From assembly GCA_902523535.1 (NCBI GenBank), contig CABYZQ010000003.1:83514-147513 (forward strand): a stretch of DNA of 64,000 bases. The letters are read 5' to 3'. Shown here piece by piece: positions 1-64,000 of the stretch. Source of the DNA: an uncultured Pelagibacteraceae bacterium (GTDB lineage: Bacteria; Pseudomonadota; Alphaproteobacteria; Pelagibacterales; AG-422-B15). The notes beneath the pieces were generated by a model. The model did no database searches, was not told where the DNA came from, and worked only from the letters and a program-made list of their open reading frames with translations. Position 1 is the first letter of the stretch; every line of letters begins with the position of its first letter. A program made the position numbers and the translations under genes.

Positions 1-1144
1 TGAAGTTATAATTGTAGCCCAGTGCGTACATAACGAATATTGTAATCAAGATTGAAACTGGAATACCTGAACCAACTATTAAAGAGGATCTGATTCCAAG
101 GGCAATCATAGTAACTAATAAAACTACTACTGTAGCTAAAATAATATTACCTTGAAGCGAGTCAACGTTATCTGAAATATAACTTCGAGTATCCATGACA
201 TAATTAAAACTTACATCTGAGGAAACTTTAGATTTATATTTATCAACAATTCTCTCAACCTCATCTATAGTCTCAATAACATTTTCACCTCTAGCTTTTT
301 TAATAAGAAGAGAAACGCCAATTTCGCCATTAACTTTAGTATAGTTTTCTCTATCTCTAAAATTTCTCTTTAATTCAGAAATATCAGATAATAATACGGA
401 GCTGTTATCCGTCGATCTTATTGGCAGTTCATAAACATCTCTTGCAGTTTCAAATAAACCTGGAACATTTACAGAGAATTGACCCTGAGCAGTTTTAATT
501 TCACCCGCTGTTACTACTTGATTATTATTTGCAACTGAGCTTATTATTTCCATGAAGGACATATTATAACTCTCAAGCTGGGTTCTATTAATTACAGCTT
601 CAAGTTGTTCTTTTCTTCCACCAACCATTTCTGCTTCAAATATTGCAGGAATTAGCTCAACATCTTTTTTTATTTCACGAGCAAGGTCCAATATAAATCT
701 CTCTGAGGCTGATTTTGAGCTTATTGAAAGTATAATTGTTGGATCTTCAGTAACTGATACTTCCCTCACCATCGGATCGTTCGCTTCGTCAGGGAACTTA
801 ACTTTTGCGTCATTAACAGCATCTCTAACCTTGTCTAGAGATTTCTTCATAGTTTCAGCAGCATCAAATTTGACAATAACGGCAGCAAAATTTTCAAGAG
901 CAAAGCCCTGAAGTTCATCAATGCCTTCGATGCTTCTCACCTCATCTTCTATTGGTTTAAGCAGAAGTCTCTCAGCATCTTCTGGTGATATGCCAGGAAG
1001 TGAAACGCCTACATAAACTACTGGTATTGTAATTTCTGGTCTGTTCTCAATTGGAATATTCATTCTTCCAATAATCCCAGCAAAAATAAGCACTAATAGA
1101 AGCGCAAGAGCTGTTCTTTTTCTATCAACTAAGAAATCTACCAC
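1..1144 (-). CDS. Efflux RND transporter permease subunit (AcrB/MexF type), N-terminal part, runs off left edge
   Basis: Minus-strand translation from a GTG at 1144: VVDFLVDRKRTALALLLVLIFAGIIGRMNIPIENRPEITIPVVYVGVSLPGISPEDAERLLLKPIEDEVRSIEGIDEL..., a typical RND N-terminus; lies 5 bp after the adaptor gene. Absent from the ORF track because it is truncated. Confidence 0.9.
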   Translation of the reverse strand, partial: MVDFLVDRKRTALALLLVLIFAGIIGRMNIPIENRPEITIPVVYVGVSLPGISPEDAERLLLKPIEDEVRSIEGIDELQGFALENFAAVIVKFDAAETMKKSLDKVRDAVNDAKVKFPDEANDPMVREVSVTEDPTIILSISSKSASERFILDLAREIKKDVELIPAIFEAEMVGGRKEQLEAVINRTQLESYNMSFMEIISSVANNNQVVTAGEIKTAQGQFSVNVPGLFETARDVYELPIRSTDNSSVLLSDISELKRNFRDRENYTKVNGEIGVSLLIKKARGENVIETIDEVERIVDKYKSKVSSDVSFNYVMDTRSYISDNVDSLQGNIILATVVVLLVTMIALGIRSSLIVGSGIPVSILITIFVMYALGYNYNF

Positions 1145-1149
1145 TTAAA

Positions 1150-2220
1150 CTAAATCTCACTCAATTGAACGTTAACATTTTGGCCGTTTATTACATATTC
1201 TTGACCTACAGTTATAATAGTCACTTCATCCGGCAATCCTGATACCCATAAGCCATCAAGCCCATCTTCTATGATTTGAATAAGAAGAAATTTAACTATT
1301 TCATTTTCAACTATTTTTATTCCCAATTCGCCTTCATCATTCAGTGATAGTAAATAAGATGGTATTAGGTGGGCTTTAACTTTATTCAATGGCACCCTCA
1401 TCTCTGCAGTAAGTCCTTCAAGAATATTTCCATCTTTATTTAGTACTGTTGCTTCTACCTTGTATGTACGTGTGCTTGGATTAGCACTTTTGCTAATGAA
1501 GTTAATTTTCCCTTCAATAGTCTCTCCATTCAACATCTTCACACTTACTTTTTGATCAATTGACAATTGTGCAACATTCTTTTCTGTAACTTCACCTGTT
1601 ACTTTCATCGGATCAAGTTGCATTATTTTTGCACATGGGGTTGCAGGAGTAATTAAATCACCGACTTCAACAAAAACATCTTCAACATATCCATCAAATG
1701 GAGCAACAACTCTAATGTTATCAAGTTCATTTTGCGCCATCTCAACTCGTGCTATAGCAGATTTCAGAGCAGCCTCAGCTGTGGCTACAGCATTTTCTGA
1801 TCTGTAACCCTCATTTGCAAGTGTTTGGATTGCGTCAAATTGTAATTGAGCTTTATTTTTGTTTGCGTTTGCTTCATTTAATCCAGCTAGTCTGTTTTCT
1901 TTATCGAGTAAACAAATGAGCTCACCTGCTGTCACGTTTTGTCCTGGATTCATTACCATTGAAATATTGGAGGACGTTTTTGGCTTAATCATAACAACTT
2001 TATCTGCCTCAGTTCTTCCACGTACTGTGAGATAATATGTTTTATCTTGGGATGAAAATTCACTGGCCCTTACAGTGATCTTCTCAACTGTTTCATTATT
2101 CGCTATTATTTCAGATGAGCTAGTTTCGTCTGAAGAAAACAAGCCCGAAACTATCCACGCAAAAACAAGAATAAATATTACAATTGCTGAGACGATATTG
2201 ATTGGGATTTTTTTAAACAT
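1150..2220 (-). CDS. Efflux RND transporter periplasmic adaptor (membrane fusion) subunit
   Basis: N-terminal TM, biotinyl-lipoyl-like hairpin (VMNPGQNVTAGELICLLD, VAPFDGYVEDVFVEVGDLITPATPCAKI); operon with RND permease. Confidence 0.9.
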   Translation of the reverse strand: MFKKIPINIVSAIVIFILVFAWIVSGLFSSDETSSSEIIANNETVEKITVRASEFSSQDKTYYLTVRGRTEADKVVMIKPKTSSNISMVMNPGQNVTAGELICLLDKENRLAGLNEANANKNKAQLQFDAIQTLANEGYRSENAVATAEAALKSAIARVEMAQNELDNIRVVAPFDGYVEDVFVEVGDLITPATPCAKIMQLDPMKVTGEVTEKNVAQLSIDQKVSVKMLNGETIEGKINFISKSANPSTRTYKVEATVLNKDGNILEGLTAEMRVPLNKVKAHLIPSYLLSLNDEGELGIKIVENEIVKFLLIQIIEDGLDGLWVSGLPDEVTIITVGQEYVINGQNVNVQLSEI

Positions 2221-2221
2221 A

Positions 2222-2770
2222 CTAATTCAGCTTTCCTCTATTTTTTTCCATATAATTTAAACCACTTTCAATTAGGGCTGTTGCCAGGCCTCTAATAAAG
2301 GCAACAGATTTTTCATTTCTAAGAGCCTGAAGATCTGATGGAACTGGACCGTCATATTTAAATTGTTCCAGTTTCTGCCTTAGAAATAAAACTCTTTCAT
2401 TTAATACTGTGTCTAAAGTTTCTTGAGGCAGATATTTTGCAAATAATAAAAGTAAAAAGAATTCTGATTTGATTTGATCACCAAAATTGCCTGAACGTAT
2501 ATAGGCTGAGGCATCTCCTAATAAATTATCCTTCATTAAGTCCTTTCCTTTTTTAGTGATTGTATAAACTTTTTTATCTGGCTTTTTGCTTTGAGATAAT
2601 TGCTTACAGGAAACATATTTTTCATCTTGGAGTTTATTTAAAGTTGGATAAATAGTTCCAAAGCTTAAGCTGTAAAAATCTGATAAAGGGCCTTCAAACA
2701 TTTGTTTAATTTCATAACCTGATCTTGGACCCAAAGAAAGTAAGCCTAAACATAGAGTATCTTTTTGCAT
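2222..2770 (-). CDS. PadR family transcriptional regulator
   Basis: LGLLSLGPRSGYEIKQMFEGPLSDFYSLSFGTIYPTLNKLQDEKYVSCKQ: PadR-type winged helix with the usual GYEI...GTIYPTL signature. Confidence 0.9.
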   Translation of the reverse strand: MQKDTLCLGLLSLGPRSGYEIKQMFEGPLSDFYSLSFGTIYPTLNKLQDEKYVSCKQLSQSKKPDKKVYTITKKGKDLMKDNLLGDASAYIRSGNFGDQIKSEFFLLLLFAKYLPQETLDTVLNERVLFLRQKLEQFKYDGPVPSDLQALRNEKSVAFIRGLATALIESGLNYMEKNRGKLN

Positions 2771-2771
2771 A

Positions 2772-4073
2772 TTAATTAACCTCTAAATTTTCAAAATTAA
2801 GTAATCCTGCTAAATACATAATTTGAGTTTTAACTATTTCCCTATCTTTTTGCTTGTTGAAATAATTAATCTCTGAGTTAAGCAGTGCTTGCCTTGCAAT
2901 TAAAACATCAAGAACACTTCTTTCACCAACTTCTTGCTCAATCACAGTACCTTTATATGCAGTTTGATTAGCATTATACGTTAGCTCGGCAGCTTTTATC
3001 GTTTGTTCTGAAATTTTATATTTGTCCCAGATATTTTCTGAGAGAATAATAGTTTCATTTTGCGTTTTCTGTAAAAGTATTAACTGTGTATTTTTAACTT
3101 CTTTTGCCTTGCGAACATTAGATAACGATTTTCCAGCCGTAAAGATTGGCCAATTAAGAGTAGCTTTAATTTCTTCATTTATGAACTCATCTATCTCTGC
3201 TGAAAATTCATCTAATTCAGATTTAGTAGCAGTAAGACTTAGCTGAGGATAATATGCTGAACGTGCTACTCCTACATTAGCATTCTTTATTTTCAAATTC
3301 ACTTCCGCCATCCTTATTGAGTAATTATTAGCGATTAATATTTCTTTAAATTCACTAAATGAGCTTGGTATGTCAGCATTAATTTCTGAAAATGTTAAAT
3401 TTTTTGCATCAACACCAACTAAGTCAAAGAATGAATTTTTTAAATTTTTAAGAATTATTTCAGAATCTAATAAATCAATCTTCGCATTATTTAAGAAAGC
3501 TTCGGCCTGAGCAACATCAGTTTTGGAGGTGAGGCCAACTTCGTATTCTTTGATTGTTGCATTTGATCTTTCTGTAACAGACTCAAGATTGTCCTTGTAC
3601 GACTTAACTGATTTTTCAGCAATAAGGACATTATAGTAGGCTTCAATCGTCTCTAAAATAATGTCCTGAGTAACTTTCTTCTCATTAAGTCTTTTCAGAT
3701 TTAGAGATTCTTTTGTCGAAATTGAATTGTAAAAGCGACTAAAACCACTGAATAAATTTTGAGATAAGATTATTGATTTACTGCTTGGAGCTAATTCGTA
3801 ATCACTCCCAATAATTCCTGATTGAGTTTTAAGACTTGAGTATTCATTTTCTGATATATTGGCGTTAAGACTAATTGAAGGTAAGTAATTTGATTTTGAT
3901 TGAAAATAATCTTCTTCAGCAATATCTACTGAATTAGCTTCCATTTTAAGCAGCAGGTTATTTGCTAAAGATTCACTAATTGCATCATTTAGACTCAATG
4001 CGCCAGCACTATTCATTGATAATAAAGCCATTATGATCGTAAAATACTTAAAAAATCTCATATAAAAGTCCAT
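2772..4073 (-). CDS. TolC family outer membrane efflux protein
   Basis: Signal peptide plus long coiled-coil OEP repeats (LSLNDAISESLANN..., FSGFSRFYNSISTKESLNLKR); first gene of the RND operon. Confidence 0.9.
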   Translation of the reverse strand: MDFYMRFFKYFTIIMALLSMNSAGALSLNDAISESLANNLLLKMEANSVDIAEEDYFQSKSNYLPSISLNANISENEYSSLKTQSGIIGSDYELAPSSKSIILSQNLFSGFSRFYNSISTKESLNLKRLNEKKVTQDIILETIEAYYNVLIAEKSVKSYKDNLESVTERSNATIKEYEVGLTSKTDVAQAEAFLNNAKIDLLDSEIILKNLKNSFFDLVGVDAKNLTFSEINADIPSSFSEFKEILIANNYSIRMAEVNLKIKNANVGVARSAYYPQLSLTATKSELDEFSAEIDEFINEEIKATLNWPIFTAGKSLSNVRKAKEVKNTQLILLQKTQNETIILSENIWDKYKISEQTIKAAELTYNANQTAYKGTVIEQEVGERSVLDVLIARQALLNSEINYFNKQKDREIVKTQIMYLAGLLNFENLEVN

Positions 4074-4088
4074 AATAAAGAAAGTATC

Positions 4089-4135
4089 TATATCAGGCTG
4101 ATATATATAATCAATACCTATATCAAAGTGATATA
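4089..4135. promoter_or_regulatory. Two palindromes TATATCA-N3-TGATATA, candidate PadR operator
   Basis: Read directly: TATATCAGGCTGATATA at 4089-4105 and TATATCAAAGTGATATA at 4119-4135; identical arms, centres 30 bp apart, just upstream of the tolC-padR-MFP-RND operon. Confidence 0.6.
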
Positions 4136-4200
4136 TTGGTAATTAGCTATATTTCAAGTAGTATGTATTTATTGTTAAATAATTGAAAAATAACAACTTT

Positions 4201-4824
4201 ATGAAAATAAAGAATAAATCATTCAAAGATAAAAACAAGAAATGGCTTAAAAGGCATGTAGATGATGAATTTGTGCAGAAGTCTATTAGTGATAATTACA
4301 GATCCAGGGCTGCATACAAGTTAGTTGAAATTATTGAGAAATATAAAATTTTAAATGAGGCTAAAAATGTAATTGATCTTGGTTCAGCCCCTGGAAGTTG
4401 GTGCCAAGTACTTAAAAATCATGGGAAAAGTCTAAATTCAATAATTGCTGTAGATATCTTGGAAATGGAAGAAATTAAAGATGTTACTTTTCATAGATCA
4501 GACTTTTTATCTCCCGAATTCGAAAAAATCTCTAAAACTATAGGTGAATTTGATCTAGTGCTTTCTGATATCTCGCCCAACTTGTCAGGCAATAAAGTGT
4601 CTGATTTTCTTCTTTCCAAGGATTTAGTTGAAAATGCATTAAGTTATTCACTTCAGAATCTAAATACTAATGGCCATTTTGTGGCTAAGTATTTCAGAAC
4701 AGGTGATATTTCAGATGTACTCACCATATGTAAAAGGAATTTTCATAAAGTTACTTCATTTAAGCCAAAATCAAGTAGGAAAAATTCAAGTGAAATCTAT
4801 TTAGTTTGCCTTAGAAAAAAATAA
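4201..4824 (+). CDS. rlmE: 23S rRNA (uridine-2'-O)-methyltransferase RlmE (FtsJ/RrmJ)
   Basis: YRSRAAYKLVEI, VIDLGSAPGSWCQVL, DLVLSDISPNLSG, VAKYF: FtsJ SAM-binding and K-D-K-E motifs. The ORF track starts at a TTG (4183); ATG at 4201 preferred. Confidence 0.92.
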   Translation: MKIKNKSFKDKNKKWLKRHVDDEFVQKSISDNYRSRAAYKLVEIIEKYKILNEAKNVIDLGSAPGSWCQVLKNHGKSLNSIIAVDILEMEEIKDVTFHRSDFLSPEFEKISKTIGEFDLVLSDISPNLSGNKVSDFLLSKDLVENALSYSLQNLNTNGHFVAKYFRTGDISDVLTICKRNFHKVTSFKPKSSRKNSSEIYLVCLRKK

Positions 4825-4867
4825 CACCTTGATTGACATAATTTGTTAAATAATTTAATCATCAGAG

Positions 4868-6334
4868 ATGGAGCGCTCCACTATTCAGAAATCCCTTTCA
4901 TTTGATGATGTTTTAATAAAGCCTGCGCGCTCATCTATTCTGCCAACTGAGGTCCAATCACATACGTCTATAACTTCAAATATTAAACTTGGCATACCAT
5001 TAATTTCTTCGGCAATGGACACTGTCACAGAATATAAGTTAGCTATCGCTATTGCTCAATCTGGTGGGCTAGGGATACTGCATAAAAACATGCCTATAGA
5101 CGATCAAGCACAAAATGTTGCAAAAGTAAAAAAGTTTGAAACGGGCATGGTAATTGATCCTGTAACCATAGCACCTGAAGCCACTCTATCAGATGCTTTA
5201 GATCTAATGAAAGAGCATCAGATTTCTGGTGTCCCTGTAGTAGATAGTAACGATAAATTGCTTGGTATTTTAACGAATAGGGATGTGCGTTTCGCAACTA
5301 ATATGTCTCAAAAAATTAGTGAGTTAATGACAAGTGAAAATTTAATTACCGTAAAAGAGGGAATCTCTAGTGACGATGCCCAAAAATTACTTCATGCTCA
5401 TAGAATTGAAAAACTAATCGTTGTTGACGATAATAGAAAGTGCATTGGCTTAATCACAGTGAAAGATATCGAAAAAAGTCAATTGAACCCTCACGCATCT
5501 AAGGATGCCAAAGGTAGGCTGATAGTAGGTTCTGCAATAGGCGTTGGAATAGAAGCAATTAATAGAGCTGAGCGTTTAGTTGATGCTGGTGTAGATGTGT
5601 TAGTAATAGATACTGCCCATGGCCACTCAGAAAAAGTCATTTCTACTCTTGAGGAAATTAAATCTCATTTTTCCATTGATGTAGTTGTTGGCAATGTAGC
5701 TACAAAAGAAGCTACAGCAGAATTAATTGATAAAGGCGCAGATTGTATAAAAGTTGGCATAGGTCCAGGGTCAATTTGCACTACTCGGGTGGTTGCTGGA
5801 ATAGGGGTCCCTCAATTCTCAGCAATTTTGGATTGCGCTGAAATTGCAAACAAAAAAAATATTCCGGTTATTGCTGATGGAGGTATAAAATATTCTGGAG
5901 ATATTGCAAAAGCGCTTGGCGCAGGAGCTAACGCAGTTATGATAGGATCATTATTTGCAGGAACTGACGAGTCACCAGGTGAAGTCTACTTATTTAAAGG
6001 TAGAAGTTATAAATCATATCGTGGAATGGGTTCCTTGGGCGCAATGGCGCGAGGGTCTGCAGATAGATATTTTCAAGAGGAAATTACAGAAAGCAATAAA
6101 CATGTACCTGAAGGAATTGAAGGAAGAGTGCCTTACAAAGGTCCAATAGCACCAATAATATACCAGCTCGTTGGCGGCCTGAAAGCATCAATGGGCTACA
6201 CAGGCTCAAAAGATATAATGCAATTTAAAAAGAATGTTCAGTTTATTGAAATCACAGGAGCAGGATTAAAAGAGAGTCATGTGCATGATGTTGATATTAC
6301 TCGTGAGTCACCAAATTATCCAACCAACATTTAA
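4868..6334 (+). CDS. guaB: IMP dehydrogenase
   Basis: [16 protein letters not shown] domains, [38 protein letters not shown]. Confidence 0.97.
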
Positions 6335-6338
6335 GTTG

Positions 6339-6737
6339 ATGAAATATTTTATATTTTTAACTCTTTTTTTATACTCATCGTATTCTTGGTCAGCGTCAAA
6401 TTTTTATGATAATGCTTTAGAGAACTTCAACGAAACTAATTACGAAACAGCCATTAAATATTTAGAAAAGGAAATTGTTTTTAACCCCAAATCATCAGAA
6501 TCGTTTGTTTTGTTAGGTAAATCTTACGAAAAAATTGACGATTTAAGTACTGCTAATAAATATTATAATATTGCGTTCACATTAGTGCCGCACAATTTAG
6601 AGCTTAATTTTCTTTTAGGAAAGACAGCGTATAACTTGGGTAATATAGAAGATTATGCCGAATTTATTTCTAATTTAGAAATCCTTTGTGATAATGACTG
6701 TGAAGAAATTGATAATCTAAAATTACTGGCTGAGTAG
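6339..6737 (+). CDS. Secreted tetratricopeptide-repeat protein
   Basis: Signal peptide MKYFIFLTLFLYSSYSWSA followed by TPR-like repeats (YDNALENFNETNYETAIKYLEKEIVFNPKSSESFVLLGKSYEK). ORF track start 6279 is inside guaB; ATG 6339 preferred. Confidence 0.75.
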   Translation: MKYFIFLTLFLYSSYSWSASNFYDNALENFNETNYETAIKYLEKEIVFNPKSSESFVLLGKSYEKIDDLSTANKYYNIAFTLVPHNLELNFLLGKTAYNLGNIEDYAEFISNLEILCDNDCEEIDNLKLLAE

Positions 6738-6738
6738 T

Positions 6739-8277
6739 ATGATTTATATTGTAGACTTCGGCTCTCAGGTAACTCAATTAATCGCAAGAAGGGTTCGAGA
6801 AGTAAGCGTTTATTGCGAAATTGTAAGCAATAAGAACCTGTTGCATAAAATTAAGGATACGAAGCCAACTGGAATTATATTTTCAGGAGGACCTGCAAGT
6901 GTTCATAAGTCGCGTACACCAAAAATTGATAAGAAAATCTTTTCGCTAAATATTCCAATTCTAGGAATTTGTTACGGAATGCAACTTATAGTTCATCAAC
7001 TTGGAGGTAGGGTTGAAATATCAAAGGAACGCGAATTTGGCAAAACATTAATTACGCACACTCATAAAAGCAAGCTCTTTCAAAACATTAAGTTAAAAAA
7101 TAAGCAACATTATGTATGGATGAGTCATGGTGATAAGGCGATTAAATTACCTAATGATTTTACAACCATAGCGAAAAGTAAAAACTCTAAATTTGTGGGT
7201 ATAGAAAATAAAAAACTAAATATTTACGGTCTTCAATTTCATCCCGAAGTTGTTCATACACATCAAGGTGAAAAGATAATCAAGAACTTCATAATTAATA
7301 TATGCAAAACTAAACCTACATGGAGTATGCAAAACTATCTTAAAACTCAAGTTGCCAAAATAAAGATTAAGGTTGAAAAAAACCATGTCATTTGTGGTTT
7401 ATCTGGAGGAGTTGACAGTATGGTGACTGCAGCAATAATTTCAAAAGCAATTAATAAACAATTAACATGTATCTATGTCGATACTGGCTTAATGAGGTTG
7501 AATGAAACTGAGGAAGTCCAAAATTTGTTTAAAAAGCATTTTAAATCAAAGCTTATTACAGTTAATGCTAAGAATAGATTCTTAACTTCCCTTAAAGGAG
7601 TATCTGATCCAGAAAAAAAACGTAAAATTATTGGCAATTTGTTTATTAAAATATTTAACGCTGAGTCTAGCAAGATCTCTAAAGCAAAATTTTTAGCTCA
7701 AGGTACGATCTACCCAGACATAATAGAGAGTCAAAGTTTTCATGGGGGGCCAACTTCAGTAATCAAGTCACATCACAATGTTGGAGGCCTGCCTAAAGAA
7801 ATGAAACTGGGACTTATCGAACCTTTACAAGAATTATTTAAGGATGAAGTTCGTAGACTCGGTAAAGAGCTAAAATTACCTATAGAATTTATTCAAAGAC
7901 ATCCGTTTCCAGGTCCTGGATTAGGAATTCGAATATTAAGTGACATTACAAAAGATAAAGTGCGAATGTTACAACATGCAGATAAAATTTATATTGATGA
8001 GATTAAAGCAGCAGATTTATACAATGAAATCTGGCAAGCTTTTGCAGTTTTATTACCTGTTCGAACTGTTGGCGTAATGGGTGATCAAAGGTCATATGAG
8101 TTTGTTTGTGGCTTGAGAGCTGTAACTTCTGTAGATGGCATGACGGCTGATTTCTATCCTTTCAGTGGTGAATTTTTAAGCAAAGTATCAACTCGAATTA
8201 TAAATGAGGTAAAAGGAATTAATCGCGTAGTTTACGATACAACTTCTAAGCCTCCTGGCACTATTGAGTGGGAATAA
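6739..8277 (+). CDS. guaA: GMP synthase (glutamine-hydrolysing)
   Basis: GATase motif GICYGMQLIVHQLGG, PP-loop CGLSGGVDSMV, C-terminus TTSKPPGTIEWE. Confidence 0.97.
   Translation: MIYIVDFGSQVTQLIARRVREVSVYCEIVSNKNLLHKIKDTKPTGIIFSGGPASVHKSRTPKIDKKIFSLNIPILGICYGMQLIVHQLGGRVEISKEREFGKTLITHTHKSKLFQNIKLKNKQHYVWMSHGDKAIKLPNDFTTIAKSKNSKFVGIENKKLNIYGLQFHPEVVHTHQGEKIIKNFIINICKTKPTWSMQNYLKTQVAKIKIKVEKNHVICGLSGGVDSMVTAAIISKAINKQLTCIYVDTGLMRLNETEEVQNLFKKHFKSKLITVNAKNRFLTSLKGVSDPEKKRKIIGNLFIKIFNAESSKISKAKFLAQGTIYPDIIESQSFHGGPTSVIKSHHNVGGLPKEMKLGLIEPLQELFKDEVRRLGKELKLPIEFIQRHPFPGPGLGIRILSDITKDKVRMLQHADKIYIDEIKAADLYNEIWQAFAVLLPVRTVGVMGDQRSYEFVCGLRAVTSVDGMTADFYPFSGEFLSKVSTRIINEVKGINRVVYDTTSKPPGTIEWE
8257..8277 (+). 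repeat. Direct repeat copy 1, guaA 3' end (GGCACTATTGAGTGGGAATAA)
   Basis: Exact 21-bp match to 8653-8673. Confidence 0.95.
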
Positions 8278-8319
8278 ATTAAAAAATACAATAAAATCAA
8301 TAACTTAAAGGAGTAAATT

Positions 8320-8595
8320 ATGATAGAAACAATACTACTATACGGTCAATGGATTATTCTAGTTCTTATTGCTCTGAGTCTATTTCTTGTAAGTTCAGTA
8401 AAACACAAAACACGTCTAAATGGATATATATTAACTGGAATTAGTAGATTCGCCGGAGCATTAGTTTTTATTTTTTTTGATTTATTTGCATTTGTAATCG
8501 CAAATTTAATACAGACTTACATCGCTTTTAGAGGATATCATCAAAATAAAAAAGCAGGTGAAGATATTTTACATAAAGGTACAACTACAAACTGA
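8320..8595 (+). CDS. Small membrane protein of unknown function (91 aa)
   Basis: Good Shine-Dalgarno (AAAGGAG) just before ATG; two hydrophobic segments; lies entirely between the guaA 3'-end repeats. Confidence 0.7.
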   Translation: MIETILLYGQWIILVLIALSLFLVSSVKHKTRLNGYILTGISRFAGALVFIFFDLFAFVIANLIQTYIAFRGYHQNKKAGEDILHKGTTTN

Positions 8596-8652
8596 CTGCA
8601 AAGTATTTTTAAAAGGCTCTGTATACGTTGCTATATAACAAAAATAAAAACA

Positions 8653-8673
8653 GGCACTATTGAGTGGGAATAA
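8653..8673 (+). repeat. Direct repeat copy 2, orphan copy of guaA 3' end
   Basis: GGCACTATTGAGTGGGAATAA identical to guaA terminus (encodes GTIEWE*), but outside any gene. Confidence 0.95.
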
Positions 8674-8733
8674 TAAAATAGTTTAACTAAAATCTAATCT
8701 AAAAATAAGATCGAATGTGACTATAATAAAGTA

Positions 8734-9249
8734 ATGAAAAACTTTTTTTCTAAAATATTTAATTTTATTAAATCAATATTTAATTTGAATTTCACTGATT
8801 TTACCTGGATTAAAACAGCTAAATTTGTTGAGTTAGATAATATTGATGTTTCTGAAGACCCTGTAAGACCAGAGCTTGATCTTGAATGGAGAACCACCCA
8901 TGACAGAAAAATATATGGTTTAGAATATAATAATGAAATTGAAGGTATTATGTGTTTAGCTTTCACAAAGGATGTTCCTCATTCAATAAAAGAATTGGAC
9001 TTAATGAGCCGACTGGCCGTTTACGAGCAAAATGCTGATACAATAATTGCTTATACTGTGTGGTCGAGAAAAAAAGGTGCGGGCAAAAAAATTATGGAAG
9101 AGGCTTTAAAATTTGGCAAAGAGATGGGGTACAAAAGGATTGTAACACTCTCTCCTTTGACACCAATGGCTACTCATTACCACATCAGAAATGGAGCAAA
9201 ACTCCTAGGACATAATCCAACCACTCAGAATTTTGAATATTCTTTCTAA
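8734..9249 (+). CDS. GNAT-like N-acetyltransferase
   Basis: IIAYTVWSRKKGAGKKIMEEALKFGKEMGYKRIVTLSPLTPMATHYHIRNGAKLLG resembles the acetyl-CoA-binding half of GNAT proteins. Confidence 0.6.
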   Translation: MKNFFSKIFNFIKSIFNLNFTDFTWIKTAKFVELDNIDVSEDPVRPELDLEWRTTHDRKIYGLEYNNEIEGIMCLAFTKDVPHSIKELDLMSRLAVYEQNADTIIAYTVWSRKKGAGKKIMEEALKFGKEMGYKRIVTLSPLTPMATHYHIRNGAKLLGHNPTTQNFEYSF

Positions 9250-9309
9250 TACTGCAGACTTTCAGTTCAAATCCATGGAAACTAGCTATAATTAGGCTAT
9301 ATATAAATT

Positions 9310-10752
9310 ATGGCGTTAGCAAAAAATATAAATGTAATGTGGTTCAGGCAAGACCTGCGTTTAGCCGACAATCCTGCTTTAACTAATGCACTTGAGGATG
9401 GCAAGACCTTACCAATCTTTATATTAGATGATTTCAATTCAAAAGAACACGTAAATGGTGCTGCAAGTAAGTGGTGGCTGCATCATTCATTAATCAAATT
9501 AAATAAGTCATTAAAAAATAAACTCTGTTTTTTTAGAGGCAACCCAATAGATATTCTGGATGAAATTAACAAACGATTTGAAATTTCAAATATATTTTGG
9601 AGTCGCTGTTATGAACCTTGGAGAATCAGAAGAGACAAAAAGATAAAAAAACATTTCAATGACCAAAACATAAACGTGAATACCTTTAATGGATCGCTTT
9701 TATGGGAGCCATGGAATATAGCAAAAAAAGATGGCACTCCCTACAAAGTATTCACCCCATACTATCGAAAAGGGTGTCTAAATTCTGATAAGCCTCGAAT
9801 GCCACTACCAGCACCTAATCTATCAAATTTAATATCAATTGATAATCATGATTCAATAATAGAAGACCTGGAGCTAATGCCTAAGCACAATTGGTATAGT
9901 AAAATGATTTCTCTTTGGTCACCTGGAGAAGAAGGTGCCCATAGTAAGATTGAAGAGTTTATATCAAATGGATTAAATAATTATAAAGAAGGAAGAAATT
10001 TTCCATCCAATCAGAATGTTTCTCAACTTTCACCTCACTTACATTTTGGTGAAGTTTCGCCAAATCAAGTATGGTACCGAGCTAAGACAAAAGAGGGAAA
10101 ATTAGACATTAAGAAAGACCTAGACCACTTCTTGAGTGAATTAGGTTGGCGTGAGTTTTCTTTTAATTTGCTCTATCATTTTCCATTTCTTCCAAAAGAA
10201 AACTTGCAAAAGAAGTTCGATAATTTTCCATGGGATGATGATAAAGAGAAATTAAAGAAATGGCAAAAAGGACTAACTGGCTATCCGATTGTAGATGCAG
10301 GTATGCAAGAATTATGGCAAACAGGTTACATGCATAATAGACTAAGAATGGTAGTGGGATCATTTCTTGTAAAAAATTTACTTTTACATTGGCATCATGG
10401 AGAAAGATGGTTTTGGGACTGCTTGATTGACGCGGATCTAGCGAGTAATAGTGCTGGGTGGCAGTGGATCGCTGGGTCAGGAGCCGATGCCGCTCCATAT
10501 TTTAGAATTTTTAACCCAATAACTCAGGGACAGAAATTTGATCCTGACGGAAAATATACAAGAAAATACCTACCTGTTTTGAATGATATGCCGGATAAGT
10601 TCTTATTTAACCCTTGGGAAGCCCCTGAAGATGTCCTAAGATCAGCAGGTGTAAAGCTTGGCGAGAATTATCCACTGCCTATTGTTGAAATTGGCTCATC
10701 CCGTCAAAAAGCTTTAGAGGCATTTGCTACAACTAAAACTTTAATAGCCTAA
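9310..10752 (+). CDS. phr: Deoxyribodipyrimidine photolyase / cryptochrome family
   Basis: MWFRQDLRLADNPAL N-terminus and FAD-binding motifs (ELGWREFSF, TGYPIVDAGMQELWQTGYMHNRLRMVVGSFL, LASNSAGWQWIAGSGADAAPYFRIFNP). Confidence 0.95.
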   Translation: MALAKNINVMWFRQDLRLADNPALTNALEDGKTLPIFILDDFNSKEHVNGAASKWWLHHSLIKLNKSLKNKLCFFRGNPIDILDEINKRFEISNIFWSRCYEPWRIRRDKKIKKHFNDQNINVNTFNGSLLWEPWNIAKKDGTPYKVFTPYYRKGCLNSDKPRMPLPAPNLSNLISIDNHDSIIEDLELMPKHNWYSKMISLWSPGEEGAHSKIEEFISNGLNNYKEGRNFPSNQNVSQLSPHLHFGEVSPNQVWYRAKTKEGKLDIKKDLDHFLSELGWREFSFNLLYHFPFLPKENLQKKFDNFPWDDDKEKLKKWQKGLTGYPIVDAGMQELWQTGYMHNRLRMVVGSFLVKNLLLHWHHGERWFWDCLIDADLASNSAGWQWIAGSGADAAPYFRIFNPITQGQKFDPDGKYTRKYLPVLNDMPDKFLFNPWEAPEDVLRSAGVKLGENYPLPIVEIGSSRQKALEAFATTKTLIA

Positions 10753-11270
10753 TGAATACAGACACTATTCTTCTTATTGTACAAATGGTAGCAGCGTTTG
10801 GCGTGCTCGTCTCAGTTATTTATTTGGGATTACAAATTCATCAACAAAATGAAATTACTAAAGCTCAATTTGGACACTCTCTTACACAACGAATGTATGA
10901 AAGATATTTTAATACAGCGAAAGATAAGGAGTTTAGTAATTTTTTAGCAAAAGATTGGGCCACAGGTGACCTAGATGATTCAGATAAATGGCGCGTCGCT
11001 ATTTTTATAAATACATTATTGGTGGATATTTTTGATACCTACGAAAAAGTTGAAAAAGGCTTTGTTGACGAGTCACATTTAAAGATGAGAATGCATATGC
11101 TAAAACTTGGAGTTATGAAAGCGCCTATAGCACAATCATCATGGAAATATTGGAAAGGGATAAAGTCAGATGAGTTTATCAATTGGTTTGAAGCAGAAAT
11201 TTATGGCGACTCTGACTCTTTCAATGAAGGGTATCAAGAAGAAGTAATCCCTAATGTTAGGCGAAAATAG
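10752..11270 (+). CDS. Uncharacterised membrane-anchored protein
   Basis: N-terminal TM; start codon overlaps phr stop (TAATG). Confidence 0.7.
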   Translation: MNTDTILLIVQMVAAFGVLVSVIYLGLQIHQQNEITKAQFGHSLTQRMYERYFNTAKDKEFSNFLAKDWATGDLDDSDKWRVAIFINTLLVDIFDTYEKVEKGFVDESHLKMRMHMLKLGVMKAPIAQSSWKYWKGIKSDEFINWFEAEIYGDSDSFNEGYQEEVIPNVRRK

Positions 11271-11325
11271 ACAGTTTTTAAGCTTTTTATAGAAATTTTT
11301 CTATTTCTAAAGTATAAACCGCTGG

Positions 11326-12153
11326 ATGAAACGTAAATCTGTAATTGATATCAAAAACCAAAAGGGAAAAACTCCAATTGTTTGCTTGACGGCGTACACC
11401 TCACCGATTGCAAGATCTATTGATGGCTGCGGTGATCTTTTATTAGTAGGCGACTCACTCGGAATGGTTCTGTATGACTATCAAAATACATTGCCAGTAA
11501 CACTCTTTCAAATGATAGAGCATTCAAAATCTGTTGTTAATGTAACAAAACAGTCGTGCGTTATAGTTGATATGCCTTTCGGCACTTATGAAGAGTCTGT
11601 TGGCAAAGCTTTTATGAATGCTGCAAAAGTAATGAAGGAAACAAACTGCAATGGAGTAAAGCTTGAGGGTGGAAGAAATATGTTTGAAACGGTAAAATAT
11701 TTAACTGATCGTTCAATTCCAGTAATGGGACATATTGGTCTTCAGCCTCAAAGTGTACTCATAGATGGTGGCTATAAAGTCAAAGGAAGAAATAAATTTG
11801 ATTGGGGTAAGTATATTGATGATGCAATTGCAATAGAAGAGGCTGGAGCATTTTCAGTAGTACTAGAAGGTATGGCTGAACCATTAGCTGCAGAGATTAC
11901 ATCTAGAATATCGATACCAACGATTGGCATAGGCGCCTCTCCTAATTGCGATGGCCAGGTGTTAGTAACAGAAGATATGTTAGGCTTAACTAACATTGCC
12001 CCCAAGTTTGTAAAAAAATATGCTGATTTAGAAAGCTTAATAAAAAAGGCAGCGCATCAATATGCTGACGAGGTGAGAAATAGAGAGTTTCCTGGTAAGG
12101 AGCATACTTATGCTATGAATCCTCAAATAGTTAGAAAAGGTGATGAAGATTAA
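11326..12153 (+). CDS. panB: 3-methyl-2-oxobutanoate hydroxymethyltransferase
   Basis: VCLTAYTSPIARSID, LLVGDSLGMVLYDYQNTLPVT, GVKLEGG, PVMGHIGLQPQSV. Confidence 0.96.
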   Translation: MKRKSVIDIKNQKGKTPIVCLTAYTSPIARSIDGCGDLLLVGDSLGMVLYDYQNTLPVTLFQMIEHSKSVVNVTKQSCVIVDMPFGTYEESVGKAFMNAAKVMKETNCNGVKLEGGRNMFETVKYLTDRSIPVMGHIGLQPQSVLIDGGYKVKGRNKFDWGKYIDDAIAIEEAGAFSVVLEGMAEPLAAEITSRISIPTIGIGASPNCDGQVLVTEDMLGLTNIAPKFVKKYADLESLIKKAAHQYADEVRNREFPGKEHTYAMNPQIVRKGDED

Positions 12154-12785
12154 TGTCAGATATTTTAAGGCAAGTTGATGAAGAATTGAGACATGATCGT
12201 CTAATGAATTTGTGGAGACGTTACCGTATATATTTAATTGGTGGACTAATTTTATTAATTGGTTCGGTACTTGGTTATCAAATTAACAAGTCGATAAATC
12301 AGTCATTTTATGAGGAAGAAGTAGAGAAATATATTGGCACTTCAGATTTAGTGGATTTTAATCAAACGATTGAAAACCTAGGTGAAATTGAAAATTCAAA
12401 TCAATTACTTATTTCAGGTATTGCACAAATTAAAATTGCAACTCTATTAATGGAAAATGGAAAAATACAAGAAAGTAAAGACAAGCTTTTAGAAATAATT
12501 AATGAAGATAAAACAGACGACATCATAACTGACCTGGCTATCTATTTTTATTTAATGAGTAATTTAAATGACATGGCGATGAATGAAATAAATATATATA
12601 TTGACAGTGGCAAATTAGAAAATAGTTCTTTTAAATTTCTTTTTAAAGAAATTATTGCTATTAAAAATTTATTAGTAGGCAAAATTCAAATATCTAAAGA
12701 AAAATTTGAAGAACTAATTAATGATGAAAATACTCCAAGAGATATTGTTATTAGGGCAACTAAATTTTTAGACACAATTAAATAG
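12153..12785 (+). CDS. YfgM-like tetratricopeptide repeat membrane protein
   Basis: Single TM after a basic N-terminus (LMNLWRRYRIYLIGGLILLIGSVLGY) and TPR-like remainder; directly upstream of bamB. Confidence 0.7.
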   Translation: MSDILRQVDEELRHDRLMNLWRRYRIYLIGGLILLIGSVLGYQINKSINQSFYEEEVEKYIGTSDLVDFNQTIENLGEIENSNQLLISGIAQIKIATLLMENGKIQESKDKLLEIINEDKTDDIITDLAIYFYLMSNLNDMAMNEINIYIDSGKLENSSFKFLFKEIIAIKNLLVGKIQISKEKFEELINDENTPRDIVIRATKFLDTIK

Positions 12786-12786
12786 T

Positions 12787-14085
12787 ATGATAAATATTTT
12801 ATATATTATTTTACTATCAACATTTGTAATATTTAGTTGTACAAAAAAAGAAATAATAGAGAAAGATTCTAATAGTTTTTCTATATTGGCGTATGATGCA
12901 GAAATTTCAGAAACATTAGGACTAAATATAGAAGATATAAGAATAGATCCTCCAAAGGAACTAAATTTTTGGTCGCAGCATTTTCAAAATCCAGGTAATA
13001 ATTTGAATAATATATTTTCCTTATCTGAAATTGAAGATAAGACAAAGATTATTTCTGGGACCAGAGGAGCTCTTAACATAATTCAGCCAATTTATTTTAA
13101 TGACACAATTTGCTACATTTTACCCAAGGGATTCTTAGAATGTCGAAATTTAGAAAGTAATGAAAAAATATTTTCAATTGATATAAAAGTTGATGGAAAT
13201 AAAAAGTATGAAGTTATAAGAGGAGGACTCGCTTATTTTGATAATAAAATAGTTCTAGTTGATGCCTATGGGCAGATTCTACTGATCGACTCTGATGATG
13301 GAAATAAAATATGGGGAAAAAAAATTGAATTTCCTATATTATCCCCACCACTAATTTATAGAAATCAAATTTTATTTATCTCGTCAGATAATAGATTATT
13401 TTCACTTTCATTAGAAACTGGCGATATAGAGTGGTCGTTTCAAACAATAGCTGAAGCTAAGAAAAGTCTTATTACAGCTTCCCCTATAGCTTTTGAAAAT
13501 ACAATCATAGCCCCTTTCAGTAATGGTGAGCTGGTTGCTTTTGATAACGATAGTGGTAGACCATTGTGGTCAGAAAATGTTTCAAAGGTTTCATTGCTTA
13601 GTAATTTTGACATCAAGGATATTTCTGCCAGTCCAGTATTATCAAATAACACAATTTTTTCTTTAAGTACAAATGGCAAATTGATATCAATAAATGCTAT
13701 TAATGGAAAAAGGAATTGGGCAATTGATTTATCAGGTTACAGAACTCCAACTATTTCAGGAGGTCAAATATACGTTATTGATGAAGACGGAAAACTTATT
13801 TGTTTAAATAAAAATACTGGTGAAGTATTTTGGATTACAGAACTCAATAAATTTAAAAAAGGTCAAAAAGCAAAGGATCTAAATTTGTGGCTAGGTCCTT
13901 ATTTAATAAATAGTTTATTATATAATATTTCTTATTTTGGCGAATTAAAGATTGTATCACCAATTACAGGAGAAGTATTGTCGACTAATAGTTTAGGAGT
14001 TAAAGGTATTATATTGCCGCCAGTTATATTAAGTAATGCAATATTTATGACGGATGAAAATTCCAATGTCTTCTATTTTGAATAA
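12787..14085 (+). CDS. bamB: Outer membrane assembly lipoprotein BamB-like (PQQ beta-propeller)
   Basis: Lipobox FVIFSC, PQQ-type repeats (GNKIWGKKIEFPI, TGDIEWSFQT, NGKRNWAIDLSG, TGEVFWITEL). Confidence 0.85.
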   Translation: MINILYIILLSTFVIFSCTKKEIIEKDSNSFSILAYDAEISETLGLNIEDIRIDPPKELNFWSQHFQNPGNNLNNIFSLSEIEDKTKIISGTRGALNIIQPIYFNDTICYILPKGFLECRNLESNEKIFSIDIKVDGNKKYEVIRGGLAYFDNKIVLVDAYGQILLIDSDDGNKIWGKKIEFPILSPPLIYRNQILFISSDNRLFSLSLETGDIEWSFQTIAEAKKSLITASPIAFENTIIAPFSNGELVAFDNDSGRPLWSENVSKVSLLSNFDIKDISASPVLSNNTIFSLSTNGKLISINAINGKRNWAIDLSGYRTPTISGGQIYVIDEDGKLICLNKNTGEVFWITELNKFKKGQKAKDLNLWLGPYLINSLLYNISYFGELKIVSPITGEVLSTNSLGVKGIILPPVILSNAIFMTDENSNVFYFE

Positions 14086-14887
14086 AATAAATTTCTGTAT
14101 TATTGGTAAGCCAAATTCTGGCAAATCAACTTTATTTAACTGTTTACTTGAAGACAACATTTCCCCAGTTGGTGACGAATACGGTCTTACAAAGAATTTG
14201 TTAAAAGATAAATTTACGATGTATAGTCACGATTTTATAATTTTTGATACTCCTGGTCTAAGACGAAAAAGTAAGATAGACGATCTGGATGAAAAGAAAA
14301 GAAACAAGGAGGTTATAAAACTTGTCGACAAGGTTGATACAGTAATTCTACTCATAGACTCTGTTGAAAATATTACCAAACAAGACTTTAGGCTGGCTGA
14401 TTTGGCAATAACAAAAAAGAAGATACTATTTTTCTTGTTCAATAAGATTGATCTAGTTGAAGAAGGAAAAAAATTTAAAAATAAAATAGATAAATATTTA
14501 AGCAATAATTACAGTCAATATCAAATGATTAATACTGATTTTATTTCTGCGAAGAAAAACATTAGAATTAAGAATTTCATAAAACAAATTATTAACAAGA
14601 ATAAACTTGCTAACACTGAAATTACAAAAGTAAATTTAAATAAATTCCTTAATTATTTAAATAAACAATCAAAATATCCAAAAATTAAAAAAAGAGAAAT
14701 TAAACCAAAGTATATTGTACAAATAAAGACTGGCTCTCCACTCTTTAAAGTCTTTATTAATTCAAAAAAGAAAGCGCCTCTAATATTTCAAAGATTTTTT
14801 GATAATGCTTTTAGAGATTTTTTTAAAATAAAAGGAGTGCCAATTTCATATCAGTTTATTAGTTCTAGCAACCCATATTCAGACTAA
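14054..14887 (+). CDS. der: Der/EngA-like GTPase with a single G domain plus C-terminal KH-like domain
   Basis: G1 GKPNSGKST, G3 DTPGLRRKSKI (Der GD2-like), G4 NKID, KH-like C-terminus ending SSNPYSD (cf. ENPY in Der). 277 aa; no second G domain. Confidence 0.85.
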   Translation: MKIPMSSILNKINFCIIGKPNSGKSTLFNCLLEDNISPVGDEYGLTKNLLKDKFTMYSHDFIIFDTPGLRRKSKIDDLDEKKRNKEVIKLVDKVDTVILLIDSVENITKQDFRLADLAITKKKILFFLFNKIDLVEEGKKFKNKIDKYLSNNYSQYQMINTDFISAKKNIRIKNFIKQIINKNKLANTEITKVNLNKFLNYLNKQSKYPKIKKREIKPKYIVQIKTGSPLFKVFINSKKKAPLIFQRFFDNAFRDFFKIKGVPISYQFISSSNPYSD

Positions 14888-15573
14888 AGCTTAATAATCT
14901 CACCGCTTTTTTCATTTGATAGCAAGAATTTTACAATCGCACTTGCAACGTCGGCTGGATCTTTTATTTGCTTTTTATTCTCACCGGGCATGATATTTTC
15001 TCTAAATTTAGTATTTACTGCACCTGGATAGATAATATTAGCATTTATAGAGTTGCCTTTATTCTCATTAGCGAAACTTAAGACTAGTTCATTTAATGCT
15101 GTCATGATTGGTTGATATATACCCCAATATTGGGATTTCATTTGAGTTTTTATTGAAGAAATAATAACAAAGTTAGATTTTTTAGAATTTTTCAGTAAAG
15201 GATGAAAATGTTTCATAATTCTAAAATTAGAAATATAGTTTAAATTGATAGTGTCATTTAATTCATTTAAATCAATTGACTCTACAGGAGATAGCTTAGT
15301 AATTTGGCCTGCCGATGATACAATAATATCTAAAAACCTATCTTTTTTAAATATTTCTTCAGAAAGATTTTCTATTACATTAGGCTTACATAAATCAATT
15401 GGAACAATTGTACATTCACACCCATTTGAAATTATTTTATCATTTATCTCTTCTAATTTAGATGCATTACGTGACAGAATATATATGTGTTTAACTGTCT
15501 TTGATAACTCCTGAGCAATACTTGCTCCAATTCCAGATGAGGCGCCTGTAATTAGACAATTTAGATTTCTCAT
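14884..15573 (-). CDS. Short-chain dehydrogenase/reductase
   Basis: CLITGASSGIGASIAQEL; SSAGQ; Rossmann-fold SDR layout. Confidence 0.85.
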   Translation of the reverse strand: MRNLNCLITGASSGIGASIAQELSKTVKHIYILSRNASKLEEINDKIISNGCECTIVPIDLCKPNVIENLSEEIFKKDRFLDIIVSSAGQITKLSPVESIDLNELNDTINLNYISNFRIMKHFHPLLKNSKKSNFVIISSIKTQMKSQYWGIYQPIMTALNELVLSFANENKGNSINANIIYPGAVNTKFRENIMPGENKKQIKDPADVASAIVKFLLSNEKSGEIIKL

Positions 15574-15575
15574 GT

Positions 15576-16091
15576 TTAAATACCTATTTCCTCTAAATTT
15601 CTTGGTATATGCTCAAAAAAGTCTATTCCAATATTTACCATTTCAGCAAATGAGCTGCTATTCATAAAGTCATCTAATAGACTAGAAGATATATTTTGAT
15701 TTATAAAAAATAGAGTTATCACAACTACAATATACCCTCTGAAAATGCCCAGGACTCCTCCGAGTCCCATATCAACCAGCCCCTTTTTCTTAGGTTGTAA
15801 AAAACCGATAAAAAGTCTGAGTAAGAATGAAATAAATATATATGAGGTTATGAGGGTAATTAGAAATATTGTAACATCAGATAAAGTTTCATTAGTAATA
15901 TATTGATCTGCAACTGGTCTTAATAAGGCAAAACAATTTTTAAGTATAAAAAATATTAATACCCATTTGATTAAATTAAAAAAACTTTTTAATAATCCAT
16001 TTTTAATACCAAGAAAGATTGATATTAGGCAAATTATTAGGAAAGTAATATCAAAAGCATTGAGAAACTGAGAATAATTAAGAACGTTCAT
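15576..16091 (-). CDS. CvpA family protein
   Basis: MNVLNYSQFLNAFDITFLIICLISIFLGIKNGLLKSFFNLIKWV..., GLVDMGLGGVLGIFRGYIVV; ORF track's upstream TTG start is less likely than ATG at 16091. Confidence 0.75.
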   Translation of the reverse strand: MNVLNYSQFLNAFDITFLIICLISIFLGIKNGLLKSFFNLIKWVLIFFILKNCFALLRPVADQYITNETLSDVTIFLITLITSYIFISFLLRLFIGFLQPKKKGLVDMGLGGVLGIFRGYIVVVITLFFINQNISSSLLDDFMNSSSFAEMVNIGIDFFEHIPRNLEEIGI

Positions 16092-16092
16092 C

Positions 16093-18528
16093 TTATGAAT
16101 TTTTATTAAAATATCCGAGTAATATTGGCAATATAGTAAGACTTCCAACTAAAGCAATAAACATTGCGAGTGCTGTAAATGCTCCAAAGTATATTGTAGG
16201 ATAAAAATTAGAAAATACCAAAATTGAGAAACCTGCCATAATAGTTATTGAAGTATTTTTGATTGCAGTGCTAACTGTTTTCTGGCAGTTATTGATTGCA
16301 TCTGCGTGTGATCCAGTTATCGCAATATATTCACGATACCTATAAACATAATGTATGCAATTATCTACCGCTATCCCAATCGTAATCGAGGCAATTGTAA
16401 TTGTCATCAAATCCAGGGGTATATTCAATAATCCCATAGTTCCCAATATTACAAAACAGGCGACTAAATTCGGTATTAAAGCAGCTAAAGCTATTTTAAA
16501 TGATCGAAATAAAATAATTAATATTATAAATATTCCCATTAAAACAATTCCCAAAGATTTAATTTGAGAGTCAAAAAGGCTTTGTAGCATGTTATTGTAC
16601 AAAATTAGTATTCCAGTAAGACTTACCTCAATATTTTGATTGTTATAATTCGAATCCATATGTTCTCTAAGCTCATTAACGAAATTTGCCCTTTTTAACT
16701 CAGGATGAGTATCGATTACGCGTAGAGAAATTCTTGCCTGATTTTTATCTATCAACACATAGGGTTTTAAAATTTGATCTTTAATATCTTGTGGTAATTT
16801 TTTGTATAAAACTGAGAGTTCAAGAGTATCAAATTCTTCATTTAAATTAAGTTTTTCAGCAGTTCTTATAATGGATGCCAATGAAAGTACTTTGCCTACG
16901 AAATCATACGTTTCTAGATAGTCATGAATACTCTTAACACTGTCAATTTTTTCTTTAGTAAACCAGTAGTCTGAAGGGTCATAATCAATTCCAAAATCCA
17001 TAAAATCCTCCTCTTCAAAAGAGAAATCATCATTTGGCTCATCTTTAAATTGAATAATAATATCCAAGGGAGTAGTTCCACCCAATTGTTCATCAATTAA
17101 TTTCATTCCTTTATATATTTCAGTATCTTCTTTAAAGTAATTAACAAAACTATTTTCTACTTTAAGAGTACTTGCTCCATATATGCCAATAGCAAACAAA
17201 GATGTAAAAAATAATAATGTCAATATTGGGAATTTGATCGATAAGATAGAAAATATATCCTTACTATTATTTTTATCCAATAGAGCAGTACTTTTTAAAT
17301 TTAAGACTGATATCAAAATTGGTAAGAAAATAAAGCTGGATACATATGTGATAGTTAGACCCATGCACATCATTAAGCCAAAATCCATAACTGGTTTGAT
17401 TCCACTTGTATAAAGCGATCCAAATGCGAAAATAGTTGTTAGAGCTGCAAATAGACAAGGCTTATACATTTTTCTAAGTGCACGTATAATATTTTGATTA
17501 ATTGTAGATTTTTCCTCCTCTAAACTTATTTGCCGATACCTTACAACTATATGTACGGTCATTGATAAAGATAAGATCAAAATAAGCATGATAAAGTTTG
17601 ATGAAATAACAGTTACTTTCCATCCAAGTAGCGAAATAGACCCGATCATAGTAATTAAAATGAATATACAATTAGCTATACATGCAATCATCCACAAAGG
17701 GCTTCTAAAAACAAGATAGAGCACAATTAATATAAAAATAAAGGCTCCGATGCCGAAAATAATAATATCATTTTTTACGAATGCGATAGTATCATTTGCA
17801 ATCATTGAAACTCCTCCTAGATGAATTTTAATATTCTTATCTTTGAATTGCTCAATTATTGTTCTGATAATTAAAATATTATTCTCTCTCTCTTTATCCT
17901 GTTTCTTTTTTTCAATTTCATATTTGAAGTCTAGTTGAGATAAAAGCTCAAGCTCAGCATCATTTTTTTTTACTAACTCATTAAGCCTTATTCTTTCATT
18001 TACTATTTTATCGAAATCAAGATTCTTTTTTAGATTAATTAGCAAGCCTGTTGTAGTCGCATCTTCACTAATAATTAAGTTTTTGAAAATTGGACTATTA
18101 AGCAATTCTGTCTCAGCATCAGTGATATTTACTTGTGGTGATTTAATTGTAATTATTTCATTTACTAGATCTGATAAAGATTGATTATTAATCTCTAATA
18201 ATGGTGCGTCAAAAATTGATTGAGTTGAGTCAACAAAAGGAAGATTTTCAATTTCTGTAATAAAAGAATTTAAAAAATCAAGATTTTGCTTTTTAATAAA
18301 TTTCTGTTTTGAAGTGAACGTAACAATTAAAAAGTCACTTGAATCATAGTCCTTAATTAACTCCTGATATCTTTTTAAATCGTCATCTTGTTCTAAGATG
18401 AGAGTATCAGAAGATGCGTCAAGTTGAAAATTATCTGAGTTAAATAGGAAAAAAAAGGCAATTGCTACAAGTAGTAACAAAGATAATTTTGAATAATTAT
18501 CAAGAACTGACGAAAATACTTCTTTCAT
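16093..18528 (-). CDS. MMPL/RND superfamily transporter
   Basis: Two TM bundles with SSD/MMPL-like repeats (LSLSMTVHIVVRYR; IASITIGIAVDNCIHYVYRYRE). Confidence 0.85.
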   Translation of the reverse strand: MKEVFSSVLDNYSKLSLLLLVAIAFFFLFNSDNFQLDASSDTLILEQDDDLKRYQELIKDYDSSDFLIVTFTSKQKFIKKQNLDFLNSFITEIENLPFVDSTQSIFDAPLLEINNQSLSDLVNEIITIKSPQVNITDAETELLNSPIFKNLIISEDATTTGLLINLKKNLDFDKIVNERIRLNELVKKNDAELELLSQLDFKYEIEKKKQDKERENNILIIRTIIEQFKDKNIKIHLGGVSMIANDTIAFVKNDIIIFGIGAFIFILIVLYLVFRSPLWMIACIANCIFILITMIGSISLLGWKVTVISSNFIMLILILSLSMTVHIVVRYRQISLEEEKSTINQNIIRALRKMYKPCLFAALTTIFAFGSLYTSGIKPVMDFGLMMCMGLTITYVSSFIFLPILISVLNLKSTALLDKNNSKDIFSILSIKFPILTLLFFTSLFAIGIYGASTLKVENSFVNYFKEDTEIYKGMKLIDEQLGGTTPLDIIIQFKDEPNDDFSFEEEDFMDFGIDYDPSDYWFTKEKIDSVKSIHDYLETYDFVGKVLSLASIIRTAEKLNLNEEFDTLELSVLYKKLPQDIKDQILKPYVLIDKNQARISLRVIDTHPELKRANFVNELREHMDSNYNNQNIEVSLTGILILYNNMLQSLFDSQIKSLGIVLMGIFIILIILFRSFKIALAALIPNLVACFVILGTMGLLNIPLDLMTITIASITIGIAVDNCIHYVYRYREYIAITGSHADAINNCQKTVSTAIKNTSITIMAGFSILVFSNFYPTIYFGAFTALAMFIALVGSLTILPILLGYFNKNS

Positions 18529-18531
18529 TAC

Positions 18532-19632
18532 TTATGAAATATATCTTCTTTGGTATCTTTTGCCTAGGTTTGTTAAAATCTCATATGGTATTGTATTTAT
18601 GCTCTCACACACTGTATTGATAGGGTTCTTATTTCCAATGAATTCAAACTCTTTATTAGCTATTTGTTCTAAGTTTATAAAATTTGTCAAATCAACTGTT
18701 ACTAAGTCCATTGAGACTCTTCCAATCAAATTAATTCGTTTATTATTTAAATAAATTTTACAATTATTTGAAAAGAGTCTACTGAATCCATCACCATAAC
18801 CAATGGCAAAAGTGCCAACTTTCATCTTTTTCCTTGCTTTAAATGTAGCTCCATAGCCTACGGTATCCCCTTTATTTATTTCCCTTGTTTGTATCAATTT
18901 ACTCTTTAAAGAGACTACATTTTTGTAATGCTTACTCTCTTTGATTTGACAATTCCCCCCATAAAGAGATATTCCTGGCCTAACCATATCAAGATTATAT
19001 TTTCTCCCCAGCAACACTCCCCCAGAGTTCGATATGCTGTGTAGACAATTTGGAAAGTATATTCTTATCTTATCAAATTCCTTTAATTGAGTTTGATTTT
19101 TTTGGTTTTTTGGATCATCAGCACAAGCTAAGTGACTCATTATCAGAACAAGATCTGAATTTTTAATTAATTTTGATTTATTTTTAATTAGATTAGTAGT
19201 TTCATTTTTATCTAAACCAAGTCGCGACATGCCTGTATCAAAATGAATTGCAATCTTAAGTTTTTTATTAAACTTACTTTGATAGCGCTCTATTTTCTTA
19301 AGTTGTTTCAAATTGTTGATTACAGGTATTAATTTATATTTATTTATTATATTTAAGTTATCTAAAACTAACCCATTTAGAATATACACTTCTACTTTCT
19401 TATTTATTTTTCTAATTTCCACAGCTTCATCGGTGGAAGCTACAAAGAAATGTTTGCATTTTGATCTAATTAGCGCAGGAACTACTTTCTTAACTCCAAG
19501 ACCATATGCATTTGATTTTACAGTTGCTGCAACTATACAATTTCTATTCACTTTTTTTTTGATTTTTACGTAATTGTCACCAATTGACTTTAGGTTAATG
19601 TCTAAAAAAGTATTTTGATCAACATTCTTCAT
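18532..19632 (-). CDS. alr: Alanine racemase
   Basis: ATVKSNAYGLGVKKV PLP-lysine motif, VRPGISLYGG, GRVSMDL. Confidence 0.94.
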   Translation of the reverse strand: MKNVDQNTFLDINLKSIGDNYVKIKKKVNRNCIVAATVKSNAYGLGVKKVVPALIRSKCKHFFVASTDEAVEIRKINKKVEVYILNGLVLDNLNIINKYKLIPVINNLKQLKKIERYQSKFNKKLKIAIHFDTGMSRLGLDKNETTNLIKNKSKLIKNSDLVLIMSHLACADDPKNQKNQTQLKEFDKIRIYFPNCLHSISNSGGVLLGRKYNLDMVRPGISLYGGNCQIKESKHYKNVVSLKSKLIQTREINKGDTVGYGATFKARKKMKVGTFAIGYGDGFSRLFSNNCKIYLNNKRINLIGRVSMDLVTVDLTNFINLEQIANKEFEFIGNKNPINTVCESINTIPYEILTNLGKRYQRRYIS

Positions 19633-19643
19633 TTTGAAAGACT

Positions 19644-21101
19644 TTACTCATAATTGTTTGAGTGATCTTTGCTAATAAAGTTCCCAAACTTTGTAAACTT
19701 ACTCTCAAAGCTTAGTCTTATATTTCCTGTTGGTCCATGTCTTTGTTTTGATATGAGGAGTTCTGCCTGACCGTGGATTTCATCCATTTTTTGCTGCCAT
19801 TCAATGTAATCTGCGGTACCGAGAGCAGGCTCACTTTTTTCCAAATAGTATTCTTCCCTATAAATAAACATAACTACGTCAGAGTCTTGCTCGATAGAAC
19901 CTGACTCTCTTAGATCTGATAATAAAGGCTTCTTATCTTCCCTTTGTTCAACCTGTCTTGATAATTGTGATAAGGCTATAACAGGGATATTCATTTCTTT
20001 TGCTAGAGCTTTTAGTCCTTGAGTTATTTCAGAGAGTTCGAGAACTCTGGACTCATTTCTAGATACCTTGCTGGGTCTTAATAGCTGCAAATAATCTATA
20101 ACAATTGCACCTAGTCCATGCTTACGTTTTAGTCTTCTTGCCCTAGAAGCAAGCGTTCCAATATTAATTGCGGGTGTATCATCAATGAATAAAGGTATCT
20201 CCAATATCTTTTTTGATACTGATACTAAATTATCTAAATCATTTTCCGATAAATCACCTTTTCTCATATCATTAGAACTTATTCTCGCCTCTTCAGATAA
20301 AATTCTTCTGGCTAGTTGTTCTGATGACATCTCAAGTGAAAAGAACAAAACACTTGAATCCATATCTTTATTATTATGAGCCTCTTTTGCAATATTAAAT
20401 GCCATATTTGTAGCTAATGCTGTTTTTCCCATAGACGGTCTTCCAGCAATTATAATTAAATCGGAAGAATGAAATCCTCCTAATTTAGCATCAAGATCTC
20501 GAAATCCAGAAGATAAGCCAATTACGCTCGTATCTTTCTTAAATGCTTTAGTGGTAAGCTCTATAGCCTCTTCAACTGAACTTCTAAATGATTGAACCTT
20601 ATTTCTTGTAGTTCCTTTTTCTGATATTTGATAAAGATCTTTTTCTGCATCTTCTATAAGATCTCCAGGCTTAACGTCCATATCACTTTCAATTGCATCA
20701 TGCTGAACCTTGCCTCCAAGCTCATAAAGACCTCTTCTTACAGCCATATCATAGATTATTTGAGCATAGCTCTTTGCGTACTCCAATGAAACGGCTGAAT
20801 TCGCCAGTCTAAAAAGGTAATTTGATCCACCTATTTCTTCAAGATTTTTTTCAATTTCAAAATAACTCTGTAAAGTAATTGGTGATGCAATTTGCCCTTT
20901 AGAAACCATTTTATTCATTGCTTCAAATATAATTCTATGAACCGGTTCATAGAAATGTTCAGAATTTGCTATTTCAGTTATATCAAAGAATATTTCATTA
21001 TTAATTAAAATAGCCCCAAGTAATCCTTGTTCAGCTTCCAAATTGTGAGGAAGCTGTTTTGTAGAAATATTATTGGATTGAATTTGAAATGTAGTGGACA
21101 T
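19644..21101 (-). CDS. dnaB: Replicative DNA helicase
   Basis: LPHNLEAEQGLLGAIL, AGRPSMGKTALA Walker A, IVIDYLQLL, LSDLRESGSIEQDSDVVMFIYREEYY. Confidence 0.97.
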   Translation of the reverse strand: MSTTFQIQSNNISTKQLPHNLEAEQGLLGAILINNEIFFDITEIANSEHFYEPVHRIIFEAMNKMVSKGQIASPITLQSYFEIEKNLEEIGGSNYLFRLANSAVSLEYAKSYAQIIYDMAVRRGLYELGGKVQHDAIESDMDVKPGDLIEDAEKDLYQISEKGTTRNKVQSFRSSVEEAIELTTKAFKKDTSVIGLSSGFRDLDAKLGGFHSSDLIIIAGRPSMGKTALATNMAFNIAKEAHNNKDMDSSVLFFSLEMSSEQLARRILSEEARISSNDMRKGDLSENDLDNLVSVSKKILEIPLFIDDTPAINIGTLASRARRLKRKHGLGAIVIDYLQLLRPSKVSRNESRVLELSEITQGLKALAKEMNIPVIALSQLSRQVEQREDKKPLLSDLRESGSIEQDSDVVMFIYREEYYLEKSEPALGTADYIEWQQKMDEIHGQAELLISKQRHGPTGNIRLSFESKFTKFGNFISKDHSNNYE

Positions 21102-21246
21102 TGAGTCAATTAATATTAATTACTAAAAATTGTCAGTATATTAATAATAAAAGATACTAACAGAATTAAAATATTGTTAATATTTTTGGACTTTATATAA
21201 AGAATTATATTTATCTTTTAAATATTTGAAAAATGGTAAAGAATTA

Positions 21247-21696
21247 TTACTGAGTTTTTTTTGCTATTTCAAGGTGAACATTAGCCTTGATATCCTCATA
21301 CAAACTTATTTGTATTTCAGTTTCACCCAATTCTTTTATTGGATCAAGAATTACTGCGTCAGGTAAAATCTTTATTTTATGTAGAGCAAATATACTTTCA
21401 CTTACAGATTTTTGACTAACCGTACCATAAAGACTGCCATCGTCGTTTGCTTCCATTTCCATTAAAATTTTCTTTCCATCTAGTTTTTCTTTAATTTCAT
21501 TTGCCTCGATCATTTTTTTTTGATTATTAGCATTTATTTGTGTGATACGATTTTCTAAATCAGCTTTATTTTTTTTATTGGCAATAATTGCTTTTTTCTC
21601 AGGTATTAAGAAATTTTTTGCAAAGCCATCTTTAACAGTGACTATCTCACCCGCTTTTCCTAATTTACTTAGTGATTCTAAGAGAATAATATCCAT
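21247..21696 (-). CDS. rplI: Ribosomal protein bL9
   Basis: [37 protein letters not shown]. Confidence 0.96.
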   Translation of the reverse strand: MDIILLESLSKLGKAGEIVTVKDGFAKNFLIPEKKAIIANKKNKADLENRITQINANNQKKMIEANEIKEKLDGKKILMEMEANDDGSLYGTVSQKSVSESIFALHKIKILPDAVILDPIKELGETEIQISLYEDIKANVHLEIAKKTQ

Positions 21697-21890
21697 TACC
21701 TACCTGTATATGGCAATAATGCTAGATATCTTGCCCTTTTAATTGCATTTGAAAGATCTTTTTGTTTCTTAATTGAAATATAACTAATCCTTCTAGGAGT
21801 AATTTTACCCTTTTCAGAAATAAATTTTCTAAGAGAGGAAATATCTTTATAGTCAAAAGTAGAAGAATTGTTTTTTGTATTTCTTTCCAT
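21696..21890 (-). CDS. rpsR: Ribosomal protein bS18
   Basis: [42 protein letters not shown]. Confidence 0.95.
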
Positions 21891-21896
21891 AAATAT

Positions 21897-22223
21897 CTAT
21901 TCTTTTTCCTTGATCATTAATGTAGGCGTTTCACCAAATGATTTAACTTTTATTGATAAGTATCTGATTATATTTTCGTTTAAATTTAATTTTGAGTTCA
22001 TTAATTCCATATTTTCTTGAGGCATCTCAATGTTCATAAATTCATAAAATGCTTTTTTATTGTTTTTTATAGGATAAGCAAGATTTCTCATGCCCCAGCT
22101 TTCTTGATAAACGATATTGCCACTTAATTCAGATAGCATGTCTGTATGATTTTTTAGCTCACTAGAAAGTTCGTTTGAACTTAAACTTTGTTTAAGTATT
22201 AGCACATGTTCAAAAAGAGCCAT
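21897..22223 (-). CDS. rpsF: Ribosomal protein bS6
   Basis: MALFEHVLILKQSLS..., WGMRNLAYPIKNNKKAFYEFMNIE. Confidence 0.95.
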   Translation of the reverse strand: MALFEHVLILKQSLSSNELSSELKNHTDMLSELSGNIVYQESWGMRNLAYPIKNNKKAFYEFMNIEMPQENMELMNSKLNLNENIIRYLSIKVKSFGETPTLMIKEKE

Positions 22224-22295
22224 AAATTAGTCATATTTATTATTAAAGTCCGAATAAATATTCTATAATCAACCAATAAGCAAGTATTCTTTTAA

Positions 22296-23228
22296 ATGAA
22301 AACAGCATTAATTTTTCCTGGACAAGGCTCACAAAACATTGGGATGGGGTACGACTTTTATTCTGATTTTCAATCGTCACGGGATATTTATGACCAGTTA
22401 GATAAAATAATGGGAAAAAGTCTTACAAAATTAATATTCAAGGGTGAAGAAAGTGAGCTTGCCATGACACAGAATTCACAGCCATCAATAATGGCAACTA
22501 GTGTCGCTATTTTTGCTGCATTAAAAGAAAGTGGAAAAATAGATGATCATTCTTTTCATTCTGTAGCGGGTCACTCTCTAGGTGAATATTCCGCATTAGT
22601 TGCTAATAAATCACTGAATTTTAAAGATTCTGTTGAATTGCTTAAAATTCGATCTAAAGCCATGCAAGAAAGTATGCCGGTTGGTACTGGTGGAATGGCA
22701 GCAATTATCGGAGGTACTGAAGAAGAGATTACTGATGTCATAAATGATGTAAGCTCAAAAGGAAGAATTTTTATAGCTAATGATAATGCAATTGGCCAGA
22801 TAGTTATTAGCGGTGAAATGAAAGCGATCGATCATATTGTTGCTAATTCAAAAAAACTTGGCTTAAGAAAATCTATCAAGTTATCTGTAAGTGCACCTTT
22901 CCACAGTGAATTTATGATGAACGCTTCAATGATAATGCGAAATGAGATTGATAAGTTTAGTTTTAATACTTTTGCTGTACCACTTTATTCAAATGTGACC
23001 TCTATGCCATGTAACGAATTAGAGATAAAGCAAATTCTAGTAAAGCAAATAGTAAAAAAAGTAAGATGGAGAGAAATAATTATGAATATGATAAATGATG
23101 GAGTGGAAAGATTTATTGAAATAGGGCCTGGAAATGTATTGACAAATTTAGTAAAAAGAATGTCTAAAGAAATAACATCGATATCAATATCAAAAGTAGA
23201 TGATTTTGAGAAACTAGAAAATATTTAA
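22296..23228 (+). CDS. fabD: Malonyl-CoA-ACP transacylase
   Basis: FPGQGSQNIGMG, VAGHSLGEYSALVA. Confidence 0.97.
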   Translation: MKTALIFPGQGSQNIGMGYDFYSDFQSSRDIYDQLDKIMGKSLTKLIFKGEESELAMTQNSQPSIMATSVAIFAALKESGKIDDHSFHSVAGHSLGEYSALVANKSLNFKDSVELLKIRSKAMQESMPVGTGGMAAIIGGTEEEITDVINDVSSKGRIFIANDNAIGQIVISGEMKAIDHIVANSKKLGLRKSIKLSVSAPFHSEFMMNASMIMRNEIDKFSFNTFAVPLYSNVTSMPCNELEIKQILVKQIVKKVRWREIIMNMINDGVERFIEIGPGNVLTNLVKRMSKEITSISISKVDDFEKLENI

Positions 23229-23230
23229 TT

Positions 23231-23950
23231 ATGAAGAATGTTTTAATTACTGGAGCGACTGGTGGAATAGGGTCTTCAATATTAAAATTATTTTATGAGA
23301 ATAGTTATAATATATGTGTAACTGGCACTAATAAGAATAAACTTAATGAAATTGAAGTTAACTATAAAGGAAAAGTTAAATGCATTTCTTGTAATCTTAG
23401 TGACGACTCACAAATAGAGAATCTGGTTAAGGAGTCAGATGAATATTATGGATCCACTGATATACTTATTAATAACGCAGGAATTACCAAAGATAATCTT
23501 TTTTTAAGAATGAAAGAAGAAGAATGGAACGATGTAATAAATATCAATTTAAATTCCAATTTTAAATTAACAAAAAAAATTTTAAAGGGTATGATAAAAA
23601 GTCGCTGGGGAAGAGTCGTCAATATTTCATCAGATGCAGCCAAGATCGGCAATTCGGGTCAAGCAAACTATGTTGCCTCTAAATCTGCAATAGAAGGCCT
23701 TACAAGAACAATCGCAAATGAAGTAGCGTCACGAGGTGTAACAGTTAACTGTGTTTCACCAGGATTTGTTGATACTGAAATTCTTGAAACAATTGATAAA
23801 AAAACATTGCAGAGCATGGTAGAAAAAATCCCCCTTGGAAGAATGGGGAGAATTGATGAAATTGCCTCTGCCGTTTATTTTCTTTCTTTAGAAGAATCAG
23901 CTTATATTACTGGTCAAGTGCTTCATGTGAATGGTGGCTTGACAATGTGA
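23231..23950 (+). CDS. fabG: 3-oxoacyl-ACP reductase
   Basis: ITGATGGIGSSI, NNAGITKDNLFLRM, YVASKSAIEGLTRTIANEVASRGVTVNCVSPGFVDT. Confidence 0.96.
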   Translation: MKNVLITGATGGIGSSILKLFYENSYNICVTGTNKNKLNEIEVNYKGKVKCISCNLSDDSQIENLVKESDEYYGSTDILINNAGITKDNLFLRMKEEEWNDVININLNSNFKLTKKILKGMIKSRWGRVVNISSDAAKIGNSGQANYVASKSAIEGLTRTIANEVASRGVTVNCVSPGFVDTEILETIDKKTLQSMVEKIPLGRMGRIDEIASAVYFLSLEESAYITGQVLHVNGGLTM

Positions 23951-23995
23951 TGCATATCGTAATAAAAAGTTAACTATATTAAAACAGGAGTTTTT

Positions 23996-24229
23996 ATGAG
24001 TGAAGTTGCCGAAAAAGTGAAAAAAATTATTGCAGAACATCTTGGCATAGATGATATGAGTAAGGTCACTGAAGATGCTAAATTTATTGATGATTTAGGA
24101 GCGGATAGTTTGGATACAGTTGAGCTCGTCATGGCTTTTGAAGAAGCTTTTGATGTTGAGATCCCTGACGAAAAAGCTGAAACTATATTAACTGTCGGAG
24201 ATGCGATCTCTCACTTAGAAACTGACTAA
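23996..24229 (+). CDS. acpP: Acyl carrier protein
   Basis: [28 protein letters not shown]. Confidence 0.98.
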
Positions 24230-24242
24230 ATTAAGCAATTAA

Positions 24243-25505
24243 ATGAATAGAGTTGTAGTTACCGGAATGGGGTTAGTTACCCCATTTGGATGCGGTGGTG
24301 AGCATAATTGGAATATACTGATTTCTGGTAATTCTAGTGCAAAAAAAATCACCAAGTTTGATGTTAAGGACTATAAATGCCAAGTAGCTTGTGAAGTTCC
24401 TCATGGAAATGGTGATAATGGAACATTCAATGCTGAAGAATGGATTGAAAAAAAAGAATTAAAAAAAATTGATGATTTTATTAAATATGCTTTGGCAGCA
24501 AGTGAAGAGGCCTTTCAAGTTAGCAATTTAAATAAAATTAATGACCCTGAGTCCTTCAGAGCTGGTTGCATAATAGGCTCTGGTATGGGGGGATTGCCTG
24601 GAATAGAGCAAACTTCCATAGACTTTGAAAATGGGAAAAAAATAAGTCCTTTTTTCATTACTGGTAGAATCATTAATATGCCCGCTGGATATTTATCTAT
24701 TAAGTATAATCTTAAAGGGCCAAATTACTCTACTGTATCAGCTTGCGCTTCATCTGCTCACGCCATTGGAGAGGCTTATAGATTAATCCAACATGGACAA
24801 GCAGATATCATGATGACTGGCGGATCAGAGGCCACCATTAGTCCTATAGGAATTGGAGGGTTTACATCGTGTAAAGCCTTAAGTACAAAATTTAACCATA
24901 GTCCATCGGAGTCGTCCAGGCCATTTGATGAACAAAGAGATGGATTTGTTATGGGAGAAGGCGCAGCAACTCTAATACTTGAGGAGCTTAATCATGCGCT
25001 TGATCGTAATGCAAAAATATTGTGTGAAATTAAAGGTTATGGAATGTCATCAGATGCATTTCATTATACATTGCCCGATAGTTCAGGAGATGGAGCTTAT
25101 AGGGCAATGGCAAATTCAATACAAGATGCCAACCTTATTTTCGATGAAATAGATTACATAAATGCTCATGGAACATCTACACCCGCAGGAGATAAAGCTG
25201 AGTCAATAGCAATAGACAGATTATTCGCTGAAAGTGAAAAAAAAGTTTATGTATCATCAACTAAATCTCAAATAGGACATCTATTAGGAGCAGCTGGTGC
25301 TGTAGAAGCAGTATATTCGATTATGAGTTTAAATAATGGAATAATTCCAATTAATTTAAACTTAAAAAATGAACTAGAGACAAAAAAAATTGATTTTATT
25401 AAAGATCAACCTCGTAAAGTTAGTCTTTCTAATGTCATGTCAAATTCCTTTGGTTTTGGAGGAACAAATGTTTCATTAGTATTTTCTAAGTATAGCGACA
25501 ACTGA
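24243..25505 (+). CDS. fabF: Beta-ketoacyl-ACP synthase II
   Basis: RVVVTGMGLVTPFGCG, VSACASSAHAIGEAYRLI, INAHGTSTPAGD, KSQIGHLLGAAGAVE. Confidence 0.97.
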   Translation: MNRVVVTGMGLVTPFGCGGEHNWNILISGNSSAKKITKFDVKDYKCQVACEVPHGNGDNGTFNAEEWIEKKELKKIDDFIKYALAASEEAFQVSNLNKINDPESFRAGCIIGSGMGGLPGIEQTSIDFENGKKISPFFITGRIINMPAGYLSIKYNLKGPNYSTVSACASSAHAIGEAYRLIQHGQADIMMTGGSEATISPIGIGGFTSCKALSTKFNHSPSESSRPFDEQRDGFVMGEGAATLILEELNHALDRNAKILCEIKGYGMSSDAFHYTLPDSSGDGAYRAMANSIQDANLIFDEIDYINAHGTSTPAGDKAESIAIDRLFAESEKKVYVSSTKSQIGHLLGAAGAVEAVYSIMSLNNGIIPINLNLKNELETKKIDFIKDQPRKVSLSNVMSNSFGFGGTNVSLVFSKYSDN

Positions 25506-25509
25506 CTTC

Positions 25510-26097
25510 ATGACTAAAAAGTTAATTATTATTATATCTTCTCCTTCAGGAGCAGGGAAGTCTTCAATATGCAAAAGATTACTTAAAGATGATACCAACT
25601 TAACTATATCGATTTCTGACACAACAAGACCGCCAAGAGATAATGAAGAAGATGGAAAAGACTACAATTTTATCAGTCAAGAAAAGTTTAAAATTAGAAT
25701 AGCAAATGATGAATATCTTGAATATGCAAATGTATTTGGAAATTATTATGGCTCCCTTGATAAGAATGTAAGTGATGCAATTAATAATGGTTTTGATATT
25801 TTATTTGATATTGATTGGCAAGGTTCGTTGCAACTTAAAAAGTCAAAAAAATATTCAAATATATTAACTATGTTCATAATACCCCCTTCAAAAGAAGTAA
25901 TTTTTGAAAGGCTTAAACTTAGAGCATTAAAATCTGGAGATAGTGAAGAGGCTATCAAGGAAAGATTAAATCAGTATGAAACTGAAATGAGTCACCAAGA
26001 CGAATATGAGTACATTATAGAAAATAACGATTTTGAAAGATGTATTCAATTAATAAAAAATATAATAGAAGAAGCTCGAAAAAAATTAAATAGCTGA
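25510..26097 (+). CDS. gmk: Guanylate kinase
   Basis: SSPSGAGKSSICKRLL, DTTRPPRDNEEDGKDYNFIS. Confidence 0.96.
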   Translation: MTKKLIIIISSPSGAGKSSICKRLLKDDTNLTISISDTTRPPRDNEEDGKDYNFISQEKFKIRIANDEYLEYANVFGNYYGSLDKNVSDAINNGFDILFDIDWQGSLQLKKSKKYSNILTMFIIPPSKEVIFERLKLRALKSGDSEEAIKERLNQYETEMSHQDEYEYIIENNDFERCIQLIKNIIEEARKKLNS

Positions 26098-26877
26098 TGC
26101 TAATTTACAGTAATCCTCTACTGATAAGTTTTCAGCCCTTAAATTGCCATCAATCTTAAGTATCCTTAGTAGGTTGTCATAATCTTTTAAGGTAGTTTTG
26201 ATTTTTTTTCTTCTATGCTCAAATGATTTTTTTAACAATGATTGAAGATTCAAGATATTAATATTCTTATTTTTTAAAATTGGTGTAAATTCAAGAACTG
26301 TTCCGTCAACCTTCGGTTTTGGAAAAAAAATATCTGAGGGGGCATTTAAGACCTTCTTTACTTTGCATCGAGCTTGGGCAATTACAGATATCCTGCTATA
26401 GGACTTTTGATTAGGCATTGAAACGATTCGATCCGCAACTTCTTTCTGAAACATAAGAATCATTTTTAGATAATAAGGTGGCCACTGATCACCAGTAATC
26501 CATTTAATTAACAATTGAGTTGAAATATTGAATGGTAAGTTTCCAATAACTAATGATTTGCTTTTTTTATTTGCATTCTCATAATCATAGCTTAAGGCGT
26601 CACAATTAATGGTAATTATTTTATTATTATTCTTAAATTCACTATTCAGATCCTTATAAAATCTAATATCTTTTTCAATTAAAAAAAGTTTTTTGAATTT
26701 TTTTTTTACTAAGTGTTGTGTAAGCGCTCCCATTCCAGGACCAATTTCAAAAATATTAGTTTCGTAATCACTTGAGATCAAAGAGCTTAATTTTAAAGTA
26801 AAATTATGATCTTTGATAAAATTTTGCCCCAGGGACTTTTTAGGCCTATTTTTATTTGTATTCAATTGTTGCTTCAT
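26086..26877 (-). CDS. ksgA: 16S rRNA (adenine1518/1519-N6)-dimethyltransferase
   Basis: KKSLGQNFIKDHN, FEIGPGMGALTQHLV, VIGNLPFNISTQLLIKW. Confidence 0.96.
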   Translation of the reverse strand: MKQQLNTNKNRPKKSLGQNFIKDHNFTLKLSSLISSDYETNIFEIGPGMGALTQHLVKKKFKKLFLIEKDIRFYKDLNSEFKNNNKIITINCDALSYDYENANKKSKSLVIGNLPFNISTQLLIKWITGDQWPPYYLKMILMFQKEVADRIVSMPNQKSYSRISVIAQARCKVKKVLNAPSDIFFPKPKVDGTVLEFTPILKNKNINILNLQSLLKKSFEHRRKKIKTTLKDYDNLLRILKIDGNLRAENLSVEDYCKLASAI

Positions 26878-27463
26878 TAAATAAATCTCTTATCATTTTA
26901 CTACTTTTCAGGTCTAACTGTTTTTGAATGATAATATTTTTGGCTATATCGGTGGTTAGTTCTGGGTTCTTTAATATAATTTCCTCAATTTCTATTTCAC
27001 TCGCTGAAGCTAGTCGGTAATAGATTCCAGAAACCAATTTCTGCCAAGATATTTCATATATTAAATAATTTTTAAACTCACTATATTTGATGTTATTAGT
27101 TGTAAAAAGACCTTTAAGATCTTCTTTGCTTAATGAGTTATTTTCATAAAATGCTTTTTCTTGCAGTAAATATTCATTTTCATCAATAGATATGCTATAT
27201 TCTTCTAACTTTTCAATTTTAAGTATTTCTTTTATTAGCTCGTCTACGGCTATGTTAGCTAACTGATTATTATTTTCAGGCGTAATATCAATACCATTTA
27301 AAAGTGCTCTCATTTTCATTCTCTGCACAATATCATAAGAGGTAATTAATTTGTCATTCACTAAAACGGCTATTCTGTGATCATTAACAGTGAATGCTCC
27401 TGCCTTAAAACTTATAGATGCAATTACAAATACGAGAGAAAAAATTTTAAATATATTGTTCAT
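26852..27463 (-). CDS. SurA N-terminal-domain-like periplasmic chaperone, no PPIase domain
   Basis: Signal peptide, then HRIAVLVNDKLITSYDIVQRMKMRALL...LANIAVDELIKEILKIEKLEEYSISID (SurA_N-like); only 203 aa; located between lptD and ksgA as expected for surA. Confidence 0.75.
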   Translation of the reverse strand: MNNIFKIFSLVFVIASISFKAGAFTVNDHRIAVLVNDKLITSYDIVQRMKMRALLNGIDITPENNNQLANIAVDELIKEILKIEKLEEYSISIDENEYLLQEKAFYENNSLSKEDLKGLFTTNNIKYSEFKNYLIYEISWQKLVSGIYYRLASASEIEIEEIILKNPELTTDIAKNIIIQKQLDLKSSKMIRDLFNEATIEYK

Positions 27464-27469
27464 TGAAAT

Positions 27470-29554
27470 TTAAATTTGTGGTCCAAAGACTTTATTTTTC
27501 CCATAATTATTTGTAGATCCAAATGGCTTAAGTACTACTGTGAAGCTAAAACCATCGCTTTCTTCTACATCTCTGTCTTTTGTTAAATCTTTATAATAAT
27601 TAAAGTCAATTCCTAGGCAATCATTTTCATATAATATGCCGTATTGGTAGCCTATATTTTTGTTCGTATCTAAATTTTTAGAGCCAGTAAACTTTATAAA
27701 GAGATTCCTATTAAAATTATATTTTCCCCCTAAAGCAATTTGTTCTGATGGATTATCATATTTACCAGATGTATAATCATAATTAATTGCAAAAATAAGA
27801 TCTCCAAACATGTTAAAAGAGTTAGTGCTTAATGATTTTGTCTTTAAGTCATCTCTATCAATAACAAGGGAACTATATAAATAATTATTAGAATTTAGAA
27901 TTATATTCGAATCAAAAAAATAATCAGATATTTCTTTATCTGTATTAATGTTATCTTTATTAAAACGATAACTCTGTCCAATAATTGTCATTACATTAAT
28001 ACCGTTTGTAGAATTTATAAACCATTCTAAACCATAATTAATTCTTGGACCACTTTCCCATTCTGTTATAGATGTTGCCCTGTTAGATGAAAACAGATTG
28101 CTATTTGTCACTGCTTTTGAAGGTGTATAATTATTAAAAGGCGCAATAATTGGCATAACTAATGGCGTAAGTGTTTGATTAGTCAATGAGGATGTTTTCA
28201 TTAAGGGAAATGATATTTTTGAGCTCACTTGTGGGTATAATCGTAAATTATTGGAATTTTTTTTTGATTTTTCATCAATCGAAATTGAAGTAATTCTTAG
28301 ATTAGCTTCATTTTTAGTCATAAATCCAGAATTTCTATGAATACTTTGATTGCTCCAGTCAAGCTGAGAGGAAGCAATTGTTTCATAAGTTTCATTTAAA
28401 TTCTTTCTAAAAGAGAAAGTATTATTTAGAGATATATTTCCCTCATATAAATTATTTTCAATGTCATTAATATTGTACACTAAACTAGGGTACAAATACT
28501 CCCATTGTCTGTCTTGAGCAGTCAAATGTTTATACCCAATTGATTCAGCTGAAAAAAAGATTTTATCTGTTTCTCTTTCAAAATCAAATCCTGACTTCAG
28601 AACAGTAAGTTTATTAATTTTATTCTTACGCATGTAAGTATCGTTATTACTTGTTTTCATATAAGCATTAAGAGTTCCATAAGGATTGAAAATTTCACTA
28701 TCAAAAAATAAATGATTGCTTGTTCCACTATCATCATCGTTATCATCAATGCTTGCATTTAAATCCAGTTTTAGTGTTTTATTTAGATGTCTGTAGTTTA
28801 GATTATAAAAATTATTTTTTTTGGTTTGTATATTAGGGGTAAAAGTAAGATCTTTATTGCTTTTCAAATTTATAAAAATTGGGATTGAAAAGGTATCACC
28901 CAATTGTTTGTCAGTCTGAATTGTTGGCATCAAAAAACCCGACCTCTTTTCAACTGATGGGTCTGGATGAGAAAAGTAGGGTAAATAAAAAACTGGGACA
29001 TTGAATAATTGAATTTGAGCATGATCATAATGAATAGTTTTTGTTTTATTATTATGAAAAATTTTCTTTGATTTAAGTTTCCAGCCTGGACAGTTTTTAA
29101 TTAAATAATTATTTTCTGCGCATGGCGTGTATTCAGTATTTTCAATAATACTAATTTCATTTTCCTTTTTATAACTTTCTCCAACAATCCTAGAGCCGTC
29201 GTGAAGCCTTACTTTTATACTTTTTCCAGTAGCTTTATTTAGATTTTCACTTGAAGATAGCTCATCTAAAAAAAATGTATTCTCTGACTCGTCATTTATA
29301 ATAACTTTACCAAAAGCATTTAAACTTTTGTTTTTTCTGTTATAGATTATTTTATCTGACTTTATTTTTATTTCATTCTCATTAATTGCAATTGCATCAC
29401 CAGTAGCAATAATTCTCTGATCTAATTCATCAACATTAATTTCATCAGCGTAAATTTTTATTGTTTGTTCTGCTATTACACTACTGTAAGAACAAAAAAA
29501 CAACATAATGAATCCAGCAATACATTGCATATTTATTTTAAGAGATGAAATCAT
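27470..29554 (-). CDS. lptD: LPS assembly outer membrane protein LptD
   Basis: N-terminal OstA-like jellyroll (IKIYADEINVDELDQRIIATGDAIAINE), VPVFYLPYFSHPDPSVEKRSGFLMP, C-terminal beta-barrel. Confidence 0.92.
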   Translation of the reverse strand: MISSLKINMQCIAGFIMLFFCSYSSVIAEQTIKIYADEINVDELDQRIIATGDAIAINENEIKIKSDKIIYNRKNKSLNAFGKVIINDESENTFFLDELSSSENLNKATGKSIKVRLHDGSRIVGESYKKENEISIIENTEYTPCAENNYLIKNCPGWKLKSKKIFHNNKTKTIHYDHAQIQLFNVPVFYLPYFSHPDPSVEKRSGFLMPTIQTDKQLGDTFSIPIFINLKSNKDLTFTPNIQTKKNNFYNLNYRHLNKTLKLDLNASIDDNDDDSGTSNHLFFDSEIFNPYGTLNAYMKTSNNDTYMRKNKINKLTVLKSGFDFERETDKIFFSAESIGYKHLTAQDRQWEYLYPSLVYNINDIENNLYEGNISLNNTFSFRKNLNETYETIASSQLDWSNQSIHRNSGFMTKNEANLRITSISIDEKSKKNSNNLRLYPQVSSKISFPLMKTSSLTNQTLTPLVMPIIAPFNNYTPSKAVTNSNLFSSNRATSITEWESGPRINYGLEWFINSTNGINVMTIIGQSYRFNKDNINTDKEISDYFFDSNIILNSNNYLYSSLVIDRDDLKTKSLSTNSFNMFGDLIFAINYDYTSGKYDNPSEQIALGGKYNFNRNLFIKFTGSKNLDTNKNIGYQYGILYENDCLGIDFNYYKDLTKDRDVEESDGFSFTVVLKPFGSTNNYGKNKVFGPQI

Positions 29555-30660
29555 TATATTATTTTTCTTCTCCTCAATTCGAAGTACTGCAGAATAATTG
29601 TTGCTATTAAGAATGTAATCAAAGGCACGCTAATATTTGCGAACACAGGGTGTATTTGTGAAGTGGAACCAAGAGCATTAAGTAGATTAGCAACGAAATA
29701 TAGAAAAAAGATAATAATTAATGAACTTATTATAACTTTTGAAAATCTGTCATTTTGCCTTACCCCTTGTACGAGTGAAAATGCTAGAAATACAAGTGCA
29801 GAAATATAGAATGGCAAGCTAATCAGTTCATATAAATGCATTTTAAAATCAACAGCTGAATACCCTAATTCTTCAAGAAAATAAATAAACGTCATCAAGC
29901 GCCATATAGAAATACTTGAAGGGGAAGAGAGGCCGTCAGATATATCTTCTGATTTAATGTTTGTATTGTATTTTAATGAATTTTGATACCCAGACTCCCC
30001 ATACTTAGGTGTAATTTGTATTTCCGACATTTTCCAATAACCGTCATTAAGTTCAGCTTTTTTCCCATCAATTCTTCCGTAAAATGCTCCTTTTTTATCA
30101 TATTCCAACAACATAAAATTATAGAGAGTTTCACCACGATTTTCTGTATTCTTCGCGTACAAAACGCTGTTTAACCCATTTTCATAATTACTTTGTTTGA
30201 GCCATAGGCCATCCTTAGTAATTGAAGCAAATTTATCAACTCTATCAATATATTCATATTTTAAGTCAGAATACTTATCATCAAACACTGAAATTAAAGG
30301 ATTTGCCAATAAAATAAACGAAACTCCAATTAGGAAATGGAGTGTTATTGGTGGGATTAAGGTTTTTAAATTTGATATGCCCATTCCGCTAATAACCATA
30401 GATTCTGAGTTTCTTATCAGGTTTAAAAAAGCGAACAGCGCACTTAAAAATGACGTTATTGGCAATGTATAGCTAATTAAATTAGGAAAATTAAATATTG
30501 TTAATTGAAGTATAATGCTGATCGGAACATCTTTTCCAGCTGATTTTCTAAATTGCTCAACAAAATCACCAATGAAAATTATTGAAGATAAAACTAAAAT
30601 AGTAAAAAGAAACGAATAAAAAAACTTTACTAAAATATAAAAATTTATTTTATTAAACAT
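29554..30660 (-). CDS. lptG: LPS export ABC permease LptG (YjgP/YjgQ family)
   Basis: YjgP/YjgQ topology; NSESMVISGMGISNLKTLIPP; adjacent to lptF and lptD. Confidence 0.85.
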   Translation of the reverse strand: MFNKINFYILVKFFYSFLFTILVLSSIIFIGDFVEQFRKSAGKDVPISIILQLTIFNFPNLISYTLPITSFLSALFAFLNLIRNSESMVISGMGISNLKTLIPPITLHFLIGVSFILLANPLISVFDDKYSDLKYEYIDRVDKFASITKDGLWLKQSNYENGLNSVLYAKNTENRGETLYNFMLLEYDKKGAFYGRIDGKKAELNDGYWKMSEIQITPKYGESGYQNSLKYNTNIKSEDISDGLSSPSSISIWRLMTFIYFLEELGYSAVDFKMHLYELISLPFYISALVFLAFSLVQGVRQNDRFSKVIISSLIIIFFLYFVANLLNALGSTSQIHPVFANISVPLITFLIATIILQYFELRRRKII

Positions 30661-31768
30661 TTTTTTTTCTAAAAAAATATAAGATTTCTTGGTTGAGATA
30701 AATAATTACGCACATGACCAACGATAATGGAAATAAATAATTAAAATATACAAAATAATTATTCTCAATTAATAAATTTGATAGTGTAATTTGTAATATT
30801 TGCACAACAAAAGCAATAATTGATACTGTAATGATAGGGTATGCCCAACTATCATCTGGTCTAGCAGAAAATCTAATCATAAGAAGTGGCAGCAAAGAAT
30901 AAAAAAATATGTAAAAAGGGTTGATAATTCTTGAATGAAGCACAGCAAACTGCTCTTTTTCATATTTATCAAATTCTTTCAGTGGTTTCATACTAAGGTT
31001 ATTTATAATTTCGTCAGTGGATAATTCATCTGGATAGATGTGAGTACTTTCCTTTTTATCATAGGGTAAAAGATTCAAATCATATGTACTAAAAGCAACT
31101 TCAGATAATCGATTTTCAGTGTTGTTATAAATTTGAATAGTTCCATTAAATAACCTTAAAAATTCAACATTATTTAGATTTATAAACTCTCCCTTTTCCG
31201 CTATATATGTTTGAGGGCTATCGGGATTGCTTTGATCGTGGATTAAGAGCCCAAAAATCTCATCATTCTTTTTCTCTTGTAAGAAAATGGTGAATTCACT
31301 TGTTGGTGATATAAATTTTTTTTCTTTTAAAAGCGACATATGTACACCTGAAGACCTTATATCAATAATTTTATATCTAAGCTCCTTTAAGGAATGCGGT
31401 GCAACAAAAAGACTAAAAATCATTATAAATGAATATATAATAGTAGAGAATAAAATTATTGGCTTAATTAATATATTTTTCTCTGATTTACCAGATGTTC
31501 CTAAAATTATAAGTTCACTATCATTTCGCAATCTATTTAAATTAAATAATATTGATAGAAACACACAAACAGGAAATGTTAAAAGTATTATTTTAGGAAG
31601 CAGTAAAACTACATAAGAAGTATAAGTTTCAATAGACACATTATTTGTAGTTAATAAATCAATATGCCTAAGTCCTTGTCCTAACCATAATATTCCAGAT
31701 AGTAAAACAGATAGAAACAAAAAACTTGAAGAGATTTCTTTAATCGCATATGTTGTAAATCTTGACAT
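30653..31768 (-). CDS. lptF: LPS export ABC permease LptF (YjgP/YjgQ family)
   Basis: LPKIILLTFPVCVFLSILFNLNRLRNDSELIILGTSG; first of the tandem YjgP/YjgQ pair. Confidence 0.85.
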   Translation of the reverse strand: MSRFTTYAIKEISSSFLFLSVLLSGILWLGQGLRHIDLLTTNNVSIETYTSYVVLLLPKIILLTFPVCVFLSILFNLNRLRNDSELIILGTSGKSEKNILIKPIILFSTIIYSFIMIFSLFVAPHSLKELRYKIIDIRSSGVHMSLLKEKKFISPTSEFTIFLQEKKNDEIFGLLIHDQSNPDSPQTYIAEKGEFINLNNVEFLRLFNGTIQIYNNTENRLSEVAFSTYDLNLLPYDKKESTHIYPDELSTDEIINNLSMKPLKEFDKYEKEQFAVLHSRIINPFYIFFYSLLPLLMIRFSARPDDSWAYPIITVSIIAFVVQILQITLSNLLIENNYFVYFNYLFPLSLVMCVIIYLNQEILYFFRKKNV

Positions 31769-31808
31769 TTTCTCAATTATATCAATATTTTGTTAAAGGT
31801 ACAAACGT

Positions 31809-33317
31809 ATGGAAATTCAATTTAGTAATTTAAAACAAGAAAAAGGCGCTATTGCTATTATATTCTGTGATCAGAACTCGAGGTTAATCGGGTATGGAAA
31901 AAGATTAGATCAACTCTCAAAAAAACACTTATCTAATACCATTAAGTCAGATGATTCATTTATGAAAAGAAAATCTAAAAATTTTGACTACATTATGGTT
32001 CATAATCCTCATAATTTAAGTTTTTCAAAGATATATGTATTTAAGTTAAAAAATATAAAAAACTATTCAAATAGAGATTTTCAAATATTGGGAGGAAACC
32101 TGCTTTCACTTATTAAATTCTATAAAGAGTATAATGTTATTATTTACCCGGATGGAGTGAAAGCTTCTAAAGTAAGTTTTATAAACTCTATAAGTGAAAT
32201 GCTATTAGGATTATTATTAGCATCATATAAATTCACCAAATATTTTTCTAAGGTAGACAATAAACGAAAAAAAATTTCAAAAATAAAAATATATACTAAT
32301 CAATTTTCAAGATTAGAAAAAAATTATGAAACAGTAAAAGCAATTCATGAGGGTGTAACAATGACAAGGAACCTTGTAACAGAACCTCCCAATGTTATGA
32401 CTCCGCCTGAACTAGCAAAAAATGCTGCCTCACTAGAAAAAATAGGAGTGAAAGTATCGGTTCTTGGCGAAAAAGAAATGACAAAATTAGGCATGGGTTC
32501 TTTACTTAGCGTAGGACGTGGCAGTGAGCACGAATCTAAGTTAGCTATTATGGAATGGAAAGGTCATAAGAATAAAAAGAAAAAACCAATCGCATTTATT
32601 GGTAAAGGAGTCTCATTTGATACAGGTGGAGTTTCACTCAAACCTGCAGGTGGAATGGAAGAAATGAAATATGATATGGGAGGTTCAGGTGTTGTAATTG
32701 GTTTAATGAAGACATTGGCCCTAAGAAAAGCTAAGGCTAATGTAATAGGTGTTGTAGGTCTTGTCGAGAACCACATTGGAAATATGGCAACAAGACCAAG
32801 TGATGTAGTAAAATCTTATTCAGGTCAAACAATAGAGGTTTTAAATACTGACGCTGAAGGCAGGCTAGTGCTTGCTGACGCTCTCTGGTATACCCAAGAG
32901 AAATATAAGCCTGAGCTAATGGTTGATTTAGCTACCTTAACTGGAGCAATAATTATCGCAATCGGCAATGAATATGCAGGATTATTTTCCAATAACGACA
33001 AATTAAGTAAGCAGCTGGAAGATGCTGGCAAGATTGAAGATGAAAAACTATGGAGATTCCCACTTCATGATAAATTTGATAAAATGATAAATTCACCAAT
33101 TGCAGATATGCAAAACATTTCTAGTGGAAGAGGAGCGGGCTCTATTACTGCAGCTCAGTTTTTACAAAGATTTGTTAATAAGGTCCCTTGGGCACATTTA
33201 GACATTGCTGGAACAACGTGGTCAAAAACAAAGTTACCGACATCTCCAAAAGGAGCAACAGCATTTGGGGTAAAGCTTCTAAATAAATTTGTATCAAAAT
33301 ACCATGAGGGTAAATAA
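31809..33317 (+). CDS. pepA: Leucyl aminopeptidase (M17)
   Basis: [49 protein letters not shown]. Confidence 0.95.
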
Positions 33318-33739
33318 TGAGTACTGAAAGAACATTTTCAATTATTAAGCCAGATGCAGTTGAAAGAAATAAAATAGGTGAAATCACTGCAATGCTAGAA
33401 AATGCAGGATTGAGGGTTGTCGCTTCCAAGAGGTTAAAGCTAGATCAAGCAAAAGCTTCACAATTTTATGAGGTCCATAAAGAGAGACCTTTTTTTCAAA
33501 GTTTGTGTGATTTTATGTGTTCTGGGCCAATTATAGTTCAGGTTCTCGAAGGGGAAGATGCTGTAAAAAGAAATAGAGAAATTATGGGAGCTACTAATCC
33601 TGAAGAGGCCGCTGAAGGCACAATAAGAAAAAAATATGCATTATCACTAGAAAAGAACTCCGTTCATGGCTCCGACAGCCTTGAAAATGCAAAAATTGAG
33701 ATAAGTCACTTTTTTTCAGAAGAAGATATTATTTCCTAA
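33317..33739 (+). CDS. ndk: Nucleoside diphosphate kinase
   Basis: [39 protein letters not shown]. Confidence 0.97.
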
Positions 33740-34319
33740 GTAATTTTATTATAGAAGCAGGGTAGAGCTCGTGTTCTGCTTTTAGAACTTTTTTTGATAG
33801 CGTATCTGCATTATCTGTCTTTTCAATAGCAACAGAAGTTTGCATAATGATTTTTCCATCATCTACTTTACTATTTACGTAATGCACACTGCATCCTGAC
33901 TCGACTTCTTGCGCATCCAATGCTCTCTGGTGAGTATTAAGGCCTTTAAATTTAGGAAGTAGGGAGGGGTGTATGTTTATTATTCTGTTTGGAAAGCTAT
34001 TAATTAATTTATCAGTAATTATTTTCATATATCCCGCAAGACAAATAAGCTCAATATTATAAGGTTTTAGTAGTTTAAGAATCCCTTCTTCATAATGACC
34101 TTTGTCCTCGAAATTATTTAAATCTAGAGTATGAGTATCAATATTATTTTTTGATGCAAATTGAAGACCCTCTGCATTAGCATTGTCAGAAAAAACACAT
34201 ACAACTTTTGCTGGAAAGTTTTCATCTTTACAAGCATTGATAATCGATTCTAAATTAGAACCTCTGCCAGATATAAAAACCCCGATAGGTTTTTTAATCA
34301 TTGAAATCAAGTCTTCCAA
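33729..34319 (-). CDS. purN: Phosphoribosylglycinamide formyltransferase
   Basis: [44 protein letters not shown]. Confidence 0.96.
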
Positions 34320-35340
34320 TAAATTTTATGCTTTTTTCTTTAGCAGATTTTTTTATTTCAATATTGCCAATTATATCTGATTTGAATTTATATTTTTTTA
34401 TAACTTTTCTAACTCTACTAATATTTTTTTTATCAATAATGATTACCATTCCATAGCCACAATTAAATGTTCTTAACATCTCATTTTGAGATACATTAAA
34501 ACTACTAATCCATTTAAATATTGCTGGAAGTTTCCATTTATTCAAATCTATTACAGCCTTGGTATTTTTACTGATTGACCTGGGCAAGTTTTCGGTTACA
34601 CCGCCACCAGTAATGTGTGAACAAGTCTTAATAAGATTTTTGCTAAAAAGATCAAGAATTACATCAACGTAAATATGCGTAGGCTTTAATAATATTTTTC
34701 CTAATATACTATTTTTGATAATTTTCTTTTTTAGACTAATATTATTGTCCTTTATAATTTTACGGATGAGTGAAAAGCCATTGGAGTGGACTCCAGACGA
34801 CTCAATTCCGATAATAAGGTCACTTTTTTTTAATTGTAAAACTTTCTTCGAAATACCACTTTTTACTCCAACACAAAAACCAGCTAAATCGTATTTTTCC
34901 TTAGTATCATATCCTGGATGCTCGGCTGTCTCACCACCAAGTAAAGCACAATGTGAAATTTTACATCCCTTTATAATACCTTTAATTATATCAACACCTT
35001 TGGATATATTTAATTTTCCAGTTGAGATGTAGTCTAAAAAAAATAATGGAGTTGCTTTATCAACAATTAAGTCGTTTACGCACATAGCTACTAAATCTAT
35101 ACCAATTGTTTTATGGTAATTCATTTCCTCTGCAATTTGAATTTTTGTTCCTACACCATCTGTTGCTCCAACTAGTATAGGCTTTTTAATTTTAGTGCTT
35201 AAGTGGAATTGACCTGAAAATCCTCCAATTTCACTCTTAATAAGGCCTTTATCTTTTTTGATTAAGTTGCTAATTTTACTTACAAACTCATTTCCTTTGT
35301 TGATACTTACACCAGAACTTGAGTATGATAATTTTTTCAT
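34294..35340 (-). CDS. purM: Phosphoribosylformylglycinamidine cyclo-ligase
   Basis: SYSSSGVSINKGNEFV, VGATDGVGTKIQIA, LLGGETAEHPG, ITGGGVTENLPR. ORF track start 35382 is upstream; ATG 35340 fits family start. Confidence 0.94.
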   Translation of the reverse strand: MKKLSYSSSGVSINKGNEFVSKISNLIKKDKGLIKSEIGGFSGQFHLSTKIKKPILVGATDGVGTKIQIAEEMNYHKTIGIDLVAMCVNDLIVDKATPLFFLDYISTGKLNISKGVDIIKGIIKGCKISHCALLGGETAEHPGYDTKEKYDLAGFCVGVKSGISKKVLQLKKSDLIIGIESSGVHSNGFSLIRKIIKDNNISLKKKIIKNSILGKILLKPTHIYVDVILDLFSKNLIKTCSHITGGGVTENLPRSISKNTKAVIDLNKWKLPAIFKWISSFNVSQNEMLRTFNCGYGMVIIIDKKNISRVRKVIKKYKFKSDIIGNIEIKKSAKEKSIKFIGRLDFND

Positions 35341-35355
35341 TTGTCTACTATATAT

Positions 35356-36432
35356 ATGATTTATCAATTTTTCGCTAAACATATTAAACAGTTACTCGCT
35401 GTTATTTTAATCTTATTTTTTAATTTTCCCGTTATGGCTAATGATGATTTATTTTTTTCAGAAATGAATATTGAAGTGAACATTCCCTATGTTAATAATT
35501 TAAATGTAAGAAATCTAGCAATTTCAAAAGCAGAAAAATTAGCATTTGAGAAAATTTCAAAAAAACTTCTAGCACCAAGTGACTACACTCAAATTATTAA
35601 ATTAAAGGATATTAATTATGGATATTTAGCAGAAAGCATTGAGTTTGTTGACGAAAAAATATCATCTGAAACTTACAGCGGGAGCTTTAATGTTTATTTC
35701 AGTCCATTCAAAGTTAGAGAGTTTTATGAATCTCGCTCATTAACATATTCAGAACTGAGCTCAAAAGACATTACTGCTCATATTGCATTTTCAAACCACT
35801 TCGAGTTCTTTACATTATTTAATAATTGGAACACAGAATGGAAAAAAATAAATAATATTGGAAGTAAAATTAATTTGAACGTAAGAACTTTTTCTTCATC
35901 TGAAATGTATCAGTTAGATTTAGCAACATTCTTGGAAGGATCGAATTTAAATCTAGTGAGCGATATTAAGGATGCTATATTGATTTGGTGTAGTCCAACT
36001 AGTGTTGAAAATAATAAAATCAAATTTGAGATTATTATTAAGCTCATTGTCAATAATAAAGAAAATGTATTTAGAAAAACATTCATAGAAGAAAATAGCT
36101 TTTACAGAGATGATATTTTTGATCAAATTATTAAAGATATTAATTCTGAGTTATTATCAGTTTGGATTGATATAACAAAACAATCAAATGATAAGTTTTT
36201 GTATAATTTTGTTTATGATATTAATTCAATCGATGATTGGGTAAAACTAAGAACAGAACTAGAAACTTTAGAGTTGCTTAATTCCTTCCACCTCACTTCA
36301 TTTAACCTGTCGAAGGTTGAAGGGGTTATTAATTTTTCTGGCAATTATAATAAGCTAGAATTAATAATGTCCCAAAATAATATTGATGTAGCTAATATGG
36401 GTCCTTACTATAAAATTAGCTTGTATGATTAA
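35356..36432 (+). CDS. DUF2066-like secreted protein
   Basis: Signal peptide, position immediately upstream of a CDP-alcohol phosphatidyltransferase and an hda-like gene, LAISKAEKLAFEKISKKLL motif. ORF track uses TTG 35341; ATG 35356 likely. Confidence 0.6.
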   Translation: MIYQFFAKHIKQLLAVILILFFNFPVMANDDLFFSEMNIEVNIPYVNNLNVRNLAISKAEKLAFEKISKKLLAPSDYTQIIKLKDINYGYLAESIEFVDEKISSETYSGSFNVYFSPFKVREFYESRSLTYSELSSKDITAHIAFSNHFEFFTLFNNWNTEWKKINNIGSKINLNVRTFSSSEMYQLDLATFLEGSNLNLVSDIKDAILIWCSPTSVENNKIKFEIIIKLIVNNKENVFRKTFIEENSFYRDDIFDQIIKDINSELLSVWIDITKQSNDKFLYNFVYDINSIDDWVKLRTELETLELLNSFHLTSFNLSKVEGVINFSGNYNKLELIMSQNNIDVANMGPYYKISLYD

Positions 36433-36970
36433 GAATATTCCAAATTTATTGTCAATATTCAGATTAATAACTATTCCAATCGTAGCTTGGTTGCTATTAA
36501 TTGACTTATTTTTTTATGCAGCTCTTTTTACAATCCTTATTGCCGTTAGTGATTTTTTGGATGGATTTATAGCAAGATCTTTAAAGGCGGAAAGTGAATT
36601 GGGTTCCTACTTAGATGCTATTGCCGATAAAGCATTTGTAATTTCAATCTATATATTAATCGGAACAGCAAATCTTTTACCAGTTTTTATCATCATCCTA
36701 GTTATATCAAGGGATATTATTATCTTAGGCTCTTTTGTAATAACTTTTTTTGCAGGAATAAAAATTAAATTAAAAACTAGTAAAGTAAGTAAGTGGAACA
36801 CTTTTTTTCAATTTTTTCTAGTTATAGCTACATTATTAGGAAATACAGCAGGATTTGAAAATTTGATAAATGAGACGAGGTTAATTGAATTACTGATTGG
36901 GATCGTTGTAATCACTACGTTAATATCGTTGTTTATTTATATAAGATACTGGATGGAAAGTATTAATTAG
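36425..36970 (+). CDS. CDP-alcohol phosphatidyltransferase (PgsA-like)
   Basis: NIPNLLSIFRLITIPIVAWLLL; DFLDGFIARSLKAESELGSYLDAIADK (D-x2-DG-x2-AR-x8-G-x3-D-x3-D motif). Confidence 0.93.
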   Translation: MIKNIPNLLSIFRLITIPIVAWLLLIDLFFYAALFTILIAVSDFLDGFIARSLKAESELGSYLDAIADKAFVISIYILIGTANLLPVFIIILVISRDIIILGSFVITFFAGIKIKLKTSKVSKWNTFFQFFLVIATLLGNTAGFENLINETRLIELLIGIVVITTLISLFIYIRYWMESIN

Positions 36971-37624
36971 ATGAATAAAGGTCAGTTAGTTTTTGATTTA
37001 GGCAAAGTCGAAAATTTCGATCCTAATGATTTTTTTATTAGTGAAAGTAACCAGCAAGTTTCATCTTTAATTAATAGAACAAATAATTGGTTCAATGGTT
37101 CAGCAGTTGTCTATGGTAAGTCAAAATCTGGGAAGACGCACTTATTAAAAATATGGGCAGCTAACAATAATGCTACTTTTCTTAATTGCAGTGAGGTAAG
37201 TAATTGGAAAAATATGTTATTTAGCTGTAGTTATGCAATTGATGATTTGCATCATCTCAAAGTGGAGAGAGAAAATGATTTTTTTCATTTTTACAATAAT
37301 TTGGTGCTCAAGAAATTTAAAATACTATGTTCAGTTGACACAGACGCTAACTTTCAAATCTCACTAAATGATTTAAGGTCAAGATTTAATTCATTTACTT
37401 CTTCTTTTATAGATGATCCAGATGATAGGCTAATAAAAATCTTAATAGTTAAGTTCTTTAGCGATCTTCAATTAAAAGTAGAAACTAATGTAATAGAATA
37501 TCTCACTAAACGAGTCGAAAGAGATTATTCAAAACTATATCAATTCATGGAAAAAATTAATTTTTCTTCCATGCAAACTAAAAGCAAGATTACGATACCT
37601 TTTTTGAGAGATTTTTTGAATTAA
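36971..37624 (+). CDS. DnaA-related regulator (Hda/HdaA-like)
   Basis: VVYGKSKSGKTHLLKIWA Walker A, YAIDDLHHL Walker B, short DnaA AAA+-like layout without DNA-binding domain IV. Confidence 0.75.
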   Translation: MNKGQLVFDLGKVENFDPNDFFISESNQQVSSLINRTNNWFNGSAVVYGKSKSGKTHLLKIWAANNNATFLNCSEVSNWKNMLFSCSYAIDDLHHLKVERENDFFHFYNNLVLKKFKILCSVDTDANFQISLNDLRSRFNSFTSSFIDDPDDRLIKILIVKFFSDLQLKVETNVIEYLTKRVERDYSKLYQFMEKINFSSMQTKSKITIPFLRDFLN

Positions 37625-38435
37625 TATAATCACTAAATTTATTTAGTTGCTGGTTGTACATTTTTTTATTTTTCTCTAAACCAACCTCTTTACCTTTAGA
37701 TGCTTTGATTAGATTTTTATCTGAAATAACCCAGTTCCTGGGTATATTTAGGTTTTGTGCACAGACCTCTCTCCATTTAGAATATTTTTTTAGTAGAGTT
37801 TTTTCTTTTTGATTAAAGTTTTTTGTTTTGATTTTTTTATATGCAAACTTTGGATTATAAATGTCATTATTCTCAGTTAGTTCGTGGTTTTTATTATTAA
37901 TTTTATTAATTAAGTTTCTTTTTTTTATGAAATTAATTAGATAAGTATAAATTCTTGGTAAATATAAAACATCATTTTCCGCATATGCTAGCTGATTTTT
38001 ACTAAGTGGCCTTGATTCCCAATCTGAAACTTGATACTTTTTAGACAATTTTATTTTAAAAAATTTTTCCACTAAATTTGTATAACCAATTTCATCGCCT
38101 CCATGAAGTAGATTGTAGGCCATTTGAGTGTCAAAAATGTTTTCGATTTTGATATCTAAAGCGTAATTAATTACCTCAATATCTTGCTTAGCTGAATGAA
38201 TTACTTTTCTTAACTTTTTGTCTATTAATATTTCTTTTAGTGCATTCATATTCATTTGCTCAATTAGTAGCATGTCCACCAAATATACGTTTCGCTGTGT
38301 TTTAAATTGAATAGTACATAGTTTCGGCCAGTATGTTCTGTCTCTTTTAAACTCTGTATCTAGATAGATAACTTTCTGTGTTTTAAGTAATTTGCAAAGA
38401 TTTTTGAGAGATTTATTGTCTTGGACTATTTTCAT
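37590..38435 (-). CDS. rnd: Ribonuclease D, short form
   Basis: IYLDTEFKRDRTYWPKLCTIQ, VIHSAKQDIEVI, LAYAENDVLYLPRIY DEDDy exonuclease motifs; 281 aa. Confidence 0.88.
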   Translation of the reverse strand: MKIVQDNKSLKNLCKLLKTQKVIYLDTEFKRDRTYWPKLCTIQFKTQRNVYLVDMLLIEQMNMNALKEILIDKKLRKVIHSAKQDIEVINYALDIKIENIFDTQMAYNLLHGGDEIGYTNLVEKFFKIKLSKKYQVSDWESRPLSKNQLAYAENDVLYLPRIYTYLINFIKKRNLINKINNKNHELTENNDIYNPKFAYKKIKTKNFNQKEKTLLKKYSKWREVCAQNLNIPRNWVISDKNLIKASKGKEVGLEKNKKMYNQQLNKFSDYINSKNLSKKVS

Positions 38436-38468
38436 AAATCAAACTATATATGAACTTGAATATAAAGC

Positions 38469-40268
38469 ATGGCAAAATATAGAACACATAATTGTAACGA
38501 GTTAAGGGAAAGCGATGAAAATAAAGACGTCATACTCGCTGGATGGATTAATCGTAAGCGAGATCATGGTAATGTCTTGTTTATTGATTTGCGAGATCAC
38601 TATGGTGTAACTCAGTGTGTCATTGAAAAAACAAATACAAAGCTATTAAAAGAATTTGAAAGCCTAAGGGCTGAATCAGTTATTAAAATACATGGTAAAG
38701 TTATTAAGCGTGATAAAGAAACCATTAATGAGTCCCTAGCAACTGGTAAAATCGAGATTTCTGTCGATGAATTAGAAATTCTTTCTGCTGCGAATGAATT
38801 ACCAATGCCTGTATTCGGTGAAAATGATTATCCTGAAGAAATAAGATTAAAGTATAGGTTTTTAGACATTAGAAGAGAAGAATTGCATAACAACATTGTA
38901 TTAAGATCATCTATTATTTCCTATATAAGAGAGTTAATGTCCGAGGCCGGCTTTCTTGAAATGCAGACTCCTATATTAACAGCATCAAGTCCCGAAGGCG
39001 CTAGAGATTATCTTGTTCCAAGCAGAATTCACCCTGGAAAATTTTACGCCTTACCTCAAGCGCCTCAACAATTTAAACAATTAATAATGGCAGGGGGGTT
39101 TGATAAATATTTTCAAATTGCTCCTTGTTTTAGAGATGAAGATGCCAGAGCAGATAGGAGTCCTGGTGAATTTTATCAACTAGATATGGAAATGGCATTT
39201 GTTGAGCAAGATGATGTATTTAATGCCATTGAGCCAGTTTTATCTTCAGTATTTAAAAAGTTTTCAAATTCTAAAGTGACTGATTTGCCTTTTTCTAGAA
39301 TTACCTACAAAGAAGCAATGAAAAAGTATGCAACAGACAAACCAGATTTAAGAAATCCAATTGAGGTATGTGATATTACTCAAGAATTTTCTGATGACGA
39401 TGTTGAATTCAAAGCTTTCAAAAAAGTTATAGATGTTGGTGGGCGAGTACTAGGGATACCTGCGCCAAAATCTTCAATGCAACCAAGAAGTTTTTTTGAT
39501 AACTTGAACAATTGGGCAAAAAAGGAAATGAATGCCCCCGGCCTTGGCTATATTATTTTTGAAGAAGTAGATGGCATACTTACTGGAAAAGGCCCAATTG
39601 CAAAATTTATACCAAGCAATATTCAGTTAGAAATTGCTAAAAAAGCAAATTTAAATTCAGGAGATTCCATATTCTTTGCATGTGATAAAGGTAAGTCGGT
39701 ATATGATATTGCTGCAGCAGCAAGAAATAAAATCGGAGAAATTCTTGATCTTATCGAAAAAGATGTATTTAAATTCTGTTGGATTATAGATTTTCCAATG
39801 TACGAGCAGGATAGGGACACAGGTAAAATTGATTTTAGTCATAACCCATTTTCTATGCCTCAAGGTGGATTAGAAGCATTAGAAAATAGTGATCCTTTAG
39901 ATGTTCTGGGATATCAATATGATATTGTTTGTAATGGCATTGAGCTATCATCTGGAGCTATTAGAAATCACATACCAGAAATTATGTACAAAGCTTTTGA
40001 AATAAGTGGTTATACTAAAAAACAAGTACAAGATAAATTTGGGGGAATGATTAATGCTTTTTCTTATGGTGTGCCGCCTCATGGCGGTATAGCCCCTGGG
40101 ATTGATAGGATCGTAATGCTTCTTGCTCAAGAAAAAAATATTAGGGAGGTAATCTTATTCCCCATGAATCAACAGGCGCAGGATCTAATGATGCTTGCGC
40201 CAGCAGAAGTTGATGATAAGACTTTAGATGAGCTGAGCCTAAAAGTAGTACCTACCGAAGAAGATTAA
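38469..40268 (+). CDS. aspS: Aspartate-tRNA ligase
   Basis: [82 protein letters not shown]. Confidence 0.97.
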
Positions 40269-43200
40269 GAACAGCCTGTGGTAGCTCCACACGTATCGCA
40301 TTTTAGACAAGTTCCATTTCTCACCAAGGTAAATGAACTACACTCAGGGCATGCATCACCCTCGTAGCCCATCATTCTTGCTGCTTGAACTCTACTCATT
40401 GATGCATCTGATGTGCCTGTAGAAGAAGAACTACTACTTGATACTGCTTGCTCTGCAGTTATAGGGCCCATATCTCCAGAGGAGCTTACTACCGAAAGTC
40501 CGTCTTGACTTCTTAAGTAACCTTGGCTAGATACTTTTTTTACTAGTTTCCAGGGTATCTCGTTGTTTTTAAGCGTTCCTTCCTCGGCGCCTGTGCCGAG
40601 TGAAAAATCAACATCAGTATTATCAGCGTGAGCTAGGTCATTCCTACCTAAGTAAGAAACAGCTAATTCTCTAAATACATAATCTAGAATTGATGTGGCA
40701 TTTTTTATTCTGTTATTTCCTTGAACAACACCAGCAGGATCAAATCTTGTAAATGTATATGCCTCAACGTATTCCTCAAGCGGCACTCCATATTGAAGTC
40801 CTATAGAAATAGCAATGGCAAAGTTATTCATTAAGCTTCTCAAAAATGCACCCTCTTTATGCATATCGATAAATATTTCACCTAAACTGCCGTCTTCATA
40901 TTCTCCTGTATGAAGATAAACTTTGTGACCACCAACAATTGCTTTTTGTATGTAGCCTTTTCGTCTGTCAGGAACCTTATTTCTTGATCCGTAAACAATT
41001 GAATTTACAGCTTCTTGAGCAACAGCAATCGTCTTCTCAACTTGAGTTTGCGCTGTATCAATTTGTTCAGACTCTGCAATATCTTCATCTTCAACTAATT
41101 TAGACGCAAGTGGCTGACTTAGTTTTGACCCATCTCGGTACAATGCATTGGCCTTTGTTCCTAGCTTCCAAGAGAGAAGGTAGGCTTCATTGCAATCTTC
41201 TACATCTGAGTCAGAAGGCATATTAATTGTTTTAGAAATTGCTCCTGAAATAAACGGTTGAGCGGCTGCCATCATTCTTATGTGACTTTCAACAGACAAA
41301 AATCTTTTACCTATTCTTCCACATGGATTTGCGCAGTCAAAAACAGATAAATGTTCTTCCTTAATATAAGGAGAACCTTCTAGAGTCATTGTTCCGCAAC
41401 AATATGTATTCGCCTCATCTATCTCTTCATTAGAGAAACCCAAGAAAGCCAACATATTAAAATTCATATCAGCTAACTGTTCATCAGAGATATTTAATTT
41501 TTCTGAGCAAAATTCTTTTCCTAGAGTGAAAGAATTAAATGAAAATCTTATATCAAAAACATTCTTTAAGTTTTGTTCTAGCAAATCTAGCTGCTCATCG
41601 TCAAAGCCTTTTTCTTTAAGTGACTCGTGATTAATGAAAGGAGCATCTTTTAAAGTCCCATATCCCACAGCATAATTTATTGTTTCTTCAACTTCTTCAT
41701 CAGTATACTGCAATTGTTTTAACGCTTCTGGGACAGTTCTATTTATGATTTTAAAGTATCCTCCACCCGCAAGTTTCTTAAATTTAACCATTGCAAAATC
41801 AGGTTCAATTCCAGTCGTATCACAGTCCATAACTAGCCCAATTGTACCAGTAGGCGCAATAACTGTGGTCTGAGCATTTCTATATCCATATTTTTGGCCC
41901 CCTTCATAAGCTTCATCCCAAGCTTTTTGGGCTTCAATGCCAAGATTAGTGTCTCTTAAGTTTTCAACAATAAATGGTACAGGATTAATATTTAAGTCCT
42001 CATATCCTTCAGCATTACCATAAGCCGCTCTCTTATGATTTCTTATTACGCGAAGCATATTTTTTGCATTCTGTTGATAGCCAGGGAAGGGTCCTTGTTC
42101 AGATGCAATTTCTGCTGAAGTTGCATAAGATATGCCAGTCATCAATGATGTTATAGCCGCACAGTTAGATCTGCCTTCTTCACTGTCGTAAGCAACACCT
42201 TTAGACATTAGATATCCACCAAGATTTGCGTACCCTAATCCAAGAGTTCGGTATTCATAAGATAACTTAGCAATTTCTTTAGAAGGAAACTGTGCCATCA
42301 TAACTGATATCTCTAATATTAGAGTCCACAATCTGACTGCATGCTTGAATAACGATGTATTAAGACACTTATTTTCATCCATAAATGTCATTAAATTTAG
42401 TGAAGCCAGATTACAGGCAGTATTGTCTAAAAACATATATTCAGAACATGGGTTTGATGCACGGATTTCTCCACTTTCAGGACAGGTGTGCCAGTCATTG
42501 ATCGTTGTATGAAACTGTATACCAGGGTCTGCACATGCCCAAGCCGAATAGCCAACCTGATCCCATAGTTCTTTTGCATTTACGGTTTTATTAATCGACC
42601 CATCGGCCCTATTAACTAAATTCCATTCTTTGTCGTTTATAACTGCATCAAGAAATTCATCTGTTACACGCACAGAGTTGTTAGAATTTTGACCTGACAC
42701 TGTTACATAAGCTTCTGAGTCCCAATCCGTATTATAAGTTTCGAACTCTATTGATTTATACCCTTGTTTTGCAAAATGAATTATTCTTTGGATATAATTT
42801 TCAGGCACTTCGTTTTGCCTTGCAGCGATAATTTCTCTTTTAAGAGCAGGATTTTTTGAGGGCTCAAAGCAGCTTTCTCCGTCTGCTTCACAGTTGTGAC
42901 AGGCGTTCATAATACTTTTAAGGTGTTTTGAGCATATCTTTGAACCAGTTACGATAGATGCAACTTTTTGCTCCTCCGTAACTTTCCACTTTATAAACTC
43001 CTCTATATCTGGATGATCAATGTCTACGACAACCATTTTAGCCGCTCTTCTTGTAGTTCCACCAGATTTTATTGCGCCAGCAGCTCTATCTCCAATTTTC
43101 AAAAAACTCATCAAACCTGATGATTTTCCACCGCCAGACAGTCCTTCTGTGGAGCCTCTTAGACTAGAGAAATTTGTTCCAGTTCCTGAACCATATTTGA

Positions 43201-43858
43201 ATAATCGAGCCTCTCTAACCCAAAGATCCATGATCCCACCATCATTAACAAGATCATCATCTACGCTTTGTATAAAGCAAGCATGCGGTTGGGGTCTTTC
43301 ATAGGAGCTGGACGATCTAGTAAGTTTGCCGTTTTCATGGTCAACATAGAAATGACCTTGAGATGGTCCATCAATACCATATGCCCAATTAAGGCCCGTA
43401 TTGAACCATTGAGGACTGTTTGGAGCAATCATTTGATTGGCCAACATATATCTAACTTCATCAAAAAAGGCTTTTGCATCTTCTTCAGAGGAGAAATACC
43501 CACCTTTCCATCCCCAATATGTCCAAGCTCCAGCTAGTCTATCGAAAACTTGCTGAGAGTTTTTCTCTGATGAATAATTGAGGTCACTTGATTCTTCGTC
43601 TGCTATTCTTGGAGATAGCCAAGAGGGTATATTTCTTTCCTCAGTCCTCTTAAGCTTATTGGGAACACCAGCTTTTCTAAAATATTTTTGTGAAAGTATA
43701 TCACTTGCAACTTGACTCCATTGCTCAGGAACTTCGAAATCCTTTAATTCAAAAACGATGGATCCATCTGGATTTCGTATTTCTGTCGAAACTTTTTTAA
43801 ATTTAATATCTTGATATGGAGATTGATTATCACTTGTAAATTCTCTATTTATTTTCAT
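40265..43858 (-). CDS. nrdJ: Vitamin B12-dependent (class II) ribonucleotide reductase
   Basis: Class II RNR core ([68 protein letters not shown]) and C-terminal Zn-ribbon [28 protein letters not shown]; 1197 aa. Confidence 0.96.
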
Positions 43859-44004
43859 TTTTTTTCCTTATTAACAGTAGCGCTACAATAGCAGTTTAAA
43901 TCAAGAACAAATTAAGAGTGGTTCCGACCGATTTATTACCAGAATGTTAATTGAGTAACTTTCTAGATTTCCAATATTTATTATTTGAAAAATGAAGTCA
44001 ATAT

Positions 44005-44055
44005 GTTGTATAAAAAAAATATACAACCACAATATAAGGTACTGAAATTGTGGTT
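44005..44055. promoter_or_regulatory. Two overlapping inverted repeats in the nrdJ / NDUFA12 divergent intergenic region
   Basis: GTTGTATA-A7-TATACAAC (44005-44027) and AACCACAAT-N13-ATTGTGGTT (44025-44055), both perfect, sharing AAC. Confidence 0.5.
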
Positions 44056-44153
44056 AATATTAAAATATGTATTTATATCAATGATTTAAACAGTCACTAT
44101 AATTTAAATTTTGTTGAAAAAGCTGTTAATTTAAATAAATATAGATTGATTTT

Positions 44154-44516
44154 ATGCTGAGAGAAATATTTACATGGTGGACTGGCCAAACACTTGGAAC
44201 CCGATTATGGACCTATTTTAGTGGTATTCCTGCTGGAGTAGATAGCCAAGGCAATAAATATTTTCATAACAAAAAAGATACTAAAAGGTGGGTTATCTAT
44301 GCTAATGAGGTCGAATCTACTCATGTTAATCCAGAGTGGAATAATTGGCTAAGGTTCACTTCTAAGGTAAAGGCCTCAGAAGAAAAAAAATATAAATGGC
44401 AAAAAAATCATCTTTCAAATCAGACTGGGACAGTAAATGCTTACGATCCTGAAAAAGTTAATACAAATGATAGCTCAAAGAAAAGAAAAGATGATTATAT
44501 TAAATGGTCACCATAA
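44154..44516 (+). CDS. NDUFA12-family NADH:ubiquinone oxidoreductase accessory protein
   Basis: FTWWTGQTLGTRLWTYFSGIPAGVDSQGNKYFHNK..., RRWVIY-like motif (KRWVIYANEVESTHVNPEWNNWLRF). Confidence 0.92.
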   Translation: MLREIFTWWTGQTLGTRLWTYFSGIPAGVDSQGNKYFHNKKDTKRWVIYANEVESTHVNPEWNNWLRFTSKVKASEEKKYKWQKNHLSNQTGTVNAYDPEKVNTNDSSKKRKDDYIKWSP

Positions 44517-44991
44517 AAATTTAAGCAAGTTAGTATTTATTTTTATTATTTCACTTATATTTTGCTCAAATGCAGAGGAAATAAAAGTTGCTCCGCTTAT
44601 CAGCCTTGATGAGATTGAACCGTCTTATGATGAAGAGCTTAATTCAAATTATATAGAGAGCCAATCAATTGAAAGTAAGCAAAAAAATAGTGATAGTAAT
44701 GATGGCAATGTTAACATGGCTGAAATTAGTATATTAAATAAAATCACTACGAATGTAGACAGAGTTAAGTTGCCTCTGAAAGAAAACTTTCTTTATCAAG
44801 AATTAAAGATATATCCAATTGGTTGCTACTTAAGTGGACCTTATGAAAAAACTGAAGTTGGAATATACTTAAATATTCACCATAAAGATTCAAAAGAAAA
44901 AATATTCAATGGATGGATGCTCAAATCATTACCATCAATCTCATCAATGGAGCATCCAATTTATGATATATGGGTTGAAGGCTGTTACTAA
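44491..44991 (+). CDS. DUF2155-family protein
   Basis: Signal peptide; ILNKITTNVDRVKLPLKENFLYQELKIYPIGCYLSGPYEKTEVGIYLNI...FNGWMLKSLPSISSMEHPIYDIWVEGC; next to NDUFA12 gene. Confidence 0.85.
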   Translation: MIILNGHHKNLSKLVFIFIISLIFCSNAEEIKVAPLISLDEIEPSYDEELNSNYIESQSIESKQKNSDSNDGNVNMAEISILNKITTNVDRVKLPLKENFLYQELKIYPIGCYLSGPYEKTEVGIYLNIHHKDSKEKIFNGWMLKSLPSISSMEHPIYDIWVEGCY

Positions 44992-44992
44992 G

Positions 44993-46333
44993 TTAGAGAT
45001 TATTTATATTTTTTTCAAGCCAATTGATGGGTACGGCTCCATTTTTAAAATCATTTGAAGAAAGTATTTTTTTATGGAGGTCAATATTAGTTTCTATTCC
45101 ATCAATTACAATTTCATTTAGTGATCTAAGGACCCTTTTGATAGCATGGTTTCTGGTCCTACCAGTCACAATAAGCTTTGCTAATAAATTGTCATAGTAA
45201 TGAGGAACTTTATAGCCAGAATATATAAATGTATCTAATCTAATTCCATTACCTGCTGGCGGGTGATACATTTTAATTGTTCCAGCGGAAGGTTTAAAGT
45301 CGTATGAACTTTCTGCATTTATTCTGCATTCTATTGAGTGACCTAAGGGTTTTATATTTTCTTGTGAAGTGAATATTTTGTCACCCGCAGCTACACATAT
45401 TTGTTCTCTCACTAAATCGATTCTCGTTAGCATTTCAGTTATAGGATGTTCAACTTGTAGCCTCGTATTCATTTCCATAAAATAAAATTCACTATCAGCG
45501 TATAAGAATTCAAGAGTGCCTAAGCCTAGGTAGCCCATTTTCTTCATAGCATCTATGCATATTTTGAAAAGCTTATCCTTTTTGTCTTGATCGATTTCAG
45601 GAGCTAGCGCTTCTTCAATTACTTTTTGGTTTCTTCTTTGAATTGAGCAGTCTCTTTCGTGCAAGTGAAGAAAATTATTATGACTGTCGCAAATTACCTG
45701 TATTTCAATATGTCTTGGTGAATCGATGAATTTTTCAATGTATATAGAGTCATTTCCAAAAAAAGACAGTGCTTCTTGCTTTATTATAGGCAAAGCATCA
45801 GTCAACTCTTTCTCGTCATGTACCACCTTCATCCCTCTGCCACCGCCACCAGCGCTTGCTTTTAATAGAACAGGAAACCCAATATCTTTTGAAGTCTTTA
45901 TTGCATCTTTAAGGTCTACGATTTCACCTTCAGAACCTGGCACTGTAGGTACCCCGTATTCTTGCATTATTTTTTTTGCTTCTATCTTATCACCCATCAT
46001 ACTAATATGTGAATGCTTTGGGCCTATGAACGTTAATTTGTGGTCATCAAGCATTTTAGCAAATGACGCATTTTCAGATAAAAACCCGTATCCAGGATGG
46101 ACTGCTTTTGCGCCAGTAATTTCGCAAGCTGAAATAATTGCGTGAGCATTTAAGTAACTTTTATTTACGGGATTTGGTCCTATACAAACACTTTCATCAG
46201 CAATTCTTACATGCATTGAATCAGCGTCAGCTTCACTATGAACAGCTACAGTTGCTATACCCAGTTCTTGACATGCCCTGTTAATTCTAACCGCTATTTC
46301 ACCTCGGTTAGCAATCAGTACCTTATCAAACAT
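44993..46333 (-). CDS. accC: Acetyl-CoA carboxylase, biotin carboxylase subunit
   Basis: MFDKVLIANRGEIAVRINRACQELGIATVAVHSEAD, KASAGGGGRGMKVV, FMEMNTRLQVEHPITEM. Confidence 0.98.
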   Translation of the reverse strand: MFDKVLIANRGEIAVRINRACQELGIATVAVHSEADADSMHVRIADESVCIGPNPVNKSYLNAHAIISACEITGAKAVHPGYGFLSENASFAKMLDDHKLTFIGPKHSHISMMGDKIEAKKIMQEYGVPTVPGSEGEIVDLKDAIKTSKDIGFPVLLKASAGGGGRGMKVVHDEKELTDALPIIKQEALSFFGNDSIYIEKFIDSPRHIEIQVICDSHNNFLHLHERDCSIQRRNQKVIEEALAPEIDQDKKDKLFKICIDAMKKMGYLGLGTLEFLYADSEFYFMEMNTRLQVEHPITEMLTRIDLVREQICVAAGDKIFTSQENIKPLGHSIECRINAESSYDFKPSAGTIKMYHPPAGNGIRLDTFIYSGYKVPHYYDNLLAKLIVTGRTRNHAIKRVLRSLNEIVIDGIETNIDLHKKILSSNDFKNGAVPINWLEKNINNL

Positions 46334-46780
46334 TCAACCTATTAGCATTAATGGCTGACCAAACTCGACTGCCTGTTCATTTTCAACAAGCACCTTTAAA
46401 ACCTTGCCTTGCAGTGAGGATTCAATTGGATTCATTGTTTTCATTGCTTCAATAATAAGCAGTGTTTGTCCAGACTTAATCTGACTGCCTATATCAACAA
46501 ATTTATTTGCTCCTGGCTCAGGTTGAAGATACACCGTTCCTACCATTGGAGATTTTATGGCTCTAGGGTCATTCTTGAAATCAGCTTCAACATTTTCAAC
46601 TTGCTCAGTTTGAGATTGTATTGGTGATGAGGCAATAGTTTGAGTAACCGCTGCTTTAGAAACTGACACTGAAAAATCACCATCAGAATATGAAATTTCG
46701 GTAAGATTTAAATCCTCTAATATTTTTGACAAGTCTTTTATAGGCTTAGCATCAATTATTTTTTTTGTTTTATCTGACAT
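46334..46780 (-). CDS. accB: Acetyl-CoA carboxylase biotin carboxyl carrier protein
   Basis: IKSPMVGTVYLQPEPGANKFVDIGSQIKSGQTLLIIEAMKTMNPIESSLQGKVLKVLVENEQAVEFGQPLMLI. Confidence 0.97.
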   Translation of the reverse strand: MSDKTKKIIDAKPIKDLSKILEDLNLTEISYSDGDFSVSVSKAAVTQTIASSPIQSQTEQVENVEADFKNDPRAIKSPMVGTVYLQPEPGANKFVDIGSQIKSGQTLLIIEAMKTMNPIESSLQGKVLKVLVENEQAVEFGQPLMLIG

Positions 46781-46795
46781 GTAATATACTTATAT

Positions 46796-47233
46796 TTATA
46801 TTAATTTATTAATACCATCAACAGCAAGTAAGTAACTATTTGCACCAAATCCACATATAACACCATTTACCCCCTTGCTTATAAAAGAGTGATGCCTGAA
46901 GTCTTCTCGTTTAAATAAATTAGTGAGATGTATTTCAATTTTAGGAATCTGAATTGCGAGTAAAGCATCTAATAAGGCAACTGAAGTATGTGAAAACCCT
47001 GCAGCATTGATTATTAGTCCATCAGAATTTTGGCCTGAGCTTTGTATGCAATCAACAATTTCACCTTCAGAATTTGATTGAAAAAAAAACGTCTCAATAT
47101 CATATTTTTTCTCAATAATATGAGATTGAATTGATTTTTGAATGTCGTCTAGTGTATCAGAGCCATATATTTCAGGTTCTCGCTTACCTAGAAGGTTTAA
47201 ATTTGGGCCATCAATAAATTTTATCTTCTTCAT
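46796..47233 (-). CDS. aroQ: 3-dehydroquinate dehydratase type II
   Basis: IDGPNLNLLGKREPEIYGSDTLDDI, FFQSNSEGEIVDCIQ, INAAGFSHTSVALLDAL, EIHLTNLFKREDFRHHSFIS. Confidence 0.97.
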   Translation of the reverse strand: MKKIKFIDGPNLNLLGKREPEIYGSDTLDDIQKSIQSHIIEKKYDIETFFFQSNSEGEIVDCIQSSGQNSDGLIINAAGFSHTSVALLDALLAIQIPKIEIHLTNLFKREDFRHHSFISKGVNGVICGFGANSYLLAVDGINKLI

Positions 47234-47252
47234 TCTTAATAATATACATTAT

Positions 47253-48602
47253 TTAGTTTGTATTTGTAGATACTTCTTTTTTTAATATTTCAATTAAATC
47301 ATATGTTCGGTACCATTCTGGAGTATTTTCTTCTATGCCTTTTATGGCCTTTGAGGCAAAATCATAAGAAAGCATTTTTTCACCAATCAAAAAATAACGT
47401 TCAGCAGTTGCGTAATTAGCAAAAGAAATATTATCCATATATGCATATGCTTTAGCAAGTAAATACCAAGAGTATGCATTCCTAGAATTAATTTGAATTG
47501 ATTTTTTTAAGTAACCAATGCTTTCATTTACTTTTTCTTTCTCTTCAGTCGACAATAAGTAGTTACCCAGCATCATCATATATATATCATTATCTAAGTT
47601 TAAATCATTCATTGCATCTCTTTGGTAATAGACTGCTTGATCATATTTTTGATTAACAAAAAAAATCTCACCAATAAGCTCCTTAAAAAATGGATTATTC
47701 TTATTGTTTTCAATGAGTGTTTTTAAATTTTCAGTTGATTTTTTATGATCTCCATTTAAGTAACTAGATACAGCATTGGCATATAAATCTTGATCGTCTT
47801 TTGAACCATAGACGGCTTTTGTCTCATCATATGAATGAGTAAAACCAAACAACTTGGCCTTCAATAAATTAAATCTTCTTTCTAGCACTTCATCCTTTTT
47901 AAAATTACAATTTTCGTAATCATTTAATGCTAATTGAATCCAATTAATTCTATTTTCAGGACTAGGGTGGGTTGATCTATAATTTTCAACTTTTGAGTCA
48001 ATGTTAGGCATTGACACCTCCAAGATCTCAAGAAAACTTGCTAGATAGGATGCATCGATCATACTGTTGCACATTATTGAAACAGCTTTTTGATCAGCTG
48101 CTGCTTCTTGCGTTCTAGAGTAATAAGTAAATGTATCAGTAACTGCAGCCTGACCTACCATTACCCCCGCGAAACCAGCTTCTGTCGCTCCAGAAATCAA
48201 ACCTATTATACCTAAAAGGTATATTGGCATTGCTTTGCCTGAAATATTTGAAATCTCTTCTGAAGTTCTGAAAACATGTCCACCTAATATATGCGCTAAT
48301 TCATGAGCAATTACAGCTGTGTACTCTCGATAATCATTTGCTTGAATAATCAGTTCAGTATTTATGAAAATATTTGTACCCCCGGTCACAAAAGCATTTA
48401 CTTGTTTACTATTTATAAAATAGATACTTATATCTTCAGCTTCTATGCTGCTATCGACGAGCAATTTTTCAATAATGTCGTTTGTAAAAATTTCTAATTC
48501 ACTATCTCTTATTACCTCCAATGATTTGGTAGGACCAATTAGCGTAAAAAAAAATATAATATTTAAAACAAATAGAGATTTAACTCTATTCACGTCTGCC
48601 AC
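47253..48602 (-). CDS. M48 family metalloprotease with TPR domain (BepA/YfgC-like)
   Basis: AVIAHELAHILGGH (HExxH), TRTQEAAADQKAVSIM, C-terminal TPRs. Confidence 0.9.
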   Translation of the reverse strand: MADVNRVKSLFVLNIIFFFTLIGPTKSLEVIRDSELEIFTNDIIEKLLVDSSIEAEDISIYFINSKQVNAFVTGGTNIFINTELIIQANDYREYTAVIAHELAHILGGHVFRTSEEISNISGKAMPIYLLGIIGLISGATEAGFAGVMVGQAAVTDTFTYYSRTQEAAADQKAVSIMCNSMIDASYLASFLEILEVSMPNIDSKVENYRSTHPSPENRINWIQLALNDYENCNFKKDEVLERRFNLLKAKLFGFTHSYDETKAVYGSKDDQDLYANAVSSYLNGDHKKSTENLKTLIENNKNNPFFKELIGEIFFVNQKYDQAVYYQRDAMNDLNLDNDIYMMMLGNYLLSTEEKEKVNESIGYLKKSIQINSRNAYSWYLLAKAYAYMDNISFANYATAERYFLIGEKMLSYDFASKAIKGIEENTPEWYRTYDLIEILKKEVSTNTN

Positions 48603-50413
48603 CAGCCAGACTTTTTATCTTTAATCTCTTTAATCGGAGATACAATCTGATCTTCAGCAGATTTATCTTTTATTTTAGTTTTTTTCAAAACTGAATCTTT
48701 CTTCTTTGCTTTAGGTAGATTTTTTTTAACTATCTTTTTCTTAGGTTTTTTTTCATTTTTCTTGGTATTTATAGAATCTTCTTCAGTAATAATTTCTGAA
48801 TTTCCGATTGTTATATCATCAACAAAAGAAATTGTGACTTTAGATTCATTTTCAATATTACTTATTTCAGAATGAAAATTATCAACTAGGTACTTTTTCA
48901 TAAATGGATTTATATTTACTGTTAATGTTTTGAATTTTTTATTATTTATTTTTTCTTTTATGAAGTAAATTGATTTTAACGCACTGGAATTTTGACTTAA
49001 TTCGGTTTTCCATTCAATAAAACTTTGCCTTAATCTTTGTCTCGACATTTCAAGAAGGCCAAACTGACTTATCCTTGAAACTTGAGTTCTAGCTCTATCT
49101 TTTCTTACCAATTCCTTTACTTTCTTTTCTACTTGTCTATTGTTTCTCATTTCGTACATATCAATGAAGTCAACTACAATTAAACCTGAAAGGTCACGGA
49201 TTTTAATTTGTTTTGCAATTTCAACAGCTGCCTCGAGATTAGTTTTTAAAGCAGTCTTTTCTATATTCCTTTCTTTTGTTGCTCCACCCGAATTAACATC
49301 TATGGCTATTAATGCTTCTGTGGGATTTATTACCAAATAACCACCTGATTTTAATTTTACTTCAGGGTTAAACATTTTTATTATTTCATTTTCAATTTTG
49401 TATTTAGTAAATATCGGCTCCTTATTTTTGTATTGTTTTACAAATTTTGTGCAGGAAGGCAGCACCTGAGACATATATTTTTTTGTTTCCTGGTATGCAT
49501 CTTTACCCTCAACAAATATATCCTTCATTTCCTTAGTATAAACATCTCTGAGTACTCTTCTTAATAAATTTCCCTCTTCATGAATGAGGGCAGGAGCGAT
49601 TGCCTTTTTTGTTTCCGTAACTATGTCAACCCACAATTTATTAAGAGTTGTGTAGTCTTTCTTTATTTCATTTTTTGTTTTATTTAAGCCAGCAGTTCTT
49701 ATAATCAGGCCCATTTCAGACGGAACATTTAAATCGTCGATAATTTTTTTTAATTTGTTTCTGTCTTCAAAGGTAGAAATCTTTCTTGATATACCTTTAG
49801 TTTTTGTAGAATTGGGCATTAAAACAGTATATTTTCCTGCAAGAGATATATATGAGGTTAATGCGGCGCCTTTGTTTCCTCTTTCTTCTTTAACCACTTG
49901 AATAAGTACAAGCTGTCCTGTCTTTATAACTTCTTGTATCTTATAAGACCTATAAAGTTTTCTCTTAAGATTTGTGCTAAATTTATTTCTACTATCGCTA
50001 GATATTTTTTCCTTGGTCTCTGTATCTTCTTGTTCACTTTCACTCTTTGATATTGCATTTTCATCGAGATCATTTTCCTGCTCAGCAACTTTTTCATTAA
50101 TTTCATTGTTGTTATTATGATCTTCAGCCTCTGCCTCAGCCTCTATTAGCGCCTCTCTGTCAGCAACTGGTATTTGAAAATAGTTAGGATGAATTTCACC
50201 AAATGCTAGAAATCCATTTTTTTCTGCGCCAATATCAATAAAAGCAGCTTGTAGTGAAGCTTCTATTCTTGATACTTTACCTAAATATATATTACCCTTT
50301 AAATTCTTCTTAGAGGAAGATTCGAATTCGAAATCTTCGAGGCCACTTTCTGACAATAACGCAACTTGCGTTTGACTCTTCCTTGAGCCGTCAATAAGTA
50401 ATTTTTGAGACAT
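48590..50413 (-). CDS. rne: Ribonuclease E/G
   Basis: KGNIYLGKVSRIEASLQAAFIDIGAEKNGFLAF, GGYLVINPTEALIAIDVNSG, LIVVDFIDM, SRQRLRQS; Lys-rich C-terminal tail ending GWWQT. Confidence 0.93.
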   Translation of the reverse strand: MSQKLLIDGSRKSQTQVALLSESGLEDFEFESSSKKNLKGNIYLGKVSRIEASLQAAFIDIGAEKNGFLAFGEIHPNYFQIPVADREALIEAEAEAEDHNNNNEINEKVAEQENDLDENAISKSESEQEDTETKEKISSDSRNKFSTNLKRKLYRSYKIQEVIKTGQLVLIQVVKEERGNKGAALTSYISLAGKYTVLMPNSTKTKGISRKISTFEDRNKLKKIIDDLNVPSEMGLIIRTAGLNKTKNEIKKDYTTLNKLWVDIVTETKKAIAPALIHEEGNLLRRVLRDVYTKEMKDIFVEGKDAYQETKKYMSQVLPSCTKFVKQYKNKEPIFTKYKIENEIIKMFNPEVKLKSGGYLVINPTEALIAIDVNSGGATKERNIEKTALKTNLEAAVEIAKQIKIRDLSGLIVVDFIDMYEMRNNRQVEKKVKELVRKDRARTQVSRISQFGLLEMSRQRLRQSFIEWKTELSQNSSALKSIYFIKEKINNKKFKTLTVNINPFMKKYLVDNFHSEISNIENESKVTISFVDDITIGNSEIITEEDSINTKKNEKKPKKKIVKKNLPKAKKKDSVLKKTKIKDKSAEDQIVSPIKEIKDKKSGWWQT

Positions 50414-50576
50414 TTGTTGAAACCTTTCAATGATAAGACTACGTTTAATAGTCGTGAATATTTTTTAATAGATGTAATTTTGTATGACATTATAAATATG
50501 TAAGTATATGATTTACTGATATATTTTCTGACTGTAAAAATCAATATTTATTTTTTTTATGTATTTCACTTCCAAA

Positions 50577-50594
50577 TTTGGCGAAATAGCCAAA
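50577..50594 (+). promoter_or_regulatory. Inverted repeat TTTGGC-GAAATA-GCCAAA upstream of mrcA
   Basis: Perfect 6-bp stem with 6-nt loop, overlapping the palindrome CCAAATTTGG (50572-50581), in the rne/mrcA divergent intergenic region. Confidence 0.35.
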
Positions 50595-50630
50595 CGAATG
50601 CCATAATTATAATAATATTACTAATTCAGA

Positions 50631-53027
50631 ATGAAACCTTTTTTTATCCGAATAAGATATCTGCTTTATGGCTTTTTAGGATTCGCCATATTTATTTCAG
50701 TCTTTCTTATTTTTTTTATATCTCAACTTCCTGACGATTCGAAGCTAAAAAATTATAAACCAGAAGTAATGACGCGTATTCACGCTTCAAATGGCGAGCT
50801 GGTGAAAGAGTATTCTAAAGAGTATAGAATATTTGTTCCGATAGATAATATTCCAGAAAACTTAAAAAATGCTTTTATCTCAGCTGAAGATAAAAATTTT
50901 TATAATCATTATGGAATAGATCCTGCTGGAATATTAAGAGCTTTTATTAAAAATACATATTATATATTTTCAAATAGAAGACCGGAAGGAGCATCAACAA
51001 TTACCCAACAAGTTGCAAAAAATTTTCTATTAAGTAATGAGCTTTCAATTAGTAGGAAAGTAAAAGAGGCATTGTTAGCAATTAAAATTGATGCAACTTT
51101 ATCTAAGTCAAGGATACTAGAGCTTTATTTGAATCAGATTTACTTGGGCTCAGGAACATACGGTGTTGCTGCTGCCTCAAACAGATATTTTAATAAATCA
51201 TTAGAGGAGTTAGATTTATCTGAAGTTTCTTTTTTGGCAGCGCTCCCAAAAGCGCCAAGCAGATATAATTCTAATAGAAATTATGAAAAATCATTTTCTA
51301 GAAGAAATTGGGTGCTAAAAAGAATGTATATTAATAATTACATAACTAAAAATGATTATGATGTTTTTGTTAAAAATCCTATTAATATTGCATCAAATAA
51401 AAATAAGCCTATTTATTCATCTGATTACTATTTAGAGGAAATAAGAAAGCAAATTATTAAAATTTACGATGAAGATATTCTTTATGGAGGAGGCTTATCA
51501 GTAAGATCTTCTCTTAATACTAACGTTCAAAAGATAGCCGATATATCGTTAAAATCTGGATTATTAGCGTATGACAAGAGAAATGGATATAGAGGGGTTA
51601 TTGCAAATAATAGTAAAAAAAATTGGTTTAAGGAATACATTGGAATGAAACAACCCCATAACTTCCTTATAGCTAAAGTTTTAAAACTTGAAGAAGAAGA
51701 TGGTAATTTAGTAATAGAAGTTTTAGAGGATGAAAACGTTTTTCAAGGATACTTGTCAAATTTTAACTGGGCTAGAAAAAGTTTAGGCAAAGGCTATCTA
51801 GGGCCCAAGATAGAAAAAGGTAGCGAGATTTTTAAGGTCAATGATATCGTACTTGTATCTCGTAGTAATGATAATTCATTTCATCTAGAACAGATTCCAA
51901 AAATTAATGGAGCAATTGTTGCTATGGATCCACATACTGGAAGGGTGTTTGCTTTGTCAGGCGGCTTTGATTTTAACGAGAGTAATTTCAACAGGGTCTA
52001 TCAAGCAAAAAGGCAGCCTGGCTCATCATTTAAGCCGTTCGTATATATGTCAGCTTTAGAAAATGGATTGCAGCCAAACAGCCTAATTCTTGATGCTCCC
52101 TTTGTACTAGACCAAGGAAAAGATCTTGGAAAATGGAAACCTGAGAATTATGGAAAGAAATTTTATGGGCCATCAACTCTAAGGAAGGGAATTGAAAATT
52201 CTAGGAACCTAATGACAATCAGAATAGCACAGTATCTTGGCATGGATCGTATAACTGAGGTGGCTGAGAGAACAAATATAATGTCCAATATGCCACCTGT
52301 ATTATCCATGGCTCTCGGTGCCGGTGAAACATCTCTAATTAAACTTACTTCAGCCTATGCCTCTTTGGCAAATGGAGGTAAAAAGGTTGAAGCAAGTTTA
52401 ATTGATCGAATACAAGACCGAAGGGGTAAAAATATATATATTCTTGATCATGCAATTTGTGAAAATTGCAATCAACCTTACATAGAAGAGAATCCTAAGC
52501 CAAAGATAATCAATAAGTCTGAAATTATTTTTGATGAGATAAACGCCTATCAAATGGTTTCAATATTAAAAGGAGCAGTAGAAAGAGGTACTGGAAGAAA
52601 AACTAAAATTGAAGGTATTGAAATAGCTGGAAAAACAGGTACTACAAATAATAATACTGATGCATGGTTCTTAGGTTTCACTTCTGATATAATTGTAGGT
52701 GTATATACTGGCTTCGATATTCCGGAGTCCTTAGGAAAAAGAGAAACAGGATCATCTGTGGCAGTGCCAATTTTTAAAAATTTTATAAAGAATTATTATG
52801 AAAACACGAAAGCCCTGCCTTTTATAATACCTGCGGGTGTAGAATTGATAAAAATTGATTACGAGACTGGGCAAATTTCAAATAAAATAAAAGATGCTAA
52901 AACGATATATGAAGCATTTGGAAAAAATGATAATCTATTGAACTCAAAGGAAACACTAGTAGGCTCAGAAGGTTTTCAAATTATTGAGATTGAAAACAGT
53001 GAAGAAAATGAATTTTTGATTTATTAA
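50631..53027 (+). CDS. mrcA: Penicillin-binding protein 1A
   Basis: FISAEDKNFYNHYGID, RRPEGASTITQQVAKNFLL (GT51), RQPGSSFKPFVY, KTGTTNNNTDAWFLGF. Confidence 0.96.
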   Translation: MKPFFIRIRYLLYGFLGFAIFISVFLIFFISQLPDDSKLKNYKPEVMTRIHASNGELVKEYSKEYRIFVPIDNIPENLKNAFISAEDKNFYNHYGIDPAGILRAFIKNTYYIFSNRRPEGASTITQQVAKNFLLSNELSISRKVKEALLAIKIDATLSKSRILELYLNQIYLGSGTYGVAAASNRYFNKSLEELDLSEVSFLAALPKAPSRYNSNRNYEKSFSRRNWVLKRMYINNYITKNDYDVFVKNPINIASNKNKPIYSSDYYLEEIRKQIIKIYDEDILYGGGLSVRSSLNTNVQKIADISLKSGLLAYDKRNGYRGVIANNSKKNWFKEYIGMKQPHNFLIAKVLKLEEEDGNLVIEVLEDENVFQGYLSNFNWARKSLGKGYLGPKIEKGSEIFKVNDIVLVSRSNDNSFHLEQIPKINGAIVAMDPHTGRVFALSGGFDFNESNFNRVYQAKRQPGSSFKPFVYMSALENGLQPNSLILDAPFVLDQGKDLGKWKPENYGKKFYGPSTLRKGIENSRNLMTIRIAQYLGMDRITEVAERTNIMSNMPPVLSMALGAGETSLIKLTSAYASLANGGKKVEASLIDRIQDRRGKNIYILDHAICENCNQPYIEENPKPKIINKSEIIFDEINAYQMVSILKGAVERGTGRKTKIEGIEIAGKTGTTNNNTDAWFLGFTSDIIVGVYTGFDIPESLGKRETGSSVAVPIFKNFIKNYYENTKALPFIIPAGVELIKIDYETGQISNKIKDAKTIYEAFGKNDNLLNSKETLVGSEGFQIIEIENSEENEFLIY

Positions 53028-53029
53028 AA

Positions 53030-54116
53030 ATGGATATTGAATTTACAAATTTAATCAGCCTTGCAAATAAAAAATTGAATTATATTCGGAGCCATCTTTG
53101 ACGTTGACGTAATATCAAAACAATTAATTAACCTCAGAAATAAAACAGAAGATCAAGATTTTTGGTCTGATCCTGATGAAGCAAAAAAAGTTATGATGAG
53201 CATCAGTGAAAACGAAAATAAGATAAATCTTATAAGTGAATTTGAAAATAAAATATCTGAGGTAAATGATTATTACAATCTCGCTAAGGAGGAATCTGAT
53301 GATGCATCAATTAATGAATGTCACACATCAATAAATACTATTCTATCTGAGTTAGAAGAAAATGAATTTAAATTACAATTTAATGGGGAGGCAGATGGTA
53401 AAAGTTGTTATTTAGAAATACACGCTGGAGCGGGTGGTACAGAGAGTCAAGATTGGGCACAGATGCTTCTAAGAATGTACATGCGATGGGCCGAAAAGAA
53501 AAAATTTAAATTTAAATTAATGTACGAGTCTTTAGGTGATGAGGCTGGGATTAAATCATGTACCGCATTAATAGAAGGCAGCTTTGCCTTTGGTTATCTA
53601 AAAAGGGAGTCAGGTATTCACAGGCTTGTTAGAATTTCTCCTTTTGATTCAAATTCTAGAAGACATACAAGTTTTTCAAGCGTATGGATTTCCCCATTTG
53701 TAGATGAGACTATTGAAGTTAACTTGTTAGATAAAGACATGAGAATTGACACATTTAGAGCTTCAGGAGCTGGCGGTCAACATGTAAACACTACAGATAG
53801 TGCAATCAGAATTACTCATATTCCAACTGGAATAGTTGTTCAATGTCAAAATGAAAGATCACAACACAAAAATAAGGCAACGGCTATAAATCTACTCAAA
53901 TCTAAATTATATGAAATAGAAGTTCAAAAAATTGATGATGAACGTAAAGCTAAAGAAGATAAAAAATCGGAAATTGGCTGGGGAAATCAAATAAGATCAT
54001 ATGTTCTGCATCCCTATAGAATGGTAAAAGATCTAAGAAGCAATTATGAAATATCAGACCCAGATGCTGTATTAGATGGCGACATAGACAAACTTATATT
54101 TTCCAATTTAAAATGA
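53030..54116 (+). CDS. prfB: Peptide chain release factor 2 with +1 programmed frameshift
   Basis: ATG 53030 opens MDIEFTNLISLANKKLNYIRSHL then in-frame TGA (53099-53101) in context CGGAGCCATCTTTGAC; +1 shift continues DVDVISKQLINLRNKTEDQDFWSDPDEAKKVM... into ORF 53193..54116 containing GAGGTESQDWAQML and ASGAGGQHVNTTDSAIRI. Confidence 0.95.
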
Positions 54117-54120
54117 AACA

Positions 54121-56580
54121 GTGAGTAAAAAACTTTTATTTTTATATATCATATCGTCAGTAGCAGCAGTTTTTACCATAGTACTTATTGGTGTCACAGC
54201 CAAAGTAATGTTTGGAGGTTTAAGTGTTAATTTTTTAGAGCAAAGAGTTTCGACATACTTGAAGACAGAATATGAAATCAACCTGAAGTCTGATGATTAC
54301 ACATTAATGTACAACGATGATAACGGTATATTTATTGATGTTTTAAAGACAGATTTATCGCTCAATAATGAAGTATCTTTGAGAGCAAACCAAATCAAAA
54401 TTGATTTTGACTTAATTGATCTTTTTTTCAACAAAGAAGATCAGCTACTAACAATAATGATTGATGAGATTGTTATTGAATCAGTTCAGATAAAAAATGA
54501 AATTTTCTTACAGGGAAGTGTATTAGAAATTAGAGGTAATACTCTTAGGAATATGCAGAATTCAAAAATATCTATTTCATCAGCTTTATTGACCGGTGAC
54601 GATATATTTTATGAAAAATTTTATTTTGATTTTACTTATAATTTTCTTGATAGGGAACTAAATATCCTAGGCTTTAATTATGGGGATATATTTATATCTG
54701 GACCAAGTTATATAAAATACAACTCAGAAAAAAAATTGTGGCAATCAAAACTCGAAATTAAAGCAAAAAAAGAACCACTTAGGGCTCTTCTGAAAATAAT
54801 TAATAACACAGAATTAGATAAAGTTGTTTCAGGATTCATTGGCTGGCAGAGTTTTTCAGTAACAACAGAATTTGACTCTATGAATAAATCATTTTTACAA
54901 GATTTTTTTGGAAGAATGAAATTAAATCTTTCTGGTATTTATGAACTAAAAGAAATACTGCCAATAAATAATTTTTATAAAAATTTTGGAAACATTACCT
55001 CTTATAATATAGATATAGAGAGGCTTAATGATCAACTTACAATAAAAATTTTAGATTTTAAAAATGATAAAGTCACTTTCAAAAACGGCAGTTATGTAAT
55101 TATTGATGACAACTTTAAGAATTCAAATGTAAACTTGATAACTTCAGTAAGTAAAAAAGCAGTTATAGATTATATAAAGACATCGATTTCGACAAGAGAA
55201 GGCAATACAAATAGAGCATTAGATTTTTTGAAGAAAAATTTAAATGAAGAAAATAACTTAGTATTAAATTTTAACTTTAATCCATTATCAAATGATATTG
55301 AGAATTCAATTTCAAACTTAAAAATAAAATCACATGGAACTATTAATTCTAATTTTATATTTGATGATAATAAAAATCCAAACTATACATCGGGATCAAT
55401 GAGTTATGATATTCAAATAAATAATTATTTATCAGAAAATTCAATAATAAAAGGCGAGTTAGATTTAACGAATATTAATGCCTTTATCAGGCAAATAAAT
55501 CTAAAAAAATTAGACAACGAAGTCTTAAAAATTAATTTTGATTTAAATATACAAGATAATATTGATAGTGAGATATTTTTTAAATCTATAGATAGTCAAA
55601 TTGAATTAAATGGAAAAATAAGAGTTTCTAAAACAAACCACCTTCATTTAGAATCATTAAAGGTTAATAACAGTGAAAATGTTAAGATTAATATTTCAGG
55701 TGATTTGTCTGAGCGAATATTGAACCTTTTCATTTATGGGGAAATGATAGACTTATCAATGAATAAGATTTCGACTAATAAAAAGATTAAAGAATACTAT
55801 CTTTCAAAAGAGAATTATAAAATAAAAACAGACAAGGCAATCTTTGCAGGCGGAGTGAAAGTTGATGATTTTAAGGCAGGAATATCAAAACAAGGGGAGC
55901 TATTATCAGTAAATATTAGAGCCAATATTAATAATCATACTTTAGATTACTCGCGGGAAAAAGATGAAAAGGCTGATGTTAATCTCATAAGTTCAAGCGA
56001 TATTACACACTTTGTACATAACAATCACCCTGTTAAAAAACTTTTAAGTGATGGGGAGTTAAAGATGAAGTCTATTCGTGATTTGAGTACAATGGATGCT
56101 AGAGTTGATATCGATTTAAAAGATTTTGTGTTAATAAATTCACCTGCTTCATTGAAAATCTTATCACTTCCATCAATCTCAGGTTTAGTCAGTATCGCAG
56201 AAGGAGAAGAAGGCATCCGGTTTGGATACGGTAAAATTAGTTATACTGAAAATGAAAAAATTTTTAATAATATCGATGCATTTGCAGTAAGCGACAGTAT
56301 TGGCTTAGTGATGGATGGCAAAATTAATCGAGAGAAGTCTATAGTTGATATGTCTGGAGAAATAAGTCCTATGTATTTAGTTAATGCCATAATTCAGAAT
56401 GTGCCAATTATTGGGCCCATCATTATTGGTGATGAGGGGGAAGGGCTATTTTCTATCGACTTTAGTTTAAAGGGTGATGTCGACGATCCAGAAGTATCAT
56501 CTAATCCGCTTTCAATAATTAAGCCCCGTATTATTGAAAGAGCACTTGAAAAATTAAACTCAAATCAAGTTATTCAATAG
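54121..56580 (+). CDS. AsmA-like/DUF3971-type large membrane-anchored protein
   Basis: N-terminal TM then ~780 aa beta-rich sequence; C-terminal MSGEISPMYLVNAIIQNVPIIGPIIIGDEGEGLFSIDFSLKGDVDDPEVSSNPLSIIKP typical of AsmA/TamB-like proteins; GTG start. Confidence 0.75.
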   Translation: MSKKLLFLYIISSVAAVFTIVLIGVTAKVMFGGLSVNFLEQRVSTYLKTEYEINLKSDDYTLMYNDDNGIFIDVLKTDLSLNNEVSLRANQIKIDFDLIDLFFNKEDQLLTIMIDEIVIESVQIKNEIFLQGSVLEIRGNTLRNMQNSKISISSALLTGDDIFYEKFYFDFTYNFLDRELNILGFNYGDIFISGPSYIKYNSEKKLWQSKLEIKAKKEPLRALLKIINNTELDKVVSGFIGWQSFSVTTEFDSMNKSFLQDFFGRMKLNLSGIYELKEILPINNFYKNFGNITSYNIDIERLNDQLTIKILDFKNDKVTFKNGSYVIIDDNFKNSNVNLITSVSKKAVIDYIKTSISTREGNTNRALDFLKKNLNEENNLVLNFNFNPLSNDIENSISNLKIKSHGTINSNFIFDDNKNPNYTSGSMSYDIQINNYLSENSIIKGELDLTNINAFIRQINLKKLDNEVLKINFDLNIQDNIDSEIFFKSIDSQIELNGKIRVSKTNHLHLESLKVNNSENVKINISGDLSERILNLFIYGEMIDLSMNKISTNKKIKEYYLSKENYKIKTDKAIFAGGVKVDDFKAGISKQGELLSVNIRANINNHTLDYSREKDEKADVNLISSSDITHFVHNNHPVKKLLSDGELKMKSIRDLSTMDARVDIDLKDFVLINSPASLKILSLPSISGLVSIAEGEEGIRFGYGKISYTENEKIFNNIDAFAVSDSIGLVMDGKINREKSIVDMSGEISPMYLVNAIIQNVPIIGPIIIGDEGEGLFSIDFSLKGDVDDPEVSSNPLSIIKPRIIERALEKLNSNQVIQ

Positions 56581-57811
56581 TAACAACTCTAAAGTATTTT
56601 TTTTTGCCAACGCTGATGACAAGTCCATTAGAGTTATTGCGTAGTAATGTGTTAACTGAAAAAAGCTCGTCTTTTATAAGCTCCTTATCAATCTTCACAG
56701 CATTACCGCGTATAAGTTTTCTGCTAGAAGATTTTGAGGATGCAAAATTGGCTCTTAAAATCAGGTCAGAAAGTAGAATTTCATTATCTAATTCTTCTGA
56801 TCTCAGTTTTATCGTAGGTAAATCTGTAGCTAGACCACTATCAGTAAAAATATTTTTAGCCGTCTCTTCAGATTTTTTTGTCTTGTCAAGACCATGAAGC
56901 ATAGCCGTAGCTTCGTTGGCTAATATTATTTTAGCTTCATTAACATTATTAGAATTAATTTTTTCTAATCCTTCAATTTCCTTTATACTAAGATCAGTGA
57001 ATAGTTTCAAAAACCGTATTACGTCACGATCATCTACGTTTCGCCAAAACTGCCAATAATCATACGCAGATAACATATCTTCATTGAGCCATACGGCTCC
57101 TTCTGCAGTTTTACCCATTTTATCTCCATTAGCATTAGTCAACAATGGCGTAGTTAGTCCAAAAGCTTCCTTGCCACTTGCTCTTCTTATTAACTCTACG
57201 CCATTTACAATATTACCCCATTGATCTGATCCACCTATCTGAAGTATACAGTTGTCTCTATTATTTAATTCAAAGAAATCGTAAGCTTGAAATATCATAT
57301 AATTGAATTCAACAAAATTAAGTGACTGTTCTCTATCAAGTCTAATTTTAACACTATCAAAGCTTAACATCTTATTAATTGTAAAATGTTTTCCATAATC
57401 TCTAAGGAAGTTGACATAATTCAGTTTGTCTAACCATTCAGAGTTATCTCTAGTTACCCACTTAGAAACCTCATTATCTGATAAAAGAAATCTATCAAAG
57501 ACCTGTTTAAGGTTTTTTGCATTCAAGTCTATTTCATCATCAGATAATATTTTTCTTGCTTCGTCTTTGCCTGATGGATCTCCTATTCGTGTTGTACCTT
57601 TTCCAATTAGAACAATAGGTGTATGGCCATATTTTTGAAATAGCCTCATTATCATTATTTGAATAAGGCTTCCTACATGCAAGGACTTAGCCGTACAATC
57701 AAAGCCAATATAAAAATTTATTTTATTAGAATTAATTATTTCATTTAAAGTTTCTTCATTAGTGCACTGATTAAGGAAACCACGAAATTTTAATTCTTCA
57801 ATTAATGTCAT
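56570..57811 (-). CDS. tyrS: Tyrosine-tRNA ligase
   Basis: YIGFDCTAKSLHVGSL, GGSDQWGNIVNG, KMGKT (KMSKS), C-terminal S4 domain. Confidence 0.97.
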   Translation of the reverse strand: MTLIEELKFRGFLNQCTNEETLNEIINSNKINFYIGFDCTAKSLHVGSLIQIMIMRLFQKYGHTPIVLIGKGTTRIGDPSGKDEARKILSDDEIDLNAKNLKQVFDRFLLSDNEVSKWVTRDNSEWLDKLNYVNFLRDYGKHFTINKMLSFDSVKIRLDREQSLNFVEFNYMIFQAYDFFELNNRDNCILQIGGSDQWGNIVNGVELIRRASGKEAFGLTTPLLTNANGDKMGKTAEGAVWLNEDMLSAYDYWQFWRNVDDRDVIRFLKLFTDLSIKEIEGLEKINSNNVNEAKIILANEATAMLHGLDKTKKSEETAKNIFTDSGLATDLPTIKLRSEELDNEILLSDLILRANFASSKSSSRKLIRGNAVKIDKELIKDELFSVNTLLRNNSNGLVISVGKKKYFRVVTIE

Positions 57812-57864
57812 TTTATTTTTTTTTCACTAATATATAAATTATTTGCAATGATTATACAAAATAT

Positions 57865-58947
57865 ATGATTAAGAGTAAATTTTTAGCCGTTGGTGTGATG
57901 AGCGGCACTTCTATGGACGGCATAGATATCTCTCTTATTTTATCAGATGGCAAAAAATCTAATAAACATATTAAATCAAAGTTTTATAGTTATAAGAAAT
58001 CTACGAAAACAACCTTATCAAAACTCGTGGATTCGTTCACTGTCTCGAAGCACACATTAGCGCTTCTTAGAGGAGCTGAAGAGTTAGTAACTTTTGAATA
58101 TATTGCAGCACTCAAAAAGTTTCTAAAAGATGAGAATTTATCAAAGATAGATTTGATCGCTTTACACGGCCAAACAATATTTCATGATCCTATAAAAAAA
58201 TCATCTATACAGCTTTGTGACGAAGTTAAAATTAAAGGTGTTTTTAATTTACCCATCGTAAGTGATTTTAGACAAAAAGATTTATCTTTGGATGGGCAGG
58301 GCGCTCCACTTACTCCAATATTTCATAAATTGCTTATGTTAGAACTAAAAATAACCCCACCTTTATGTTTTGTAAATATTGGCGGGATATCAAATATAAC
58401 AGTTATAAACGATAAAGAGCACATTTTTGCTTATGATACAGGTCCCGGCATGTGTCTTCTAGATCAGTATATGTATCTAAAGAAAAAAATTAACTTTGAT
58501 AAAGGTGGCATGCATTCCCAAAAAGGAAAAGTAAATTTAAAAATTCTTAATAAATTAATGAGTGATAAATTTTTTCATAAAAAAAAGAATAAATCTTTAG
58601 ATCGCAATTATTTTCGACTCAATCCGTTTATGAAATTAAATTTTAATGATGCCTGCGCCACAATTTCAGCGGTCACTGCAATCAGTATAATAAAAGAAGC
58701 TAATAGATTTAATGCAAGATATTTAATCGTATCAGGTGGCGGATCAAAAAATAAATATGTGATAAATTTAATGAAGGAGACTTTCAAAGGTAAAATATTG
58801 ACTGCTGATAATCTAAATTTAAATTCAGATTTTATTGAATCACAAGCGTTTGCCTACATAGGCATCAGAAGAATGAAAAATCTTCCAATCTCATTTCCTA
58901 GTACGACTGGTGTAAAATATTCTGTAACGGGTGGCAAGATAAATTAA
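57865..58947 (+). CDS. anmK: Anhydro-N-acetylmuramic acid kinase
   Basis: GVMSGTSMDGIDISLI, LHGQTIFHDP, DFRQKDLSLDGQGAPLTPIFH, NIGGISNIT, DTGPGMCLLD. Confidence 0.96.
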   Translation: MIKSKFLAVGVMSGTSMDGIDISLILSDGKKSNKHIKSKFYSYKKSTKTTLSKLVDSFTVSKHTLALLRGAEELVTFEYIAALKKFLKDENLSKIDLIALHGQTIFHDPIKKSSIQLCDEVKIKGVFNLPIVSDFRQKDLSLDGQGAPLTPIFHKLLMLELKITPPLCFVNIGGISNITVINDKEHIFAYDTGPGMCLLDQYMYLKKKINFDKGGMHSQKGKVNLKILNKLMSDKFFHKKKNKSLDRNYFRLNPFMKLNFNDACATISAVTAISIIKEANRFNARYLIVSGGGSKNKYVINLMKETFKGKILTADNLNLNSDFIESQAFAYIGIRRMKNLPISFPSTTGVKYSVTGGKIN

Positions 58948-59610
58948 TTATCGATATTTAGAATTCAATTCCCGTTCAATGTACTTTTGTACAACTTTTT
59001 CTAATCTATCTTGTTCGTTATCATAAAAATGATTTGCTCCAGAAATTTCTTCATAATCAACTGTGATATTTTTCTGTGATTTTAGTTTTTCTGCTAATCG
59101 GGCAGTTTCTTCTGGCGCTACCATTTCATCTTTTTTGCCCTGCACGATTAATCCTGAAGCTGGACAAGGTGCTAGAAAATTGAAGTCGTAAAGATTTGGT
59201 TGTGGAGATACACTTATAAATCTCGTAATTTCTGGCCTCCTCATTAACAATTGCATGCAAAGCAATGCTCCAAATGAAAAGCCGGCAACCCAACATTGAT
59301 TTGTATTAGGGTTTTGTCTCTGTATCCAATCTAACCCTGCAGCAGCATCCGCAAGTTCTCCAAGCCCATTATCAAATTTACCTTCACTTTTACCAACGCC
59401 TCTAAGATTAAATCTAAAAATAGAAAAACCTAATGAGTCAAATATGGAAAATAAGTTCATGACTATAGGGTTATTCATAGTTCCGCCATATAAGGGATGA
59501 GGATGAATAATTAGAGCTACAGGAGGATTTAAAGATTGGCCTTTTTTGTACTTGCCAGCAAGTTTGCCATCTGGACCAGTAAAAACCACTTCTTTAACTT
59601 GATTATTCAT
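58948..59610 (-). CDS. Alpha/beta hydrolase (dienelactone hydrolase-like)
   Basis: LIIHPHPLYGGTMNNPIV, RFNLRGVGKSEGKFDNG, VAGFSFGALLCMQL. Confidence 0.88.
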   Translation of the reverse strand: MNNQVKEVVFTGPDGKLAGKYKKGQSLNPPVALIIHPHPLYGGTMNNPIVMNLFSIFDSLGFSIFRFNLRGVGKSEGKFDNGLGELADAAAGLDWIQRQNPNTNQCWVAGFSFGALLCMQLLMRRPEITRFISVSPQPNLYDFNFLAPCPASGLIVQGKKDEMVAPEETARLAEKLKSQKNITVDYEEISGANHFYDNEQDRLEKVVQKYIERELNSKYR

Positions 59611-59711
59611 ATTTAAGGACTAAATAGTTGACTAAAACAGTAGGTTATTATAAATAACCACTGAGACGGTATACTAAATTTGTTATTTAAAATTCAAGGC
59701 TTTTTTTTAAA

Positions 59712-60389
59712 ATGATTAAAATCATTGATTTAATTGACTCTTATATTGAAAGAGACCCAGCGGCAAAAGGAAGGATTGAGGTTTTTTTCACCTCTCCAGG
59801 CTTGCATGCTATTGGAATATATCGCCTGTCTAATTTCTTGTGGTCTTTAAGGCTTCAATTTTTTGCAAAGGTAATATCTTATTTAGGTAGGCTGATTACT
59901 GGAATTGAAATTCACCCTGGTTCAAAAATTGGTGCACGTTTTTTTATTGATCATGGAATGGGAGTTGTGATTGGTGAAACTGCGGAAATAGGTGATGATG
60001 TAACAATATACCATGGTGTAACTTTAGGAGGTATTTCTCCAAATGAAGACAGTGCAAGTCAAAAAGAAAAAAAAAGACATCCAACACTAGAAGATAAAGT
60101 GACTGTGGGATCTGGCGCTCAGATCTTGGGACCAATTACAATAGGGCACAATTCAAAGGTTGGTTCAAATTCTGTAGTTACAACAAATGTTGATCCTAAT
60201 AGAAGTGTAATTGGTAACCCTGCAAGATATACAATAGTTGCTAATTCTACTGGGAAAAAGAAATTTAGAGCATACGGTTTAAGTAAGGGAGATGACAGCA
60301 GGACTGCAATTGTAGGTCAAATTCAAAAAGATAACAAAGAGCTTCAAGAAAGAATTGCAGACTTAGAGAAAATAATAAAGAAAAAGTAA
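59712..60389 (+). CDS. cysE: Serine O-acetyltransferase
   Basis: [44 protein letters not shown] hexapeptide repeats. Confidence 0.95.
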
Positions 60390-60833
60390 ATGAAAATTAC
60401 ATCTAAAGGAAGATACGCAGTTTTAGCAATGGTCGATATAGCCAAGTTTGGTGAAAATACTCCATGTAACTTGTCTCACGTTTCAGTCAGGCAAAATATT
60501 TCACTTTCATATCTTGAGCAAATTTTTAACGATTTAAAGCGAGCAAATCTCGTTAAAAGCCAGAAGGGCCCCGGTGGAGGCTATAAGCTTAATAAAGAGT
60601 CAAATGAAATTAGAATACTTGATATTTTTAATGCTATCGATGAGCAAATAAAAACTACTGGTTGTGGTAACGACCCAAAATCCTCTTGTTCGGGTACGGG
60701 TAAAAAATGCTTAACGCACAATTTCTGGGAAAATTTAGAGGGTGTAATTGGAAATTATCTAAACTCGGTCTATTTAAGTGATCTAACCGAAGGATACAGT
60801 ATTTCTGGTGAGAGGAGAGCAATAAGTGAATAA
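60390..60833 (+). CDS. iscR: Rrf2 family regulator, IscR-like
   Basis: [19 protein letters not shown]..., [31 protein letters not shown], Cys cluster [16 protein letters not shown]. Confidence 0.92.
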
Positions 60834-62268
60834 AATAAATAAAGATAATTTTAAGCAAGATGCTTATAAATATGGTTTCGTTACTGAAATTGAAGATGAA
60901 AAAATTCCAAAAGGCCTTAATGAAGAAGTAGTTAAGTTAATTTCTAGTAAGAAAAATGAACCTAATTGGATGCTTGAATGGAGACTAGCTGCTTATGAGC
61001 GCTTGAAAAGCATGGAGGTGCCAAAATGGGCTCGTGCAAATATCGCTGAAATTGATTTTCAAGATTTATATTACTATTCATCACCCAAAGATTTTAAAGA
61101 TAAGCCTAAATCTCTTGAAGAAGTAGATCCTAAGCTTTTAGAAACGTACGAGAAATTAGGAATTCCATTAAAAGAGCAAGAAGCATTAGCCGGTGTAGCG
61201 GTAGACGCTGTTTTTGACAGCGTATCAGTTGCAACCACTTTTAAAGAAAAGTTGAATGAAATAGGGGTCATATTTTGTCCAATTTCTGAAGCAATACAAA
61301 AGCACCCTGATTTAGTTAAAAAATATATCGGCTCAGTAATTCCTGTAACAGATCATTTTTATGCAACTTTAAATTCAGCGGTATTTAGTGATGGATCATT
61401 TGTTTACATTCCTAAAAATGTTAAATGCCCTATGGAACTTTCAACATACTTCAGAATCAATGCCTCAGAAACAGGTCAATTTGAGAGAACACTCATAATT
61501 GCAGATGAAGGTAGTTACGTTAGCTATCTTGAGGGGTGCACAGCTCCAATGAGAGACGAAAATCAACTGCATGCAGCAAATGTTGAATTGGTAGCACTCG
61601 ATAATGCAGAGATTAAGTATTCGACAGTTCAGAATTGGTATCCAGGAGACGAAGATGGTAAAGGTGGGATATACAACTTTGTGACTAAAAGAGGTCTATG
61701 CAAAGGAAAAAACTCAAAAATATCATGGACACAAATTGAAACTGGGTCGGCGATAACATGGAAATATCCAAGTTGTATTTTAAGAGGTGATAACTCAACC
61801 GGCGAGTTTTATTCAGTTGCCATAACCAATAATCACCAGCAAGCAGATACAGGCACTAAAATGATTCATTTAGGCAAAAATACCAAGAGTAGAATTGTCT
61901 CAAAGGGAATATCGGCAGGTAAGTCATCAAATACATATCGTGGTCTGGTTAATTTTCATAGAAAAGCTGAAAATTCTAAAAACTTTACCCAATGTGACTC
62001 CTTGCTTGTAGGCAGTAGTTGTAAAGCCAATACTATTCCTCTTACAGAAAATAATTCTAATACTTCTTCATTGGAGCATGAGGCTACAACTTCTAAAATA
62101 AGTGACGATCAATTATTTTATTGTATGCAAAGAGGTCTTGATGCTGAAGAGGCACAAAGTTTAATTGTTAATGGTTTTTGCAAAGAAGTATTGCAACAAC
62201 TTCCAATGGAATTTGCGGTAGAAGCCCAAAAACTTGTTAGCATAAGTCTTGAAGGAAGTGTTGGATAA
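60826..62268 (+). CDS. sufB: Fe-S cluster assembly protein SufB
   Basis: [69 protein letters not shown]. Confidence 0.97.
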
Positions 62269-62269
62269 T

Positions 62270-63004
62270 ATGTTAGAAATTAAAAATCTAGACGTATCAG
62301 TTGAAGATAAACAGATCATCAAAAATCTAAATTTAAAAATTGGTCCAGGTGAAGTTCATGCAATTATGGGTCCTAATGGGTCTGGTAAAAGCACAATTGC
62401 ACATACATTAGCTGGGAAGCCTAATTATTTAGTTGAAGCTGGAAATGTAGACTTCAAGAATGAAGACCTTATAGCAAAAGATCCTTATGAAAGATCACTG
62501 CTAGGACTGTTTTTGGCTTTTCAGTACCCCATAGAATTGCCTGGTGTTACAAACGCGTCTTATCTCAAGCAAATTCTAAATGCCCACAGAAAATCTCGTG
62601 GAGAAAATCCAATAGATGCGGGTGAGTTTTTGAAAATACTAAAAGAAAAATCAAGAAACTTAAATATTCCCATGGAAATGCATAGCAGATTTGTAAATGC
62701 AGGATTTTCAGGTGGAGAAAAAAAGAAAAATGAGGTCCTTCAAATGGACTTGCTTGATCCAAGTTTAATCATAATGGATGAGACCGATTCTGGATTAGAT
62801 GTTGATGCACTTAAAAGTACCTCAGAAGCTGTAAATAAGCTGAGAGATGGAAAAAGGTCATTCTTAATAATAACTCACTACTTGAGACTGCTAGAATATA
62901 TCGAGCCTGATCATGTCCACGTTTTTGGCGATGGATCTATAATAGAGTCTGGAGATAAATCTTTGGCTTCAAGAATAGATAATGAAGGGTATGAAGTTAA
63001 ATGA
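62270..63004 (+). CDS. sufC: Fe-S cluster assembly ATPase SufC
   Basis: MLEIKNLDVSVEDKQIIKNLNLKIGPGEVHAIMGPNGSGKSTIAHTLAG, FSGGEKKKNEVLQM, MDETDSGLDVDAL. ATG 62270 preferred over 62249. Confidence 0.97.
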   Translation: MLEIKNLDVSVEDKQIIKNLNLKIGPGEVHAIMGPNGSGKSTIAHTLAGKPNYLVEAGNVDFKNEDLIAKDPYERSLLGLFLAFQYPIELPGVTNASYLKQILNAHRKSRGENPIDAGEFLKILKEKSRNLNIPMEMHSRFVNAGFSGGEKKKNEVLQMDLLDPSLIIMDETDSGLDVDALKSTSEAVNKLRDGKRSFLIITHYLRLLEYIEPDHVHVFGDGSIIESGDKSLASRIDNEGYEVK

Positions 63005-63921
63005 AGTCAGTTAGCTCTTTAGATTGTGTCATAGAAATATCTGAAAAGATTAATATTCAGAACCCTTCTGATGAAATAAAGATAAACTGTTCAAACAGTG
63101 AGAGCAGTCCCACTATAGATATTGAAATTAAAAAATCTAAAATCAATAATCGTATTCATTTAACATGTAATGAAAAGCAAGATATCAAAGCTACTATCAA
63201 TCTTCAAATACATGATAATGCTACACTAGAGTTTATAGATGAAGCAAATTATGAAAGTGCTACTGACATTAAAATGAATACCATTATGAGACCAAATGCT
63301 GTATTTGAAATATATAGATTTAACAAATTTAATGTATCAACAAAGAATTCTTTTGTTCACAATTGTGATCTTCAATCTAACTGCATTTTTAGAGATTTTA
63401 ACTTCTCAAATGGCTCAAAAGAAATGTCTAATATTACTAAAATTTCATTAAACGAAAAAAATTCTAAATATATTGGCAGTGGGGTGGTGATTGCAGACTC
63501 TACTAACTGTAAAAATCAACTTGATATTTCTCATATGTCACAGTCTGCTATATCTGATTGTTCTTTCAAAACAGTTTCACGAGGCAAATCTAATGTCACA
63601 TTTAAAGGCAAGGTTTTCGTAGATGACGATTGTTCAGACACGGTATCTAGTCAAATAAGTAAAGGTTTAGTTATGTCTGATGAGTCAAAAATAAATTTAA
63701 CTCCAATCTTAGAAATTAATAATGATGATGTCGTTTGCTCTCATGGAGCTGCTTCTGGTAAACCAGATGATTCAGTACTTTTTTACCTGGCTTCGAGAGG
63801 TATAGAAAAGAGCGACGCAGAAAAATTATATATGCAGGGTTTTCTTAGTGAATTTTTAAATAAAATTGAAAATGTACAAATGCAATCTAAAGCAAGGGAT
63901 TACATTAACCAAAATTGCTAA
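63001..63921 (+). CDS. sufD: Fe-S cluster assembly protein SufD
   Basis: SufB/D core in C-terminal half (CSHGAASGKPDDSVLFYLASRGIEKSDAEKLYMQGFLSEFL); position after sufC. Confidence 0.92.
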   Translation: MKSVSSLDCVIEISEKINIQNPSDEIKINCSNSESSPTIDIEIKKSKINNRIHLTCNEKQDIKATINLQIHDNATLEFIDEANYESATDIKMNTIMRPNAVFEIYRFNKFNVSTKNSFVHNCDLQSNCIFRDFNFSNGSKEMSNITKISLNEKNSKYIGSGVVIADSTNCKNQLDISHMSQSAISDCSFKTVSRGKSNVTFKGKVFVDDDCSDTVSSQISKGLVMSDESKINLTPILEINNDDVVCSHGAASGKPDDSVLFYLASRGIEKSDAEKLYMQGFLSEFLNKIENVQMQSKARDYINQNC

Positions 63922-63923
63922 TA

Positions 63924-64000
63924 ATGAATAAAGATAAAACTTTACATAAAGATATTAGAAAAGATTTTCCTATTCTTTCTAAAAAAATTCTTAAGACAAA
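63924..64000 (+). CDS. sufS: Cysteine desulfurase SufS, N-terminal fragment, runs off right edge
   Basis: MNKDKTLHKDIRKDFPILSKKILKT... directly after sufD; typical SufS N-terminus (DFPIL) and operon position. Confidence 0.75.
   Translation, partial: MNKDKTLHKDIRKDFPILSKKILKT

Follow-up and report, generated by a model that had tools for sequence, protein, structure and literature searches.

Der (EngA; YphC in Bacillus subtilis) is described as a unique family of tandem GTPases, generally conserved across bacteria. These proteins of 440–500 aa contain two G domains (GD1 and GD2), an inter-domain linker and a KH-like domain. In E. coli both G domains matter. The same is true for B. subtilis, whose isolated GD2-KH fragment is similar to the intact enzyme in its binding of GDP and GTP analogues and hydrolyzes GTP ~150-fold more slowly than GD1, in a reaction stimulated by K+ (PMC3466195). 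In E. coli Der bound to the 50S subunit, GD2 occupies the P-site space, with KH pointing to the PTC and GD1 situated close to the L1 stalk (PMC13278734, citing Zhang 2014). Era, another ribosome assembly factor, combines a TEES-type G domain with a C-terminal KH-type domain in about 280–300 aa. According to a 2025 survey of ribosome biogenesis factors, der is lost in CPR bacteria, whereas der and era are highly conserved in symbionts and parasites; SAR11 is not mentioned there (PMC12641178). No description of a one-G-domain Der, or of Der or Era loss in SAR11, was found in the literature searched (subscription papers were outside its scope).

The stretch of DNA analyzed here (the window, 64,000 nucleotides) belongs to an uncultured SAR11 bacterium (Pelagibacterales), the genome of which (1.17 Mb, 25 contigs) is 84% complete. 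It encodes a Der without GD1, hereafter half-Der, in the following surroundings.

11326..12153, + strand: panB, ketopantoate hydroxymethyltransferase (Pfam family PF02548)
12153..12785, + strand: yfgM-like TPR/membrane protein (no Pfam match; named from its position and alphaproteobacterial relatives)
12787..14085, + strand: bamB (PQQ_2 beta-propeller lipoprotein), ancestral upstream neighbor of der, overlapping its start
14054..14887, + strand: der without GD1, encoding a GD2-KH protein of 277 aa from the called start or 273 aa from the conserved ATG at 14066
14105..14131, + strand: G1/P-loop GKPNSGKST (residues 18–26), including Asn; read from the sequence, present in 44/44 SAR11 half-Ders
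14246..14257, + strand: G3 DTPG (residues 65–68), followed by GD2-type LRRKSK; read from the sequence, log-odds GD2-like
14441..14452, + strand: G4 NKID (residues 130–133); read from the sequence, present in 44/44 SAR11 half-Ders
14624..14857, + strand: KH-like domain of EngA (PF14714, residues 191–268; Pfam)
14884..15573, − strand: short-chain dehydrogenase (SDR), convergent downstream neighbor in family f1

Domain content and reading frame

The product was described in the first-pass annotation as a Der/EngA-like GTPase with a single G domain, and profile searches bear this out. Pfam detects one MMR_HSR1 domain (residues 14–131, 1.1e-19) and one KH_dom-like domain (PF14714, 1.6e-13, above the curated cut-off) in the 277-aa protein; with only one MMR_HSR1 stretch, the two-tandem-G-domain criterion of Der is not met. 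The Der model TIGR03594 aligns over positions 175–431 of 432, GD2-KH being complete and GD1 missing, and the score of 195 bits fails the curated full-length cut-off (306.7 bits). Half-Der is thus a Der orthologue by descent, not a standard member of TIGR03594. The motifs read in the first pass (GKPNSGKST, DTPG, NKID and the NPYSD tail) are all present, together with G2 (T46) and G5 (SAK). In SAR11 half-Ders, G1–G4 and the NP[YF] tail are conserved in 44/44 sequences and G5 in 43/44. The P-loop Asn is the residue that serves as K+ ligand in Der/MnmE-type GTPases. Thus, half-Der shares with Der the GD2 and KH-like order, all G motifs, the NPY tail and the locus after bamB, and differs in lacking GD1 and the linker (about 275 aa).

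Der proteins come first in a phmmer search against solved structures (B. subtilis, 3e-45, aligned to chain residues 195–449). The predicted fold (pLDDT 81, pTM 0.82), a check proposed together with the annotation, is closest to ribosome-bound B. subtilis Der (9bsl and 9bs0, TM 0.81 and 0.80), the free bacterial Der crystals being lower (TM 0.67–0.75). The TM to the E. coli Der–50S model 3j8g is only 0.71, which counts against the explanation preferred below.

The open reading frame extends from ATG 14054 to the stop at 14887, and the bamB stop at 14085 leaves a 32-base overlap of the bamB 3' end with the start of der. The nearest in-frame stop, a TGA within bamB, is located six bases upstream of the ATG, at 14048; therefore, there is no room for GD1 at this locus, as had been claimed. 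The annotated frame is confirmed. The start needs revision, since in an alignment of 17 relatives Met5 (ATG 14066) is invariant and Met1 is not, so that translation probably begins at 14066 and yields 273 aa. Purifying selection is evident from a median dN/dS of 0.067 among 14 close relatives (0.069 for the G domain and 0.035 for KH), with strong constraint on both domains and most of all on KH.

Distribution of Der in SAR11 and history of the locus

A search of the genome for a second full-length Der or a separate GD1 had been suggested as a check. The nine MMR_HSR1 matches of the source genome correspond, by HMM register and frame length, to YchF, MnmE (an MnmE-length frame lies at G000:C7), half-Der, Era, ObgE and translation factors, and no second Der or separate GD1 is among them. 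Because the 84% completeness of this genome is a weak point, closed genomes were examined. Four closed SAR11 genomes with half-Der (G036, G039, G040 and G157; single contigs, 99–100% complete) contain one GD1-less Der each and no further frame resembling Der or GD1. Genome lengths are 1,160,202 bp (G040), 1,308,759 bp (G041), 1,343,202 bp (G048), 1,284,727 bp (G157), 1,237,371 bp (G039) and 1,410,127 bp (G226). A separate GD1 gene was rejected for eight closed SAR11 genomes, in which the MMR_HSR1 matches fit the frame lengths and registers of ObgE, MnmE, YchF, Era, Der, IF-2, LepA/BipA, EF-Tu or EF-G (ObgE, MnmE, YchF and Era were read directly for some, the others being judged by length). Weak frames of 214–267 aa in Pelagibacter-type genomes were likewise rejected as GD1; these are LptB-like ABC ATPases and guanylate kinase.

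Among named relatives, the nearest (86–94% identical) come from single-cell genomes of SAR11, such as AG-337-J23, AG-333-L20 and SAG-MED32, and none of 59 relatives reaches the full-length Der cut-off. The survey of related lineages gives a wider distribution than first claimed. The Der KH domain was detected in 51/197 genomes of Pelagibacterales, representing 7/10 genera, and none of these Ders is full-length. The same gene of about 270–290 aa is found in every Der-bearing SAR11 genome whose frame is not cut, closed single-contig ones included; intact frames in the order have 269–289 aa, and four shorter ones (131–158 aa) are cut or broken. The sampled genomes of the Pelagibacter-type genera g3 (taken as Pelagibacter), g6 and g10 contain no Der KH domain. 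A diverged Der missed by PF14714 could be dismissed as well: with a SAR11 half-Der profile, the best matches in 26/26 genomes of g3, g6 and g10 are MnmE-length frames (443–465 aa), and no match covers the KH region (MnmE and other GTPases only).

Outside the order, the Der KH search matches 224/240 genomes of the class, with frames of at least 442 aa among the matches listed, and 168/170 genomes of the phylum, with frames of at least 380 aa among the matches listed. Sixteen odd genomes of the class were rescanned, and wherever a Der locus is present its frame is at least 425 aa long. Among the matches listed, almost all other Pseudomonadota thus have a full-length Der, and an occasional short one outside the order remains possible. 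The loss of GD1 is, on the evidence of this distribution, inferred to be order-wide and ancestral in SAR11.

Some single cases were observed along the way. Five near-complete non-SAR11 Alphaproteobacteria (G324, G369, G374, G383 and G409) have no PF14714 match, and their best Der-model matches are Era-like in length and register; these may be further Der losses or assembly gaps. In family f50, two Der frames reach 592 and 682 aa, apparently through insertions (L127 and L130; G244 and G368). A SAR11-type half-Der (58% identical) is located at L071:3702-4532 on a contig labelled as Flavobacteriales MAG RS431, which is probably misbinned.

The position after panB-yfgM-bamB had been taken as support for orthology with der, and gene order in relatives strengthens this. 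Outgroup Alphaproteobacteria (loci L175, L177, L178, L179 and L180) have the order (panB)-yfgM-bamB-der with a full-length der; SAR11 family f1, including the window, has panB-yfgM-bamB-der(half)-SDR, and genera g2, g4 and g5 of family f2 have panB-yfgM-bamB-der(half)-purF. By synteny, half-Der occupies the ancestral der locus. In g6 (G054) der is gone, and bamB and purF stand tail to tail; in g3 bamB is found between acnA-yfgM and a cupin-like gene with zapE. At the Pelagibacter-type loci L104, L106, L108, L109 and L110, yfgM-bamB has moved from panB to behind an aconitase-like gene, with the cupin-like gene and zapE downstream.

In the tree of GD2 and KH, all half-Ders fall on one side of one branch (SH-aLRT 99), which is consistent with a single origin; it is support and not proof, because the branches are long and the composition is biased. 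It is likely that GD1 was lost in the common ancestor and the whole gene was lost afterwards in the g3/g6/g10 branch. Half-Der is a real gene, present order-wide and under selection, and SAR11 apparently lost Der in two steps, of which half-Der represents the first.

Function of half-Der and alternative explanations

Half-Der is most likely the sole der orthologue of the SAR11 cell, cut to GD2-KH when the ancestor of the order lost GD1, and still a late 50S-assembly GTPase (probability about 0.78). Domain content, orthology, the lack of another Der, the order-wide distribution, purifying selection and the matching absence of Era are shown by the analysis; binding to the 50S, the site of action and the GTPase cycle are inferred. 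As in Der, the remnant would use KH and GD2 to contact the immature 50S on its PTC/P-site face, and half-Der does keep this P-site/PTC portion of Der together with the P-loop Asn. A single, intrinsically slow GTP cycle would govern binding and release, and the L1-stalk docking and fast GTPase of GD1 would be dispensed with. Such a slow single-switch factor could check or hold the P-site/PTC region in late 50S maturation without engaging the L1 stalk. In Pelagibacter-type genera, which lost Era, the remnant would then have been deleted, the G domains passing from two to one to none. That ribosome assembly works without GD1, as the annotation had reasoned, follows for the organism; the biochemistry of half-Der remains inferential.

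The origin of the protein could be read otherwise. An assembly or gene-calling artefact of the single-cell genome, imaginable for 25 contigs at 84% completeness, is practically ruled out by the same gene in the four closed single-contig genomes. It is very improbable that the protein stems from a different GTPase of the TrmE-Era-EngA type, such as an Era paralogue with an acquired KH domain. The G-domain tree leaves room for it, since half-Der G domains separate from both GD1 and GD2 with the nearest neighbor unresolved; however, the HMM scores are 195 bits (Der), 80 bits (Era) and 75 bits (MnmE), the KH domain is the EngA-specific PF14714, the gene stands in the der position after bamB, and a separate Era, with a different KH family and HMM, is encoded in the same genome, as in other half-Der SAR11 genomes. 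Membership in Era (TIGR00436, 59.7 bits, cut-off 116) and in MnmE (75 bits, cut-off 252.6, G-domain part only of a whole-protein model in which the G domain is inserted in a helical domain) was rejected; HMM, fold and synteny all place the protein in Der. Two findings had been named as refuting the annotation, a canonical Der elsewhere in the genome and HMM evidence for a different family; both were looked for, and neither was obtained. The claim that the G domain is most like GD2 is upheld overall: log-odds against GD1 and GD2 profiles favor GD2 by 50–166 bits in 44/44 sequences, as decided by the switch II, QD and G4 regions. It does not extend to the first ~30 columns, which are ambiguous, slightly GD1-leaning in family f2 and GD2-leaning in family f1. 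These columns and the unresolved tree would be explained by a deletion recombining the two P-loop repeats (neither demonstrated nor ruled out), giving a chimera with a GD1 entry sequence and a GD2 body whose function would otherwise be that proposed above. The start of the frame 8–22 residues before G1, as in Der before GD1, fits this origin; the GD2 leaning of f1 over the same columns does not, and the region is too short for testing, so that the chimera is kept as a possible but rather unlikely origin.

Since both G domains matter in E. coli and B. subtilis, the task of half-Der may differ from that of Der. The complete loss of Der in sister genera means that its function is dispensable in SAR11 cells, which counts against a role in 50S assembly. 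GD2-KH could instead have given up 50S assembly and been repurposed as a nucleotide-dependent RNA- or ribosome-binding protein (e.g., a factor in quality control or anti-association), which would have allowed its later loss; the low intrinsic GTPase of B. subtilis GD2-KH would agree with this (PMC3466195). This is considered unlikely, less so than an artefact or a non-Der identity and more so than the chimera, because both domains, and above all KH, are strongly constrained, all G motifs are retained and the locus is unchanged. Under the preferred reading, retained 50S assembly, this natural and conserved GD2-KH form, the only Der of the cell and not a laboratory fragment as in B. subtilis, separates the roles of the two halves of Der, the P-site/PTC half being kept and the L1-stalk half not, and bears on the need for two G domains. 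Both states are available in culture, half-Der in Fonsibacter LSUCC0530 and its absence in HTCC1062-type Pelagibacter, and the question is directly testable.

Era, EngB and other assembly GTPases in SAR11

Der, Era and EngB are generally held to be essential in model bacteria. Era scores above the cut-off in 47/117 SAR11 genomes (40 in f1, 7 in f2), and all seven f2 genomes bearing it belong to the Der-bearing genera g2, g4 and g5. None of the 57 f2 genomes from g3, g6 and g10 (94–100% complete; e.g., G037, G041, G048 and G054) has it. Der and Era are missing from the same SAR11 genera. EngB (YihA/YsxC) is encoded by 5/5 outgroup Alphaproteobacteria and was detected in none of the 10 SAR11 genomes tested, the source genome included; ObgE is retained in SAR11.

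A stepwise dismantling of the ribosome-assembly GTPases is highly probable, EngB and GD1 of Der being lost in the SAR11 stem and Der and Era afterwards in Pelagibacter-type genera, so that the most abundant cells of the ocean would assemble both subunits without Der, Era and EngB. The set of assembly enzymes that free-living cells need for making ribosomes is evidently smaller than previously supposed. CPR bacteria, also with small genomes, have lost der and era too, as whole genes (PMC12641178); SAR11 is free-living, and a one-domain intermediate survives in it. Such loss is thus not peculiar to CPR.

The HIMB59-sized genome G226 encodes a two-domain, very divergent Der of 425 aa after yfgM-bamB (L181:547-1824, − strand; KH only 6e-4) and also EngB. 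The loss seen in SAR11 may thus mark this group, in agreement with the proposed exclusion of HIMB59 from it.
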